This document shows, piece by piece, positions 1 through 56,648 of a stretch of 56,648 nucleotides of DNA (positions within the stretch are counted from its first letter, which is position 1; every line of letters begins with the position of its first letter). The stretch lies in contig CAUJCM010000002.1 in NCBI GenBank assembly GCA_963169655.1, positions 65,426 through 122,073 of the forward strand, given 5' to 3'. The position numbers and the translations under genes are program-made. Below the pieces are notes generated by a model. It was not told the origin of the DNA and did not search any database. It saw only the letters and a list, made by a program, of their open reading frames with translations. The DNA comes from Patescibacteria group bacterium. GTDB lineage: Bacteria; Patescibacteriota; Gracilibacteria; UBA1369.

Positions 1-1003
1 CAAAAGAAATAGATTGACTACCAAAACCTGATTGATTAAGCCCTAATTCCATACCGTCCATAAATATTTGACCTACTTTAAAATTAGAAGTTGGGTAGGA
101 AAGATTGAAATTACTTGCTAAAATTGCATCATATTGAAGTTTTCTGCCTTGTATTAAACGCATTTCCTGTAATACTTGAGTCAAACTTTGATCTTCTGAT
201 GATTGTTTAGAATCAGTGAAACTTGCAGAAATGCCTGATTGACCAAGAAAAGTTCTAATATTACCTGTGGGAGAGATGTAAATATTTAAATTTGGAAACC
301 TTTGCTTAATGTATGCCCTTATTAGATTTGAAATTTGTTGATCATTTAAACCTTGTTTTCTAAAAATATCTATTTGTAAACTAAGCTCTTCAATTTGAGC
401 ATAAGTCATAATAATATTAAATTCTCCAGAAACACTTTGAATTAAAACCTTATCACTTACTTGATCAAAAGGATTAGATTTTTCATCATTTAACTGTTTT
501 TCTCCCTCTTCAATATCAGCATTCACACCTTGATTTCTTTCTAAAGTAGCTATCTCTCTTTTTTCAATACTAAAGATAATAGGAAAAACTAAACCTTTGC
601 TAATCATCCCTATTTGCTGTGAATTAAATACTGGATTTTGATCGTCCTTATTCAAGAAACTTGGACGGATAAAATCCATTCTCTCAAAATTATAAGTTAT
701 AACTTTGGATAATTTCCTTAACTGATCAATAAAGAACCCTTGATATTCTGTGTTTGCTTGGAATGGATTATCAGCTCTTGGGCTGGAAGTATTACTATTA
801 TTATAAAAATACTTATTAAAAAATTCTTTTTCATGAGTTGGTAGATTGGCAAAAGGAATATTGCTTGATGGAGAAAACACTCTTTGATGAAGTATTGATA
901 AATCTTGTTTTCCTTTAAACAAATAAAAAGCTTCATCCCTCAAAATCTCTTGAGTTAATTTTTGTAAATCAGATACGAATTTTTGATTTATTTGTATAGT
1001 CAT
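1..1003 (-). CDS. Hypothetical protein, 3' end outside the window
   Basis: An open frame starts at ATG 1003 and runs without a stop to base 1, giving the first 334 or so residues of a longer protein. It starts MTIQINQKFVSDLQKL. I recognise no family. The visible part is hydrophilic, rich in Gln, Asn and Ser, and has no signal peptide or membrane helix, so it is probably cytoplasmic or attached to the membrane through a partner. It starts two bases after the stop of the gene upstream on the same strand and is almost certainly the third gene of an operon with the two membrane proteins at 1006-3149. There is no Shine-Dalgarno (SD) sequence. The reading frame is supported by the operon spacing and the long stop-free frame in A/T-rich DNA; function is unknown. 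Confidence 0.75.
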   Translation of the reverse strand, partial: MTIQINQKFVSDLQKLTQEILRDEAFYLFKGKQDLSILHQRVFSPSSNIPFANLPTHEKEFFNKYFYNNSNTSSPRADNPFQANTEYQGFFIDQLRKLSKVITYNFERMDFIRPSFLNKDDQNPVFNSQQIGMISKGLVFPIIFSIEKREIATLERNQGVNADIEEGEKQLNDEKSNPFDQVSDKVLIQSVSGEFNIIMTYAQIEELSLQIDIFRKQGLNDQQISNLIRAYIKQRFPNLNIYISPTGNIRTFLGQSGISASFTDSKQSSEDQSLTQVLQEMRLIQGRKLQYDAILASNFNLSYPTSNFKVGQIFMDGMELGLNQSGFGSQSISF

Positions 1004-1005
1004 TT

Positions 1006-2571
1006 TTAGCTTATTCCTTGTTTACTTTTTAATGAGGATGAAATAGTTTGAAGTCCATTTACATTAGCTCTATTAGTTGATACTAAAATTGCCATTACTG
1101 CTCTAAGTGAATCTTTAAAAGCAATTTGACCACCTCCGGACATTGACTGTGCTTCTACCAATAATGTCCTTTGCCCTTCTCCACACTCTTTTAAAATTTC
1201 TTCTAAATTAAAATTAAAAGGTTTCTTTTCATCTGTTTTCTTTTTTGCTAAATCTAGGATAATTTGAATACCACTTTTATTTAAACCATTAGGCCCAATT
1301 TCTTGATATGATAAAAATTCTAATAATTTTGGATTTTTACTAAATTCAGCTTCTAATAAAGAGTTTAACTCTTCAATTTGTCCAATTTTTTTTGCCTCTA
1401 AAGTATCTTTTCCGGAGAAAAAATCTACAAATTTACCTCTATATTTTCTGTAAGTTTCAGGAGAAGCTAGAGCTATTCCTCCAACAGTACCAACAGTTGC
1501 TGCAGCTGTTCCTAATAAAAAATATGGTTCAGTAAAAGCTTTCATTGGGTGTTTCCAATCCCAATTCATTTTCAAATTAATTAATGCTGTAGCTATACCC
1601 CAAAGGCTTGTTGCAGCCATAATTAAAGGCATTCCAAAAGCTTTATTGTTAACATTGATAGCATTTCTCCCTTCTATTATTTGTGCAACTTGATCAAGTT
1701 TTTTTTGATAATCATTTTGCTGTTTTGCTATATTCCCACTTTTGATCCTCTCTTCTAATTCACTAGCATATGGTTCTGGAAAAATTTTTTTATCTAATAA
1801 ATATCTTAATTGAGCTATTGATATTACTTTAGCTAATAATAAATTCTCAAAAATACCTTTTGCCTCACTAAATTCTTTTCTACTAAATATTTTCTCTACT
1901 AATTCAACTCTTTGATTTTCTTTTAGTAATCCAATAACAGCTCCTGCCTGGCTAGATTCAAATAACACATTTTTATCTGCTTTACTTAAATCAACATTTA
2001 AATTAGCTGGTGTTATGAGATCTACAAGTTGATCTAATTCTTCTGAACTTAATTTTTCTTTTTCTAATACGGTTTCAAATAATTTTTCTAAAGCTGGATT
2101 AGTTTGTAATTTATCCATTGCTGACAATAAAGCCTCAATTTTAATAAAGTCCATTTCCCTTAACTTTCCACTTTTCTTGACTCTTTCAATTATTTTTGCA
2201 TATGGAAATAAAGTTTTTTCAAACTTTTGTTCAGATTCACCTAAAATTAAAGCCATTCTTTCAGCCTTACTTTGAGCTGTTAAATGTTGAAATTCACTTA
2301 ATTTCTCATCAGCTACACTTCTTAATTTATTAATTTGTTTAGCATGAATAAACTCAGCTTTGTCTTTGCCAATAGACCCAATCAAATCATATCTTTTTTT
2401 GATTTCTTCAGCTTTTTTTTCGTATTCCTTTCTCTTTTCATCTAGTTTTTGAGTAAATTGCTTATCTACATCTTGTAAAAGATTACTAGTTTCTGAACTT
2501 GGTTTTACCTCCGCTGATTGAGCAGGTTGATTTTGTTCTGAGTCAAATTGTCCATTGTTTTGTTGTAGCAT
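1006..2571 (-). CDS. Hypothetical protein with helical N-terminus and two membrane helices
   Basis: A 521-residue protein. The N-terminus is Gln/Asn-rich. Residues of about 35-130 are strongly charged with heptad-like spacing and probably form a coiled coil, followed by a helical region. Two hydrophobic stretches near residues 310-335 and 345-370 (including GTAAATVGTVGGIALA) look like a membrane hairpin, followed by a C-terminal soluble domain of about 150 residues. There is no signal peptide. It lies two bases from each neighbour in the 1-3149 operon, so the three products probably act together at the membrane. I recognise no catalytic motif or family. Confidence 0.7.
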   Translation of the reverse strand: MLQQNNGQFDSEQNQPAQSAEVKPSSETSNLLQDVDKQFTQKLDEKRKEYEKKAEEIKKRYDLIGSIGKDKAEFIHAKQINKLRSVADEKLSEFQHLTAQSKAERMALILGESEQKFEKTLFPYAKIIERVKKSGKLREMDFIKIEALLSAMDKLQTNPALEKLFETVLEKEKLSSEELDQLVDLITPANLNVDLSKADKNVLFESSQAGAVIGLLKENQRVELVEKIFSRKEFSEAKGIFENLLLAKVISIAQLRYLLDKKIFPEPYASELEERIKSGNIAKQQNDYQKKLDQVAQIIEGRNAINVNNKAFGMPLIMAATSLWGIATALINLKMNWDWKHPMKAFTEPYFLLGTAAATVGTVGGIALASPETYRKYRGKFVDFFSGKDTLEAKKIGQIEELNSLLEAEFSKNPKLLEFLSYQEIGPNGLNKSGIQIILDLAKKKTDEKKPFNFNLEEILKECGEGQRTLLVEAQSMSGGGQIAFKDSLRAVMAILVSTNRANVNGLQTISSSLKSKQGIS

Positions 2572-2573
2572 TT

Positions 2574-3149
2574 TTATAGTTTTAGTAAACGAAGAATGAC
2601 ATCAGAAAAAGACTCTTGAACTCCAATAACTTCTGTTAAATGTTCTTCTAAAAAATATTTAATTTGATCTGGATTTTGGCCTTCTAGCTCAATAACAATA
2701 TCTGCAAAAAGTCTTTTTCTAACTCTAAAAAAAAGTTGTTTTACCTCAGGTGGATTATAGATTATCCAAAAAAATTCAATTTCAGCAAAGGGAATAAAGT
2801 GATAACCAATTTTAATACCTTTTGATGATAAAGTAATTTTAGTTTTTTTGGGAGGTCGAAAAGCATGACTAGTCCAATAAACAAAAGCAAACATCAAAGT
2901 GACTGCTAACATTGTCCAATCTCCTGTTAAAGCTTCAATTGTGATTGCAATAAGTAACACAACAAAAGCTCCAGTCCACCAGGAAGCTGTTTTAGGCCTT
3001 TGAAGATACTCTGGAGCTACCCAAGATATTTCATTATTGTTGGAAATAAGCTCATTATTCTCTTCAAAAACGGAGGGATGAAAAAGTACAGGCTCTCTAA
3101 TTAATTTATTTTTGATCTTGTTTTTTAATGATAATTCAGTTTTATCCAT
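2574..3149 (-). CDS. Small membrane protein with PH-like/DUF5673-type C-terminus
   Basis: A 191-residue protein and the first gene of the leftward operon. A cytoplasmic N-terminus of about 55 residues containing WVAPEY is followed by two closely spaced membrane helices (about 58-100, beginning SWWTGAFVVLLIAI) and a C-terminal domain of about 90 residues. The segment IPFAEIEFFWIIYNPPEVK resembles the core of small bacterial PH-like domains attached to two membrane helices, such as those annotated DUF5673; this is recognition by eye, not a search. Its likely role is membrane anchoring or sensing for the operon. A candidate promoter with an extended -10 lies just upstream. Confidence 0.65.
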   Translation of the reverse strand: MDKTELSLKNKIKNKLIREPVLFHPSVFEENNELISNNNEISWVAPEYLQRPKTASWWTGAFVVLLIAITIEALTGDWTMLAVTLMFAFVYWTSHAFRPPKKTKITLSSKGIKIGYHFIPFAEIEFFWIIYNPPEVKQLFFRVRKRLFADIVIELEGQNPDQIKYFLEEHLTEVIGVQESFSDVILRLLKL

Positions 3150-3176
3150 ATTTGTTCTTTAGACTTAAATCCTTTT

Positions 3177-3205
3177 ATTCTAGCATAAAAATGAGTTTTT
3201 CAGAA
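3177..3205 (-). promoter_or_regulatory. Candidate promoter of the leftward 3-gene operon
   Basis: On the minus strand an extended -10, TG-C-TAGAAT (plus 3177-3185), is preceded by a weak -35 TTCTGA (3200-3205) with 17-base spacing. It lies about 30 bases before the start codon at 3149. Confidence 0.45.
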
Positions 3206-3288
3206 GTGTCTGACTCAAAATTCAAAGAGTTCTACTTGAGATTTTTCATTAAATGTTGTGTTGTATATGAACTCTAAATAGTTTTAGC

Positions 3289-3317
3289 TTGATTTGCTAA
3301 AAAGCTTCTGATAGATT
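3289..3317 (+). promoter_or_regulatory. Candidate promoter of rpsF-rpsR
   Basis: TTGATT (3289-3294), a 17-base spacer and TAGATT (3312-3317) preceded by TG one base upstream (extended -10). The leader of about 70 bases contains a small hairpin, AGCAC/GTGCT (3321-3336). I did not find the CCG bulge typical of S6:S18 autoregulatory leaders. Confidence 0.5.
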
Positions 3318-3395
3318 TCCAGCACTTCTTTGTGCTTTTAATAAGAAAAATAACAATATTAAAAGCTAAAAAGTATATTTTTTAACCATACAAAG

Positions 3396-3767
3396 ATGAC
3401 AGAATCAGACAATAAATATGAGCTAATGGTCATAGTAGATATGAGCATTGGACAAGCAAAAATAGACAAGAGATTAGAGTCTATTCGTAAACAGATCAAT
3501 AAAGATGGTAAAATCTTTTTTGAAGATATTTGGGGAGAAAGAGATTTAGCCTATACTATCAAAAAAATGGATAGAGGTTATTATGCTGTTTTCAACTTTA
3601 CTTTTGATACTGCTGAAATGAAGGAGTTTGAAACTTCTTTAAGATTAGAGACTGAAATTTTAAGACATTTAATTGTAAAATTACCTTTAAATTATGAACC
3701 ACAAAGTTTAGAGGATTTACAAAATGCTCATTTAGAAGAGAAGGAGGCTGAAAAAGCAGAAAAATAA
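3396..3767 (+). CDS. rpsF: Small ribosomal subunit protein bS6
   Basis: A 123-residue protein, a normal length for bS6. The N-terminal KYELMVIVDMS strand and the central GERDLAYTIKKMDRGYYAVF match the conserved S6 core, in which the protein binds bS18 on the platform of the 30S subunit. The acidic C-terminal tail (EEKEAEKAEK) is also typical. It is followed 21 bases later by rpsR. The usual ssb gene between rpsF and rpsR is absent, as in some reduced genomes. Translation starts without an SD sequence (upstream bases ACCATACAAAG). Confidence 0.95.
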   Translation: MTESDNKYELMVIVDMSIGQAKIDKRLESIRKQINKDGKIFFEDIWGERDLAYTIKKMDRGYYAVFNFTFDTAEMKEFETSLRLETEILRHLIVKLPLNYEPQSLEDLQNAHLEEKEAEKAEK

Positions 3768-3788
3768 TCTTTAACTATTTAAATTAAT

Positions 3789-4004
3789 ATGGCTAAGAAT
3801 AAATATAATAAAAAATGTCCTTTTACCGCTTCTGGTGTTAAATATATTGACTATAAGGATGTTGAACTACTTAAGAAGTATGTTTCTAAATATGGAAAAA
3901 TAGTTCCTAAATATTACACTGGTGTAAGTTTGAAATATCAAAAAAAATTAGCACAAGCTATAAAAAGAGCCAGACATATGGCTTTATTAAAGTTTATCCG
4001 ATAA
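3789..4004 (+). CDS. rpsR: Small ribosomal subunit protein bS18
   Basis: A 71-residue protein with the bS18 core: [20 protein letters not shown] followed by the [15 protein letters not shown] segment and the basic helix [13 protein letters not shown]. It forms the bS6:bS18 dimer of the 30S platform, which agrees with its position just after rpsF. No rplI gene follows; a terminator hairpin lies about 30 bases downstream. Loss of bL9 is known in several Patescibacteria lineages, although whether rplI lies elsewhere cannot be told from this window. Confidence 0.95.
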
Positions 4005-4029
4005 TCTTACTTAATAATGACACTCATTT

Positions 4030-4074
4030 CAGCCTTCCATAATTGGTTTATCCAATACTTGGAGGGCTGTTTTG
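4030..4074 (+). terminator. Rho-independent terminator after rpsR
   Basis: Two-part hairpin: an outer stem AGCCTTCC/GGAGGGCT (one G-T pair) and an inner stem ATTGG/CCAAT, followed by a short T tract. Confidence 0.7.
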
Positions 4075-4107
4075 CTTGACATTTTAAAGCCACTATTTTG
4101 ATATGTA

Positions 4108-4135
4108 TTGATTTTTAAAAAATTTCTGCTATGCT
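4108..4135 (+). promoter_or_regulatory. Candidate promoter of the LysM/M23 gene
   Basis: TTGATT (4108-4113), a 16-base spacer and TATGCT (4130-4135) with an upstream TG (extended -10). The 5' leader to the chosen start at 4412 would be about 270 bases. It shows no gene on its own, but the reading frame of the M23 gene is open upstream to 4283. Confidence 0.5.
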
Positions 4136-4411
4136 TGGGGAGTGAGCGTGTGAAAATTAAAAATCTAACCAGTATTTAAAAAGCTTATATTTATTTTAAG
4201 TTTTTAAATAGATAAGTAGTATATTCTGAGCTTTCCAAGTACGGAAAGTTGTTTGAACAGAGAAGACGGATATACAGTATAACTTAACATTAGAACCATT
4301 AATACAATAGAAAATTCAAACTTTGGAAGTGATATATCACTTTCTGCAAATGTAGAGGCAAGAAAATCTCGACATAAAAGAGTCTTTACAGGAACCAAAG
4401 CATTAAATAGA

Positions 4412-5503
4412 GTGTTTCCTAATTTTAATTTTGTTAAATCTAGCAGTAGTGAGGACAAAAATGAATTTAGAACTACTAGAACTTCAAGTAGTACTAAATT
4501 ATTAAGATCTTATAGCGTGGCTGTAACTGCTTTAATGCTTATCGGCGCTATTAATCCAGCAAATGCATATTTAGGAGGTGCGGTGCACAATGGTGTTGAA
4601 GGAGCTGAAGACATTTATAATAGTGAAAGTTTTTTGATTAGTGATGATGGCTATATTTTCAAAGCTAATCCTCAAACTGAATTTGCAGACAGAAGTACGA
4701 TGAATGGTAAGTTAATTCATGAAGTTGAAGCTGGAGATACTATTTCAACTATTGCAGCTGAATATGGAATTAAGACAAATACAGTTTTATGGGAGAATGG
4801 AATTTCAGCAAATTCTACTTTAAAAATTGGACAAAAATTAGTAATTCCTCCAGTTGATGGAATTAGTCATACTGTTGCTAAGGGTGAAGATGTAAAGAAA
4901 ATCGCCACATTATATGGAGTCCAAAGTGATGATATTATTAGACAAAACCAATTAGGAGAGAATGCTATGATTGGTATTGGAGAAGAACTTTTTATACCTG
5001 GTGCTAAACCATTACCAGTAAGAGTTGACCCTGCAAGAGTTGAATCTTCATCAAGAATTGGAACATCAGGAAGTACAAAAGTTGTTGCTGGAAGTGCTAT
5101 TGGTGCAAATTCAGATGCAGTGCCGGTAGGAGGTAAATTTATGATTAAGCCTACAAATGGAGCAGTTACCCAAAACTTTCATAGTGGGCATTATGCTTAT
5201 GATATTGCTGATAGATCTAAACCACCAATTTGGGCTGCTGCAGATGGAACAGTTATTAAAGCTTCTAGCGGAACTTGGGGAGGCGGATATGGAAATCATG
5301 TTATTATTGATCATGGAAATGGTGTGCAAACACTTTATGCTCATATGGAATACTTATCAGTTAATGTTGGTGACCATGTTTCTCAAGGTCAAGTTATTGG
5401 TAAAATGGGAAACACTGGAAATGTTAGAGGTATAACAGGTATACATCTACACTTTGAAGTAATAGTAAATGGTAAAAAACAAGTTCCTTCAAATTATTAT
5501 TAA
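4412..5503 (+). CDS. Secreted LysM-LysM-M23 peptidoglycan endopeptidase
   Basis: A 363-residue envelope hydrolase predicted to cut peptidoglycan cross-links. A signal or anchor helix at about 34-52 (SVAVTALMLIGA, ending in ANA) is followed by two LysM peptidoglycan-binding repeats (about 103-146 and 152-197) and an M23 domain (about 245-350). The zinc-site pattern is intact: H260-x3-D264, the YAH motif with H311, and HLH at 345-347. The start used is GTG with no SD. The frame stays open upstream to 4283 and reads sensibly (RKSRHKRVFTGTKALNRV), but contains no ATG, so the N-terminus may be longer with an unusual start. A terminator follows. Its likely role is cell division or wall remodelling. 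Confidence 0.85.
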   Translation: MFPNFNFVKSSSSEDKNEFRTTRTSSSTKLLRSYSVAVTALMLIGAINPANAYLGGAVHNGVEGAEDIYNSESFLISDDGYIFKANPQTEFADRSTMNGKLIHEVEAGDTISTIAAEYGIKTNTVLWENGISANSTLKIGQKLVIPPVDGISHTVAKGEDVKKIATLYGVQSDDIIRQNQLGENAMIGIGEELFIPGAKPLPVRVDPARVESSSRIGTSGSTKVVAGSAIGANSDAVPVGGKFMIKPTNGAVTQNFHSGHYAYDIADRSKPPIWAAADGTVIKASSGTWGGGYGNHVIIDHGNGVQTLYAHMEYLSVNVGDHVSQGQVIGKMGNTGNVRGITGIHLHFEVIVNGKKQVPSNYY

Positions 5504-5526
5504 AAGAAATATTAAAAAGCATTTAT

Positions 5527-5550
5527 AAAGGCCTCTTTTGGAGGCTTTTT
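5527..5550 (+). terminator. Rho-independent terminator
   Basis: Stem AAAGGCCTC/GAGGCTTTT (one G-T pair) with a short T-rich loop and T tract, just after the M23 gene. Confidence 0.75.
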
Positions 5551-5753
5551 AAATATACATTTATATGTCTATTTGCCTTAAAAACTAGATTAATAGCCCC
5601 TATAACTCCTAGTAACTAAATTAATATTTAGAAGCTACACCTTTGATAGCAATATTGAAGTTTATTTATTAAATAATAAATAATTGGCAAAATAAAAAAT
5701 GCTGATAATGTAAAAGGCATAATAGAAGAGCAATTAAATTATGGAATAATAAA

Positions 5754-6056
5754 ATGAATATAAAAAATTCACAACATAACAATATATTTAAATTTAAAGG
5801 TCTTATTAAATGGTTTTCTAAGATTATTAGCTACCCTTTTCTATTTTTAATTAGAATTTATCAGAAAACACTTTCGCCAGACCATGGACCATTAAAGCAC
5901 TTATTTCCGCATGGTTATTGTAGATTTTATCCATCCTGCTCTGAATATGGATATCAAGCTATTAAAAAGTATGGCCTTATTAAAGGAGGAATTAAGGCTA
6001 TTTGGAGGATTATCCGATGTAATCCTTGGTCTGATGGCGGTGAAGACCAACCTTAA
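5754..6056 (+). CDS. yidD: Membrane protein insertion efficiency factor YidD
   Basis: A 100-residue protein carrying the YidD signature: [12 protein letters not shown], then [19 protein letters not shown], then the RCNPWSDGG end. YidD is a small amphipathic membrane-associated protein that helps YidC/Sec insert membrane proteins. In many bacteria it sits beside rnpA and yidC; here it stands apart, beside envelope genes. The N-terminal 25 residues are longer than in E. coli. The 250 bases upstream hold no gene, only A/T-rich sequence. Confidence 0.9.
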
Positions 6057-6079
6057 TAATAATATGTAAGTTGATTATT

Positions 6080-6568
6080 ATGAATGATGATAAAAATGGG
6101 TATGATAGAGAAGAGACTTGGAAAGATTTATACCAAAAATATAATGAAAAAAAGACTGGCCAAAATGATTTTAGAAGCTTTGCAGAGCTGTTTTCAGAAA
6201 ATGGTATGAAAGGGTTTAATAAACTTGAAAAAGAAAAAGATTATATTGATGCTGAAAAATTTAAATATGTCGGTATACAAAATAGATATAGTGATGAGCC
6301 TCAAGCAAAATTAGATTTGCATGGTTTAAAAGTAAATGAGGCAGAAATAGCAGTAAATCAATTTATTAAAGAATCTCGAATAAAAGGCTTTAAATTTGTG
6401 ATAATAGTTACTGGGATTGGTAGAAAGAACAAAGATATGAAAAGCAAATTGCGACCTGCCGTGATACAAAGATTAATAAATTTTAAGAATGAATATTTAT
6501 TAACTAATTTTAAAAGTGCAGAACCAAAACATGGAGGATATGGATCTATCTATGTATATTTAAAATAA
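6080..6568 (+). CDS. Smr-domain protein
   Basis: I start at ATG 6080, giving 162 residues; an in-frame TTG at 6071 is possible but less likely. The C-terminal half (about 75-160) is an Smr domain: LDLHGL near residue 78, then IIVTGIGRKN, and near the end HGGYGSIYVYLK. Smr domains are nucleic-acid-binding or nicking modules found at the end of MutS2 and as stand-alone proteins. The N-terminal part is charged and helical, with an AELFSENGMK segment of unknown role. It lies 23 bases after yidD and may share its transcript. Confidence 0.75.
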   Translation: MNDDKNGYDREETWKDLYQKYNEKKTGQNDFRSFAELFSENGMKGFNKLEKEKDYIDAEKFKYVGIQNRYSDEPQAKLDLHGLKVNEAEIAVNQFIKESRIKGFKFVIIVTGIGRKNKDMKSKLRPAVIQRLINFKNEYLLTNFKSAEPKHGGYGSIYVYLK

Positions 6569-6669
6569 TTATTTTAATGTGACAATGTGTTTTGCCAATT
6601 GGTCAAGTGTGATAAATGGATTTTATCAATGGATTTTAATATGCTAATTAAAGATTTTAAATTTTATTT

Positions 6670-7515
6670 ATGAGTATTTGGCAGTCAGTTGTACTTGGAA
6701 TTGTTCAAGGGATTACAGAATTTTTACCTGTTTCATCTTCAGGGCACTTAATCATTTTTAAAGATATTATTGGAGTAAATGATGCAAGTGCATTAAAAAG
6801 CTATGATATAGCTCTTCATTTTGGGACATTACTTGCGATGTTTTTGTATTTTAGAAAGGATTTTTGGGTGATGATCAAAGCTATTGTCCAATTTTCAAAA
6901 AATAAATTCAAATCTAATGGGCTTAGTGAAGAGGTAAAAGATAATTTACTTTTAAGTAAAATTTTAATTGTAGGAACTATTCCAGCAATTATTGTTGCAT
7001 TAGTATTTGGAGATTTAATTGATGAATATCTTCTAAACCCAAGAAATGTTTCAATAATGATGGTTGTGGTGGCATTAGTATTTATTCTTGCAGAAAAAAC
7101 ATATAAAAATATTAAAACTCACCAGAAAATTAGCTGGAAAGAAGGAATGTTTATTGGACTCGCTCAATGTTTAGCCCTAATTCCTGGAGTATCTCGATCA
7201 GGATCTACTATTTCTACGGGACTTTTTCTGGGTATTCAGAGAGATAAGGTAGCAAGATTTTCATTTTTACTTGGATCTATTGCTATTTCAGCTGCAACAT
7301 TATATGCAGTCATGGAAGTTATTTTAGGCAAATACTCATTACCTAGTTTAGATATTTTAGGAATTGGTATACTCACCTCTTTTGTAATAGGGATTTTATC
7401 TATTCATTTCTTATTAAACTTTCTTAAAAAACATTCACTTGAAGTTTTTGCATGGTACAGGATAATTTTGATAATTTTTTATATTGGCATACCATTTATT
7501 TGGGGATATTTTTAA
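6670..7515 (+). CDS. uppP: Undecaprenyl-diphosphatase (BacA/UppP)
   Basis: A 281-residue integral membrane enzyme that removes one phosphate from undecaprenyl pyrophosphate, recycling the lipid carrier for peptidoglycan and surface glycans. Both signature regions are present: GITEFLPVSSSGHL at the N-terminus with the catalytic Glu at 17, and PGVSRSGSTI near residue 172 with the phosphate-binding Arg. About eight membrane helices are visible, and the length is normal. It is followed 22 bases later by a glycosyltransferase, which fits a role in envelope glycan assembly. Confidence 0.95.
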   Translation: MSIWQSVVLGIVQGITEFLPVSSSGHLIIFKDIIGVNDASALKSYDIALHFGTLLAMFLYFRKDFWVMIKAIVQFSKNKFKSNGLSEEVKDNLLLSKILIVGTIPAIIVALVFGDLIDEYLLNPRNVSIMMVVVALVFILAEKTYKNIKTHQKISWKEGMFIGLAQCLALIPGVSRSGSTISTGLFLGIQRDKVARFSFLLGSIAISAATLYAVMEVILGKYSLPSLDILGIGILTSFVIGILSIHFLLNFLKKHSLEVFAWYRIILIIFYIGIPFIWGYF

Positions 7516-7537
7516 TTTACAGTAAAGTATAATTAAT

Positions 7538-8401
7538 ATGGTTAAAAACTCCATAAAAGCATCAATCGTAATATTAGACTTTCTTAAAAGTAAGAGGGTA
7601 ATACAAAATGTAGAGAGCTTAAATAAGCAAAAAACTAATTTTAACTTTGAAATTATTATTGTAGATAACTCATGCTCTGAAGAAAATGCCAAAAAGTTAA
7701 AAACTTTAGAGAAGTTTTCTAATGTACAAATACATATTAATACTAAAAATATTGGATATATTCGTGCCAATAATCAAGGTGCAAAGTTAGCTAAAGGTGA
7801 ATATATATTAATAGTAAATCCAGATATTATTTGGCCTTCTAATGACATTCTACAAAGATTAATTGATTATATGGTTCTCAATCCACAAGTGGGAATACTA
7901 GCACCTAAACAGATTAATGATGATACAAATACTATGGAGTATACCGCTAGATCATTTCCTGTTTTAACTGCTCAGGTGGCAAGGAGAACTTTTCTAAGAA
8001 ATATGCTTTTCTTTAAGAATCTGGTGGCTAGATATGAGATGAAAGATATGAATTATCAAAAAGAAACTAAAGTGGATTGGATACAATCTTCATTTTGGGT
8101 TGTACCTCAAAAATTATGGACGGAATTAAATGGCTTAAATTCTGCTTATTTTATTTTTATGTCGGACCCTGATTTTTGTTTTAAAGTGTGGGAAAAAGGG
8201 TTTGAAGTTATATTAAATCCTAGTTTCACTGTCCATGCTGATGGGAGAAGAGCTAGTGAAGGTGGTTTTTTAGCATTTTTTAAAAAATGGACTTTAAGAC
8301 AACATGTGATTGATGCCCTTGTTTATAGATTTTTACATTTATTTAAAAAGAATCCTCGAATACAGTATTTAAAGAAAAATAAAAGAATTAGGAAAAATTA
8401 A
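7538..8401 (+). CDS. Family 2 glycosyltransferase (rhamnosyltransferase-like)
   Basis: A 287-residue GT-A fold enzyme. The nucleotide-sugar region is visible as EIIIVDNSCSEENA, the NIGYIRANNQGAKLAKGEYILIVNPDI segment carries the metal-binding pair in degenerate NPD form, and a later acceptor-side segment contains FIFMSDPDFCFKVWEKGF. The NxGfa..N pattern and the W-x-S-SFWVVP region resemble WbbL-type rhamnosyltransferases that act on lipid-linked acceptors. The substrate is not known. It lies directly downstream of uppP. Confidence 0.8.
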   Translation: MVKNSIKASIVILDFLKSKRVIQNVESLNKQKTNFNFEIIIVDNSCSEENAKKLKTLEKFSNVQIHINTKNIGYIRANNQGAKLAKGEYILIVNPDIIWPSNDILQRLIDYMVLNPQVGILAPKQINDDTNTMEYTARSFPVLTAQVARRTFLRNMLFFKNLVARYEMKDMNYQKETKVDWIQSSFWVVPQKLWTELNGLNSAYFIFMSDPDFCFKVWEKGFEVILNPSFTVHADGRRASEGGFLAFFKKWTLRQHVIDALVYRFLHLFKKNPRIQYLKKNKRIRKN

Positions 8402-8420
8402 TGCCGTCTTGATTTGAAGA

Positions 8421-10121
8421 TTAATTTAATTGAGATTGTTGCTGACTTGGGTCTTGACTCTGATTAAACAATGTAGCTAATTCTTGTTTATTAATGTTTT
8501 GTGGTGCTGTATTATTCTGAAACTGATTTAATTGAGATTGTTGCTGACTTGGGTCTTGACTCTGATTAAACGATGTAGCTAATTCCTGTGTATTAATGTT
8601 TTGTGGCGCTATATTATTCTGAAACTGATTTAATTGAGATTGTTGCTGACTTGGGTCTTGACTCTGATTAAACGATGTAGCTAATTCTTGTTTATTAATG
8701 TTTTGTGGCGCTGTATTATTCTGAAATATTTGATTATCAGAAAGATTATTATTAAAACTACCTTGTGTTGGGATAAAGTTTTGGTTATTAGGAACTAAAG
8801 GCTGAGTTTCTAAGTAATTCAAATTTTGAGTTGGTTGGTCTTGTTGCATATTTGGTTGTTCAGTAATCTGGCTATCAGATAGTGGCTTTTGAGTAGTTGT
8901 ATTGATTGATAAACTGCTACTAGAATCTATATTATTTGCTTGATTTTCAAACTCTTCTTTTAGCCAATTTTGCCCTAAAGAAGTGTCAATTGATTGAGGC
9001 TGGTTTCCTTGATTATTAAATGGGTTAAACTTATTACCAATATTTTCTACTTTGCTTAAAATATTAGAAAGAACTGTAGCATTAGCAGTCAAATTGCCTT
9101 TAGGAAGTTTATATTTTTCTTTTAAATTCTGTATCTGAGCTAATTCTTCTTTATATGATTTTGTAGTTTTATCAGTAAATTTATTGATTTCATCTATACG
9201 ATCATAGAATTCCGCTTCAGAATATCCTTTAACTGGACTTTCCAACTGTACTCCTTGAATATAGTATGGGTTATAAATATCAGCTTCTTCATAGGCTTTC
9301 GTTACATTTTTAAAGATCTCATTTTTAACCTTAACTATTCCAGGACCATGTGTAACTATCCAAGCTTTTATCTTAAATAAAATCCAAGTATCATCCCACT
9401 CTGTAAAATTCACAGTTGCTTTTGGCTTTTTTAAAACTTCTGGTACTGCATTAACTGCCGCTAAAGTCAATTTAACAACTTTGTCCAAATCATTTCCATA
9501 TCCCACACCTTGCTCGATTACAATTCTCCTATATTGAAAAGAGGTTCTACTAACCACTTTATTATTAATCATATCAGCATTAGGAATAATGATTTTGAAG
9601 CCATCGAAATTCTTGATGATGGTACAACGAGTCTGAATCTCAACGACTTTTCCAGTTTCTCCATTAACTTTAACTGTATCCCCTACTTCAAATGGTTTGG
9701 TGATTAATAAAATTACTCCTGCCATAAAATTTGAGGCTATATCTTTCATCGCAAAACCTAAACCAAATGCTGCAGCTGCGACTATTGGCTTGAGATCAAT
9801 CCCTATGATACTTAATGCAATTGTAATGCCCAAAACTAAAACTGAATAAAATACAATTTGACCAGAAATATTCTTTACTCCCTCATTATTAGGATTTGAT
9901 TTTAATAATTTTGACTCAACAGCTTTTCTTGCAATAAAAGCTACAACAAAGGATAAAATAACTATTAAAACCGCTAAAAACCAAAGTGGTAATGCTGATA
10001 CTATATTATTTAAAAATGAAGTTTCTTGCTCAGCTGTCTGTGTTCTGTTGTTTTGCACAAAATTACTAGCTCCTTGAGCTAAAGCTGTTGGTATCTTAAA
10101 TATTTCACTTAAATTGGTCAT
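8421..10121 (-). CDS. MscS-type mechanosensitive channel with Gln/Asn-rich repeat tail
   Basis: A 566-residue protein. Three membrane helices (about 45-65, 85-105 and 110-130) end in the pore helix AAAAFGLGFAMKDIASN, followed by the MscS beta domain (FEVGDTVKVNGETGKVVEI) and alpha/beta vestibule. From about residue 385 the chain becomes low-complexity Gln/Asn/Ser/Pro-rich, and the last 102 residues are three near-identical 34-residue repeats. E. coli MscS is 286 residues, so the tail is an addition. The channel releases solutes on hypo-osmotic shock; the tail, on the cytoplasmic side, may mediate self-association, which is inference. It converges with the glycosyltransferase gene, 19 bases apart. 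Confidence 0.9.
   Translation of the reverse strand: MTNLSEIFKIPTALAQGASNFVQNNRTQTAEQETSFLNNIVSALPLWFLAVLIVILSFVVAFIARKAVESKLLKSNPNNEGVKNISGQIVFYSVLVLGITIALSIIGIDLKPIVAAAAFGLGFAMKDIASNFMAGVILLITKPFEVGDTVKVNGETGKVVEIQTRCTIIKNFDGFKIIIPNADMINNKVVSRTSFQYRRIVIEQGVGYGNDLDKVVKLTLAAVNAVPEVLKKPKATVNFTEWDDTWILFKIKAWIVTHGPGIVKVKNEIFKNVTKAYEEADIYNPYYIQGVQLESPVKGYSEAEFYDRIDEINKFTDKTTKSYKEELAQIQNLKEKYKLPKGNLTANATVLSNILSKVENIGNKFNPFNNQGNQPQSIDTSLGQNWLKEEFENQANNIDSSSSLSINTTTQKPLSDSQITEQPNMQQDQPTQNLNYLETQPLVPNNQNFIPTQGSFNNNLSDNQIFQNNTAPQNINKQELATSFNQSQDPSQQQSQLNQFQNNIAPQNINTQELATSFNQSQDPSQQQSQLNQFQNNTAPQNINKQELATLFNQSQDPSQQQSQLN
8424..8729 (-). repeat. Three 102-bp tandem repeats coding for the MscS tail
   Basis: Three consecutive 102-base units (starting 8424, 8526 and 8628) differing at only a few bases. 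Each encodes 34 residues, including NINKQELATSFNQSQ and DPSQQQSQLNQ. Confidence 0.95.
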
Positions 10122-10239
10122 TTTTTAAGTTTGAAAATCATTAAATTATAACAAAAATATCTATTTTAAGCAACTTCTTATATTAGTTAAAAGCTCATAA
10201 ATGTATTAATAATAGTTGTAGATTATTATTTTATAAAAT

Positions 10240-10995
10240 ATGGAAATGTATTTAATAATTATACTTTTTGTTTTTGTCCTAACTTGTATTAGACAAGTAA
10301 ATCAATATGAAAGAGGTATTGTTTTAACTATGGGACGATATACTTCTACAAGAAAACCAGGTTGGACTTTTATTTGGCCAATATTCCAAAGCATGCAAAA
10401 AGTTGATATTCGTATTAAAACTGCTGATGTACCAGAACAAGAAGCTATTTCCAAAGATAATATACCAATTTCAATTAATGCGGTAATTTATTTTCAAGTT
10501 GCTAACCCTGAAAAAGCTGTTTTGGATGTGGAAAACTTCTATTATGCAGTTAACCAATTAGCACAAATTACAATGAGAAATGTAGTTGGTGCAGTGACTT
10601 TAGAAGAACTTTTGAGAGATAGAGAAGCCATTTCATTAACAATTAAAGAGTCTGTTGATAAAGCTACTGATCCTTGGGGAATTCAAGTTCATGATGTAGA
10701 TTTAAAAGATATTGTAATTCCACCAGATTTAAAGAGAACTATTTCTAAAGTTGCTGAAGCTGAAAGAGAGAGGAAGGCTTCAATTATTAGAGCTGAAGGT
10801 GAAGTAATTGCTGCAGAAAGTGTTACTAAGGCTGCAAAAATGCTTGCTGAAGCACCAGGAGCCTTGCATTTGAGAACTTTACAATCTATTAATGATATTT
10901 CTTCAGATCAATCAAATACTACAATTTGGATGATGCCTCTTGAAGTTTTAAGAGCAATTGAAAATGTTGGACAAGCTTTAAAAAATAAAAAATAA
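10240..10995 (+). CDS. SPFH/band 7 family protein (slipin/stomatin-like)
   Basis: A 251-residue protein with one N-terminal membrane helix (about 3-20), then the band 7 core: QYERGIVLTMGRYTSTRKPG, VPEQEAISKDNIPISINAVI, and a long helical C-terminal part (AEAERERKASIIRAEGE) typical of oligomerising slipins. These form ring or cage assemblies on the membrane and organise lipid microdomains or regulate proteases. The usual NfeD partner is not next to it here. It is divergent from the mscS gene, separated by 118 A/T-rich bases, and followed by a strong terminator. Confidence 0.9.
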   Translation: MEMYLIIILFVFVLTCIRQVNQYERGIVLTMGRYTSTRKPGWTFIWPIFQSMQKVDIRIKTADVPEQEAISKDNIPISINAVIYFQVANPEKAVLDVENFYYAVNQLAQITMRNVVGAVTLEELLRDREAISLTIKESVDKATDPWGIQVHDVDLKDIVIPPDLKRTISKVAEAERERKASIIRAEGEVIAAESVTKAAKMLAEAPGALHLRTLQSINDISSDQSNTTIWMMPLEVLRAIENVGQALKNKK

Positions 10996-11018
10996 ATTTC
11001 TTAAGATTATATTTAATG

Positions 11019-11046
11019 AAGAGGCTTTAAAAAGCCTCTTTTTTTA
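11019..11046 (+). terminator. Rho-independent terminator after the slipin gene
   Basis: Nine-base perfect stem AAGAGGCTT/AAGCCTCTT with a four-base loop, followed by seven T. Confidence 0.9.
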
Positions 11047-11073
11047 TATTTTAGAATTTGGGGAAGCTATCTA

Positions 11074-11157
11074 GTCAGCCTTTGGCTAACACTACTTCAA
11101 AAGGGGAAATCCACCCCATCAGCCTTCGGCTAACACCACCTCAAGAGGGGGAGAATT
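11074..11157 (+). repeat. Degenerate pair of palindromic repeat units (family R1)
   Basis: Two units of the family also found at 48066-48107, 48181-48270 and 53832-53931. The first has AGCCTTTGGCT and CTTCAAAAGGGG; the second has CCACCCC, AGCCTTCGGCT and CCTCAAGAGGGGG. They lie between the slipin terminator and the end of the next, opposite-strand gene. Confidence 0.75.
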
Positions 11158-11235
11158 TAATTTAAATCTTTTCTACAAAAAAATATAAACTATTTACTTA
11201 TATTAAATAGCTACTAAGAAGTAAAAAATAAAATA

Positions 11236-12132
11236 CTAGCTTTTAAAGAAATCAGAACCAATTTTATCTTCTGTCTCTTGTTGTTGTTCTAATTCTTCTT
11301 GATACACTTCTCGTTGAGTTCCAGCATAATCTATTCCAAAACTAGCATTTGAAGCTAAAAAATCATTTCCCCAATTAATATAATACCAATGATACACCAT
11401 AGCTAATGAGGCTTGGAAGAAGCCAATAGACCCCCAAATAATTGGTAAAGAAGCAAATAAAAGTACTGTTGGACTCTTAAATAGTTTAAAGATAAATAGA
11501 TTTACAGCAGTAGCAATTAAAATACCAATAATTGAGGTATAAACCCCTAAAAGTGGATATTTTTGGTCATTTAATATTTCTAGAATTAAAGCACTAGCAG
11601 TTGAAACCAAAATTACTTGTAGGCCTGCTGCATAGGCTGTAAATTCGATGCTAGTTGTAGAAGTGGTTAAGTAAATAGGTGCGGTAAAGGCAAAAATAAT
11701 TAAATTTATAATAAAAATTTGATAGATTGCAGTATTTAGGCGTGGATATCTGAGTTTTTCAGTATATGATAATAGCCAAGGAGTAATAATACTGGTTATT
11801 AATGTTGTAGCAAAAATCATTGCCATTAAAATCACAATAAAAATGGGATTTATTGTTTCTGTACTTGTGCTTGCCGGGTTTAAAACTGGTTGAAGTATTG
11901 AAGAAGCTACTAAAAATATTAATAAAAGAACTAAAGAACCAATAATTCCTCCAGCAAAACCTAAAAAAGTTTTAGCAAATAAAGTAAAAAGTGATAAAGG
12001 TCGAGGGCCATAATCGTCATTTGGATAATTCCCTGAATTAAAATTATTATTTACTTGAGTATTATCAAAAGTATTCAAAGGATTGTCAGCCCCTATTGGA
12101 TTATTTTGATTTATAAAGTTATTTTCTTGCAT
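11236..12132 (-). CDS. Polytopic membrane protein of unknown function
   Basis: A 298-residue protein. The first 45 residues are Asn-rich and soluble, followed by about six membrane helices (including FAGGIIGSLVLLLIFLVAS and FIVILMAMIFATTLITSII) and a C-terminal acidic tail ending EEDKIGSDFFKS-like. I recognise no catalytic motif; the arrangement recalls Yip1-like or other small-solute membrane proteins without clear identity. It starts two bases after the lspA stop, so the pair is co-transcribed. There is no SD. Confidence 0.6.
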   Translation of the reverse strand: MQENNFINQNNPIGADNPLNTFDNTQVNNNFNSGNYPNDDYGPRPLSLFTLFAKTFLGFAGGIIGSLVLLLIFLVASSILQPVLNPASTSTETINPIFIVILMAMIFATTLITSIITPWLLSYTEKLRYPRLNTAIYQIFIINLIIFAFTAPIYLTTSTTSIEFTAYAAGLQVILVSTASALILEILNDQKYPLLGVYTSIIGILIATAVNLFIFKLFKSPTVLLFASLPIIWGSIGFFQASLAMVYHWYYINWGNDFLASNASFGIDYAGTQREVYQEELEQQQETEDKIGSDFFKS

Positions 12133-12134
12133 TT

Positions 12135-12584
12135 TTATTTTTCTACTTTTTTTATTTTATCATAAAATAGAATAAGAATAAAGACTGCGATAGTAATATA
12201 AACATCTGCCAAATTAAAAATTGGAAAATTTCCAATAGAAATAAAGTCAATAACATAACCTAGTCTAATTCTATCAACTATATTTCCTAAAGCACCTGAA
12301 AAGACTAAAGCTATTGATACTGCACTTAATTTTCGAGAAAAATTCAGTGTTTTATAGAGGTAATAAATAATTAAACAGAAAAATAGAATATTTAATAAAA
12401 GTTGAATAGCGTACGGGAAAGTAATACCAAAAGCCATTCCTGGATTATGACTCACTTGAATTTTTAGAAAGTCACTAATTAATAATAAAGGCTCATTTAA
12501 TTTCATATCTAAATATATTTTACTTATTTGATCTAAAATAAGTAAATCCATAGACATAGTAATAAATAAAACTTTTGGAGGCAT
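12135..12584 (-). CDS. lspA: Lipoprotein signal peptidase (signal peptidase II)
   Basis: A 149-residue membrane aspartyl protease that cuts lipoprotein signal peptides before the lipidated Cys. The family blocks are present: DQISK near the start, SHNPGMAFGI, the GALGNIVDRIRLGYVIDFI block with the first catalytic Asp, and FNLADVYI with the second. Four membrane helices are visible. It would process lipoproteins such as the one encoded at 44765-45454. It is the first gene of a leftward pair, divergent from ftsW. Confidence 0.92.
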   Translation of the reverse strand: MPPKVLFITMSMDLLILDQISKIYLDMKLNEPLLLISDFLKIQVSHNPGMAFGITFPYAIQLLLNILFFCLIIYYLYKTLNFSRKLSAVSIALVFSGALGNIVDRIRLGYVIDFISIGNFPIFNLADVYITIAVFILILFYDKIKKVEK

Positions 12585-12701
12585 AGAATATTTAATTTTT
12601 AAAATAATATTTAGTTATAAAATACATAACAAAGCGTTAAACTGCAAATTGCAAATGAGTGTTTTAATTGATAGTATCCAAAGCACAATAGATATCTTAA
12701 A

Positions 12702-13937
12702 ATGAAATTTCTTAAGAATTTAAGTTTAAAGTTTAAACAAACTGGAAGAAAGATTAACCACAATCAAAAAAAAGCTGATGGTGTTTTGTTAGTTATGGTT
12801 TTAATTTTGATGATTTTTGGATTGGTAATGATTACAAGTATTGGAGTTCCAAAATCCATTCAATTGTCAGCTCCGAATATTTTATATCCAAATTGTGAAG
12901 ATTCTGGGGTTGATTGTTATTTATTATTTAGAAATCACTTAATTAGATTGATAATTGGATGCGTGATGATGATATTAATGGCAAAAATTAATTATAAATT
13001 TTGGAAGAAAACAGCTCCATTTTGGTATATAGCAACAATTATTTTACTATTTGTAGTACTATTTTTAGGATCCAAATACACAACCTTTGCTAAATCTTGG
13101 CTAGTTATTTTTAATACTTCAATTCAACCAACTGAATTTGCAAAACTATCTCTAATTTTTTACTTAGCTACTTGGATGGAAAAGAAAAAAGATACTATAA
13201 AATCTTTTCAAAATGGCTTTATTCCATTTGCTATCATACTTGGAACTTTAGCTTTACCAATTATTTTACAACCAGATTTGGGAGGAACTTTAGTAATAGC
13301 TTGTATTGCTGCTACTATGTTTTTTGTAGGTGGGGCAAGAATTAGGCATATTCTCTTGGGATTTTTTGTAGTTTGTCTTGCAGGATTTATTTTAATGACT
13401 AATTTATCTCATTTAAAATTAAGAGTTGAGGCTTTTATTAATAGCGATTCAAGTTGTAAAGAAGATTATTGTTGGCAAACTGAACAAGCAAAAATAGCTA
13501 TCGGTAGTGGTGGTTTTTGGGGAAAAGGACTTACTCAAGGAGTACAAAAATCTTATTGGCTTCCTCAATCAACTGATGACTTTATTTTTGCTGCTTCTGC
13601 TGAAGAACTAGGTTTTATTAGAATGATTTTAGTGGTTTTGGCATATTTTATTATTGGCTGGCGTGGGTATTTAATAGCAAAAGGAGCAGATAATCGATTT
13701 GTAGAATTAACTGCAATTGGACTTACATCCTGGGTGGTTTTCCAAGCTTTTATTAATATTGCGGTAAATATTGCTTTGATGCCTGTAACTGGTATTACTT
13801 TACCTTTTGTGAGTTATGGAGGATCTTCTATGATATCGTCTTTAATTGCTGTTGGAGTATTATTACAATTATCTAAACATTCTCATTATGAAAATAATAG
13901 TAGCAGGAGGGGGTACAGGAGGTCATATAATTCCTAA
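12702..13937 (+). CDS. ftsW: FtsW/RodA family peptidoglycan polymerase
   Basis: A 411-residue SEDS protein with about ten membrane helices. The catalytic region LQPDLGGTLV, the periplasmic segment with EELGFI, and the end NIALMPVTGITLPFVSYGGSS are typical. It polymerises lipid II into glycan strands at the septum together with a class B penicillin-binding protein. Assignment as FtsW rather than RodA rests on coupling to murG, whose start codon lies inside its last 50 bases. Four extracellular Cys (two in CEDSGVDC, two in CKEDYC) may form disulfides, which is unusual for the family. Confidence 0.9.
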   Translation: MKFLKNLSLKFKQTGRKINHNQKKADGVLLVMVLILMIFGLVMITSIGVPKSIQLSAPNILYPNCEDSGVDCYLLFRNHLIRLIIGCVMMILMAKINYKFWKKTAPFWYIATIILLFVVLFLGSKYTTFAKSWLVIFNTSIQPTEFAKLSLIFYLATWMEKKKDTIKSFQNGFIPFAIILGTLALPIILQPDLGGTLVIACIAATMFFVGGARIRHILLGFFVVCLAGFILMTNLSHLKLRVEAFINSDSSCKEDYCWQTEQAKIAIGSGGFWGKGLTQGVQKSYWLPQSTDDFIFAASAEELGFIRMILVVLAYFIIGWRGYLIAKGADNRFVELTAIGLTSWVVFQAFINIAVNIALMPVTGITLPFVSYGGSSMISSLIAVGVLLQLSKHSHYENNSSRRGYRRSYNS

Positions 13938-14958
13938 TCTTGCTTTATTACAAGATTTAAAAAAAGAAGTACAAAATGTTAATGTCCTGTATATTGGTTC
14001 AAAAAAAGGAATTGAAGCCAAGCTGATTGGTCAACAAAATTACCCTTTTAAAGCTATTAGCTGTGGGAAGTTAAGAAGATATTTTAGTATTGAGAACTTT
14101 TTAGACTTTTTTCGAGTTATATTTGGGATCGTTCAAAGTATATTAATTATTAATAAATTTAAACCTAATATCATTTTTTGTAAGGGGGGATATGTAAGTT
14201 TGCCTGTAGCTATTGCAAGCTCCATACTTAATTATCCTTATATTATCCATGAATCTGATATTAATTTAGGACTTGCAAATAAAATTTCCATGTGGAGGGC
14301 AAAAGCTATTTGCGTGTCTTTCCCTGAAACTTTCGAATTATTAAAAAATGATAAAAGAGTGATTTTAACTGGTAATCCTGTACGAGCAGAACTAAATAAA
14401 GGTGATAAAAAAAGAGGTTTTCAATTCACTCAATTAAAAGAAAATGGGAATCCAATTATTTTGATTATGGGAGGTAGTCAAGGTTCTGAATTTATCAATA
14501 ATTTAGTTAAAAAATGGGAAGATAAAATTTTAGATAAATATCAAATAATACAAATTTTTGGCCCTGGAAAAATGCCTAAAGAACCCCATAAGAAAGGATA
14601 TTTTAAAATTGAATATATTGGTGAAGAATTAAAAGATGTTTATGCCATTACTGATATAATTATTGGTCGAGCGGGTGCCAATAGCTTGGCAGAAATTGAA
14701 TATTTAAACATACCAGCAATACTGATACCACTAAAACATGGAAGTAGAGGAGATCAAATAGACAATGCAAAAAGTTTTATCAATAATCATAATGCTTTAA
14801 TTTTAGATGAAGATGATAAACATATTGATTTAATAGAAAAATTAGACTTTTTAATTAAATTTAAACAGAAAAGTATTAAGAAACAATCTACTAGTCCTGC
14901 TTCAATGAGAATTGTAAATATTTTGCTTGATTTAGCTAAAGTTAAATATGGTAAATAA
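13888..14958 (+). CDS. murG: MurG, lipid II-forming N-acetylglucosaminyltransferase
   Basis: A 356-residue GT28 enzyme that adds GlcNAc to lipid I. I choose ATG 13888 because it opens directly on MKIIVAGGGTGGHIIPN, the first glycine-rich loop; an upstream in-frame ATG at 13846 lies deeper inside ftsW and adds an unrelated hydrophobic peptide. The donor side shows ILIMGGSQGSEFINN and GRAGANSLAEI. The start overlaps ftsW by 50 bases in another frame, and its end overlaps the next glycosyltransferase by 11, which suggests translational coupling. Confidence 0.95.
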   Translation: MKIIVAGGGTGGHIIPNLALLQDLKKEVQNVNVLYIGSKKGIEAKLIGQQNYPFKAISCGKLRRYFSIENFLDFFRVIFGIVQSILIINKFKPNIIFCKGGYVSLPVAIASSILNYPYIIHESDINLGLANKISMWRAKAICVSFPETFELLKNDKRVILTGNPVRAELNKGDKKRGFQFTQLKENGNPIILIMGGSQGSEFINNLVKKWEDKILDKYQIIQIFGPGKMPKEPHKKGYFKIEYIGEELKDVYAITDIIIGRAGANSLAEIEYLNIPAILIPLKHGSRGDQIDNAKSFINNHNALILDEDDKHIDLIEKLDFLIKFKQKSIKKQSTSPASMRIVNILLDLAKVKYGK

Positions 14959-16138
14959 AATTAAAATCGGTATTAATGGAAGATTTTTTACTAAACCTTT
15001 TAGTGGAATAGGAAGTTATTCTCTAAATTTGTTTACTAGTTTAGCTCAAGCTAATCCAGATTTAGAATTAATTGTGGTAGTGGATGATTATTTAGATGAT
15101 ACGGTGAAAACTAAATTACTAACTTTTAAAAATATTAAAATTAAAGTAATTAAAGATTATTTTTTTCTAAAATTAATTAATAAAGGTTTAGCAAAAGCAT
15201 TTTGGGAGAAATTTCAAATGATTGCCTATCTTAAAACACAGAAAATTAATATTTTGCATCTTCCATATCCTTCTTTATTTACCAAAATTAAAAATTGTCC
15301 TGTCTTAATGACTATCCATGACACAATTCCTTGGACTAGAAATAATTATTTTAAAAGAAACTTTTTAAGTAAGATTTATAATAAAAACACATTAAAATCT
15401 GCACTTTTATCTGATCAAATTATCACTGTTTCATACGAATCCTTAAAAGAAATTAAAGAAATACAAGGTTTTGAGAATAAAGAAGTTAAAGTAATTTATA
15501 ATGCTAGTGAATTTGTTGATAATGAGGAATCATTAGACTTGGGTATACAAAAATTAAGTGAAAAACTACAAATAAATTTATCTAAAACTAAATATTTATT
15601 CTATATTGGTGGATTTGATCAAAGGAAGAATGTTAATAGATTAATTGAACTATATAATAAAGAAATCGCTAATAAATCTGATATTAAATTGATTTTGGGT
15701 GGCGATTTTCTGTTGAGAAATAATTTATTTAAAGAATTAAAAGGTTTAGATGGTAAAAATATTGTTTTTACAGGCTTTTTAAATAAGAAAGAATTGAAAA
15801 TTTTATATAAATTAGCTTGGGCATATATATCTTTAACTAAAATTGAAGGATTTAATTTGCCACTTTTAGAGGCTTTAAGTGTGGAAACTCCTGTTTTTAT
15901 TAGTGATATTCCTATTCACCATGAAGTTGGAGGAAATTTGCCGATTTTTTTAGATTTAAATGATAATAATCAGGAATTAGCTAAAAAAATATTAACTTTT
16001 TACGAAAATCAGTTAGAGTATAATCAATTAAAGTCGAAAATTTCTGAAAATATTGAAAAATTAAATCAACAATTTTCATGGAAAATATCGGCAGAAAAAT
16101 TATACTCACTTTATCAAAATATTATTAAATTAAAATGA
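14948..16138 (+). CDS. Family 4 glycosyltransferase
   Basis: A 396-residue GT-B enzyme. The N-terminal domain begins KIGINGRFFTKPFSGIGSYS, followed by TIHDTIPW. The C-terminal nucleotide-sugar domain has FYIGGFDQRKNV, ILGGDFL, and the EGFNLPLLEAL motif with the phosphate-binding Glu residues. It probably transfers a hexose or mannose from a nucleotide sugar to a lipid-linked or surface glycan; the substrate is unknown. It overlaps murG by 11 bases and the following gene by four (ATGA), where TGA is the stop; this is one of the clear proofs that TGA terminates translation here. Confidence 0.88.
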   Translation: MVNKIKIGINGRFFTKPFSGIGSYSLNLFTSLAQANPDLELIVVVDDYLDDTVKTKLLTFKNIKIKVIKDYFFLKLINKGLAKAFWEKFQMIAYLKTQKINILHLPYPSLFTKIKNCPVLMTIHDTIPWTRNNYFKRNFLSKIYNKNTLKSALLSDQIITVSYESLKEIKEIQGFENKEVKVIYNASEFVDNEESLDLGIQKLSEKLQINLSKTKYLFYIGGFDQRKNVNRLIELYNKEIANKSDIKLILGGDFLLRNNLFKELKGLDGKNIVFTGFLNKKELKILYKLAWAYISLTKIEGFNLPLLEALSVETPVFISDIPIHHEVGGNLPIFLDLNDNNQELAKKILTFYENQLEYNQLKSKISENIEKLNQQFSWKISAEKLYSLYQNIIKLK

Positions 16139-16635
16139 ATCCAGTTTTAAATATCGCTATTGCTCTAACTATATTGGTTTTTGTTTTATTTATTTACTTA
16201 GTTTTTTCAACAAAAAACCAATTAGTAGACATTAAAATAGCTGCATACAAGCTGTATTTTGAATTAACTAGAAAAGATGATTTACTTCCTTTATTAATCG
16301 AGAGGCTTTCTGGCTACGCTAATAAGGAGTTTTTTAATGATTTGATTGAAAACAGAGCTAATACAGCAAAAATTACAACTATAAATTCAGATAAAAAGAC
16401 AATGGAAGATGATTTGTGGTTGTTATTTGAAGATAAATTACAAAGTGTCAGCAAACAAGCCGACATAACAAAAGATATAAATATTAAATCCTTGCTGGAA
16501 GAAACTAAAAAGGCTGATCAGAGAATAAATGAGGCTATAGATTTTTATAACTCCTTAGTAAAAAGAGTAAATAAATTACTAATTTTTCCAATAACTTTGT
16601 TAGTAAATAATACAAAGATCCAATTATATAAGTAA
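16135..16635 (+). CDS. LemA-like membrane-anchored protein
   Basis: A 166-residue protein with one N-terminal membrane helix (about 5-25) and a helical soluble domain. The segment EAIDFYNSLVKRVNKLLI near residue 140 resembles the LemA-family signature in which a YN pair precedes an amphipathic stretch and a conserved F-P. LemA proteins are anchored helical-bundle proteins of unclear function, common in Patescibacteria and Firmicutes. It is coupled to the preceding glycosyltransferase by a four-base overlap. Recognition is by eye and moderate. Confidence 0.6.
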   Translation: MNPVLNIAIALTILVFVLFIYLVFSTKNQLVDIKIAAYKLYFELTRKDDLLPLLIERLSGYANKEFFNDLIENRANTAKITTINSDKKTMEDDLWLLFEDKLQSVSKQADITKDINIKSLLEETKKADQRINEAIDFYNSLVKRVNKLLIFPITLLVNNTKIQLYK

Positions 16636-16684
16636 ATATTTTTGGCTTTCTGATCATAATTTTAACTATTTTATCAAAAAAGTA

Positions 16685-16713
16685 TTGACGGTGAGGAAAT
16701 ACTCACCTATACT
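16685..16713 (+). promoter_or_regulatory. lexA promoter with an embedded SOS-box-like operator
   Basis: A near-consensus promoter: TTGACG (16685-16690), a 17-base spacer and TATACT (16708-16713). The spacer contains the perfect inverted repeat GGTGAG-N6-CTCACC (16690-16707). LexA bound there would block RNA polymerase, which fits autoregulation. Confidence 0.8.
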
Positions 16714-16740
16714 TGGAATGTAAAAAGGTTAAAAAAAATT

Positions 16741-17358
16741 ATGGAAAATATTTTAACAGAAAAACAAGAAGCATTACTAAACTTTATTGAAGAATATCAA
16801 TTAGCTAATGGTGGTTCTCCGACTATTCGTGAAATGAAAGAATATTTTGGCGTAAGTTCAGATAATAGCATTTTAAAATTATTAAGAGCCTTAGAAAGTA
16901 AAGGGAAAATAGAAAAAGATGAAGGACATCGAGGTATTAAATTACTTTCAAATATTAAGGAGAAATTAGTAAATTCATTTGAATTACCGATTCTAGGTAC
17001 TATTCCAGCTGGTAGAGCAGTGGATGCAACGGAGCATGTTGAAGGCTATATGTCCGTTGGAGCAGATATGGTAATGCCAAATAGACAATCATTTCTACTA
17101 AAAGTAAGTGGAAATAGTATGATTAATGCTGGTATTCATGAAGGTGATTTGCTTTTTGTATGTACAGACATAACCCCTAAAGTAGGTGATGTGGTTGCTG
17201 CTTTAGTAGATGGACAAAGTACAGTAAAGACCTATATAGAAAGAGATGGAAGGGTGATTTTACAAGCTGAAAACCCTGAATATGAAGATATTTACCCTGA
17301 ATCGTCATTATGTGTGCAAGGTGTAGTAACAGGACTATATCGTCGCTATAAACGCTAA
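16741..17358 (+). CDS. lexA: LexA repressor, SOS response regulator
   Basis: A 205-residue protein of normal length. The N-terminal winged helix-turn-helix (about 1-70) contains the SPTIREMKEYFGV recognition region. The S24 self-cleavage domain has the cleavage site A90-G91 (TIPAGRA), nucleophile S126 in GNSM, and general base K163 in STVKTY, all intact. RecA filaments trigger self-cleavage. The operator in its own promoter supports negative feedback. Two tiny genes and then mutS-mutL follow on the same strand; I did not find the same operator before mutS. Confidence 0.95.
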   Translation: MENILTEKQEALLNFIEEYQLANGGSPTIREMKEYFGVSSDNSILKLLRALESKGKIEKDEGHRGIKLLSNIKEKLVNSFELPILGTIPAGRAVDATEHVEGYMSVGADMVMPNRQSFLLKVSGNSMINAGIHEGDLLFVCTDITPKVGDVVAALVDGQSTVKTYIERDGRVILQAENPEYEDIYPESSLCVQGVVTGLYRRYKR

Positions 17359-17458
17359 GACAAAAGTATATTTTTTAGAAATACAAATTTAGATGCTTAT
17401 TTGTCGTGCTCCAAATTAACTTAATTTAATAAATTTATAAATATTAACAAAAATTACA

Positions 17459-17620
17459 ATGATTAAAATAACTATCACAAAAACCCCTACAATTAGATTA
17501 TTTGATCGAATGCCCCTACCAAGGCAAAAAGTTAGAAGCTTAGTTATCCCAAGAAGAAAATTAAGTTTAAGTTCTTATTCTACTACTCCTTTTCAAAGAA
17601 AAATCAGTAAAATACAATAA
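17459..17620 (+). CDS. Possible small basic protein, 53 residues
   Basis: An ORF of 53 codons downstream of lexA, starting ATG 17459 and ending TAA. The product is strongly basic (many Arg/Lys) with PLPRQKVRSLVIPRRKL in the middle and no hydrophobic helix. No family is recognised. It is preceded by the same A/T-rich, SD-free context as other genes here, and a second small ORF follows 27 bases later. The short length makes a chance ORF possible. Confidence 0.35.
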   Translation: MIKITITKTPTIRLFDRMPLPRQKVRSLVIPRRKLSLSSYSTTPFQRKISKIQ

Positions 17621-17647
17621 TTATTTATAATTTTAAATATATTAACT

Positions 17648-17851
17648 ATGTCAGTTAAACAATTAAAAAGCTTATTAAATTCTATTAATCAACAGGATAA
17701 AAAAAATATTATTATTCGTGTTGAATCAAATAATACAAAAAAAGGTATAGAAAGATCAAAAGCTTTAATAGCTAATTTAGAAAGGCAAATGCGTATACAA
17801 AAATTGGAATTAGCAATTAAAAAACTAAATATTAATAGATCTTGGGTATAG
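17648..17851 (+). CDS. Small helical protein, 67 residues
   Basis: A 67-residue hydrophilic protein, MSVKQLKSLLNSINQQDKK at the start and a probable amphipathic or coiled-coil helix later (ALIANLERQMRIQKLELAI). There is no membrane segment. It lies third in the row lexA, 53-codon ORF, this ORF, without an intervening terminator, so it could belong to the LexA-controlled transcript. Function unknown. Confidence 0.5.
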   Translation: MSVKQLKSLLNSINQQDKKNIIIRVESNNTKKGIERSKALIANLERQMRIQKLELAIKKLNINRSWV

Positions 17852-17911
17852 TAAAATACTCTAAAGCCTTTCTTAATAAACTTTAATTAATATTTAATGT
17901 TTTTTAAGAGG

Positions 17912-18043
17912 GATTTTAGAGCTTTTTGCTCACTAACTTGGTTATGGGAAGTCCTTAAGGCCATTGGGACTTCTCTAAATCAAGAAAAGAAATTAAGAGA
18001 TGAATAGGGGAAATTACTGTAAATAACAATAATTCCTCTATTC
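17912..18043 (+). ncRNA. Possible structured RNA between lexA and mutS
   Basis: The 323 bases before mutS contain no gene but two strong hairpins. The first has an outer stem GATTTTAGAG/CTCTAAATC (17912-17921 with 17973-17981, one bulge) enclosing GAAGTCC/GGACTTC (17948-17954 with 17967-17973). The second is GAATAGGGGAAATTA with TAATTCCTCTATTC (18002-18016 with 18030-18043, one bulge, one G-T). There is no T tract, so it is not a plain terminator. It may be a small RNA or an mRNA leader; no known class was recognised. Confidence 0.35.
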
Positions 18044-18174
18044 GTTTGAAATTAAGATTTAAACAAAGATAGAACAATAATTGTTTAAAATATAAGAATA
18101 CTACTAAATACTTTGTAAATCATTAGTAAATTTCATTTGATTTGCTATTATGCCCTTACCTTAACTGAGTATGA

Positions 18175-20772
18175 ATGAAAGCACTCACTCCAATGATGCA
18201 ACAGTACTTGCAAATTAAAGAACAGGCTAAAGACTGTATTTTGTTTTTTAGACTTGGAGATTTTTATGAGATGTTTGATCAAGATGCCATTAAAGCGTCT
18301 GAGATTTTGGGTATTACTTTAACTGCAAGAAATAAGGGAGAAAATAAAGTGGATATGTGTGGCGTTCCTTTTCATAGTGCAACAAACTACATTGCAAAAT
18401 TAACTAGGGAAGGTTACAAAGTAGCCATTTGTGAACAAGTTAGCGATCCAAAACTTCCAGGTATTGTTAAAAGAGAAATAATAAAAATTATTACACCTGG
18501 AACCACTTTAGACGAAAATATTTTAGAGGAGAAAAGATCTAATTACTTGATGGCTATTGCCCAAGATAATAGTTTTCAAACTTATAATTTAGCTTTAGCT
18601 TTGATTGAAATTAGTACAGGAGAATTTTTTACTATTAAAATTGAAAATGAAGAAGATCTCAATTTTCAATTTCTCAAATATAAACCAAAAGAGGTTATTT
18701 ATGGTGAAAGTTTAAAAGATTATCTTTTTAAATATCAAAAAACTTTTAACAATATTTATTGGCATATCGAGGATAAAAGCTTGAGTGAAGAAGATATTTT
18801 TAACCATTTTGAAGATAATATTAATGATTACTTAAATCTATCTTTTGCAGAGAAAGAAGCTATTAATTTAGCTTTGTCTTTCTTGGTGGATACACAAAAG
18901 ACTTTTATTGGTAAAAGTAGTTTAAAACACTTGAAAAAATTATCTCAAAATCAAAACCTAAATATGATTTTGGATGATAATACAATAACTAATTTGGAAA
19001 TCTTAGAAAATTTAAAGGAAAAAAAAATAGCAGGTTCATTACTTTATATTTTAGATAAAACTATCACTAGTAGTGGAGGCCGCTTAATAAAAAAAATGAT
19101 TATTGAGCCTTTAAACAATATTGAAGAAATTAATGAAAGATTACATTTAATTGATCATTTGATAGCACATCAAAAGATTATTTTAGATTTACAACAACTG
19201 TTGAAAGGAGTGCTGGATATTGAAAGGATTATTGGAAGATTAAGTTTGGGTAATAGTAATGCCAGAGATATTCGAGGACTTATTAATTCTTTTGAAAGAA
19301 TTAAGGAAATCAAAAAATATCTTAAAGAAAATAGTGATACTTTCTTTAATAAAATAGGAATAAAAATTGATCTTTTAGAAGAATTATTTAGCCGTTTAAA
19401 TCAAGCAATTGTGGAAGAAGCTCCTTTCTCAATAAGAGAAGGTGGTATGATTAAAGAAGGTTTTGATCAAAACTTAGATGAATTAAAAAGTATTACTAGA
19501 GAAGGAAAAAATTATATTCAATCTCTACAAGCCAGAGAAATAAAAAAGACAGGAATAAACTCTTTAAAAGTTAAATTTAATAGAGTTTTTGGTTATTTTA
19601 TTGAAATTAGTAATGCAAACTTGGCTCAAGTCCCAAGCGACTATACAAGAAAACAAACATTAGCAAATGCAGAAAGATTTACTACTCCGGAATTAAAAAA
19701 TTATGAAGAAAAAGTCTTAACTGCAGAAGAAAAGTTAAATGAATTAGAATATCAAATTTTTGAAGAATTAAGATTAAGAATTATTGAAAATACTGAAGAT
19801 ATTAAAAATACATCAAAGCAAATAGCATATTTGGATGTAATTAATAGTTTAGCTTTAGTGAGCTGGGAAAATAGGTATATAAAACCTCAAATTAGTGATG
19901 GATTTGACTTGAAAATTGAGGGGGGAAGACATCCAGTGATTGAAAAATTAAATGTGCAAGATCGATTTATCCCAAATGATACCGATTTTAATAATCAACA
20001 AAAGTTAATTTTAATTACTGGTCCAAATATGGGTGGAAAATCCACCTATTTACGTCAAAACGCTATTATAGTTTTGATGGCACATTTAGGTATGTATGTT
20101 CCAGCTAAATTGGCTAAAATTCCTCTAGTTGACCGTATTTTTACTAGGGTAGGTGCTTCTGATAACCTGGTAAAAGGTCAAAGTACTTTTTGGGTAGAGA
20201 TGTCAGAAACTGCGTCAATTTTGAAGTATGCTACAAATAAAAGTTTAATTATTTTAGATGAAATTGGACGAGGTACTTCAACTTTTGATGGGGTCAGTAT
20301 AGCCTGGGGAATTATGGAATATATTCACGATGAAATACAAGCCAAAACCCTTTTTGCAAGCCATTATCATGAGCTGATAAAATTAGCTGATAATTTGGAC
20401 AATGCAAGTAATTATTCTGTAAAAGTGGAAGAAAAAGATCAAGATGGTGTGGTATTTTTATATAAAATTAATCAAGGAGGAATTAATAAAAGTTATGGAA
20501 TTGAAGTAGCAAAACTAGCAGGCTTACCACAACAAGTAATTGAAAGATCAAAAGAAATTCTCAAAGATTTAGAAAGAGAAGAAATTGGTATTCATTCACT
20601 AAATAAAGATACTTCTCAAATAACTATGTCTTTTGAAAATAACTCAAAATTAATTACTGATAATCGAATACATAAAAGTTTAGAAAAAATTAAAGAATTA
20701 AATGTAAATAATTTAACTCCACTTGAAGCATTAAACTTCTTAAATGAGATAAAAAAAGATGTCGAAAATTAA
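18175..20772 (+). CDS. mutS: DNA mismatch repair protein MutS
   Basis: An 865-residue protein of normal length. The N-terminal mismatch-binding motif is intact (FYEMF at about 36-40, where Phe stacks on the mismatch). Connector, core and clamp domains follow, then the ATPase: Walker A GPNMGGKST near 616-624, Walker B LIILDEIGRG near 691, and the conserved ASHYHEL histidine region. The start TPMMQQYLQIK aligns with E. coli MutS. It recognises mismatches and recruits MutL. It overlaps mutL by 14 bases, so the two are co-translated. Confidence 0.97.
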   Translation: MKALTPMMQQYLQIKEQAKDCILFFRLGDFYEMFDQDAIKASEILGITLTARNKGENKVDMCGVPFHSATNYIAKLTREGYKVAICEQVSDPKLPGIVKREIIKIITPGTTLDENILEEKRSNYLMAIAQDNSFQTYNLALALIEISTGEFFTIKIENEEDLNFQFLKYKPKEVIYGESLKDYLFKYQKTFNNIYWHIEDKSLSEEDIFNHFEDNINDYLNLSFAEKEAINLALSFLVDTQKTFIGKSSLKHLKKLSQNQNLNMILDDNTITNLEILENLKEKKIAGSLLYILDKTITSSGGRLIKKMIIEPLNNIEEINERLHLIDHLIAHQKIILDLQQLLKGVLDIERIIGRLSLGNSNARDIRGLINSFERIKEIKKYLKENSDTFFNKIGIKIDLLEELFSRLNQAIVEEAPFSIREGGMIKEGFDQNLDELKSITREGKNYIQSLQAREIKKTGINSLKVKFNRVFGYFIEISNANLAQVPSDYTRKQTLANAERFTTPELKNYEEKVLTAEEKLNELEYQIFEELRLRIIENTEDIKNTSKQIAYLDVINSLALVSWENRYIKPQISDGFDLKIEGGRHPVIEKLNVQDRFIPNDTDFNNQQKLILITGPNMGGKSTYLRQNAIIVLMAHLGMYVPAKLAKIPLVDRIFTRVGASDNLVKGQSTFWVEMSETASILKYATNKSLIILDEIGRGTSTFDGVSIAWGIMEYIHDEIQAKTLFASHYHELIKLADNLDNASNYSVKVEEKDQDGVVFLYKINQGGINKSYGIEVAKLAGLPQQVIERSKEILKDLEREEIGIHSLNKDTSQITMSFENNSKLITDNRIHKSLEKIKELNVNNLTPLEALNFLNEIKKDVEN

Positions 20773-22648
20773 TCTATTACCTGAACAATTAAGAAATCAA
20801 ATATCTGCTGGTGAAGTGGTTGAAAGGCCATCTTCAATAGTGAAAGAAATGATTGAAAACTCAATAGATGCAGGAGCAAAAAAAATTGTAATTGAAGTAA
20901 TTAATGGAGGTTTAAAATTAATTAAGATAAATGACGATGGGTGTGGAATGAGTGGAGAGGATTCATTAATGTCTTTAGAGAGGTATGCTACTTCTAAAAT
21001 AAAAAATTTAGAAGATTTGCAAAATATTAAAACAATGGGATTTCGAGGGGAAGCTTTAGCTAGTATTGCTTCTGTTTCTAAACTGACTATACAAACTCGT
21101 ATTGAAGAAAATCTTAGTGGGATAGAAATTTATGCTGAAGGAGGGAAGATTATTAAGCAATCACCTATTGGTATGGATATCGGTACTTCAATAGAAGTAA
21201 GAGATTTATTCTACAATACTCCAGCTAGATTGAAGTTTATTAAAAATGAAAAAACTGAATATCAAGATATATTAGATATATTAACTGACGCAGCATTGGC
21301 TTGCCCTAATATTGCTTTTAAATTGATTAAGCATGTTGAAGAAAGTACAGATAGTGAAACAGGGGAATTAATAGAAGAAAAAAGTAATATTATTTTAGAT
21401 TTACCTGCTACTGAAGATTTAAGTGTGAGGATTCAGGGTATTTTAGGAAATAATATTAGTAATGAATTAATACCTATTTTTTATGGAGGAGTTAATTTAA
21501 AAATAGATGGATTTATTGGAAAACCTGCACTTTCTCGTGCCAATAGAAATCAACAATTCTTTTTTGTTAACCATAGGCCAATAAAGTCTTATGTTCTTTC
21601 TTATGCTGTTAAACAAGCTTTCCATTCATTATTACCAAAAGAAAGGTATCCTGTATTCATTATTAATTTCCATATTGACCCTTCATTGGTAGATGTAAAT
21701 TGCCACCCAAGAAAAACTGAAATTAAGTTTCATGACGAAAAAGAAATATTTAGAGTATTAAGTATGTCTTGTAAAAAGGCTTTAGAAGAAAATATTTTAA
21801 CGCCTAAATTCAATCAAGATAATCTTAATTATTATCAAGAGAAATCAGCTAAAGGTCTTGGTTTTGTAGAATTTCAAAATTTAGAAAGTAAAGAGAAAGT
21901 TAGTGTGAAAGTTGCTGAAACAAATGAGACTAGTCCAGCACAAATAGATGAAGAAAAAATAGATCAATCTCTTCAAATTGAAGATTTTTCTGAAAAAGAA
22001 ATGATAGTATTAGCTCAACTAGACAAGAGTTTTATTCTATGCCAGTACGGAAGAGATTTAGTTTTAATAGATCAACATGCTGCACATGAAAGAATTCGCT
22101 ACAATTTAATGATGGAGAATGCTTTAAATGAAGAGATGGCTATTCAACCACTTTTAATGCCAATAAATTTTGAATTAGCTTTAAGTGATCAAGAGATTTT
22201 AAATAATAATAAAGTAACTTTAGATCAATTAGGAATAAAAATTGAACATTTTGGAGGGAATACATTTGCAATCAGTGAAGTGCCAAGTTTTATGACAAAG
22301 TTAAATTTAGAAAATTTGATATTGGGACTTGTAGATGATTTAAAAATGATTAAGGATTTTGGAGACTCACAAAATGTTAATGCATTTAAAGGTGATTTAT
22401 TTGCCCGTAAAGAAAAAATTTTGACTTATATGGCTTGTAGGTCTGCAGTAAAGTTTGGGGATGAATTAAGCCATATAGAAATGATTGCTTTAATAGACCA
22501 GTTAAATAAGACAAAAGAAGGTAAGTCTACTTGTCCTCATGGACGACCAACAATGATTATTCTAGAGTCTGATGAATTATGGAGTAGATTTGGAAGAAAA
22601 TATCCTGGATTTTTTGAAAATGAAAAATTTAGAGGTATTAATTGTTAA
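20759..22648 (+). CDS. mutL: DNA mismatch repair protein MutL
   Basis: A 629-residue protein. The N-terminal GHKL ATPase is clear: SSIVKEMIENSIDAGA, then NDDGCGM and TMGFRGEALASI. The C-terminal domain carries endonuclease-type motifs DQHAAHERIRYN (438-449), ACRSAVKFGDELS and STCPHGRPTM, as in MutL proteins that nick DNA without MutH. The last position of the DQHA-x2-E-x4-E motif is Asn449 instead of Glu. Its stop codon abuts the stop of the convergent gene at 22649 with no intergenic base. Confidence 0.96.
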   Translation: MSKINLLPEQLRNQISAGEVVERPSSIVKEMIENSIDAGAKKIVIEVINGGLKLIKINDDGCGMSGEDSLMSLERYATSKIKNLEDLQNIKTMGFRGEALASIASVSKLTIQTRIEENLSGIEIYAEGGKIIKQSPIGMDIGTSIEVRDLFYNTPARLKFIKNEKTEYQDILDILTDAALACPNIAFKLIKHVEESTDSETGELIEEKSNIILDLPATEDLSVRIQGILGNNISNELIPIFYGGVNLKIDGFIGKPALSRANRNQQFFFVNHRPIKSYVLSYAVKQAFHSLLPKERYPVFIINFHIDPSLVDVNCHPRKTEIKFHDEKEIFRVLSMSCKKALEENILTPKFNQDNLNYYQEKSAKGLGFVEFQNLESKEKVSVKVAETNETSPAQIDEEKIDQSLQIEDFSEKEMIVLAQLDKSFILCQYGRDLVLIDQHAAHERIRYNLMMENALNEEMAIQPLLMPINFELALSDQEILNNNKVTLDQLGIKIEHFGGNTFAISEVPSFMTKLNLENLILGLVDDLKMIKDFGDSQNVNAFKGDLFARKEKILTYMACRSAVKFGDELSHIEMIALIDQLNKTKEGKSTCPHGRPTMIILESDELWSRFGRKYPGFFENEKFRGINC

Positions 22649-24880
22649 TTATTTAGCTATAACTGCATCAAACCTATAATCCCCTTTTAAATTAATAACC
22701 TCCTCACTTTTATTTTCATTTTGAGTGTCACTCCTATTTGTTTTAATCAAAGACAAACTTGGAGAAAGTTCAAGAACTTTTTTAAATTGACTATCATTAA
22801 TCGCAATTTGTTTTTGAGCAATAAATCTGTAAATGTCTGCAGGTTTTAGATATAACTTTTCTGGGAGCGAATATCGGATGGTGACAGTACTTTCCTCTCC
22901 AGCACTAACTTCCATTGGAATTAAAAAATAAGTTTTTTGAAGATCACTATCACTTCTAATTAAAATCTTGTTCATATCAACGCCAATACTATTTTCTAGT
23001 TTTGTTCCTAATGGCACATAAACTTTAACCATAGATTTGTTTTCTCCAGCTCCCAAAATATATTGTAAATAATCTGGAATTTCTTGATTAAATCCAAAAA
23101 TTTTTAATGTCATCTGGAAATTTAATAAATCTTTATTTGACCAAGTATGTTTTTTGGTAATAGTTAACTCATCATTTATTTCTCCATTTGGACTTATAAA
23201 AGTTGTATGAATTAAATTTTGTTTAATAAATAAATCACTTTTGTTACCTCCAGTAGAAATATTTAAAACTTGAAGGAAGTCTTCGTTAGTAGTAGCTATT
23301 TGATGTGGTGTAAGTCCATAAAAATCAAAAAAACTTTGTACTTCAGGATCTCTGGAATAAAGAAGTATTTTTTGATCTTTAATTAACTTTAATAATGTAT
23401 TTAAAATTAAAGAAGGATCATCACTTTCAATTAATTTATTTTTAAATGCTTCTATGGTTTTTTCTAAAATTACCTTAGGATTTTTATCTCCAAAATACTT
23501 TGATTCTATTAAGTAACTAAGCATTAATTGGAAATTGTCACTATCTAAATCTGACTTCAAGGGACTAACATTTATTGGACCTAATTCCTCTAATAAATCA
23601 GTGATAGCACTTTGATTAATTGCAATAATTGTATCTACAGAAGGACCTTTATTATTTTGTAAAAACCATGCTGCTTTTTCAGCTGAAATTTGAAAATCTG
23701 GAGAATAATTGCTATCTCTGAGTCCCCAATTATCTGTAATCATTGATATTTCTTCTGGAGCTAGTATTTTTTCTGTATTTTGCCCATCAAAATGATAAAC
23801 ATCATGGAAATCAGCTTTAGTGATTTTACCATCATTAATATCCATAATCATTAAAGATCCAATAAATCCTCCAGTTGGTCTTGCTTCTGTGTCATTTTGT
23901 AAGAGTATTAAATAACGATGTGGATACCTATCACCTAAGAGATTAAGAATTGCAGGAAAATAATTAGATAAATTATTTAAAAATTTATCTAAACTATCTA
24001 GATTTGTTTTTATTTCTGATAGTTTTGACTGATAGCTTTTAGGAATGAGGTAAATATTAACTTTATTTAAAAAATCTTTTGCTTCAGAAACTTTTTGAAT
24101 GGCAATATTAACATTTTGAAGATCTTTTGATAATTGATCAGTTAAAGAAGTTGTCAATTTGGATGATTGAGAGCCTTTTTCTGAAACTAAATAGTTGTCT
24201 TTTCCTAATTTAATATCTTTATTTGCTTGGATAAATAATGTTGGCCATTCCATTAAATTTTCAGCAGATTTAGTAAATAAAGCTCCAGCTTCTGAAATAC
24301 TTTTACCTGCATTAAATAGATTTTGGTAAGAATCAAGATTACTATTTTTAGCCAAGCTATTAACGCTATTTAAAAAAGATAAATTTTCAAGTATTTCATT
24401 AAAATTATTAATTGCAGACTGAAAAGAAGTTTGCGCTTTTTGATGATTTAAAGTTTTAGTTTGATCAACTGCAAATAATAAATTGTCATAACCATCAGAT
24501 GCACTAGAAATAATGTTATTAGTAAAAGATCGAGTATTAGTAAAAACATTAAAAATGTTAATGACAAATAAAATAAAAATACCAGCAATAAAGGTATTGA
24601 AAATTGGTAATAGTCTGAAAATTGGAGCTTTTTGAAATGATTCACTAGGAATTAAATAGAACTGTTGATCTTTTTTTTGAGTAGAAAAAATACTATCTAT
24701 ATAATTATTTTTTTGACTACTCCAAATTTGTTTTTGCTCTGATTTAAGAGAACTAAGATTAATAGAATTTTGAGGCAAATCATCAAACAAAGAGCTTTTA
24801 TCAATAGTATCACTGTCTCTTAAATTGACTTTCTCAATTTGCCTAACCTTTATTAAATCTCTGATTTGATATATTGCCAT
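22649..24880 (-). CDS. DUF4012 membrane-anchored extracellular protein
   Basis: A 743-residue protein with a cytoplasmic N-terminus of about 85 residues, one membrane helix (about 88-112, including FIAGIFILFVINIFNVF) and a large outer domain. The block YLILLQNDTEARPTGGFIGS, followed by the HDVYHFDGQ segment, is the hallmark of DUF4012, a family common in Patescibacteria and Actinobacteria and often near polysaccharide genes. Its role is unknown; cell-surface glycan handling is a guess from context. It is downstream in the same transcript as the protein at 24897-26564 (16-base gap). Confidence 0.8.
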   Translation of the reverse strand: MAIYQIRDLIKVRQIEKVNLRDSDTIDKSSLFDDLPQNSINLSSLKSEQKQIWSSQKNNYIDSIFSTQKKDQQFYLIPSESFQKAPIFRLLPIFNTFIAGIFILFVINIFNVFTNTRSFTNNIISSASDGYDNLLFAVDQTKTLNHQKAQTSFQSAINNFNEILENLSFLNSVNSLAKNSNLDSYQNLFNAGKSISEAGALFTKSAENLMEWPTLFIQANKDIKLGKDNYLVSEKGSQSSKLTTSLTDQLSKDLQNVNIAIQKVSEAKDFLNKVNIYLIPKSYQSKLSEIKTNLDSLDKFLNNLSNYFPAILNLLGDRYPHRYLILLQNDTEARPTGGFIGSLMIMDINDGKITKADFHDVYHFDGQNTEKILAPEEISMITDNWGLRDSNYSPDFQISAEKAAWFLQNNKGPSVDTIIAINQSAITDLLEELGPINVSPLKSDLDSDNFQLMLSYLIESKYFGDKNPKVILEKTIEAFKNKLIESDDPSLILNTLLKLIKDQKILLYSRDPEVQSFFDFYGLTPHQIATTNEDFLQVLNISTGGNKSDLFIKQNLIHTTFISPNGEINDELTITKKHTWSNKDLLNFQMTLKIFGFNQEIPDYLQYILGAGENKSMVKVYVPLGTKLENSIGVDMNKILIRSDSDLQKTYFLIPMEVSAGEESTVTIRYSLPEKLYLKPADIYRFIAQKQIAINDSQFKKVLELSPSLSLIKTNRSDTQNENKSEEVINLKGDYRFDAVIAK

Positions 24881-24896
24881 ATAGGAATTTAAACTT

Positions 24897-26564
24897 TTAA
24901 AAGCTTAATTCGTATGAAGATAATAGTCCAATCTCTGTGAACTTTCTAGCAATGGTGATTGACTGAATAGGTTTAAGTACTACAACTTCAGGCCAATATT
25001 TTTCAATTTGATTAAAATTAAGATAATACTTTTCTGTTGCTTTGGACAAACTTTGAGTTAAGTTTTTTGTATTATTATTGCCTTTTAAAGCTAATTCTAA
25101 TTGGTTTTGAGAAGTACTTATAAATAATAAATCTTTATCGATTTCTGGAAGTAGGTAGATTTGAAAACTATTTGAAAAAATAATTTCTTTTGCAGGTAAA
25201 TTGTTAATCAATATTTCTTTAATTTGAGGCACTGGTAAATCTGCTTTGAGCTCCTGTCCCTCAGTGCCATCTGGTAAAACTATTTTTACTGGTTTAGCTT
25301 CAACTTGGTTTAAATATTTTGGAATAATAGCTAAAAATATTTTAGTCAAATTATTTAAATCTCTTTCAGGAAAACTTGTGTTTAAAATTAAGTTAAAGTC
25401 TAACTTATTATCTTCTTTCCCAGTTACAGCAAATAAATATTCTTTTGCAAATAAAGGAAAAAAATCCTGATCAAGATCTATTGAGGTATAATTATCTTGT
25501 AAGAAGCTTTTTAGATTATTCAAAACTCCAGTAAAAAATAAATCATAAACAGTAGATTTATTGCTAAAATAAGCTTGTAATTTGTTTTTTTGGTCAAGAA
25601 GATTAATTCCGCCAAATTGAGCTAAAGTGTTCTCAGGCAAATACTTTTCTAAAATTCCCTGATAAAAATAGTCAGTAGCAAAAAAATCTTTAGTTGGGAA
25701 ATTATCAATATTAAATTTAGACAAACTTTCTATGATCAACTTATTATTTTGCCTTTGAAATTGTACTGAATAACTATCAGCAGAATATATACTTAAAAAT
25801 GGTAAATATAATTTAAACAAATCTAATTTTTGAGCTAAAAAGAGATTATTTTTAGATAAATTATCTAATAATTTAAGTCGATTAACATAAATAAATGCTA
25901 AATCTTGATCATTCATTGCTGATAAAATGTCACTAAAATCTTTATTTTTCCAAAGACTTTTTTCTTGATTTTCAATTGTTCTGGCAATTAACTTTAATTG
26001 ATTTAAGTCATCTGAAATAACTAAATAATTCTTAGTAAGCAAAATTTGATATGCTAGACCTTTTTTAAAAGAATATAACTTCTGCCCCAAATAATCTTCA
26101 GATAATAATAAATCTGTATCAGAATCTAGCCTGAGATTATCAAGCCAATTTAAGACTAAATCTTTATTATTATATTTTAAAAATAAAGCAAAATTAAGTT
26201 GATGCTTGGTATTATTATTTAGAAATGCTAAACCTCCTTTTTGAGCAAACCAATTATTAAATGAGTCAATATCTGGAATTAGAGATAAGATATTTTGGAG
26301 AAATGTAGAAGTATAAAAATTTTGAGAAATTAATGTTTTTAATGCGGTTTGATCTTGAATATTTTGATTTAAATTAAATTCTATAAAACCAATTGTGTCC
26401 TTTTCTGGAAGATATTTAGGTAATTCTACTCTATTTTGAATTTTATGTGTAAAAAAGACTGCAATAATAAAAAATAAAGCAAAAGATGCAAAAACAATTA
26501 ATAAACCATAAAATCTTTGCCCTACTAAATGAGAAATTCTTTTTTGATTGTGTATTTTAACCAT
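24897..26564 (-). CDS. Membrane-anchored extracellular protein, DUF3352-like
   Basis: A 555-residue protein with one N-terminal membrane helix (about 15-38) and an outer domain of about 510 residues. Segments such as YLPEKDTIGFIEFNLN near the start, followed by repeated strand-rich blocks with a second LPENTLAQFGGINL near residue 315, resemble DUF3352 proteins; this is a visual match only. There is no enzymatic motif. Asn, Lys and Leu are very abundant, in line with A/T-rich DNA. It is probably the first gene of a two-gene operon with the DUF4012 protein. Confidence 0.6.
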   Translation of the reverse strand: MVKIHNQKRISHLVGQRFYGLLIVFASFALFFIIAVFFTHKIQNRVELPKYLPEKDTIGFIEFNLNQNIQDQTALKTLISQNFYTSTFLQNILSLIPDIDSFNNWFAQKGGLAFLNNNTKHQLNFALFLKYNNKDLVLNWLDNLRLDSDTDLLLSEDYLGQKLYSFKKGLAYQILLTKNYLVISDDLNQLKLIARTIENQEKSLWKNKDFSDILSAMNDQDLAFIYVNRLKLLDNLSKNNLFLAQKLDLFKLYLPFLSIYSADSYSVQFQRQNNKLIIESLSKFNIDNFPTKDFFATDYFYQGILEKYLPENTLAQFGGINLLDQKNKLQAYFSNKSTVYDLFFTGVLNNLKSFLQDNYTSIDLDQDFFPLFAKEYLFAVTGKEDNKLDFNLILNTSFPERDLNNLTKIFLAIIPKYLNQVEAKPVKIVLPDGTEGQELKADLPVPQIKEILINNLPAKEIIFSNSFQIYLLPEIDKDLLFISTSQNQLELALKGNNNTKNLTQSLSKATEKYYLNFNQIEKYWPEVVVLKPIQSITIARKFTEIGLLSSYELSF

Positions 26565-26676
26565 TAAAAATTCTGTAAAAATGATGAGCTGATTATTACA
26601 GATTTAGGTATAAAAACCAAGTTATTGACTATACCTAAGAAATATTTTATAATTAAAGGATAATTATAAAATTTAT

Positions 26677-27621
26677 ATGAGTAGAGAAAAAGATATTGGA
26701 AATATAGATCAAGATGAAAAGTCTGGGATTAGAAGAATACCAACATTTTATTTAATTCAAAGAGATGCATTTGAAAGAAATTTTAAAAATCTTGTAGAGG
26801 ATCCCCTCTTTCAAGGACTTTTTAAAGAAAATAAAAATGATGGAGAAGGTGTTTTATTTGAAATTTTCTTAGATTTAAAGAGCTTACAAAATAAATATTT
26901 TTTAAATAGCAAAAAGAAACAAAATACAAAAAAACAATTATTAGAATTTAGTGAATTATTTGATAAATCAATGGATAAAATTGTTAAAGCTTGGCCAATT
27001 TTATCGCGATTAAATTATGATTGGAATGGACTTTGTGGAAGTTTATTTAAATATTTTTCAATATTTGGAATGGTTTTCGGATTTAATCCAGAAATAGAGA
27101 AATATATGAGGGATTATTTTAAAAAATTTGAGTTGGAACAAAGAGCAAGAAGTGAAGATATTAGAATACAACAATTAGAAAATGCTGAAATCATTGCTAA
27201 AAGCCATTTATCATATGCAACTTCTATTGATGCGTCTAAAAAGGCAATTGAAGAAGTAAGAAGTAAGATAACAAAATTAGAAAGTTTAAAGTTGGGGATA
27301 TCAGGGAGTCCTGATTTATATGATAAAGATTGGAGGAATGCAATAAATTTTGAAAATAATTTATCTGAAAAAGAATCAAATATAGTTAATTCTATAGAAA
27401 ATAATACAAATACTGCTTCTCCATCTTTTATTGTAACTTCAGCTCGTAAAAAAAGATTAAGAAAATATTATCAAGACGAAGGGTTAGAGATGCCAGAATA
27501 TTTGTCTGAAACTAAAGAAGAGAAAGAATTAAATGAACAACAAATAATTATTAAACCAAAGGATACTAAACCAGTTAAATGGTATCAAAAAGTTCCACTT
27601 ATTGGACGATTATTCAAATAA
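26677..27621 (+). CDS. Hypothetical soluble protein
   Basis: A 314-residue hydrophilic protein with no signal peptide or clear membrane helix; the stretch LFKYFSIFGMVFGF near residue 125 is only weakly hydrophobic. A helical, possibly coiled-coil segment covers about 155-210. The tail ends KPVKWYQKVPLIGRLFK, an aromatic-basic end similar in style to the KKWYQFWK end of the protein at 56001-56429; such tails may touch the membrane. No family is recognised. It lies 78 bases before alaS. Confidence 0.55.
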   Translation: MSREKDIGNIDQDEKSGIRRIPTFYLIQRDAFERNFKNLVEDPLFQGLFKENKNDGEGVLFEIFLDLKSLQNKYFLNSKKKQNTKKQLLEFSELFDKSMDKIVKAWPILSRLNYDWNGLCGSLFKYFSIFGMVFGFNPEIEKYMRDYFKKFELEQRARSEDIRIQQLENAEIIAKSHLSYATSIDASKKAIEEVRSKITKLESLKLGISGSPDLYDKDWRNAINFENNLSEKESNIVNSIENNTNTASPSFIVTSARKKRLRKYYQDEGLEMPEYLSETKEEKELNEQQIIIKPKDTKPVKWYQKVPLIGRLFK

Positions 27622-27699
27622 CAATTAGCTGATTAGCTTGATAAAAATATGCAATTGGCTTTAAGATAGGGCTGATAAAATTTTAAGCATTTTTTAAGT

Positions 27700-29616
27700 A
27701 TGCCAACCGCTAAAGAAGTTAGACAACAATTTATTAATTTTTTTGTTAATAAATATAATCATAAACAAATTCCTTCAGCTTCTGTAATTCCAGAAAATGA
27801 TCCAACCGTTTTATTTACTACTGCGGGAATGCAACCTTTAGTTCCATATTTAATGGGTGAAAAACATCCTTTTGGGAATAGATTAGTAGATTCTCAAAAA
27901 TGTATTAGAACTGATGATATTGAAGAAGTGGGTGATGCAAGCCATTGTACATTTTTTGAAATGTTAGGAAATTGGTCACTTGGTGATTATTTTAAAAAAG
28001 AGTCGATCAATATGAGTTATCAATTATTAACTTTAAGTTGGGAAGAAGGTGGCTTTGGTATTGATCCAAATAGACTTCGAGTTACTTGTTTTGAAGGAGA
28101 TGGAAATATTGAGAAAGATAATGAAGCTAGTCAAATTTGGCAAGAATTAGGCTTTCAAGAAGTACAAAATGCTGATGAAAATGAGAGAAAATTAATATAT
28201 TTTTACGAGAAGAAAAAAAATTGGTGGGGACCTGCTGGACAAACTGGACCTTGTGGGCCTGATACTGAAATATTTTATGACAAGAGTCCTGAATTGTCCC
28301 CTTTTGAACATTTATCAAATTCTAGCGAGGAATTAAAAAATAAATATCCTTTAAAAGATGGGTCAAGACATTGCCATCCAAATTGTGAATGTGGAAGATA
28401 TGTGGAAATTTGGAATAATGTATTTATGCAATTTTATAAAAATGCAGATGGAAGTTTTGAGGAATTAAAGCAAAAAAATGTAGATACTGGTATGGGGTTT
28501 GAAAGAATTACAGCTATTTTACAAGGTGTAAATAATCACTATCAAACAGAATTATTTTCAGAAGTGATTGAAAAACTTAAAGAAATGACTGGAGAATCTT
28601 TTGAAAATAATGAGGAAAATGAGAAATCAATCAGGATTATTGCAGATCATTTGAGAGCTGCTACATTTATTTTAGGTGATAAAAATGGCGTGACTCCAAG
28701 TAATACCGATCAAGGATATATTTTGAGAAGGCTTATTAGAAGAGCCATTCGTCATGGTAAACAAATTGGTATTAATCAACATTTTACTAAACAAATTGCT
28801 GAATATTTTATTGCAGAATATCAAGACTTCTTTACAGAGCTTTCCGAAAATAAAGAGCGAGTTTTAAATGAAATAGCAAAAGAAGAAGAAAAATTTCAAA
28901 GAACTTTAGAAAATGGCTTGAGGGAAATGAAAAAGATAATGGGTGAGGCAAGTGAGTTAAGTGTAGAAAATCTAGCTGAGAAGGCATTTTTGCTTTATGA
29001 AAGCTATGGTTTTCCTAGTGAAATGATTGTTGAAGAATTACAAAATGAAGGAGTAAATTTTGATTTAGATAAGTTTAATCAAATTTTTGCAGAGAAATTT
29101 AAAGCTCATCAAGATTTATCTCGTGCAGGTGCTGAACAGAAATTTGCTGGAGGACTTGCAGATCACTCTGAAGAAAGTAAAAAGTTACATACAGCTACAC
29201 ATCTTCTTCATAAGGCTTTAAAAACAGTCTTGGGTAATGAGGTAGAACAAAAAGGGTCAAATATAACTCCTGAAAGGCTTAGATTTGACTTTAATTATCC
29301 TCAAAAAATGACTGCTGAACAAATTAAAGAAGTTGAGAACTTGGTAAATCAGCAGATAGAAAGGGAATTACCTATTAGTTATGAAGTAATGACTGTAGAT
29401 GAGGCTAAAAAACAAGGTGCAATTGGTTTATTTGAAGACAAATACGGAGATCAAATTAAAGTTTATAGAATGGGTGATTTTTCATTGGAAATTTGTGGTG
29501 GTCCACATACTGATAATACTGGGAATTTAGAACATTTTAAAATATTAAAAGAAGAAGCTTCTTCTGCTGGAATAAGAAGAATTAAAGCAGTAATTGGAGA
29601 ACAAGCTTTAAAATAA
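27700..29616 (+). CDS. alaS: Alanyl-tRNA synthetase lacking the C-terminal C-Ala domain
   Basis: A 638-residue class II synthetase that charges tRNA-Ala. The catalytic domain starts with the DPTVLFTTAGMQPLVPYL region and continues with FFEMLGNWSLGDYF. A Cys-rich stretch (CHPNCECGRY) lies near residue 225. The editing domain has TATHLLHKAL and CGGPHT, the usual zinc-binding His/Cys set. The protein stops shortly afterwards, whereas E. coli AlaRS (about 875 residues) continues with the C-Ala/DHHA1 domain. The frame ends at a TAA followed at once by a strong terminator, so this is not a frameshift artefact. Confidence 0.93.
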   Translation: MPTAKEVRQQFINFFVNKYNHKQIPSASVIPENDPTVLFTTAGMQPLVPYLMGEKHPFGNRLVDSQKCIRTDDIEEVGDASHCTFFEMLGNWSLGDYFKKESINMSYQLLTLSWEEGGFGIDPNRLRVTCFEGDGNIEKDNEASQIWQELGFQEVQNADENERKLIYFYEKKKNWWGPAGQTGPCGPDTEIFYDKSPELSPFEHLSNSSEELKNKYPLKDGSRHCHPNCECGRYVEIWNNVFMQFYKNADGSFEELKQKNVDTGMGFERITAILQGVNNHYQTELFSEVIEKLKEMTGESFENNEENEKSIRIIADHLRAATFILGDKNGVTPSNTDQGYILRRLIRRAIRHGKQIGINQHFTKQIAEYFIAEYQDFFTELSENKERVLNEIAKEEEKFQRTLENGLREMKKIMGEASELSVENLAEKAFLLYESYGFPSEMIVEELQNEGVNFDLDKFNQIFAEKFKAHQDLSRAGAEQKFAGGLADHSEESKKLHTATHLLHKALKTVLGNEVEQKGSNITPERLRFDFNYPQKMTAEQIKEVENLVNQQIERELPISYEVMTVDEAKKQGAIGLFEDKYGDQIKVYRMGDFSLEICGGPHTDNTGNLEHFKILKEEASSAGIRRIKAVIGEQALK

Positions 29617-29621
29617 AAAAG

Positions 29622-29650
29622 AAAAATTGAGAGTACCTCTCAATTTTTCT
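29622..29650 (+). terminator. Rho-independent terminator after alaS
   Basis: Perfect 12-base stem AAAAATTGAGAG/CTCTCAATTTTT with a three-base loop. Confidence 0.9.
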
Positions 29651-29749
29651 TTGGTTTCAAATAGAGTAAATTTTTATTTGAATTTGCTAGATAAATAAGT
29701 ATTTTCGACCTATGAATAAACTTAGTTACTAGTGTTTTTAATGGAATTA

Positions 29750-29758
29750 TGTTATAAT
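29750..29758 (+). promoter_or_regulatory. Extended -10 promoter of the small gene at 29790
   Basis: TG-T-TATAAT, a consensus extended -10, lies 31 bases before the start codon. The -35 region is poor. Confidence 0.5.
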
Positions 29759-29789
29759 TATTTGATTTATATTTATAAATTTAATAAAA

Positions 29790-30026
29790 ATGCCAATTAA
29801 AAAGAAAATAAATAGAAATAAAAAAATAGTTAAAAAAGTAGGTCTATTATCTGTGTTAAGTTTAATTGGAGCTATTATAAGTGGTATAATTGGATTTTTG
29901 TTTTGGACATCTAAATATAAAATAAATGCTCAAAAACTAAAAATTACTATTTTAAAAAATACTAAAGGCTTTAGTGAAAAAACAAAGAAAATAGGTAAAG
30001 ATCTAAAAAAGAAAATACTTAAATAA
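29790..30026 (+). CDS. Small basic single-helix membrane protein
   Basis: A 78-residue protein with a very basic N-terminus (MPIKKKINRNKKIVKK), one membrane helix at about 17-40 (LLSVLSLIGAIISGIIGFLF) and a Lys-rich cytoplasmic tail. It has its own promoter and terminator, so it is probably a real single-gene transcription unit. It resembles small YtxH-like or anchor proteins only in general shape. Function unknown. Confidence 0.6.
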   Translation: MPIKKKINRNKKIVKKVGLLSVLSLIGAIISGIIGFLFWTSKYKINAQKLKITILKNTKGFSEKTKKIGKDLKKKILK

Positions 30027-30062
30027 AGAAAAAAGGATGGAAAATTCCAGCCTTTTTTCTTT
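30025..30062. terminator. Two-way terminator between convergent genes
   Basis: AAAGAAAAAAGG pairs with CCTTTTTTCTTT, with an inner stem TGGAA/TTCCA and one A-G mismatch. It has T tracts on both strands and lies between genes ending at 30026 and 30076. Confidence 0.85.
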
Positions 30063-30075
30063 GTTTTATGAAGTT

Positions 30076-31143
30076 TTAATATCTGGTCATAAAATTGAAA
30101 GAATCAATCATTTCATTATAAGTTTCAACAAAGTATTCTGGAGTTCCTTCTGTTGTTCTTGCATAGTTATCTCTTGCAGGCAAATTATTATCTTTCAAAC
30201 CTCTTGCTAGAATTTTTGCAGATGATAGTAGTTTTTCATAACTATTCAAAAAGCTATTGTATTTGCTAACACCAGATACTCCATACTCTTTTTCTATTTC
30301 AGTTTTATTATTTTGATCTTTTTTAAGTTTTTCTAAAGATGATTCCAAACCTGCAACTCCTTTAGCTAAGCCATCTGTATTTAATTTGCTAGCATCATTT
30401 TTACTCTCTTTTAATTGATCTCTTATAGAAAAATATAATGTTTGAGCCTCCATTAAAGCGATAGATGTGTCGTAAGCTAAAATTCTTCCTGTATTTTTAT
30501 AATCTTCAATTTCTATTTTTCTTTGTTTTAAATCAGCTTTTTCATAATCAACATCTAGTTGATAACTTGCTAAATCAAATGTATCAAATAAATTTAAATA
30601 TTTTTGATGCATAGATTTTCCTTTTTCAAAATTATCATCTTTATAATTTTGTTGATCATAATATGTATATAGCTCAGCTACAACTGGTTTTAATTCTATA
30701 TAAGCTTTTTTATAGGCTTCAAAATCTTTATCTAAATCTATTTTTGGTTCTAAGTCATATGCTTTTGTAGCAGCATCCATATAATGAGAATAGTCATTAA
30801 GCTTGTAAATTCCATAAATTTTCTGTTCATTGCCTGTTGGTCCAGCATCAACATTTTCTAGCCAATTAGCATAACTATCAAAGCTGGTATATACATCTTC
30901 AGAAACATAATTTAAAAGATCCACATAAGCATTTAATTTTTGTACAAGACTAGACTCCTGATTATTTTTATTTAGCTCAATTGGCAATCCTGGTACATTT
31001 TTTGATATATTTCTAATATTGGCATAAAATAAACTGCTAATACCTAGGACAATCATAATCACAACAGCTATTAATGGCTTTTGTGAGTTTGATGTTCCAA
31101 ATTTATTATTTAAATTTGGATTTGAATTCAAATCTTCTGACAT
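30076..31143 (-). CDS. Membrane-anchored helical protein of unknown function
   Basis: A 355-residue protein. A 22-residue cytoplasmic N-terminus is followed by one membrane helix (about 24-44, PLIAVVIMIVLGISSLFYA) and an outer domain rich in Tyr, Asp, Lys and Glu that is predicted to be mainly helical (for example AYDLEPKIDLDKDFEAYKKA). There is no lipobox. It may form an extracellular helical bundle. No family is recognised. It lies downstream of the gene at 31211-31882, which also carries one membrane helix. Confidence 0.6.
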   Translation of the reverse strand: MSEDLNSNPNLNNKFGTSNSQKPLIAVVIMIVLGISSLFYANIRNISKNVPGLPIELNKNNQESSLVQKLNAYVDLLNYVSEDVYTSFDSYANWLENVDAGPTGNEQKIYGIYKLNDYSHYMDAATKAYDLEPKIDLDKDFEAYKKAYIELKPVVAELYTYYDQQNYKDDNFEKGKSMHQKYLNLFDTFDLASYQLDVDYEKADLKQRKIEIEDYKNTGRILAYDTSIALMEAQTLYFSIRDQLKESKNDASKLNTDGLAKGVAGLESSLEKLKKDQNNKTEIEKEYGVSGVSKYNSFLNSYEKLLSSAKILARGLKDNNLPARDNYARTTEGTPEYFVETYNEMIDSFNFMTRY

Positions 31144-31210
31144 ATAATATAAATTAATATTAAATCTAAGTGGGATTTTAAATTAATAAGATTTTTTTGT
31201 ATATACTATT

Positions 31211-31882
31211 TTATTTATTTAAAAATATTTGACTAATATCTTTTAAATTACTTGTGGTCTCCTTAATAACTAAGTTCTTTAAATCTTTTAATTTATTGTA
31301 ATTATTAGATACTACAAAACCAATAAAAAGGCTTAATATTAATAATATTACAAAAGTCATTAATCTTTTGTTATTTTCAATTCTATCTCTGTCAAAATTA
31401 TTCAACTGACTAAAATCTTGTGAAGGAAAAGGGTTTGAGTTTTGTGAAGATGATGATTGAGATTTTTTAGATATTTCTGATGGTGGTAAGCCAGATGAAG
31501 TATTAAATTGACTTAAATCTTGATAAGAAGATGAATTTTTAGATATTTGAGAAGGTGGTAAACTGGAAATTGAACTACTGGAAGATGTAGAGTCCCCTAG
31601 ATTTTGAAGTTGTTGACGGATTTCTGGAGGTAAAAACTTTTCTATTAAATTAAACTTTCCTCCTAACTTTGATTTAAGGTTAATTAACTGTTCTTGTATA
31701 TTTTGATTAGACCCATTGATTATGACACTAGAATTAATTGTAGTATTTGGATCATTCACATCAATATTATTTAAAATTTCTTTAATCTGTTCTTTATTTA
31801 TAATTTGATCGTTTTTTGAAGAGTTTTGAGAATTAAAATTCTCTAAAAAACCTGTGAAATCAAATTGGTTTTTATTTGGCAT
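31211..31882 (-). CDS. Low-complexity protein with a C-terminal membrane helix
   Basis: A 223-residue protein. The N-terminal 100 residues are polar; the middle is Ser/Gln-rich and contains two related segments, LPPSQISKNSSSYQDLSQF and LPPSEISKKSQSSSSQN, an internal duplication. A single membrane helix lies near 176-196 (LMTFVILLILSLFIGFVV) and the last 27 residues are polar. No family is recognised. The topology suggests a cytoplasmic disordered domain tethered to the membrane. Confidence 0.55.
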   Translation of the reverse strand: MPNKNQFDFTGFLENFNSQNSSKNDQIINKEQIKEILNNIDVNDPNTTINSSVIINGSNQNIQEQLINLKSKLGGKFNLIEKFLPPEIRQQLQNLGDSTSSSSSISSLPPSQISKNSSSYQDLSQFNTSSGLPPSEISKKSQSSSSQNSNPFPSQDFSQLNNFDRDRIENNKRLMTFVILLILSLFIGFVVSNNYNKLKDLKNLVIKETTSNLKDISQIFLNK

Positions 31883-31973
31883 AATTTATGTTATTTAGAA
31901 AGCAAAGTAAATTAAGGAAGCTCTAAAGATAAAAGTAACGTTTAAATTATTAGAAATTAATTAACTAATGTTC

Positions 31974-32048
31974 TGGTGCTCTCGACAGGAATCGAACCTG
32001 TATCTAAGCCTTAGGAGTGCCTTGTTCTATCCATTGAACTACGAGAGC
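31974..32048 (-). tRNA. tRNA-Arg (anticodon CCT)
   Basis: The acceptor stem is GCTCTCG/CGAGAGC, the D stem GTTC/GAAC, and the anticodon loop CTCCTAA gives anticodon CCT, which reads AGG. The T arm is ACAGG-TTCGATT-CCTGT. Discriminator A and an encoded CCA end follow (31974-31976). The anticodon stem has one A-G mismatch next to the loop. It lies in the 229-base gap between protein genes on the same strand. Confidence 0.93.
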
Positions 32049-32111
32049 CTAAGCCTTTTGGAAAGTATAATTAATTTGCTAGTTAAGCAAGTTAAAGTGA
32101 AGAAATTAAAT

Positions 32112-32699
32112 TTAAGAGAGTAAAAATACTGTCAATTTTTCACTATCTAAATCATTTTTACTTTTAATAGTAACTTTGTTTTGCGCTTCAGGTCTAGATT
32201 GACCAATCTTTGACAAAATTGCATCAACAGATAAGCCACCTTCACTATCAAGTGGCAAAAAAGCTTTTGGCTCGATTGATTCTAAAGTATCTATTATTAG
32301 TTTGTCATTGCCTTTTAGTTGGGCAATTAAAAGCTCAGTATCTCCAATTGTTTCAATAATTTCTGCATCTAATTTATCTGTTAATTCAGGTAAATAACAT
32401 ACTTTACCTTCTTCAGTATAAATAACAAATAAAATAGAATTTTGAATAGTATCTGTGTTTTCTAAAATAGGGAAAGAATGTACAGCTACCCCTTTAACTT
32501 CATATTCTCCTGGCCATGAAAAAATTCTTTTTTGATCTTGAAAAATGTCAAAATCTAAATTTGCTTTTTCTGATAAGGCAAAATCAATATTTTGACTATC
32601 CGCATTAACTTCTTGTCCTTTTATTTCTGGATTAAGTACAAAATTTGCAGATTTTGTTTTAAAAAATAAACCACCATTTTTAAGTCTTGAAATTTCCAT
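32112..32699 (-). CDS. Degenerate metallo-beta-lactamase-fold protein (UlaG-like)
   Basis: A 195-residue protein. The segment FSWPGEYEVKGVAVHSF and the beta-rich layout resemble small UlaG-like metallo-beta-lactamase-fold proteins, in which a G-PGEYE-x2-G segment is conserved. The metal motif HxHxDH is not present: the N-terminal half lacks it entirely. The protein is therefore probably non-catalytic or has another role. It stands alone, divergent from eno and next to tRNA-Arg. Confidence 0.55.
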   Translation of the reverse strand: MEISRLKNGGLFFKTKSANFVLNPEIKGQEVNADSQNIDFALSEKANLDFDIFQDQKRIFSWPGEYEVKGVAVHSFPILENTDTIQNSILFVIYTEEGKVCYLPELTDKLDAEIIETIGDTELLIAQLKGNDKLIIDTLESIEPKAFLPLDSEGGLSVDAILSKIGQSRPEAQNKVTIKSKNDLDSEKLTVFLLS

Positions 32700-32786
32700 A
32701 TTTTTAAGTTTTTTGAAAAGAAAATCAGTAGGAGTTTAGCAAATGATAAATTTTAATACAAATTAACTTTAATTTTATCTGTTTTT

Positions 32787-32815
32787 TTGATTTAAAAGAA
32801 AATATTCTGTAAAAT
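32787..32815 (+). promoter_or_regulatory. Candidate promoter of eno-nnrD
   Basis: TTGATT (32787-32792), a 17-base spacer and TAAAAT (32810-32815), 23 bases before the enolase start. Confidence 0.6.
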
Positions 32816-32838
32816 CAGCGAGAATTAATCAAATAAAA

Positions 32839-34128
32839 ATGGGAAAGATAAAAAAAGTGCTTGCTAGAGAAGTTTTGGATTCTAGAGGTAATCCGACAAT
32901 AGAGGTAGAAGTGATGACAGATAAAGCTATGGCTCGAGCTATTGTACCTAGTGGAGCGTCAACAGGTAGCCATGAAGCTTTAGAACTTCGTGATGATGAT
33001 AAAAAAAGATTTGGAGGAAAAGGTGTATTAAAGGCCGTGGAAAATGTAAATAAAGTTTTAGGGAAAGCTATTACCGGTCTTTCTGTTTTTAATCAAGAAA
33101 AGATAGACCAAATTTTAATTGAGAAAGATGGTACTGATAATAAATCTAAATATGGTGCAAATGCTATTTTGGGAATTTCAATGGCTGTTTGTAGAGTTGC
33201 GTCAATAGAGAAAAAAATTGGCTTATATAAATATCTAAATGAAGATGCAAATCTACTCCCTACTCCAATGATGAATATCTTAAATGGTGGTGTACATGCT
33301 GATTCTGGTCTTGATTTTCAAGAGTTTATGATTATTCCAGTGGGTGCTGAAAATTTTAAAAGAGCAATACAAATGGGTGCTGAAATATTTCATACTCTAG
33401 GAGGAATTTTGAAAGAAAAAGGATTAAAAACTACTGTTGGAGATGAAGGTGGTTATGCACCGACTTTAAATGGGCAAGAAGAAGCTTTAGATTTAATTCT
33501 AAAAGCTGTAGAAAAAACAGGATATAAAATGGAAAAAGATATTTTGCTGGCAACTGACACTGCAAGTACTGAATTTTTTGATAAAAAGAAAAAAGTTTAT
33601 AAACTGCGAATTAATGGGAAAAAAGAAGAATTAAAAGGAAGTGAAATGGTGGAGTATTTATTAAATTTAACCAAAAAATACCCAATTATTTCAATTGAAG
33701 ATGGACTTGCAGAAGATGATTTCGAGAATTGGAAATTACTTAAAGAAAAAAGTAAGGGGAAAATTCAAATTGTTGGAGATGACTTATTTGTGACAAATGT
33801 AGAAAGGCTACAAAAAGGTTTAGATGAAAACTTAGCTAATTCAATTTTAATAAAATTAAATCAAATAGGAACAGTTTCAGAAACAATTGAAGCAGTTGAT
33901 ATGGCTGAATTAAATAATTGGACTGCCGTTATTTCACATAGAAGCGGAGAAACTGAAGATACTTTTATCGCTGATTTAAGTGTTGGTTTAAGTACTGGCC
34001 AAATCAAAACTGGTTCTTTATCGCGCACAGATCGTATTGCTAAATATAATCAATTAATCAGAATTGAAGAAGAATTAGATAATAAAGCTATTTATGCAGG
34101 CTTCGGTTCATTCTATAATTTAAATTAA
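32839..34128 (+). CDS. eno: Enolase (phosphopyruvate hydratase)
   Basis: A 429-residue enzyme of standard length that converts 2-phosphoglycerate to phosphoenolpyruvate in glycolysis. Conserved blocks are intact: AREVLDSRGNPTIEVEV, VPSGASTGSHEALELRD, the metal-binding SIEDGLAEDD and VGDDLFVTN, and the ISHRSGETEDTFIADL region with the catalytic loop. The stop codon is followed immediately by the start codon of nnrD, so the two are translated from the same message. Confidence 0.98.
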   Translation: MGKIKKVLAREVLDSRGNPTIEVEVMTDKAMARAIVPSGASTGSHEALELRDDDKKRFGGKGVLKAVENVNKVLGKAITGLSVFNQEKIDQILIEKDGTDNKSKYGANAILGISMAVCRVASIEKKIGLYKYLNEDANLLPTPMMNILNGGVHADSGLDFQEFMIIPVGAENFKRAIQMGAEIFHTLGGILKEKGLKTTVGDEGGYAPTLNGQEEALDLILKAVEKTGYKMEKDILLATDTASTEFFDKKKKVYKLRINGKKEELKGSEMVEYLLNLTKKYPIISIEDGLAEDDFENWKLLKEKSKGKIQIVGDDLFVTNVERLQKGLDENLANSILIKLNQIGTVSETIEAVDMAELNNWTAVISHRSGETEDTFIADLSVGLSTGQIKTGSLSRTDRIAKYNQLIRIEEELDNKAIYAGFGSFYNLN

Positions 34129-34983
34129 ATGTTGAAAATTTTAGATTTAAAAAAGAAAATTCCAAAAAGAAATCCATTCAGCTATAAAGGTAAAAATGGT
34201 CGTGTTTTAATTATTGGAGGAAGTATTGAATATCATGGGGCAGCTATTTTATCTGCTTGGGGAGCCTTAAATTCTGGTGCTGATTTAGTAACTATGATTG
34301 TTCCTGAATGTAATTTTGAAGTAAGTAGAAATTTTTCTCCAGATTTAATAGTGAGGAAATATCCTGGTGAATTTCTAAATACTAGAGCTCAAGAGATGAT
34401 TTTAAGCTTGGCCAAAAAAGCTGATTGTATAGTATTTGGTCCGGGTCTTGGAGACAGAGAGGAAACTTTAAAAACAATTAAATTTATTGTTGAAAAAATT
34501 AATATCCCGACTGTTTTAGATACATCAGCAATTCAAGTACTTGAAATACTTGATAAAATGCCTTTAAAACAGCAATTAATTATTACTCCACATCACAGTG
34601 AGTTTGAAAAATTAACTGGTAAATCTTTTAAAATAACTGATCCCAATGATCATAAAGTAAGAGTTATTCGAACAATAGCCAATGATTTAAAAATAAATAT
34701 TTTATTGAAAGGTCCTATTGATATTATTGCTGGAGATGATGGGCAAATTGAAGAAAATGATACTGGAAATGCAGGAATGACTTGTGGCGGTAGTGGAGAT
34801 GTTTTGTCTGGGTTGATTGGAGGACTAATTGGGCAAGGAGTAAGTCCTTTTGACGCATGTGCTAGCGGAGCATATATTTTGGGAACAGCTGGCGACAAGT
34901 TATTTAAAGAAAAAGGTTATGCTTATCGAGCTAGTGATTTAGCTATGGAAATTCCATTTATTGTGAAAGATTTGATAAAATAA
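34129..34983 (+). CDS. nnrD: ADP-dependent NAD(P)H-hydrate dehydratase
   Basis: A 284-residue ribokinase-fold enzyme that repairs hydrated NADH/NADPH. Conserved segments are KGKNGRVLIIGGS at the N-terminus, FGPGLGD, ITPHHSEFEKLTG, and the nucleotide/anion-hole block GNAGMTCGGSGDVLSG. The epimerase half found in fused YjeF proteins is absent, as in stand-alone dehydratases. NADHX arises as a side product of GAPDH, which could explain coupling to glycolytic eno with zero spacing. Confidence 0.9.
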   Translation: MLKILDLKKKIPKRNPFSYKGKNGRVLIIGGSIEYHGAAILSAWGALNSGADLVTMIVPECNFEVSRNFSPDLIVRKYPGEFLNTRAQEMILSLAKKADCIVFGPGLGDREETLKTIKFIVEKINIPTVLDTSAIQVLEILDKMPLKQQLIITPHHSEFEKLTGKSFKITDPNDHKVRVIRTIANDLKINILLKGPIDIIAGDDGQIEENDTGNAGMTCGGSGDVLSGLIGGLIGQGVSPFDACASGAYILGTAGDKLFKEKGYAYRASDLAMEIPFIVKDLIK

Positions 34984-35120
34984 TAATTAGACTGGTTAGT
35001 TAAAATTTATTTATAACTTAAATTTTCAGGCGAAAATACCAGGAAAGCAATAAATTTTCGTAATTTTAAGTTTAATTATTTTTAATCTTGAATTTAATTT
35101 TATATGTTACCCTGCCCCTT

Positions 35121-35139
35121 GGGTGGGTGGGGGTTAGGG
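35121..35139 (+). other. G-quadruplex-forming motif
   Basis: GGGTGGGTGGGGGTTAGGG, four G-runs with loops of 1-3 bases, in an otherwise A/T-rich 295-base gap about 140 bases before the next start codon and 98 bases before its -35/-10 region. The preceding GCCCC can also pair with it. Confidence 0.7.
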
Positions 35140-35214
35140 ATGGAAAAAATTATAAAATATTTTGATTAAAAATCTACTACCCTACCTAAATAGAAAAGTC
35201 TGCAATACTTCATT

Positions 35215-35242
35215 TTTACATTATTTTAAAATAGTGTATAAT
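35215..35242 (+). promoter_or_regulatory. Promoter of the gene at 35279
   Basis: TTTACA (35215-35220), a 16-base spacer and consensus TATAAT (35237-35242). Confidence 0.65.
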
Positions 35243-35278
35243 ATAGAGATAATTTTATTTCTATAAACAAAAATAAAA

Positions 35279-36097
35279 ATGAAAAATATAAAGAAATGGC
35301 TAATTGCACTAGGTGCATTTTTAGTCGTAGGAGTTATAGGATTCGCGGTTTATTCTAATCAAAGTGGTGATTTGTTTAAAGGGTCAGTAAATTCAACTAT
35401 AAATATAAATTCTTATAAACCTATTTATAATGAACCTGTAATGAATAAAGAACAGGCTCAAGAGGCAAAGCAAAAGTTAAATAGTAAAATAATTATGGAA
35501 CCAAGTTATGATATGTTGTATTATTATCTATTTGCTGATAGCGACATGGTTAATAAACAAATAATTAAATTTAAACCTGAAGATAAATTATTTGAAATAA
35601 ATATAGATAAATTTAGAGTTGCTAAAGGCACTGATAAATTTTACCTATTACTTGCGTCTGACCAAAGTAACAAATTAACAGATACATCATATCCAACAAG
35701 AAATTATCACCCATATGTAAAACCAGAATTTAATGCTTATACTAAAACATTTAAGATCCCCATAGATTACTTAATAGATAGGGCACCATTAACAACTATA
35801 CAAACTCTTTTTTATATTGATTTAAGACAATTAGAAAGAGGTAATTTATATACTATAGATATAGTAAATTATAATCAGAAAACACAAAAGGAAAAACTAA
35901 TAACTTCATTTAAGTTTACCACTTCAAGTTCTAATTCAGATATTCTTGTTCCAACCGGTTCTACAAACTCAACAAAAACTATTAACAATTCAAATAGTTC
36001 AACTTTGATAATGCCAGCTAAACAGCAACCAACAATTTCTACTTCTAATAATCAAATAAATACTACAAAAATTCCTCCTTTAGCAATGCCTAAATAA
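35279..36097 (+). CDS. Secreted or membrane-anchored protein of unknown function
   Basis: A 272-residue protein. A basic N-terminus and hydrophobic helix (about 7-25, LIALGAFLVVGVIGFAVYS) act as signal or anchor. The central part (about 45-210) is a folded polar domain, followed by a Ser/Thr/Asn-rich linker-like tail to the end (about 215-272). No lipobox Cys and no family are recognised. It has its own promoter and a strong terminator, so it is a single-gene unit. It may be a surface-exposed protein with a glycosylated-type stalk, which is inference. Confidence 0.65.
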   Translation: MKNIKKWLIALGAFLVVGVIGFAVYSNQSGDLFKGSVNSTININSYKPIYNEPVMNKEQAQEAKQKLNSKIIMEPSYDMLYYYLFADSDMVNKQIIKFKPEDKLFEINIDKFRVAKGTDKFYLLLASDQSNKLTDTSYPTRNYHPYVKPEFNAYTKTFKIPIDYLIDRAPLTTIQTLFYIDLRQLERGNLYTIDIVNYNQKTQKEKLITSFKFTTSSSNSDILVPTGSTNSTKTINNSNSSTLIMPAKQQPTISTSNNQINTTKIPPLAMPK

Positions 36098-36113
36098 ATA
36101 ATATAATTGCCTT

Positions 36114-36157
36114 AAATAAAAGCTCTAATATACAGTAAATTAGAGCTTTTATTTTTT
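36114..36157. terminator. Strong two-way terminator
   Basis: Perfect 16-base stem AAATAAAAGCTCTAAT/ATTAGAGCTTTTATTT with a nine-base loop and flanking A and T tracts, between convergent genes. Confidence 0.9.
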
Positions 36158-36200
36158 AATTAGGAATATAATGCCTATAATAGAAAATAATGTCTTCCCC

Positions 36201-38240
36201 TTACTTAAAAGGATTTTGAAAAATCGGGTAATTTTTGTATAAAAAGTTTAAATAATCTTGAGGCTCTTGATAACTTGGAGCAATTTCTATGGCCTTTTTA
36301 AGAAGTTTTATTGAATTTTCAATATCACCCCAGTCTGAATGTAATTTGCGAGCATATTCGTAAAGATAACGAGGATTATTAGGAGATTTATTTACAGCAC
36401 TAATATAATACTGCTTACTTAAATTTTTATATTCTTCCTCTTTAGTAACTTTTGCCAATTCTAAATATGTTAAAGCGAGGTTATGATCTGTGCTTGGATA
36501 ATGGTTATTTAATTCTATTGCTTTGAGATAGTTGTCTATTGATTTTTCCAAGTATTTAACTTTTTGACTACTTGCCACAACAATGTCTGATTCATTACCT
36601 GGACTATCAACCTGTATTTGGCTTCCTGTTTGTACTAGAAAATCTGCATAGCTTTGATAAATTGAATATTCATAAGGAAAAGCTTCAATTGCTTTTTGAT
36701 AATAGTAATCTGCTAAATCAGCCTGTCCCTGTAATACCTCCATATTAGCTTTCTTCAAATAAAAATCAGCTTTAGCCGGACTTAAAACTGAAAAATTAAA
36801 TATCATTAATAAAGCTAATAGGAAGATAAAAGTACTGATATAAACCAAGAAAGATGGTACTTTTAATTCAAAATTTCTGCTCCTCTCGACCACCGCACTT
36901 GCTTCTGAAAATGCTAAACTAATAATTAAATAAAATAAAAAGGCATTAGTCAGGTCTGTAAAATTAAGTAAAGTTTGTACTAAAAAGATTGATAAAGCAC
37001 CAATTAAAGCCAAATAATATTTTTCATCTTCTAAATTTGCTTGATGATATTTCCTAATGAAAAAATCTAAGGTAAAAGCAATTAAAATTAAATAAGCTAT
37101 TAAGCCAAAAATCCCCTGAGTAGCTAAAATATCAGCATATAAATTGTGTGCAGATTCTGGAGTCGTGATATACATCGCATTTCCTGGACCTTCAATATAA
37201 AAATTAGCTTGTCTATACATTGAATAAGCATCCCTAAAAGTTGATAGACCTGTCCCAAGCAAAGGGTGATCTATAAAAATTTTCCAAGCACTCTCTAAAA
37301 AGCTTATACGATCAGGAATATGTCCTTTTTGAATTACTTCAATAGTTTGATTTGTCCTAGAAACAATTGATAGCTTTTGAAGATTATCTTTATAAATATA
37401 AGTAATTAGTCCAACTAAAACTAAAATACTAAAACTAATAATCAAAATTTTATAAGTTTTAGGTTTGAAATGGTTACGATATTTTATAAATTTTAAAATT
37501 AATAAGAAAATTGTAGAAATAACTAAAGCAACTAATGCTCCACGGCTAGCTGTAAGTATGATGACTGTGATAAATAGTACAATTAAAAGAAGTAAAGAAA
37601 CTATTTTTAGGTATTTTTTATCTTTTAAAGTTTGAGGATTTTTATAATAAATCAAAAGTAATAAGTGAGCTGAGAGATAAGCTCCGAGATGATTAGCATG
37701 CCCAACAGTTGAGAAAACCCGATTTTGTGGGGAATCACTCCAAAGTCCATTAAAATGTATTAAATCAAAAAAGTTAAAATACTGTAATAGCCCATAAAGA
37801 GCCACTAAAGTTGCAGTAAATATTGAGAAATTGATAATTTTACCAAAATCCTTTTTCTGGAAAAATTGTGTGACAAAAATTGTAATTAAAAGGAAATTAA
37901 AGATAGTTAAAAATCCTTGAAATCGACCATATTGACCAAAAATACTGGTAAAATGATTTATTGAAAAGATTGTAGATAAAACTAAACTTAAAGTCCAAAG
38001 TCCCAAAATCCACAAACCTTTTGTTTTTTTAAAGACAATTTTTTCAGTTTTAAAGTATTTAAATAAAATAAAAAAGACTGCTGAAATACTGAAAACTCTT
38101 AATGCTATTAATTTTGGAAGTGAGAAAATAGTTTCAGTATTAATAAAAAATATTAATGGGATGAATAGTATTAATAAATAGAGGTGTAATTTAATAATTC
38201 TATCAATCAAATTGTCTTTTTTGTCTTTTGATTTTGGCAT
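36201..38240 (-). CDS. O-antigen ligase/polymerase-like (Wzy_C) protein with TPR domain
   Basis: A 679-residue protein with about twelve membrane helices in the first 450 residues. The periplasmic region with SAWKIFIDHPLLGTGLSTF and ASRGALVALVIST is typical of the Wzy/WaaL ligase family. The C-terminal 210 residues contain tetratricopeptide-like helices (LADYYYQKAIEAFPYEYSIY and ENSIKLLKKAIEIAP). It probably links or polymerises lipid-borne glycans at the outer face. The stretch ASAVVERSRN near residue 450 looks like a short in-frame repeat insertion in a loop between helices. It is last in the polysaccharide cluster. Confidence 0.82.
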   Translation of the reverse strand: MPKSKDKKDNLIDRIIKLHLYLLILFIPLIFFINTETIFSLPKLIALRVFSISAVFFILFKYFKTEKIVFKKTKGLWILGLWTLSLVLSTIFSINHFTSIFGQYGRFQGFLTIFNFLLITIFVTQFFQKKDFGKIINFSIFTATLVALYGLLQYFNFFDLIHFNGLWSDSPQNRVFSTVGHANHLGAYLSAHLLLLIYYKNPQTLKDKKYLKIVSLLLLIVLFITVIILTASRGALVALVISTIFLLILKFIKYRNHFKPKTYKILIISFSILVLVGLITYIYKDNLQKLSIVSRTNQTIEVIQKGHIPDRISFLESAWKIFIDHPLLGTGLSTFRDAYSMYRQANFYIEGPGNAMYITTPESAHNLYADILATQGIFGLIAYLILIAFTLDFFIRKYHQANLEDEKYYLALIGALSIFLVQTLLNFTDLTNAFLFYLIISLAFSEASAVVERSRNFELKVPSFLVYISTFIFLLALLMIFNFSVLSPAKADFYLKKANMEVLQGQADLADYYYQKAIEAFPYEYSIYQSYADFLVQTGSQIQVDSPGNESDIVVASSQKVKYLEKSIDNYLKAIELNNHYPSTDHNLALTYLELAKVTKEEEYKNLSKQYYISAVNKSPNNPRYLYEYARKLHSDWGDIENSIKLLKKAIEIAPSYQEPQDYLNFLYKNYPIFQNPFK
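36876..36904 (-). repeat. Possible short repeat fragment inside the ligase gene
   Basis: On the minus strand this gives GCGGTGGTCGAGAGGAGCAG, G/C-rich in an A/T-rich gene. It encodes AVVERSRN, a peptide I associate with repeat-derived insertions in other genomes. Only one copy is seen here. Confidence 0.35.
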
Positions 38241-38258
38241 TTTATAAATATTTGTAAC

Positions 38259-39302
38259 TTACTTATACCATTTTTTAAACTCAGTGGCATTAACTTTTTT
38301 ATTTTGCATAATAAATTTTCTTTTAGTTAAAGCCTTTGGTAATTGTTGTAAAAACTTGAAATATGCAGAAATATTTTTGGTGTCAAAAATTAAATTATAG
38401 AAAAAATATAAAAAATCATTAAAGAAAATATGGAAAAAATGTTGAAAATAGAGACTTAAAAAATCATTTTTTACCATCAATAAATATCTATTTTTAATAG
38501 AATAAAATCTTTGATTTTTAGAAAGTAATTTACGATTTTTAAAGATTTCAAATTTCTTTTTTCGAAGTACGGCACTTGTTCCCCTACCATGCCAAGCAAC
38601 AGCTCGAAAATCATAAAAGGCTTTCCAACCGAAAAGCTGTAATCTCCAAGCCAAATCAACATCTTCTTTATACATAAAAAAATCTTGATCAAAAACTTCT
38701 GGGTTTTCTGTATTTTTAAGAGGGATTGCTACCTCTTTTAAAGCCTCAACTCGATAGATAGGATTTTGCCCTGAAATACCAAAAACCTCTTTTTGAAAAT
38801 CAAATTGTCCAATTTCTAACTCGCCTTGTCCAATATCAACAACCTGTCTATTTTTAAAGATCTGTTCACCAATTGTATCAATGATTTGGGTTTTTTCTTT
38901 TTTATCAAAATCATATTTATAAATTTTTCCTCCAAAAACTGCAATTTTAGGATCTTTTTCAAGATTTTCTATGGCAATTTGAAGATAGTCTTTGCTATGT
39001 AATGTGTCTTGATTAACCATGAAGAAATACTTTCCTTTGCATATCCAAAAGCCCTTTTCCACATTATAAGCAAAACCCTTATTTACCTCATTTTGAATTA
39101 ATTTAAATTGAGGGAAGTTTTTTTGTATGTATTTTACTGAATCATCAGTTGAACAGTCGTCAATAATTAAAACTTCTAAATTTGGATAATCTAATTCAGC
39201 AATACTTGGCAAAGAAATCGGTAAAAATTTCATGCCATTATAACAAGGAATCACGATAGAAACTAAAGGAAAATCTTTTGAATTTTGATTTTTATCTGGC
39301 AT
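38259..39302 (-). CDS. Family 2 glycosyltransferase
   Basis: A 347-residue enzyme. The GT-A start PLVSIVIPCYNGMKFLPIS, the DDCSTDDS and NKGFAYNVEKGF segments, and the DQDFFMYKEDVDLAWRLQ block mark a GT2 enzyme of the rhamnosyltransferase type with a downstream acceptor region containing AWHGRGTS. The C-terminal part has an aromatic hydrophobic segment (LYFQHFFHIFFNDFLYFFYNL) that may attach to the membrane. It lies nine bases after the large fusion protein and belongs to the polysaccharide operon. Confidence 0.88.
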   Translation of the reverse strand: MPDKNQNSKDFPLVSIVIPCYNGMKFLPISLPSIAELDYPNLEVLIIDDCSTDDSVKYIQKNFPQFKLIQNEVNKGFAYNVEKGFWICKGKYFFMVNQDTLHSKDYLQIAIENLEKDPKIAVFGGKIYKYDFDKKEKTQIIDTIGEQIFKNRQVVDIGQGELEIGQFDFQKEVFGISGQNPIYRVEALKEVAIPLKNTENPEVFDQDFFMYKEDVDLAWRLQLFGWKAFYDFRAVAWHGRGTSAVLRKKKFEIFKNRKLLSKNQRFYSIKNRYLLMVKNDFLSLYFQHFFHIFFNDFLYFFYNLIFDTKNISAYFKFLQQLPKALTKRKFIMQNKKVNATEFKKWYK

Positions 39303-39311
39303 TTAAGCTAA

Positions 39312-42300
39312 TTAATTGATTTTTACCTTTGATGATAAATTAAGTGAGAAATCAAGTTTATCTCGAGAGAGATTTGGATTGTAGAAAGGATCCCCTTTTT
39401 CAAAAATACTTTGATGTCTCTGACGAAGATAATATTCCTCATTGAAAGCTACGTTATAACCACGAGAAAGTGACTCATGATGATATAAAACAGCATAAGG
39501 AGTATAAACTATTTGATATTTTTTTTCACGAAGTCTGAGACAAAGATCTACATCATTAAACGAAACTGCAAGATTATCTTCTTCCAATCCATTTAGTTCT
39601 AAATAAACAGATTTTTTAATCATCATACAAGCTCCTGTAACAGCACTATAACTTCTAATCACATTTAAAAGCCCAAAATAACCATTTTGATCTGATGGTA
39701 ATTTTGCAAAACAATGATTTGCAGCTCCACCAACACCAACAACCACTCCTGCGTGTTGAATTAAATTATTTGGATATAAAAGTTTAGCCCCTACTGCTCC
39801 AACGTCATTTCTTTGTGCATGTTCAAGCATGGCTTCAATCCAATTAGGAGCAATTATTTCTGTATCATTATTTAATAAAATTAAAAACTCGCCATTTGCT
39901 TTTTCTACTGCAAAATTATTAATAGCTGAAAAATTAAATGGTGCATTGTAATGAAGTAATCTTACTCTTGGACAATTGACAATTTCTCGCATATATTCAC
40001 GAGTTTCAAGAAGTTCTGAAGCATTATCAATAAGTAAAATCTCATAATTTTGATAAGTTGTTTTTTCAAAAAAACTATTTAAACAAGTTTTTAAAATATC
40101 AACTTTATCCCTAAAAGGAATAATAATTGAAACTAAAGGACTTCCCTTAATTTTTCTTTTTATGCGATAAGAGCCTTTCCAAATACCATCTTCAACTTCT
40201 GCATCGATATTTCTTTGTTTTAAAGTATTTCTTAATGCCTTTTTAGCACTTTCAAAAACATAAGGTTTTGCATTTACTTCTGAGGCTGTAGAACCAGGGA
40301 TTTTTCGCCAGTGATAAAGTACTTTTGGAATGTGATAAATAGACCTTTTTTGCTCTGTAAATCGTAAAATAAGGTCATAGTCTTGAGAACCATCAAAGCC
40401 TTCTTTGAAACCTCCAATTTCTTCAATAATTTTTCTTCTAAAAACTGAGAAATGACAAATATAATTACAAGAAAATAATAAATTTTGGTCAAAATCAGGT
40501 TTAAAATGAGGTTCTACTCTTGTTCCGTCTAAATCTAATTTATCTTCATCTGAATAAATTAAATCATATCTTTGATCTTGAAGTGCTTTAACTACTTGGA
40601 AAAGTGCGTCAGGTGTAATTTCATCGTCATTATCTAAAAGTGCAATATAAGCTCCTCTAGCCATTTTTAAAGCTGTATTAGAAGCTTTAACTATTCCTCC
40701 ATTTTGACTTCTAAATTGTACTTTAATGCGACTATCTAAGGCAGCATATTCTTTTAAAATTCGAGCAATATGACTTTGGGTTGAAGCATCATCAGCTAAA
40801 CATAATTCCCATTTTGGATAGTATTGATTTAAAACTGAATTAATCATTTTTCGAAGCCAGACTTCTTCAACATTATAAACAGGAACTATAATCGAAATCA
40901 TTGGCTGATACTCAAAATTTTCAATTTCTTTTTTGATATTTTTAATATCTCCATCTGAAAGCTGATTTAATTCAATGAATTTTTGATAGTCGCTAATTGT
41001 ATTTTCTGAAACTTTTTTACTTTTAAATAATTTACGATGAACTCTTTTGAAAAATTCTTTAGGTCCCATTTTAAATAAGACTTGCAAAGAAGTTTTCAAT
41101 AAGTATTTTGGTCTTGTATAAAGGATATTTTTAAAATAACCATAAATTTTAACCAATTTCCAAGAATTGGAAGTGAGTACAGTTTCGAGCTCTTTTTTGT
41201 ATTCACTAAGTGAGATTTGTAAATCTTGAATTTGTTGATTTTTTTGAGCAATTTCAATTTGATTTTGATGAATTGATTGCTCTTTTAAAAGTGTAAGATT
41301 TTTTAATTCTTCTTCATTTTTTTGGCTTTGTTCAAGTTCAATTTTAAGTCTAGTGACAAGTAAATCTTGAGAACGAATTTGTCTGTCTAAAAGTTTTAAT
41401 TCTTCCTGATTTTTTTGAAGTTTTTTTGTGAAATTTTCTTCAATTTGAGAAATTTTTTGGTTTAGATTTGTAATTTCAGCTTCTTTTTCATTAATAACAG
41501 CTTGAATTTCATTAATTTGAGAATTAAGCAAATTAATTTGTTGATCTGTTGATTGATTTTCTTGTTTTTGCTGGTCAATTTCTCCTTTTAAATCAGATAT
41601 TTGTTGATCTGTAATTTTTACTTGATGATTTTTGAGATTAATTATATTTCTCACTTGATCAAAAGCCTTTTTATAAGCCTCAAAATAAGTAGTGGTGTGA
41701 AAATTATTATGCTCAGAAATTAAATTCTGAATATGATTTTCATTAATTTCTCCTTTTTTATCTGCAAAAAATACTGTGCGATATGTTGGAGACTTGAAAT
41801 TTCCTAATTCAAAAAGATTCTGATTAAAAAATTCTGTAAAACTATTAAATTGATGATCTTTTGTATCTTCTCCAAAGCAAGTAATGCTAGCTAATTGCTG
41901 TAAATACCAATTGTAAATATTTCCCTCTCCAATTTTGAGATAAGGTAAATTAATTTGATTAAAAAATTCTTCTGTTAAAACTGGATCTGGTAGGCCCTTT
42001 TCAATATGTTCAATTAGAAAAGGATGATTTTGACCTGTATATTCTAAAAATTGATCATTGATATATTGTTCAGCTTTGCGGTTATAAATACTATTAAATG
42101 GAGCAGCTAAAATGAAAAATCTTTTAGAAACTCGAACCATTTCAAGAAGAGCTTTAAGTCTATCTTCTTGATCAAGATGTTCTAGCATATCAGAGCTTAA
42201 AACAAGATCAAAAGTATTATCTGAAAAAGGAAGTTTTCTAGCGTCTCCCTGTACATAATTTGTTTTATGGTTTTCAGGAGCCTCTTTTAAATCTAAAACT

Positions 42301-42491
42301 GTTAATTTTGTGCCATGAGGCAAAAACCAAGATAATTTACTACCAAAACCTCCAATATCGAGGATTTTAAGTTCTTGATTTGAGTTTTCTTGCTGGAAAT
42401 TTTCTTGAATATATTGGATTAACAAGCCAAATAAAGTATTCCTGGAAAATAAATCTGAAGGTAAACGATTTTTGCGAGATTCTTTAATCAT
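39312..42491 (-). CDS. Methyltransferase-coiled coil-double GT2 fusion protein
   Basis: A 1059-residue, four-part protein. Residues of about 1-230 form a SAM-dependent methyltransferase (ILDIGGFGSKLSWFLP, then DLVLSSDMLEHLDQED). A long Gln/Glu-rich coiled coil covers about 285-435. Two complete GT2 domains follow: the first near 523-740 (SIIVPVYNVEEVW and LLDNDDEITPDALF), the second near 783-1040 (SIIIPFRDKVDIL, ILLNNDTEI, SFNDVDLCLRLREK). The coiled coil may set chain length or oligomerise the enzyme, as in methyltransferase/kinase chain-length regulators of ABC-exported O-antigens. The acceptor sugars are unknown. Confidence 0.88.
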   Translation of the reverse strand: MIKESRKNRLPSDLFSRNTLFGLLIQYIQENFQQENSNQELKILDIGGFGSKLSWFLPHGTKLTVLDLKEAPENHKTNYVQGDARKLPFSDNTFDLVLSSDMLEHLDQEDRLKALLEMVRVSKRFFILAAPFNSIYNRKAEQYINDQFLEYTGQNHPFLIEHIEKGLPDPVLTEEFFNQINLPYLKIGEGNIYNWYLQQLASITCFGEDTKDHQFNSFTEFFNQNLFELGNFKSPTYRTVFFADKKGEINENHIQNLISEHNNFHTTTYFEAYKKAFDQVRNIINLKNHQVKITDQQISDLKGEIDQQKQENQSTDQQINLLNSQINEIQAVINEKEAEITNLNQKISQIEENFTKKLQKNQEELKLLDRQIRSQDLLVTRLKIELEQSQKNEEELKNLTLLKEQSIHQNQIEIAQKNQQIQDLQISLSEYKKELETVLTSNSWKLVKIYGYFKNILYTRPKYLLKTSLQVLFKMGPKEFFKRVHRKLFKSKKVSENTISDYQKFIELNQLSDGDIKNIKKEIENFEYQPMISIIVPVYNVEEVWLRKMINSVLNQYYPKWELCLADDASTQSHIARILKEYAALDSRIKVQFRSQNGGIVKASNTALKMARGAYIALLDNDDEITPDALFQVVKALQDQRYDLIYSDEDKLDLDGTRVEPHFKPDFDQNLLFSCNYICHFSVFRRKIIEEIGGFKEGFDGSQDYDLILRFTEQKRSIYHIPKVLYHWRKIPGSTASEVNAKPYVFESAKKALRNTLKQRNIDAEVEDGIWKGSYRIKRKIKGSPLVSIIIPFRDKVDILKTCLNSFFEKTTYQNYEILLIDNASELLETREYMREIVNCPRVRLLHYNAPFNFSAINNFAVEKANGEFLILLNNDTEIIAPNWIEAMLEHAQRNDVGAVGAKLLYPNNLIQHAGVVVGVGGAANHCFAKLPSDQNGYFGLLNVIRSYSAVTGACMMIKKSVYLELNGLEEDNLAVSFNDVDLCLRLREKKYQIVYTPYAVLYHHESLSRGYNVAFNEEYYLRQRHQSIFEKGDPFYNPNLSRDKLDFSLNLSSKVKIN

Positions 42492-42524
42492 TAAAGGTAA
42501 TTTTGCGTAATTTAAGAGAAAACT

Positions 42525-43694
42525 TTATGGTAGGCGCCAAATTGGCGAAAGGTCAATTATGCCATATTGATTAGCATTATTTTCTTCGACAATAAAGGAA
42601 AATCGCTTGTCGAGATAATCAAAAGCTTGGGTTAATGTATAATTGAAAATTGAAACACTAAAATGGTATTTTCCGGCAAGTAAGTTGATAGATGGGAAAG
42701 TGCATTGGATAAAGCCCTCTCCTTTTGGAATGTGAGGTATATTTAAACCAGAAGTTTTCGTGTTTGGTCCAGTAATATGAGTTCCATCATCTCGGTGAAT
42801 AGCAATACCAAAAACTGGGTTTTCAACTTGCTCTTTAGCTTCAAAATAAATTCGTAAATCCATTTTTTCTCCAGTTTTAAAGGAATTGGATGAGTTACCA
42901 GCTTGATTAATCATCTCCAATTTTTTAATGCGAACTGGAGAATTAGAAAAATCAAAGATTTCTTGATGTAAAATAATTTTTTGATAGGTACTTACAACTT
43001 CTTGAGGTTCTCCTTGAGCGATTAATTTACCATTTTGTAAGAAAAAGACTCTATCAGAAAGTTCAGCAATTTGATTGATATTGTGAGAGACTAAAATAAT
43101 AGTTTTGCCTTGTTCCCTCCATTTCTCAAAAACTTTTAAACATTTATTTTGAAAACTTTGATCACCAACTGCAAAAACTTCATCACAAAGATAAATATCA
43201 GCATCCAGATGCATAGCAATTGCAAAAGCAAGCCTTTGTCTCATTCCTGAAGAGTAATTTTTAATTTTGAGATCAAGAAAATGGCCTATCTCTGCGAATT
43301 CAACTATCTGCGGTAAAATTTGATGTATTTTTGCCGTTTTTAGACCGAGTAAAGTTGCATTAAGGTAAATGTTATCTCGAGCGCTTAAATCTTGTTGAAA
43401 GCCTATTCCAAGCTCAAGAAGAGGTGCTACAGTTCCATTAACTTGGATTTGGCCTTGATTTGGTGAATAGATATTAGCGAGGAGTTTAAGTAATGTAGAT
43501 TTTCCAGAACCATTTGGACCGATAATACCAATAAATTCACCTTTTTGAATTTGTAAAGAAATATCTTGAAGTGCTGTGAACATTTCTAGATTTTCTTTCT
43601 TCCAAAATTCAGTAAAACTTTCTTTTAAAGTTGTCCTCTTTTGATGAGGAACAAGAAAGCTTTTAGTGATATTTTGTAAGGTAATTTGAGTCAT
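42525..43694 (-). CDS. wzt: Polysaccharide ABC exporter ATPase with C-terminal glycan-binding domain
   Basis: A 389-residue protein. ATPase motifs are complete: Walker A IGPNGSGKSTLLKLL, signature YSSGMRQRLAFA, and Walker B DIYLCDEVFAVGD, with the His switch ILVSHNINQIAEL. The C-terminal 140 residues (containing VFGIAIHRDDGTHITGPNT) match the Wzt-C carbohydrate-binding domain that recognises the modified end of the polymer before export. The preceding gene is the permease, with zero spacing. It fits with the methyltransferase domain of the neighbouring fusion as the maker of the terminal cap. Confidence 0.9.
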   Translation of the reverse strand: MTQITLQNITKSFLVPHQKRTTLKESFTEFWKKENLEMFTALQDISLQIQKGEFIGIIGPNGSGKSTLLKLLANIYSPNQGQIQVNGTVAPLLELGIGFQQDLSARDNIYLNATLLGLKTAKIHQILPQIVEFAEIGHFLDLKIKNYSSGMRQRLAFAIAMHLDADIYLCDEVFAVGDQSFQNKCLKVFEKWREQGKTIILVSHNINQIAELSDRVFFLQNGKLIAQGEPQEVVSTYQKIILHQEIFDFSNSPVRIKKLEMINQAGNSSNSFKTGEKMDLRIYFEAKEQVENPVFGIAIHRDDGTHITGPNTKTSGLNIPHIPKGEGFIQCTFPSINLLAGKYHFSVSIFNYTLTQAFDYLDKRFSFIVEENNANQYGIIDLSPIWRLP

Positions 43695-44459
43695 TTAAAT
43701 TGTTTCTGCTATTTGATATTCTTTCTTTTTGAGGAAATAAAGACCAATTAAAAAAGTAAAAATACTGATACAAAGGAGAACAATGTGTTGTTTGAGTGAA
43801 GGAACTTGATTAATTAAAAAAATTCTTCTGGAAAAAGAAATAAATTGAGTCATTGGGTTTAAGTAGAGAAGTTTTTGATATGGTTCTGGAACAAAAGATA
43901 AGTCATAAATAATTGGAGTAATCCAGAAAAGGATTTGTAGTAAAACTTCCCAAATATGTGATAAGTCGTGAAATTTAGAGTAAATTGTAGCGAGGATAAA
44001 AGAAATTCCAGTGGTAAAAAGAAATAATAAAAATAAATAAGGGATAAAAAGTAAGATGCTTAAGCCTGGATGAATGCCGCTAAAGATGTAAAAGACAGCA
44101 AAAATAATTAAATTTAAAAATAATGTGATTAAACTTGATAAATTAGCTGCAATGATTAAATTTTCACGAGGAAAATAAATTTTAGTAATTAAATCTCTTT
44201 TAGAAATGAGGCTATTCATACCGTTTTGAGTAGATTCAGCAAAATAAGTCCAAAGAATAATTCCAAGGAGTAAATAAATTGCATAATTTTGCATTGGGCT
44301 TTTGAGAAAGACAGAAAAAACTAGGTAAATCACACCAAAAAGCATTAATGGTTTAAATAAAGTCCAAAAATAACCAAGTAATGAAGATTTATAGCGAAGT
44401 TTAAATTCCCCTCTGACGAGTTGAGCGATGATGGATAAGTTATTGTGATTTTGCTTCAT
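43695..44459 (-). CDS. wzm: Polysaccharide ABC exporter permease (ABC-2 type)
   Basis: A 254-residue membrane protein with about six helices. It starts with a cytoplasmic amphipathic segment (LVRGEFKLRYKSSLLGYFW), typical of ABC-2 exporters of teichoic acid or O-antigen type, and ends with a basic tail. It is the first gene of the export and glycan operon; its stop codon abuts the start of wzt. It moves lipid-linked glycan across the cytoplasmic membrane. Confidence 0.9.
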   Translation of the reverse strand: MKQNHNNLSIIAQLVRGEFKLRYKSSLLGYFWTLFKPLMLFGVIYLVFSVFLKSPMQNYAIYLLLGIILWTYFAESTQNGMNSLISKRDLITKIYFPRENLIIAANLSSLITLFLNLIIFAVFYIFSGIHPGLSILLFIPYLFLLFLFTTGISFILATIYSKFHDLSHIWEVLLQILFWITPIIYDLSFVPEPYQKLLYLNPMTQFISFSRRIFLINQVPSLKQHIVLLCISIFTFLIGLYFLKKKEYQIAETI

Positions 44460-44636
44460 ATTTCTTGAGTTTTGAGGAGTTTATTAGCTTTATTTTTAAA
44501 AAGTTTTTTAAATTTTAAGTGAAAATGAGAAATAATTAAAGTTTTATTATGAAGTTTTTGAAAGTATGGATAGTCAAAACATCCCACTTAAGAAGCTTGT
44601 TTTACTATAAAAATAAATTGAAAAGTATTGAAATAG

Positions 44637-44672
44637 TAAAACACCCCACTTAATTAAAAGTAGGGTGTTTAT
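44637..44672 (-). terminator. Rho-independent terminator after the lipoprotein gene
   Basis: Stem AAACACCC/GGGTGTTT with an inner ACTT/AAGT part. It lies in the 305-base gap between genes 43695-44459 and 44765-45454; the rest of that gap shows no gene. Confidence 0.75.
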
Positions 44673-44764
44673 TATATGTTCTGGCTTCAACCTCCTATTT
44701 CAAAGAAGTTTTTGCCAATGGTTCTTTTTTGATTTTCTCCTTTCTGGTTAAGTGACTGCTTTTG

Positions 44765-45454
44765 TTATGGACAGTCGAGTGGGATCAAAAACAGTTGCCA
44801 CCCTGTCTGAAAGTTTGAATACTGCAGGGTGGCAGGCTGTTCCGTGAAGATAATGCCCGGCTCGGGGCAGTTGTCTTCGCCAAATAAACCGTTGTGGGAG
44901 CAACGGTATGCCTTGGCAATCAAACTGAGGCATTCCTGCCTCATATATCCGCTTGCTCCCCCACACTGTGCCTCCGGCATGACACCAGAGACGGTGAAAA
45001 ACTTGACGGGCTTGGGGCTGTCACCTTTCAAGATGAAGGCAATTGAGTCCTTGGCTGCAACGACTAGCTGACCCGGAAGGTCAACACCTTCGAAGCCCTG
45101 AGTATAGGACTTCGAGGAATTGTAGTACTCATTTCCTTCCGGGAGGGAAAGTAATGAGCCCAAGAGCGAGTCGCCACCGACGGTGTAGGTGGTTATACGG
45201 CCTTCTCCCTCTGCAATACAAGTACTGTAGGGTGGAGTTGTGGTTGAGGTGTCCGTACCGGAGTCGGTGGTTGAACCACCTTGGCCGGCAAAACCGCCTT
45301 GACCAGCAGAGCCTCCTTCGCCACCAGCGCCTGCGTTGCTACCTCCTTCGGTGATGAAAGTACCGCCGTCACCGAAGATACCTTCAGAGTCCACCGAACA
45401 AGCGGTGAACATCGTTAAGAAAAAAATTGTGATGATAGTCGTGATCTTTGTCAT
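44765..45454 (-). CDS. Foreign, high-G+C Gly-rich lipoprotein
   Basis: I start at ATG 45454 (229 residues). An earlier in-frame TTG at 45535 would only translate the leader repeats. A lipoprotein signal ends in FTAC, with Cys19 as the lipidated residue. A Gly/Ala/Ser/Gln-rich linker (about 28-60, GGEGGSAGQGGFAGQGG) precedes a Cys-containing domain with six further Cys. G+C is about 50% or more, against about 30% around it. Codon use and the Gly-rich linker resemble lipoproteins of Myxococcota, so recent gene transfer is likely. Function unknown; LspA at 12135-12584 could process it. Confidence 0.85.
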   Translation of the reverse strand: MTKITTIITIFFLTMFTACSVDSEGIFGDGGTFITEGGSNAGAGGEGGSAGQGGFAGQGGSTTDSGTDTSTTTPPYSTCIAEGEGRITTYTVGGDSLLGSLLSLPEGNEYYNSSKSYTQGFEGVDLPGQLVVAAKDSIAFILKGDSPKPVKFFTVSGVMPEAQCGGASGYMRQECLSLIAKAYRCSHNGLFGEDNCPEPGIIFTEQPATLQYSNFQTGWQLFLIPLDCP

Positions 45455-45535
45455 TTTAACTCCTTTGTGGAAATCGTTTGTGGGACTCCTATGTGGAACT
45501 CCTTTGTGAAACTCCTTTGTGGAAATCGTTTCCAA
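45455..45535 (-). repeat. Leader with four tandem SD-like motifs
   Basis: Read on the minus strand, the last 80 bases before the ATG contain AAAGGAGTT, AAAGGAGTT, ATAGGAGTC and AAAGGAGTT in about 13- to 30-base steps, each preceded by CCAC or TCAC. They are bordered twice by CGATTTCCAC. The outer copy forms the palindrome TGGAAA-CGA-TTTCCA, similar to LacI-type operators. The last SD is at normal distance from ATG. Confidence 0.85.
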
Positions 45536-45578
45536 ACCTCGAACAGGTGTTGTGAAATTTAAAAGAACCTAGATTTTA

Positions 45579-45607
45579 TCTATACTACTTTTTGAATATT
45601 TCGTCAA
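45579..45607 (-). promoter_or_regulatory. Promoter of the lipoprotein gene
   Basis: On the minus strand TTGACG (plus 45602-45607), a 17-base spacer and TATAGA (45579-45584). The leader to ATG is about 118 bases and includes the SD repeats. Confidence 0.6.
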
Positions 45608-45637
45608 TGAGTTGAAAAAGGTATTTAAATTTAGTTT

Positions 45638-45829
45638 TTACCCTCTAACTTTCTTTAAAATTTTTAAAACATCAACTTTCTTGCCAGTAACAATAGCATT
45701 TTTTCTCATCCACTTAAGCAGATCAGCATTAGGGTCTTTTTTGATAGTATTGGGATTAAAAATAAGTCTATCCTCGTCTTTTTGAGGAATAACCTTATTA
45801 ACCACTTTTTTTGTTATTTTTTTCTTCAT
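45638..45829 (-). CDS. Small Lys-rich protein, putative antitoxin A of PIN module 1
   Basis: A 63-residue protein. The N-terminus is very basic (MKKKITKKVVNKVI); the middle has FNPNTIKKDPNADLLKWMR; the end is VTGKKVDVLKILKKVRG, identical to two paralogues at 46609 and 46804. It starts 12 bases after the PIN gene at 45842-46252, on the same strand. The bases before its start codon (ATTTAAAACTCAAATACTATG) resemble those before the first gene of the three-gene array. A role as antitoxin is inference from position and size; no DNA-binding fold is recognised. Confidence 0.7.
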   Translation of the reverse strand: MKKKITKKVVNKVIPQKDEDRLIFNPNTIKKDPNADLLKWMRKNAIVTGKKVDVLKILKKVRG

Positions 45830-45841
45830 AGTATTTGAGTT

Positions 45842-46252
45842 TTAAATAACATTTTTAATATAATAGTCTTTCTGTTTTTTATCAAATGTTTCAAAAATAT
45901 CTATTTTTAAATATTTGCAGTAGATAAGGATATATAAGTCTTGAGAACGGATATTTCCTATTTTAAGAATTTCAGCAATTGATTTTGTCATGTAATAATT
46001 ATTAATTGTACTCATTATTATATTTTCATTTTTAAAGGTTTCTCTTAAAAAACCATTTATATTATGAAAGCTTCCATTTTTTCGATATAAAACATTAATT
46101 ACCTCCACAAGAACCGGTTGAGGTACGATAATTTGGTACTCGTGACTCAGATATTTTTCAAAAATTTTATCAGCTTTTTTATGATTCACATCCTCCTTTA
46201 GGATAGATGAAAGCCAAATGGATGAGTCTAATAGTACTTTTTTAATTGCCAT
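45842..46252 (-). CDS. PIN-domain ribonuclease-like protein (putative toxin 1)
   Basis: A 136-residue PIN domain. The four acidic residues of the active site are present: D9 in LLDSSIWL, E50 in VLVEVINVLYR, D105 in IRSQDLYILIYC, and D124 in FETFDKKQ. VapC-type PIN toxins cut tRNA or rRNA. The leader upstream is a near copy of that of the second PIN gene at 47319-47759, although the proteins share only motif-level similarity. The small Lys-rich gene follows, so the toxin comes first, unlike classic vapBC. Confidence 0.85.
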   Translation of the reverse strand: MAIKKVLLDSSIWLSSILKEDVNHKKADKIFEKYLSHEYQIIVPQPVLVEVINVLYRKNGSFHNINGFLRETFKNENIIMSTINNYYMTKSIAEILKIGNIRSQDLYILIYCKYLKIDIFETFDKKQKDYYIKNVI

Positions 46253-46348
46253 ATTCTTAACTGTTGATCAGTTAAATTGAATTTAGCAAAAAGGTTTAAA
46301 TTAAAGATTAAAAATTAGTAAATTTTTTCTCTTCACACTCTGTGTGGG
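46253..46348 (-). promoter_or_regulatory. Duplicated leader of PIN gene 1 with palindrome
   Basis: Nearly identical to 47760-47856 (only a few base differences). It contains the inverted repeat TAACTG-TTGAT-CAGTTA (46258-46274), which ends five bases before the start codon, then A/T-rich promoter-like DNA and CACACTCTGTGTGG. Confidence 0.8.
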
Positions 46349-46386
46349 AATTCCACTATGTAAATAAAAAGCTCTTTTTGAAAATC

Positions 46387-46605
46387 TTACCCCCTAATTT
46401 TCTTTAACATCTTTAAAACATCGACTTTTTTACCTGAATCTAAAGTATTTTCTCTCATCCATTTAAGTAAATCGAAGTTTGGGTCTTTTTTGACCTTTCT
46501 TAATTCTACGAAAAACTTTTTGCTGTCTTTAGCTACTTTCTCTCTTTCTAAAAGAATTTCTGTTCTAGTTTTAGCTTTTGTCTTTTTTGCAATAGTTTTT
46601 TTCAT
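46387..46605 (-). CDS. Small Lys-rich protein, putative antitoxin B (third in array)
   Basis: A 72-residue protein, longer than its paralogues at the N-terminus (KTRTEILLEREKVAKDSKKF). The rest aligns well: KKDPNFDLLKWMRENTLDSG, then GKKVDVLKMLKKIRG. It begins three bases after the preceding paralogue ends. The divergence of the tail (Met and Ile for Ile and Val) shows it is the oldest copy of the array. Confidence 0.7.
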   Translation of the reverse strand: MKKTIAKKTKAKTRTEILLEREKVAKDSKKFFVELRKVKKDPNFDLLKWMRENTLDSGKKVDVLKMLKKIRG

Positions 46606-46608
46606 AGT

Positions 46609-46800
46609 TTACCCTCTAACTTTCTTTAATATCTTTAAAACATCAACTTTCTTACCAGTTACAAAAGCATTCTCTCGAATCCATTTTGGAAAATTAAAAT
46701 TTGGGTCTTTTTTTAAAGTTTCAATATTAAATGTAGGATATTTTATTTCCTTCTTTTTGGCTACTTTCTTTGAAGTCCCTTTTGTAACTGTTTTTTTCAT
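46609..46800 (-). CDS. Small Lys-rich protein, putative antitoxin C (second in array)
   Basis: A 63-residue protein. The first 31 residues are almost identical to the next paralogue upstream (MKKTVTKGTSKKVAKKKEIK against the same with Thr at 15), the middle differs (DPNFNFPKWIREN), and the tail VTGKKVDVLKILKKVRG is identical. Three-base gaps separate it from both neighbours, so the row of genes is translated as one unit. Confidence 0.7.
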   Translation of the reverse strand: MKKTVTKGTSKKVAKKKEIKYPTFNIETLKKDPNFNFPKWIRENAFVTGKKVDVLKILKKVRG

Positions 46801-46803
46801 AGT

Positions 46804-46995
46804 TTACCCTCTAACTTTCTTTAAAATTTTTAAAACATCAACTTTCTTACCAGTAACAATTGCATTTTTGTCCATCCACTTAAGCAAACTAGAAGTTTTA
46901 TTCTTTTTTAAAGTATCAATATTAAAAGTAGGATACTTTATTTCCTTCTTTGTGGCTACTTTCTTTGAAGTCCCTTTTGTAACTGTTTTTTTCAT
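46804..46995 (-). CDS. Small Lys-rich protein, putative antitoxin D (first in array)
   Basis: A 63-residue protein. N-terminus and tail match paralogue C nearly base for base, while residues of about 32-45 (NKTSSLLKWMDKN) differ. It follows the 100-residue gene at 47020-47322 with 24 bases between, and its pre-start bases match those of paralogue A. The local difference within otherwise identical sequence suggests selection or recombination on the middle part. Confidence 0.7.
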   Translation of the reverse strand: MKKTVTKGTSKKVATKKEIKYPTFNIDTLKKNKTSSLLKWMDKNAIVTGKKVDVLKILKKVRG

Positions 46996-47019
46996 AGTTA
47001 TTGAGTTTAAATGACATTT

Positions 47020-47322
47020 CTAATCATCATCTTTCAATAATTCGTCGATATTTTCTTGGGAGCCGACTATATAAGATCTACCTGTTGGATCAACTGTATT
47101 GACAGTGTCAAAATCATCGTAATCGTAAAGAGTTCCTCTCATATCTCTTACGATATACACAGAATTGGTTGGATAACCTAAATCGATTGTAAAAGGAGGC
47201 ATTTCAATCCCCTTTTTCCTGTATTTTTTAATAACGCTTTCAGGTGTAATTTTAAAAATTGGTTTTGAATCCTTTTTGATTAATAATTTTTTGATTTTCT
47301 TTCTTGTTTCTTCGTCAATCAT
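47020..47322 (-). CDS. Hypothetical protein in PIN module 2
   Basis: A 100-residue charged protein. A Lys-rich helix at the N-terminus (EETRKKIKKLLIKKDSK) is followed by a strand-rich, acidic part containing VYIVRDMRGTLYDYDDFD and ending DELLKDDD. Its start overlaps the PIN gene stop (ATGA), which indicates translational coupling. It has no counterpart in module 1. It could be a partner of the PIN protein or of the small proteins, but no family is recognised. Confidence 0.6.
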   Translation of the reverse strand: MIDEETRKKIKKLLIKKDSKPIFKITPESVIKKYRKKGIEMPPFTIDLGYPTNSVYIVRDMRGTLYDYDDFDTVNTVDPTGRSYIVGSQENIDELLKDDD

Positions 47323-47759
47323 GTTTTTAAGTTTAGATTATTGATATTTTTGCCTGCAATACTTAGTTTTTCATCATAGCTAGTCAATATATCCGTCTCT
47401 AATTTAGTATAATAGCAGAAGATTAAATAGTCCATTGTTTTCAAGCTAGCTTTAGAGAGGTTGGATTCAAAATTTGGGTATAGTTGATCAATTGAAAACT
47501 CAATTAATTGAAATTTATTTTGATGTTTTTTTAAGAAAGAGTGAAAAGTTTTGATTAATTCTAGAGAATTGGTTTTACGAAATAGCACATTGATAACTTC
47601 ATAAAAAACTATAGCTGGGACATAAATCAAATAGTTTTGTTTCATAAGTTTTCCAACTAATTTAAGTGCATCAAAATGGAAGATATCTTGTTGTAAGTGG
47701 TAAGAAATCCAAACGCTAGAATCGAGGAGAGCGGATTTTTTATCTTTTTTAATTGCCAT
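47319..47759 (-). CDS. PIN-domain ribonuclease-like protein (putative toxin 2)
   Basis: A 146-residue PIN domain. The active-site acids are D13 in LLDSSVWIS, E54 in VFYEVINVLFR, D110 in LKTMDYLIFCYY and D129 in LTSYDEKL, with the same spacing as in PIN 1. The start MAIKK and the EVINVL-RK segment are shared by the two; the rest has diverged. The gene is first in its operon. It ends in TGA overlapping the ATG of the next gene. Confidence 0.85.
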   Translation of the reverse strand: MAIKKDKKSALLDSSVWISYHLQQDIFHFDALKLVGKLMKQNYLIYVPAIVFYEVINVLFRKTNSLELIKTFHSFLKKHQNKFQLIEFSIDQLYPNFESNLSKASLKTMDYLIFCYYTKLETDILTSYDEKLSIAGKNINNLNLKT

Positions 47760-47856
47760 ATTCTTAACTGTTGATCAGTTAAATTGAAATTAGCAAAAAG
47801 GTTTAAATTAAAGATTAAAAATTAGTAAATTTTTTTCTCTTTACACTCCGTGTGGG
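47760..47856 (-). promoter_or_regulatory. Duplicated leader of PIN gene 2 with palindrome
   Basis: The second copy of the 97-base leader, with TAACTG-TTGAT-CAGTTA at 47765-47781, five bases before the start codon. Part of the 637-base gap to the S-layer gene. That gap also holds the hairpin GGGGCTAAAGCCCC (about 47883-47896), repeat units and the S-layer terminator, but no gene. Confidence 0.8.
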
Positions 47857-48065
47857 GTGTTGTTCGCCGCGCGTGTGGGAACGGGGCTAAAGCCCCTCTA
47901 GACCCCTATTTTTCCTTTTTTACTCTATTCTGTATCTATTCAATACTTATTTAATTCTTTTCAACAAAGGTATATAAACTGTTTTTGTATATATTTTCCT
48001 TTATTCTTTATCCTCTTTTTTTATCCGGTTGTATCTTTACTAAATTCTCATTGCTAATGATTTAG

Positions 48066-48107
48066 CCACCCCGCCAGCCTACGGCTGCCACCCCTCAAGA
48101 GGGGAAT
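48066..48107 (-). repeat. Palindromic repeat unit (family R1)
   Basis: CCACCCC followed by CAGCC-TAC-GGCTG and CCCCTCAAGAGGGG. A related AGCTAAAGCT hairpin follows directly. Confidence 0.85.
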
Positions 48108-48180
48108 TAGTGCGCCGGAGCTAAAGCTATGTCACCCATTCTTGGATAGATAAACTTTTTTGTAATTTCTAAAGATGTCC

Positions 48181-48270
48181 ATCCCCGTCAAATCCGAAGG
48201 ATTTGCCACCCCTCAGAAGGGGAGGGTCCACCCCGGTGGTCTTCGACTGCCACCCCTCAAGAGGGGAATT
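48181..48270 (-). repeat. Two palindromic repeat units (family R1)
   Basis: Unit one: CAAATCC-GAA-GGATTTG, then CCCCTCAGAAGGGG. Unit two: CCACCCC, GTGGTC-TTC-GACTGCC, then CCCCTCAAGAGGGG. They end nine bases before the S-layer terminator. Confidence 0.88.
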
Positions 48271-48278
48271 GAGGGAAC

Positions 48279-48328
48279 AAAAAAACCGCTGGGTTCCGGG
48301 GATAAATCCTCGGTCCATGCGGTTTTTC
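48279..48328 (-). terminator. Terminator of the S-layer gene
   Basis: Outer stem AAAAACCGC/GCGGTTTTT with an inner CCGGGGA/TCCTCGG part, T-rich on the minus strand; about 70 bases after the S-layer stop. Confidence 0.88.
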
Positions 48329-48396
48329 TTTAAATGATTAAGTCATTCAATCTAAACTTTTAACGGAGTTTAAGCGTTCAATATAACTAAAATCAA

Positions 48397-51300
48397 TTAG
48401 TTAGATGAAGTAGTTTGAGGTGAAGTTGCAGATGGGAATAAAGCAGTACCAACACCAGCAACATCTATATTACCATCAAACCATTTAACCGGATCAGCTG
48501 CTCCAATAAATTGAGTTGCAACAGAAGCAGGAGTTGAAATGCTAGTTACATTACATTGTACTTCAAATGTTCTAGCTCCTGAAATTACATAATCAGTAGC
48601 TTGATCACTGAAGTCAAATTCAATGACCCCAGCACCTGCAGTTGTTGTATCAACATCAGATCCTCCAAACTCTCTTAAAGTACAAGATTCACCATTTATT
48701 GTAGCATTTGAAGCTGCAAAACTAATTATTAATTCTTTTGTAGCGTCTTTTTTAAATGTTACTGAGCTGTTTTCTGGAGTAATAGTAAATTTAGAGACAA
48801 CAGTAGTTGCAGATAAAGAATTTGAAGGTAAAGATTCAAGAGTTACTACTGGTACTGATCTGAATAATTTACTCAATGTACCATGTAATGGGAATCTAAC
48901 CTGACCAACAGCAGGAGCTAAGTCTACATTTGCTCCAAATGGTAGAATTACACGATCTGCTAAATTAGTAGGATTATCTTTTAATGCTAACATATATCTA
49001 TTACCATTAGAGTAAACATCTCCTTTTTTAATATCTGTTAACGATGCAACGGCCTTAGTTACAGTAGAAAGACTAATTTCAGATCCGGCTGGATGTGAAC
49101 CTGCTGTTGTACCAGCAAATCCTCTAATAACTCCGGTTGGTCTGTATTCAGTTCCTGATACATCAGCATCAGTACTATTAGTGACCAAAATCATTTCATC
49201 ACCAATCAATAATACTGACCCATTTACAATAAGGGGTCCATTCATATCTAAAGTTGGTGCAGCAACACTATCTAAAGCAGTAAATAAGAATGCTGGATTT
49301 CCAACACCGTCCATATTTAAATCACCTGCATATCTTGGAGCCACATTATCTCCTGATCCACTATCAACTTGTGAAACATTAAGTAATGCTAATCCAACAT
49401 TTGCTCCAGAAGTAGGTTCACCACTAGATTGTACAGCATTTGTAGTTACGATAGCACAAAGTATTGTATCACTTGAATTTGATAGGTTAATACCTACATT
49501 ATTAAAGCTTACTATTCCACTTCCTAATGGGCTTACCGCATCTAAACCTGAGATATCTTCACAGCTTGAACCATTTAATTTTTGTAATTTAACTTCTTTA
49601 ACTGCAGCTGAATTGCCGTTAGTTACTAGGAAGTCTAAATCTTGTAAAGTAGCTTGTCCATCTTTTGCAGTAAACTTGAATCTTGCAGCTTCAAATGTTT
49701 TTTCTGAAGCAGCAACTACAGTTTTACCAGTAGATGATTGAGCTACTGTTCCTGTACCAGCTTGAGAAACAACCATGACAGGAGCATTTATCTGAGCAAT
49801 GTTAGCTACATTAATTCCTGTAGATGTTTGTCCATTTTGATCAAGAGCAATTACATCAGCTGAGGCATTAATATAGGCAGTTAAATTAGTATTTACAGCA
49901 CTATTAGAAATATTACCTCTTAAGTAAATTGTCTTAGTTTGGTTCTTCAATACATTTATATCAAGATTTGTAAACATTACTGTGGCAGTTGGTGATCCTG
50001 AACTTAGATTCTTGAATGTTGAAAGTTGAGTTCCACCTGTTGCACTGTCATATAAAGCTAATCCACTGTCTAAAACATCTTTTGGAATAGCAACACCTGT
50101 TGCATTAACAGTAATTACCAAAGTTTTAACTCTTTGATCTAATGCGGAACCAGCTTTTAATTGAATTCCTAGTAATGGAGCGCTAACTGTTCCTCTTGAG
50201 TAGGTAGTTGAAGAAGGTGAAGAAGCAGTACTTACTGTTAAAGAGGAAGCTTTAACAGTCATTAAGTTACCAACGATATTACTTGAAGGAGTAATTGATG
50301 AAGCTGTTAAGAAATCTCCATTTTCATCTCTTACTGAATCAGGTGTAGTTGTTAAGTTATTAAGTGTACATCTAACTTTTGTATTTTCCATTCCTGGAAC
50401 GTTAGCAACATCAAAAATGACAGAAGCTTTAACTACTTCCCCTGCATTAATTGTACTTGAACCTGTTAAAGTCACATTAGCACTGTCATCATGACCAAAT
50501 GCTGGTAATTCTGCAGGGCCTAATAATGAACCACTAACTGACCCATCTTCATTAACTCTAGCTAATTTAACTAATGAGAGGTTTGCAGTCTCATTGTTAT
50601 AAAGACCAGTAGCATCGTTATTATCATCATCATCAGTAGATGTAATTGAGACTACCCAGTTTTTCATTTCAACTGAGGATCCTGAACCATTTGTAATAGT
50701 CATATCTAAACAACTTGCAGCTTTTTGACCAACTGCTACTTCACCAGCAGCAGGACCTGTAAATGCTAAGTTGAATGTTGAACCTTTAACTAATACATAT
50801 GAAGCTTGACATCCAGCACCTGGACATGCTCCTGCTCCATTGTATCCAGTTCCTACTGTATTATTAACAACTTTTGTTCCATAACCGTAAGTAACACCTG
50901 TAACGAAAACATCAGTTGTTTCGTCTAGGTAAGTTTTAATAGTATCACCATCTCTACCAGGAGCTAAATCAGCAGTTACATAGAAAATTTTCTTTTGTCC
51001 TCTTCCGATTTTGAATGGTGAACTTAAAGTAAATGTGACTAGATCTTTTTGACCTACACCATCAGCAGATGCTAATGCTGAAGTTTGACCTTCAACAAAT
51101 AGTTTTAAGTTTTTAATATCACTTGTATTAACAGAACCACGAATATATAAAGCAATTCTATTTAACATTTGATCTTCTGATCCATCTGCTTCTAATTCAA
51201 ACTGTGCAATTCTTCCACCAGCTTGACCTACTGTAAGTTCGTCAAGAACCCCATTTTTATAAACTGTAGTTTGTCCAACATTAGCAGTAGTAATTAATTG

Positions 51301-52689
51301 ATCAGCACCACGAAGTGGGAATGATCCAGTTAAAGCTGATGAATTTGATAATACATTAGCAGCGGAAAGAATTTCAAAAGCATGGACACCTCCACTTGCA
51401 TCAGCAGCAAGATCACCAACTAAACATAATTTAGCATTCTCGCCAGCTGCGATCTTTTGATTGATATTGTTAAACTCAACCATTTGAGTTTCACTGTTAA
51501 TTGATCTTCCAGTAGTTAAACGAGCATCTCCTCTGTAAAGGTAAATATTAGTAAATGCAGTTTGTGATCCTGGACCTACACGGTGAGCTTGTAATGACTT
51601 GACTGTTGCAGCTTCAGCACCAGCTTGGAAATCCCAACAAGTAAATACTACACCAGTAGCACCTTGTGGAACTGAACCAGCAACTGGAGTTGTAGTTGAA
51701 AGAGATACTGTTAAAGCACCTCCACTAACATCTGATCCATAACCTAAGAATGATACACCATCATTATTGGATAAGTCTTCTCCATCAGTGTTTTTAACAT
51801 CTTTAGCTGTAACTGTATAAGTTTTATTTTCAGCTTGTGAATTAGTTGTTAATTTAACTGTATCTGAACCAGTTTGTTCAGCAGCAGAAACTGCTAAAAT
51901 TGTTCCTGTTGAATCAGTAATTTTATAGTTTTCTTTATTTTCAGCAGAAGCTTTTTCTACATCTTTGGAGAAAATTAATTCTACTGATGTTTTTGATGAA
52001 GCAGCAGCTGATTGAAGTCTGAATCCTTGACTTGCAGGGTTCATACTTAAGTCAGTCATTTTTGCAGCTTCAGCTCTGTTGATATTATCACCAGGACGGA
52101 ATGTTCCATCTGGGTAACCATTGATAACACCGTTGTTGTATAGTGTTTCAACAAAGTTATAATACCAAGCACCAGAAGCAACATCTGGGAAGTGAGGAGC
52201 TCCAGATAAGTTTTCTGCCATTTGAGCAGCATTTACTAACATCTTGGAAGCTTCAGCTCTGTTCAAGTTGTCGCCTGGACGGAATGTTCCTGTTGGAGCA
52301 CCATTACTATCTTTGTCTCCTGAAACTACTCCGTTCTTGCTTAAAGTATAAATATAGTTTGTATACCATTCTCCCATGGCTACATCTTTAAATGGAGCTG
52401 CTGTTGCTGTTTCAAGTGGTAAACCGGAAACAAAGAAAGCCCATTTTGACATTTCAGCACGATTTACAAAATCTCCAGGACGGAAATTTGTTTGTGTTGA
52501 GTCGATGATACCTGCATTAACTAGGTTGCTAACTGGAGCAGCAAACCAAGCATTAGCTGGCACATCTGCAAAGGTATTTGTAGTGGCAGCAGTAGCTACT
52601 CCTGTTGCAAATAAACCTGCAACTAGAGCAACGATGCTGATACCAGCAACCTGTTTGCGAAGTGACGCAAATGTTGTTAATAAATTCAT
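48397..52689 (-). CDS. SLH-domain S-layer protein
   Basis: I start at ATG 52689 (1430 residues); seven codons upstream an alternative ATG lies at 52710. A signal peptide (VAGISIVALVAGLFATGVA, ending ATAA) precedes three SLH repeats (about 38-200; FADVPANAWFAAPVSNLV, FKDVAMGEWYTNYIYTL, FPDVASGAWYYNFVETLY, each with an FRPGD-x2-NRAE end) that bind wall-linked glycan. An SbsA-type Ig-like domain follows (SVELIFSKDVEKASAENKEN), then about 1100 residues of repeated beta-sandwich domains rich in Ala, Ser, Thr and Val. G+C is somewhat higher than in neighbours, as expected for a highly expressed gene. It is probably the main surface-array protein. Confidence 0.92.
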   Translation of the reverse strand: MNLLTTFASLRKQVAGISIVALVAGLFATGVATAATTNTFADVPANAWFAAPVSNLVNAGIIDSTQTNFRPGDFVNRAEMSKWAFFVSGLPLETATAAPFKDVAMGEWYTNYIYTLSKNGVVSGDKDSNGAPTGTFRPGDNLNRAEASKMLVNAAQMAENLSGAPHFPDVASGAWYYNFVETLYNNGVINGYPDGTFRPGDNINRAEAAKMTDLSMNPASQGFRLQSAAASSKTSVELIFSKDVEKASAENKENYKITDSTGTILAVSAAEQTGSDTVKLTTNSQAENKTYTVTAKDVKNTDGEDLSNNDGVSFLGYGSDVSGGALTVSLSTTTPVAGSVPQGATGVVFTCWDFQAGAEAATVKSLQAHRVGPGSQTAFTNIYLYRGDARLTTGRSINSETQMVEFNNINQKIAAGENAKLCLVGDLAADASGGVHAFEILSAANVLSNSSALTGSFPLRGADQLITTANVGQTTVYKNGVLDELTVGQAGGRIAQFELEADGSEDQMLNRIALYIRGSVNTSDIKNLKLFVEGQTSALASADGVGQKDLVTFTLSSPFKIGRGQKKIFYVTADLAPGRDGDTIKTYLDETTDVFVTGVTYGYGTKVVNNTVGTGYNGAGACPGAGCQASYVLVKGSTFNLAFTGPAAGEVAVGQKAASCLDMTITNGSGSSVEMKNWVVSITSTDDDDNNDATGLYNNETANLSLVKLARVNEDGSVSGSLLGPAELPAFGHDDSANVTLTGSSTINAGEVVKASVIFDVANVPGMENTKVRCTLNNLTTTPDSVRDENGDFLTASSITPSSNIVGNLMTVKASSLTVSTASSPSSTTYSRGTVSAPLLGIQLKAGSALDQRVKTLVITVNATGVAIPKDVLDSGLALYDSATGGTQLSTFKNLSSGSPTATVMFTNLDINVLKNQTKTIYLRGNISNSAVNTNLTAYINASADVIALDQNGQTSTGINVANIAQINAPVMVVSQAGTGTVAQSSTGKTVVAASEKTFEAARFKFTAKDGQATLQDLDFLVTNGNSAAVKEVKLQKLNGSSCEDISGLDAVSPLGSGIVSFNNVGINLSNSSDTILCAIVTTNAVQSSGEPTSGANVGLALLNVSQVDSGSGDNVAPRYAGDLNMDGVGNPAFLFTALDSVAAPTLDMNGPLIVNGSVLLIGDEMILVTNSTDADVSGTEYRPTGVIRGFAGTTAGSHPAGSEISLSTVTKAVASLTDIKKGDVYSNGNRYMLALKDNPTNLADRVILPFGANVDLAPAVGQVRFPLHGTLSKLFRSVPVVTLESLPSNSLSATTVVSKFTITPENSSVTFKKDATKELIISFAASNATINGESCTLREFGGSDVDTTTAGAGVIEFDFSDQATDYVISGARTFEVQCNVTSISTPASVATQFIGAADPVKWFDGNIDVAGVGTALFPSATSPQTTSSN

Positions 52690-52720
52690 AATTTTAAATA
52701 AAAAATACAAAATAAAATTT

Positions 52721-52746
52721 TATATATGGGATTGACCGCATATATA
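52721..52746 (-). promoter_or_regulatory. Inverted repeat just before the S-layer start
   Basis: TATATATG-N10-CATATATA, 32 bases before the start codon; could be an operator or an mRNA hairpin controlling translation or stability. Confidence 0.5.
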
Positions 52747-52755
52747 GGTTGTTGT

Positions 52756-53038
52756 TTTCGCCTTTTTAACTTGAGTAAAAGCGAATAAAGTTTATAAAAA
52801 AACTTTCAAATTAAATTCAACTGGAATTAAACCCGGCGGCTTAATTGCAATTGATAGATAGATAAATAAACATACGATTAAAGAACTTTTCACGCGTTTT
52901 TTGATCTTTCCTCTTTTTTACACCTATTTTGGGAGTAAAAAATGGAGAGAAAACAAACCTTTTAGACAGGTTGTGACTTGAAAAATCCTTGCATAGCCAT
53001 CATAAAGTTTGTTCCCGGGGGGAAACCCAACGATGCAA
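52756..53038 (-). promoter_or_regulatory. Long structured leader of the S-layer gene
   Basis: The 692-base gap between the penicillin-binding protein and S-layer genes holds no protein gene. On the minus strand it contains the nested hairpin TTGCAT...ATGCAA (53038-52989) around GTTTCC-CCCC-GGGAAC, then AACCT/AGGTT (52972-52956) and TTCGC/GCGAA (52785-52757). A U-G pair on the minus strand would be a C-A mismatch on plus, which favours folding of the S-layer mRNA. A TTGACA (plus 53242-53247) could be a -35, but no good -10 follows. Confidence 0.5.
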
Positions 53039-53381
53039 ATGCTGTAAAGACCACCTTAAAATTATGATTAATATTAAGATAAGAAATTACCTGCTTTTTT
53101 TCAATGTACTTGATACTGCTATTTTGGCTTTATCAAGCGCTTAAGATTATTTTTTAAATTCTAAAATTTAAAATGCAATACTTAAAGGCTATTTTGCCAT
53201 TAATTTCATAGCGGAAATCTTTTACATTATCAGTGTTTTATTGTCAATGAAGCCAGTTTTGACACTTGGCCAGTGTTTTTCTCACAGATAAGCAATTATA
53301 TTAACTTTTTGTAATTCAAATTGTTTCAATAATATAGATGACAGCATTTGAAAATATTTTGTGGTATTCATTGTTATTTTT

Positions 53382-55949
53382 TTAAGTAATCAAAAAGGAA
53401 ATTTGATTAGTAGAAATTAATTTTTGTTCTGCAGAAAAAATTTCAATTTTTAAAGTATGATTACCCGTGATTGGAATCCATTTTTCTTTTATTTCAAGCG
53501 GGTTTTGATTTTTTATGGTAAATTCCTTAAAAGGTTTTTGATCAAGAGAAATTTTGACTAGTTGAGCATCTGAATTGAATAATTGAGGGTGAATAATCAT
53601 TTTGAAAGTTATTTTTTGATTTTCCAATGGAATTTCTGGGATTATTTGGAAAGTATCATTATTTAATGGGGAGATAAATTGGATGGGTTGTATTACTTGG
53701 TTTTGGCTTGATTGTTTGGAATTTAAGCTATTTACAGGCTTACAATCTCTTGGGGGTTGGAAATTTCTTTCTTCTGCCCAATTTTGATATGGGTATGGGT
53801 AGGAGATGAAGTATTTGGAGGTTGTTGAGGAGTCCACCCCGAGAGCCTCTGGCTGCCACCTCTCAAGAGGGGAATTGTCCACCCCGTCAAATCCTTCGGA
53901 TTTGCCACCCCTCAAGAGGGGAAGGTCTGCTCCATTATCTGGATCGCAATTAAACTCCTGCCAAAAATAATCATACTTTTTTGGCTCTGTACCTTTTAAA
54001 AAATACTGTAAAACTTGTGATTGGCAATTTTTAGTTGGAAGTAAACCAGAAATTGCACAAATAGAAATTTGAGTAATATTTTCAGGAATAATAAAATCTT
54101 TATTTTGTCGATTTAGCTGATATTTATCAAAATAAAGCATAAAATCATGCCAAATTGGCCCTGCTCCATCAATCCCAGAAATTTCTTGCATAGCTGAAGC
54201 ATCACTATTTCCAACCCAAACTGCTGTTAAAATATTCCTGGAAAAACCGAAAGTCCAATTATCTTTAAAAGACCTTGTAGTCCCTGTTTTTGCTACAACT
54301 GGGAAAGGTAAATTTAAAACATTATCTTCACCAAAACTTTTAAGCCTAGCATTATTATCACTTAAAGCATCAATAATTAAAAAAGCATATTGTTTGGCAT
54401 TTTGACCAAAAATATTGTGAGAAGGCGGATTCGACCAGTTAATAATAGTTTTATTTTGGCTATCAGTAATTTTTAAAATTGTAGAAAAGCTTTTTTGATT
54501 GCCATAATTAGATAAAGTGAAATAAGCATTTGCTAAATCTAGAAGCCTAATCTCCCCTCCTCCAAGAGTTAATGAATATCCATAAAAATCTGGATCTTGA
54601 TTTAATGTGGTTAAGCCTAATTGCCTTAAAAAAGCTAAAAAGGTATCAGTTCCAAGCTGTTGTTGAAGTCTAACAGCAGGAATATTAAATGAATTAGCTA
54701 AAGCTTCTTTCATCCTTACGGGCCCATGAAAATCTAAATCATAATTTAGTGGCGAATAAATTCCTGTATCTGTTTTCAAACTTAAAGGTAAATCCTCTAA
54801 AATATCAGCCATTGTATGACCTTTTTGCAAAGCTAATAAATATAAAAATGGCTTTAAAGCAGATCCTGGTTGTCTTTGAGAAGCAATAATATCCACTTGT
54901 CCTGAAACACTTGGATCAAAATAATCTTTACTTCCAAGCCAAACTAAGACTTGTCCACTAGGTAAATCGACAGCCAAAACTGCAGAATTTGTAACATTTT
55001 TTTCTTTTAATTTGTCCAATTGGAAATTAACAATTTCTTGGGCTTTATTTTGTAAATTCAAATCTAAAGTTGTGGTGATATTTAAGCCACTGTAAAGATA
55101 ATCAGGTCCGTATTCTTCTTCTAATTGATTTAAAATATAATGGACAAAATGAGGAGCTTGAATCGGATTTTTAACTGTTTTAAAAACTAAAATTTCCTCT
55201 TCAGCTTGCTCTTTTTCAGATTGGGTAATTAATTTTTGTTCTAGCATTTTTGCTAAAATATAGCTTTGTCTTTTTTTTGCAGCTTGGAGGTTGATTAAAG
55301 GATTTAGTGAGGAAGGAGATTGAGGAAGTCCAGCTAAAATAGTCATTTCTGCTAAATCTAGATTTTGAATATTTTTGCCAAAATAATTTTGTGATGCTTC
55401 ATAAATTCCATAAGATAAATTGCCAAAATAAACAGTATTTAAATATTTTTCTAAAACTTGATCTTTTGTGTACAAATGGCTGATGCGAATTGCATAAATT
55501 GCTTCAATTAATTTTTCTTTTAAAGTCCGTTGACGATTAGTACCAAGTAAATTTCTAACTAATTGTTGAGTGATTGTAGATGCGCCGCTAGTAATTTTTT
55601 GATTTAAAGCATTATAGAAAAGGGCACGAGAAATAGCTTGCAAATCAATACCTTGATGTTCAAAAAAATCTTTATCTTCAGCAGAAATAATAGCTTGAAT
55701 AAATTTTGGTGGAATTTGATCTAAATTTACATAAGTTTTTTTACCAGATTTTGGGTCAAGGACTTGATAAAGTAGTGTGCCATTTCGATCGTAAATTTTG
55801 GTAGAAATATGTTGATTTTGGAGATGTAAATCGTCTGGAATTTCAAGGAAGTAGGCGATAAAGATGTAGGAAAAAATGAGAATTAAAAAAAAGCTTATAA
55901 GGAGGGGTAAGATTATTTTCCAAATAAGACTTTTTATTTTCTTGGGCAT
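53382..55949 (-). CDS. pbpC: Class A penicillin-binding protein, PbpC-like, with in-frame repeat insertion
   Basis: An 855-residue bifunctional cell-wall synthase. One N-terminal membrane helix (about 10-35), then a GT51 glycosyltransferase (EDKDFFEHQGID, GASTITQQLVRN) and a transpeptidase with SxxK in PGSALKPF (about 360), SFN in ANSFNIPAV, and KTG in VAKTGTTRSF (about 555). The C-terminal domain after about 740 (FISPLNNDTFQIIPEIPLEN) resembles the BiPBP_C domain of PbpC, and ICAISGLLPTKNC fits this as well. Between them, residues of about 673-706 (GFDGVDNSPLERWQPEALGV) are encoded by the palindromic repeats at 53832-53931. Confidence 0.92.
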   Translation of the reverse strand: MPKKIKSLIWKIILPLLISFFLILIFSYIFIAYFLEIPDDLHLQNQHISTKIYDRNGTLLYQVLDPKSGKKTYVNLDQIPPKFIQAIISAEDKDFFEHQGIDLQAISRALFYNALNQKITSGASTITQQLVRNLLGTNRQRTLKEKLIEAIYAIRISHLYTKDQVLEKYLNTVYFGNLSYGIYEASQNYFGKNIQNLDLAEMTILAGLPQSPSSLNPLINLQAAKKRQSYILAKMLEQKLITQSEKEQAEEEILVFKTVKNPIQAPHFVHYILNQLEEEYGPDYLYSGLNITTTLDLNLQNKAQEIVNFQLDKLKEKNVTNSAVLAVDLPSGQVLVWLGSKDYFDPSVSGQVDIIASQRQPGSALKPFLYLLALQKGHTMADILEDLPLSLKTDTGIYSPLNYDLDFHGPVRMKEALANSFNIPAVRLQQQLGTDTFLAFLRQLGLTTLNQDPDFYGYSLTLGGGEIRLLDLANAYFTLSNYGNQKSFSTILKITDSQNKTIINWSNPPSHNIFGQNAKQYAFLIIDALSDNNARLKSFGEDNVLNLPFPVVAKTGTTRSFKDNWTFGFSRNILTAVWVGNSDASAMQEISGIDGAGPIWHDFMLYFDKYQLNRQNKDFIIPENITQISICAISGLLPTKNCQSQVLQYFLKGTEPKKYDYFWQEFNCDPDNGADLPLLRGGKSEGFDGVDNSPLERWQPEALGVDSSTTSKYFISYPYPYQNWAEERNFQPPRDCKPVNSLNSKQSSQNQVIQPIQFISPLNNDTFQIIPEIPLENQKITFKMIIHPQLFNSDAQLVKISLDQKPFKEFTIKNQNPLEIKEKWIPITGNHTLKIEIFSAEQKLISTNQISFLIT
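53832..53931 (-). repeat. Two palindromic repeat units (family R1) inside pbpC
   Basis: Unit one: GTCCACCCC, AGAGCC-TCT-GGCTGCC, then CCTCTCAAGAGGGG. Unit two: GTCCACCCC, CAAATCC-TTC-GGATTTG, then CCCCTCAAGAGGGG. Both are read through without stop. They are more than 50% G+C in a gene of about 33%. Confidence 0.92.
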
Positions 55950-56000
55950 TGAATCGTGAGAATTGTGCTGGACTTTTATAATTTTTAAGGAGAGAAATAA

Positions 56001-56429
56001 TTATTTCCAAAATTGATACCATTTCTTTTTAGCTGTTGGCTCTTCAAGAAGTTTTACTTGGCTTTCAAGAGAAGTAAATCTTTCTTGGAAAACTTTTACA
56101 AAACGCATAAAGGTTTCTTTATCCTTTCTATTTTCATCAACTAAATGATCTAATACTTTCTTTTGTTCCATCAAATCTTCTTTTGAGGCGTATTCTGTGA
56201 TTAAAGATGTTTGTTCTGAATTTTTAAGATCTGATTTAATTGTACTGTGATTTCTTTCAAGTTTGTATAATTTAAATAGCGAATCTTCTCCAATTAAATA
56301 GTTGAAACCTTGTGGTGTTTTTTGTTTTTTACCTTGAAGCTTTTTAGCTTTTAAAGCTCTACGAATTGTTTGAACTGATTTATTTGATATCTCAGCTGCT
56401 TCTTGGATTGAATACATGGTTTCAGCCAT
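56001..56429 (-). CDS. Helix-turn-helix protein with coiled coil
   Basis: A 142-residue protein. Residues 6-50 form a MerR/excisionase-type winged helix (YSIQEAAEISNKSVQTIRRAL and the wing GFNYLIGEDSLFKLY). A linker and a charged coiled coil follow (about 88-130, EQKKVLDHLVDENRKDKETF), then an aromatic-basic tail KKWYQFWK. It could be a DNA-binding regulator that dimerises through the coiled coil, and the tail may contact the membrane. The upstream 40 bases show no operator I can name. Confidence 0.7.
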   Translation of the reverse strand: MAETMYSIQEAAEISNKSVQTIRRALKAKKLQGKKQKTPQGFNYLIGEDSLFKLYKLERNHSTIKSDLKNSEQTSLITEYASKEDLMEQKKVLDHLVDENRKDKETFMRFVKVFQERFTSLESQVKLLEEPTAKKKWYQFWK

Positions 56430-56469
56430 AGTTTGACTAGTTAAATTATGAAATAGTTTAAATAGAGAT

Positions 56470-56648
56470 TTACTGTATTTCTATATTAATTAAAGATTTT
56501 GGATAATCAAGTGGACAATCGAAAACTAACTTGACGATGAATATAATTTTAGTGAGGTTTTGTTCAGATAAAGGAAGTGATGTTTCAATAAATTGTCGCA
56601 ATAAATTTATTTTGTAATATATTTTAAATACAAAAAAGAACTTCTTTT
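56470..56648 (-). CDS. Possible C-terminal end of a gene entering from the right
   Basis: A frame open from the window edge (56646) to a TAA at 56470-56472, 58 codons, ending with FIVKLVFDCPLDYPKSLIN and IEIQ. It has no homologue I recognise; it may be a chance open frame, because A/T-rich DNA offers few G/C-containing codons for comparison. The same strand as the downstream gene supports it weakly. Confidence 0.3.
   Translation of the reverse strand, partial: KKFFFVFKIYYKINLLRQFIETSLPLSEQNLTKIIFIVKLVFDCPLDYPKSLINIEIQ

Follow-up and report, generated by a model that had tools for sequence, protein, structure and literature searches.

The window (the whole 56,648-nt stretch of a Patescibacteria genome analysed here) carries pbpC, an open gene for penicillin-binding protein 1C whose product scores 516 bits against TIGR02073 (PBP_1c), above the curated cut-off of 494. 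Two repeat units lie in frame within this gene (Table 1), the second head to tail with the first after a gap of 1 nt. This bears out an earlier note, made from the letters of the sequence, that two units sit in pbpC without breaking its frame, although the in-frame extension comes to exactly 31 codons and not to the roughly 33 residues given there. The insert translates as (D)LPLLRGGKSEGFDGVDNSPLERWQPEALGV(D), residues ~675-706 of the 855-aa frame, with the reading frame falling differently on each of the two units.

Table 1. pbpC, its insert and related repeat units in the window
Feature	Position	Strand	Basis
pbpC, penicillin-binding protein 1C, 855 aa, open, uninterrupted	53382..55949	(-)	ORF; TIGR02073; Transgly 59-235; Transpeptidase 323-567
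Unit 1, short (AGCC) stem type, TCCACCCCGAGAGCCTCTGGCTGCCACCTCTCAAGAGGGGAATT, antisense to pbpC	53833..53876	(+)	R1 58.9 bits, E 1.7e-16
Unit 2, long (AAATCC) stem type, TCCACCCCGTCAAATCCTTCGGATTTGCCACCCCTCAAGAGGGGAAGG	53878..53925	(+)	R1 63 bits, E 9e-18
Whole insert in pbpC, 93 nt = 31 codons	53833..53925	(-)	Frame analysis; orthologues without insert
Intergenic unit, same family as pbpC units	48065..48108	(+)	R1 62.7 bits
Intergenic unit, long stem type, joined directly to next unit	48179..48226	(+)	R1 43.2 bits
Intergenic unit of short stem type, following the 48179..48226 unit head to tail	48227..48270	(+)	R1 58.1 bits
Intergenic unit, more diverged	11110..11154	(+)	R1 46.1 bits

Given that the transpeptidase match ends at residue 567 and the PBP_1c match at residue 666, and that a weak, sub-threshold BiPBP_C match lies at 749-785, the insert is interdomain, as had been proposed. 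The possibility that the segment is common to all homologues does not hold: in an alignment with pbpC orthologues from the same family and order, which pair with the gene on both sides of the insertion site, the 31-codon segment is missing from every sampled orthologue, and the linker between FWQ and YP is 52 residues long here versus 14 to ~25 in the orthologues. The insertion is therefore younger than the split from the nearest sampled genera and, since the closest orthologues are 51-62% identical, it is lineage-specific at the resolution of our sampling. In an AlphaFold2 model of PBP 1C (from a shallow six-sequence alignment, mean pLDDT 67) residues 672-725, which cover the insert, have a pLDDT below 50, and the C-terminal beta domain is better defined. 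The suggestion that the insert is tolerated in a linker agrees with this low-confidence interdomain stretch; that it is neutral is something we infer. The frame of pbpC has stayed open because the unit pair is open in three of three frames on the unit strand and, on the gene strand, in one of three, which is the frame used. No special coding adaptation is needed to account for the insert, as selection against disrupted genes suffices.

Could the insert be functional, that is, kept because a longer linker or RNA hairpins tune PBP 1C? The intact frame and a C-terminal region still alignable with orthologues would be in keeping with this, but the units are read in two different frames, their sequence is what would be expected of the repeat, and the region is predicted with low confidence, like a loose linker. 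The insert is known from a single lineage, and we regard such a role as very improbable. We give almost no credence to an assembly chimaera at the repeat: repeats do generally cause misassembly and some contig ends lie near units, but the sequences flanking the insert match one and the same orthologous protein, in frame and over its length, and each of the two pbpC units has letters of its own. The presence of the two units, in frame, in an interdomain linker of pbpC is confirmed, and the segment is best read as an inserted pair of REP-like palindromic mobile repeats.

The units belong to a family dispersed through this genome. Each is 44-48 nt long and consists of TCCACCCCGTC, a variable hairpin, a second hairpin with an all-pyrimidine 5' arm (CCCCTCAAGAGGGG) and AA. 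Stems are 5 or 7 bp and loops 3 nt, and most units read CGTC-stem-loop-stem-CCA or ACA, with the last C of the tag paired within the stem. The core CCACCCCTCAAGAGGGG, allowing up to 3 mismatches, occurs six times in the window and in none of 100 dinucleotide shuffles; across the genome the core pattern was found 36 times versus 0 for a reversed-pattern control. A covariance model of the two hairpins (R1, built from 31 units) detected ~47 units at E<=0.1 in the 1.02-Mb genome. Stem 1 covaries (30 cells changed on both sides versus 10.6 in shuffles), and the signal was lost when the partner was slid. Outside this genome the family is scarcely to be seen: in 58 relatives R1 gave two matches only, at E ~0.01, and no credible copy, and the core pattern was absent from these 58 and from 286 other members of the phylum. 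No Rfam match was obtained in the window at E<=1, which disposes of a known RNA family. We found no units on plasmids or annotated phages; three viral contigs gave matches, one of which, from a viral collection (L103), has two units of like architecture at 3773-3810 and 3932-3969 (CCACCCCGGCTTTCAGCCACCCCTCAAGAGGGG, 40.8 and 33 bits).

The units are grouped in 28 clusters. Where two units neighbour each other within 40 nt (16 pairs), the arrangement is always head to tail. Most joined neighbours differ in stem type (AGCC versus AAATYC), and for this reason local slippage is disfavoured as the origin of joined units. Nearly all units are intergenic or lie over short unsupported ORFs (those at C1:28650 and C1:134141, for example, are without Pfam support); the exceptions are pbpC and the 5' end of an ORF encoding a DUF559 protein. 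By eye, the intergenic units showed no obvious preference among gaps flanked by divergent, convergent or co-directional ORFs. It had been claimed that the repeats still move in this lineage, and of this the unit sequences give no sign: full-length units are on average 78% (44-nt class) or 87% (48-nt class) identical and none are identical within a class, so that the amplification may be old. The two pbpC units stand ~5 and 2 positions from their nearest relatives, that of unit 2 being the unit at C6:49378 of the same genome (2 mismatches).

Some longer repeats were seen in the same genome (G000). They reach past units at C2:113490, C4:278846, C3:143057, C3:146257 and C6:1209, and include CTCCGGAGCTAAAGCTATGTCGCCCATTCTTGGATAGATAAAC and a stretch of ~160 nt, 86-94% shared. 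Segments of ~380-440 nt with 81-86% similarity lie beside units at the start of C2 and near the end of C5, and likewise at the end of C4 and the start of C6; from their position at contig ends, the repeats may have limited the assembly. The window itself also holds a 195-nt tandem repeat at 46580-46999 with diverged copies nearby at 45609 and 46358, a 102-nt tandem repeat at 8424-8729 (three copies, 95-100% identity, a length that is a multiple of three) and a 92-nt sequence present twice, at 46237-46328 and 47744-47835, with 99% identity.

With regard to what mobilises the family, genes for Y1_Tnp (PF01797) and IS605 OrfB are both lacking from this 98.7% complete genome. Y1_Tnp genes do occur in 19 of the 59 genomes searched, three others of the same family among them, but ten Y1 loci of relatives are without end hairpins of the kind described here. 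We have therefore set aside a RAYT/IS200 transposase or IS605 OrfB as the mobiliser, and this genome has no RAYT or Y1 transposase of its own that could serve the repeat family.

The best candidate is the single DUF559 gene of the genome (C3:60845 to ~61210, minus strand; PF04480, E 1.6e-27). It is flanked by two units of the family, at C3:60781-60824 (minus) and 61266-61313 (plus), which lie ~20 nt past its stop and ~59 nt before the start of the domain. The two are inverted with tails outward, whereas the units in pbpC are direct. That an intact DUF559 gene is bracketed by units of the family makes mobility plausible; the pbpC copy gives no such support. The DUF559 profile matches PDB 3hrl (an endonuclease-like protein, 2e-36) and PDB 3r3p (a mobile intron protein, 3.4e-5), the latter of which we take to be I-Bth0305I. 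Across 16 DUF559 proteins E17, R37-Q38, D47, E58, D60, H64 and D71 are invariant, and all are kept in the copy of this genome. On these sequence comparisons, DUF559 is predicted to be a Vsr/EDxHD-type nuclease related to the 3r3p protein.

The link between DUF559 and the hairpins was noticed post hoc in this genome, and the controlled test was made on others. DUF559 is present in 73 of 380 sampled Patescibacteria genomes, and for the test we used the surroundings of DUF559 genes in other Patescibacteria (20 stretches, each 12-19 kb), in which the ORF filter kept only 18 DUF559 ORFs. The hairpins tested have an all-pyrimidine 5' arm, for example CCCTCTCC..GGAGAGGG and similar. Bracketing on both sides within 150 nt was found for 15 of the 18 DUF559 genes. 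Among the 320 other ORFs of these stretches it was seen for 6, which all come from a single hairpin-rich stretch. The Fisher p of 9e-19 is to be read as indicative, since the hairpin class was defined after some of the tested loci had been viewed. Furthermore, we found that: (i) of 41 Patescibacteria DUF559 loci, including the bracketed one of this genome, 27 are flanked by such hairpins on both sides, 8 have them on a single side and 6 have none; (ii) among these six, which lack a strict hairpin in the 200 nt to either side, three are cut by contig ends and most show looser C/T-rich inverted repeats by eye; (iii) pyrimidine-armed hairpins around DUF559 genes number 86 in 365 kb, versus 5 for the mirror motif and 4 in shuffled sequence; (iv) they number 0 in 124 kb of the relatives' pbp loci; and (v) 0 of 10 Y1_Tnp loci are bracketed by them. 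In statistical terms, then, the association of DUF559 with the hairpins is established.

The association extends to other phyla. Of 15 DUF559 loci on plasmids from Cyanobacteria, Alpha- and Gammaproteobacteria and Deinococcota, none lacks a hairpin within 300 nt, and 9 are flanked on both sides. At one of the loci examined (L247, Sphingomonas parapaucimobilis) DUF559 lies between sufB and sufC with the perfect inverted hairpins CCCCTCCCCTTCAGGGGAGGGG / CCCCTCCCCTGAAGGGGAGGGG, and on three Deinococcus plasmids (L249, L250 and L258) it occupies different gaps of one and the same hpaB-hpaE cluster, as if it had hopped locally. Outside the DUF559 locus the hairpins are few in two closed genomes (3 versus 3 for the mirror motif in 380 kb of G218; 8 versus 1 in 342 kb of G232), which indicates that bracketing without dispersal is possible, and a genome without DUF559 has a single hairpin in 380 kb. 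Bracketing of DUF559 is thus the general rule; wide dispersal, as in this genome, is not. In a literature search of openly accessible journal papers, none of the 14 that mention DUF559 names it in title or abstract, and among the papers listed for DUF559 together with repeats we found none that links the two.

GC-rich hairpins beside genes are a usual feature of terminators, and the hairpins at DUF559 might serve a gene that moves horizontally as bidirectional terminators or insulators, with the dispersed units acting as terminators as well and the pbpC pair a misplaced instance. We think this improbable given that the hairpins stand both upstream and downstream of DUF559, that their 5' arms are all-pyrimidine, that the dispersed units favor no type of gap, convergent ones included, and that a pair within an intact pbpC is unlike a terminator.

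DUF559 has itself been found in frame inside enzymes, namely within EPSP synthase (aroA; L175, G027 C16), where the Pfam domain is split into two stretches, within an Elp3-type radical SAM protein (L173, G102 C4) and, on a cyanobacterial plasmid, within an Eco57I-type methylase (L246, NZ_CP112876.1). In L175 and L246 strict hairpins are read in the same open frame. On this reading, the pbpC insert is a short version of an in-frame insertion that the whole DUF559 gene has also undergone.

We favor, as the probable account of the whole, a REP-like two-unit insertion into pbpC by repeats that represent non-autonomous ends of DUF559 elements. In this working model DUF559 genes with pyrimidine-armed hairpin ends would be mobile elements, and the dispersed units would be their solo or joined ends. 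The nuclease may cut at the hairpins, close to them or at targets, and repair after the cut could copy units to new sites; mobilisation, cutting and copying are steps that we infer. One joined pair would have entered pbpC within the lineage, presumably in a single event, and would owe its retention to a length of 93 nt, to being open in the frame used and to its place in a flexible interdomain linker, where it may be neutral. More broadly, but only tentatively and with somewhat less than an even expectation of being right, we propose that DUF559 nucleases drive mobile elements of a widespread, unrecognised class that occurs in several bacterial phyla, with pyrimidine-armed hairpin ends, REP-like spread of the non-autonomous ends in some genomes, and elements as well as solo units able to settle in frame within conserved genes.

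In-frame repeat insertions, known from Rickettsia and REP-rich genomes, now also have an instance in a streamlined Patescibacteria genome. DUF559 offers a testable candidate mobiliser for palindromic repeats without a RAYT and, if the proposal is true, would be the enzyme serving one large class of them. As the family is abundant, a recognisable class of bracketing hairpins supplies both a clear hypothesis and substrates for assays.

There is precedent for repeats of this kind within genes. Rickettsia palindromic elements such as RPE-1, RPE-4 and RPE-6 are likewise short, palindromic, dispersed and tolerated in frame in conserved genes (PMC2229807, PMC3733652), and RPEs and intragenic REP dimers encode 20-30 residues and are believed to be accommodated in linkers or loops (PMC3733652, PMC2229807). 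The parallel with Rickettsia drawn in the earlier note is a good one for how the repeat works, yet the repeat is no RPE-1. It is set apart by unit length, as judged from descriptions of RPEs: these give 105-146 nt and long stem-loops, whereas units here are 44-48 nt with two short hairpins of 5-7 bp stems. Moreover, RPEs sit in many genes, whereas here pbpC is the only well-supported gene affected, besides the 5' end of the DUF559 ORF.

REPs and REPINs with RAYT (TnpA-REP) share with our family palindromes of 20-50 nt, an intergenic bias and, as in the REPtron, a gene with flanking units. CGTC REPs, for which no dedicated transposase is known and which have intragenic members, share the CGTC start and the CCA after the first hairpin in most units. 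These likenesses leave room for an ordinary REP- or RPE-type repeat whose former mobiliser, a RAYT/IS200-type transposase, has been lost, with DUF559 a bystander inserted among the repeats, as REPs and RPEs alike occur within genes, with dimers of 20-30 residues (PMC3733652), CCA or ACA follows the first hairpin, and Y1_Tnp persists in other genomes, some of the same family. We nevertheless consider it unlikely. The GTAG tag of REPs with RAYT is absent from the unit consensus, the bracketed gene encodes a DUF559 nuclease in a genome without a Y1 transposase, and REP/iREP dimers there are inverted, whereas every adjacent pair here is head to tail. CGTC REPs have stems of 8-9 bp, loops of 4-5 nt and mainly head-to-head dimers (PMC3733652), in contrast to the stems, loops and orientation found here, and our units additionally contain the second, pyrimidine-armed hairpin. 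A bystander would also leave the bracketing of DUF559 across many genomes unexplained, and such hairpins are not found at the Y1_Tnp loci. By its unit, its orientation and the lack of RAYT/Y1, the family works like RPEs or REPs and belongs to neither.

Returning to DUF559 as the candidate mobiliser, the nearest comparison is with the EDxHD family of homing nucleases typified by I-Bth0305I (PMC3943268). There, likewise, a nuclease gene may drive the spread of DNA linked to it; here no group I intron or intein is seen, and DUF559 is instead a single small domain bracketed by hairpins.
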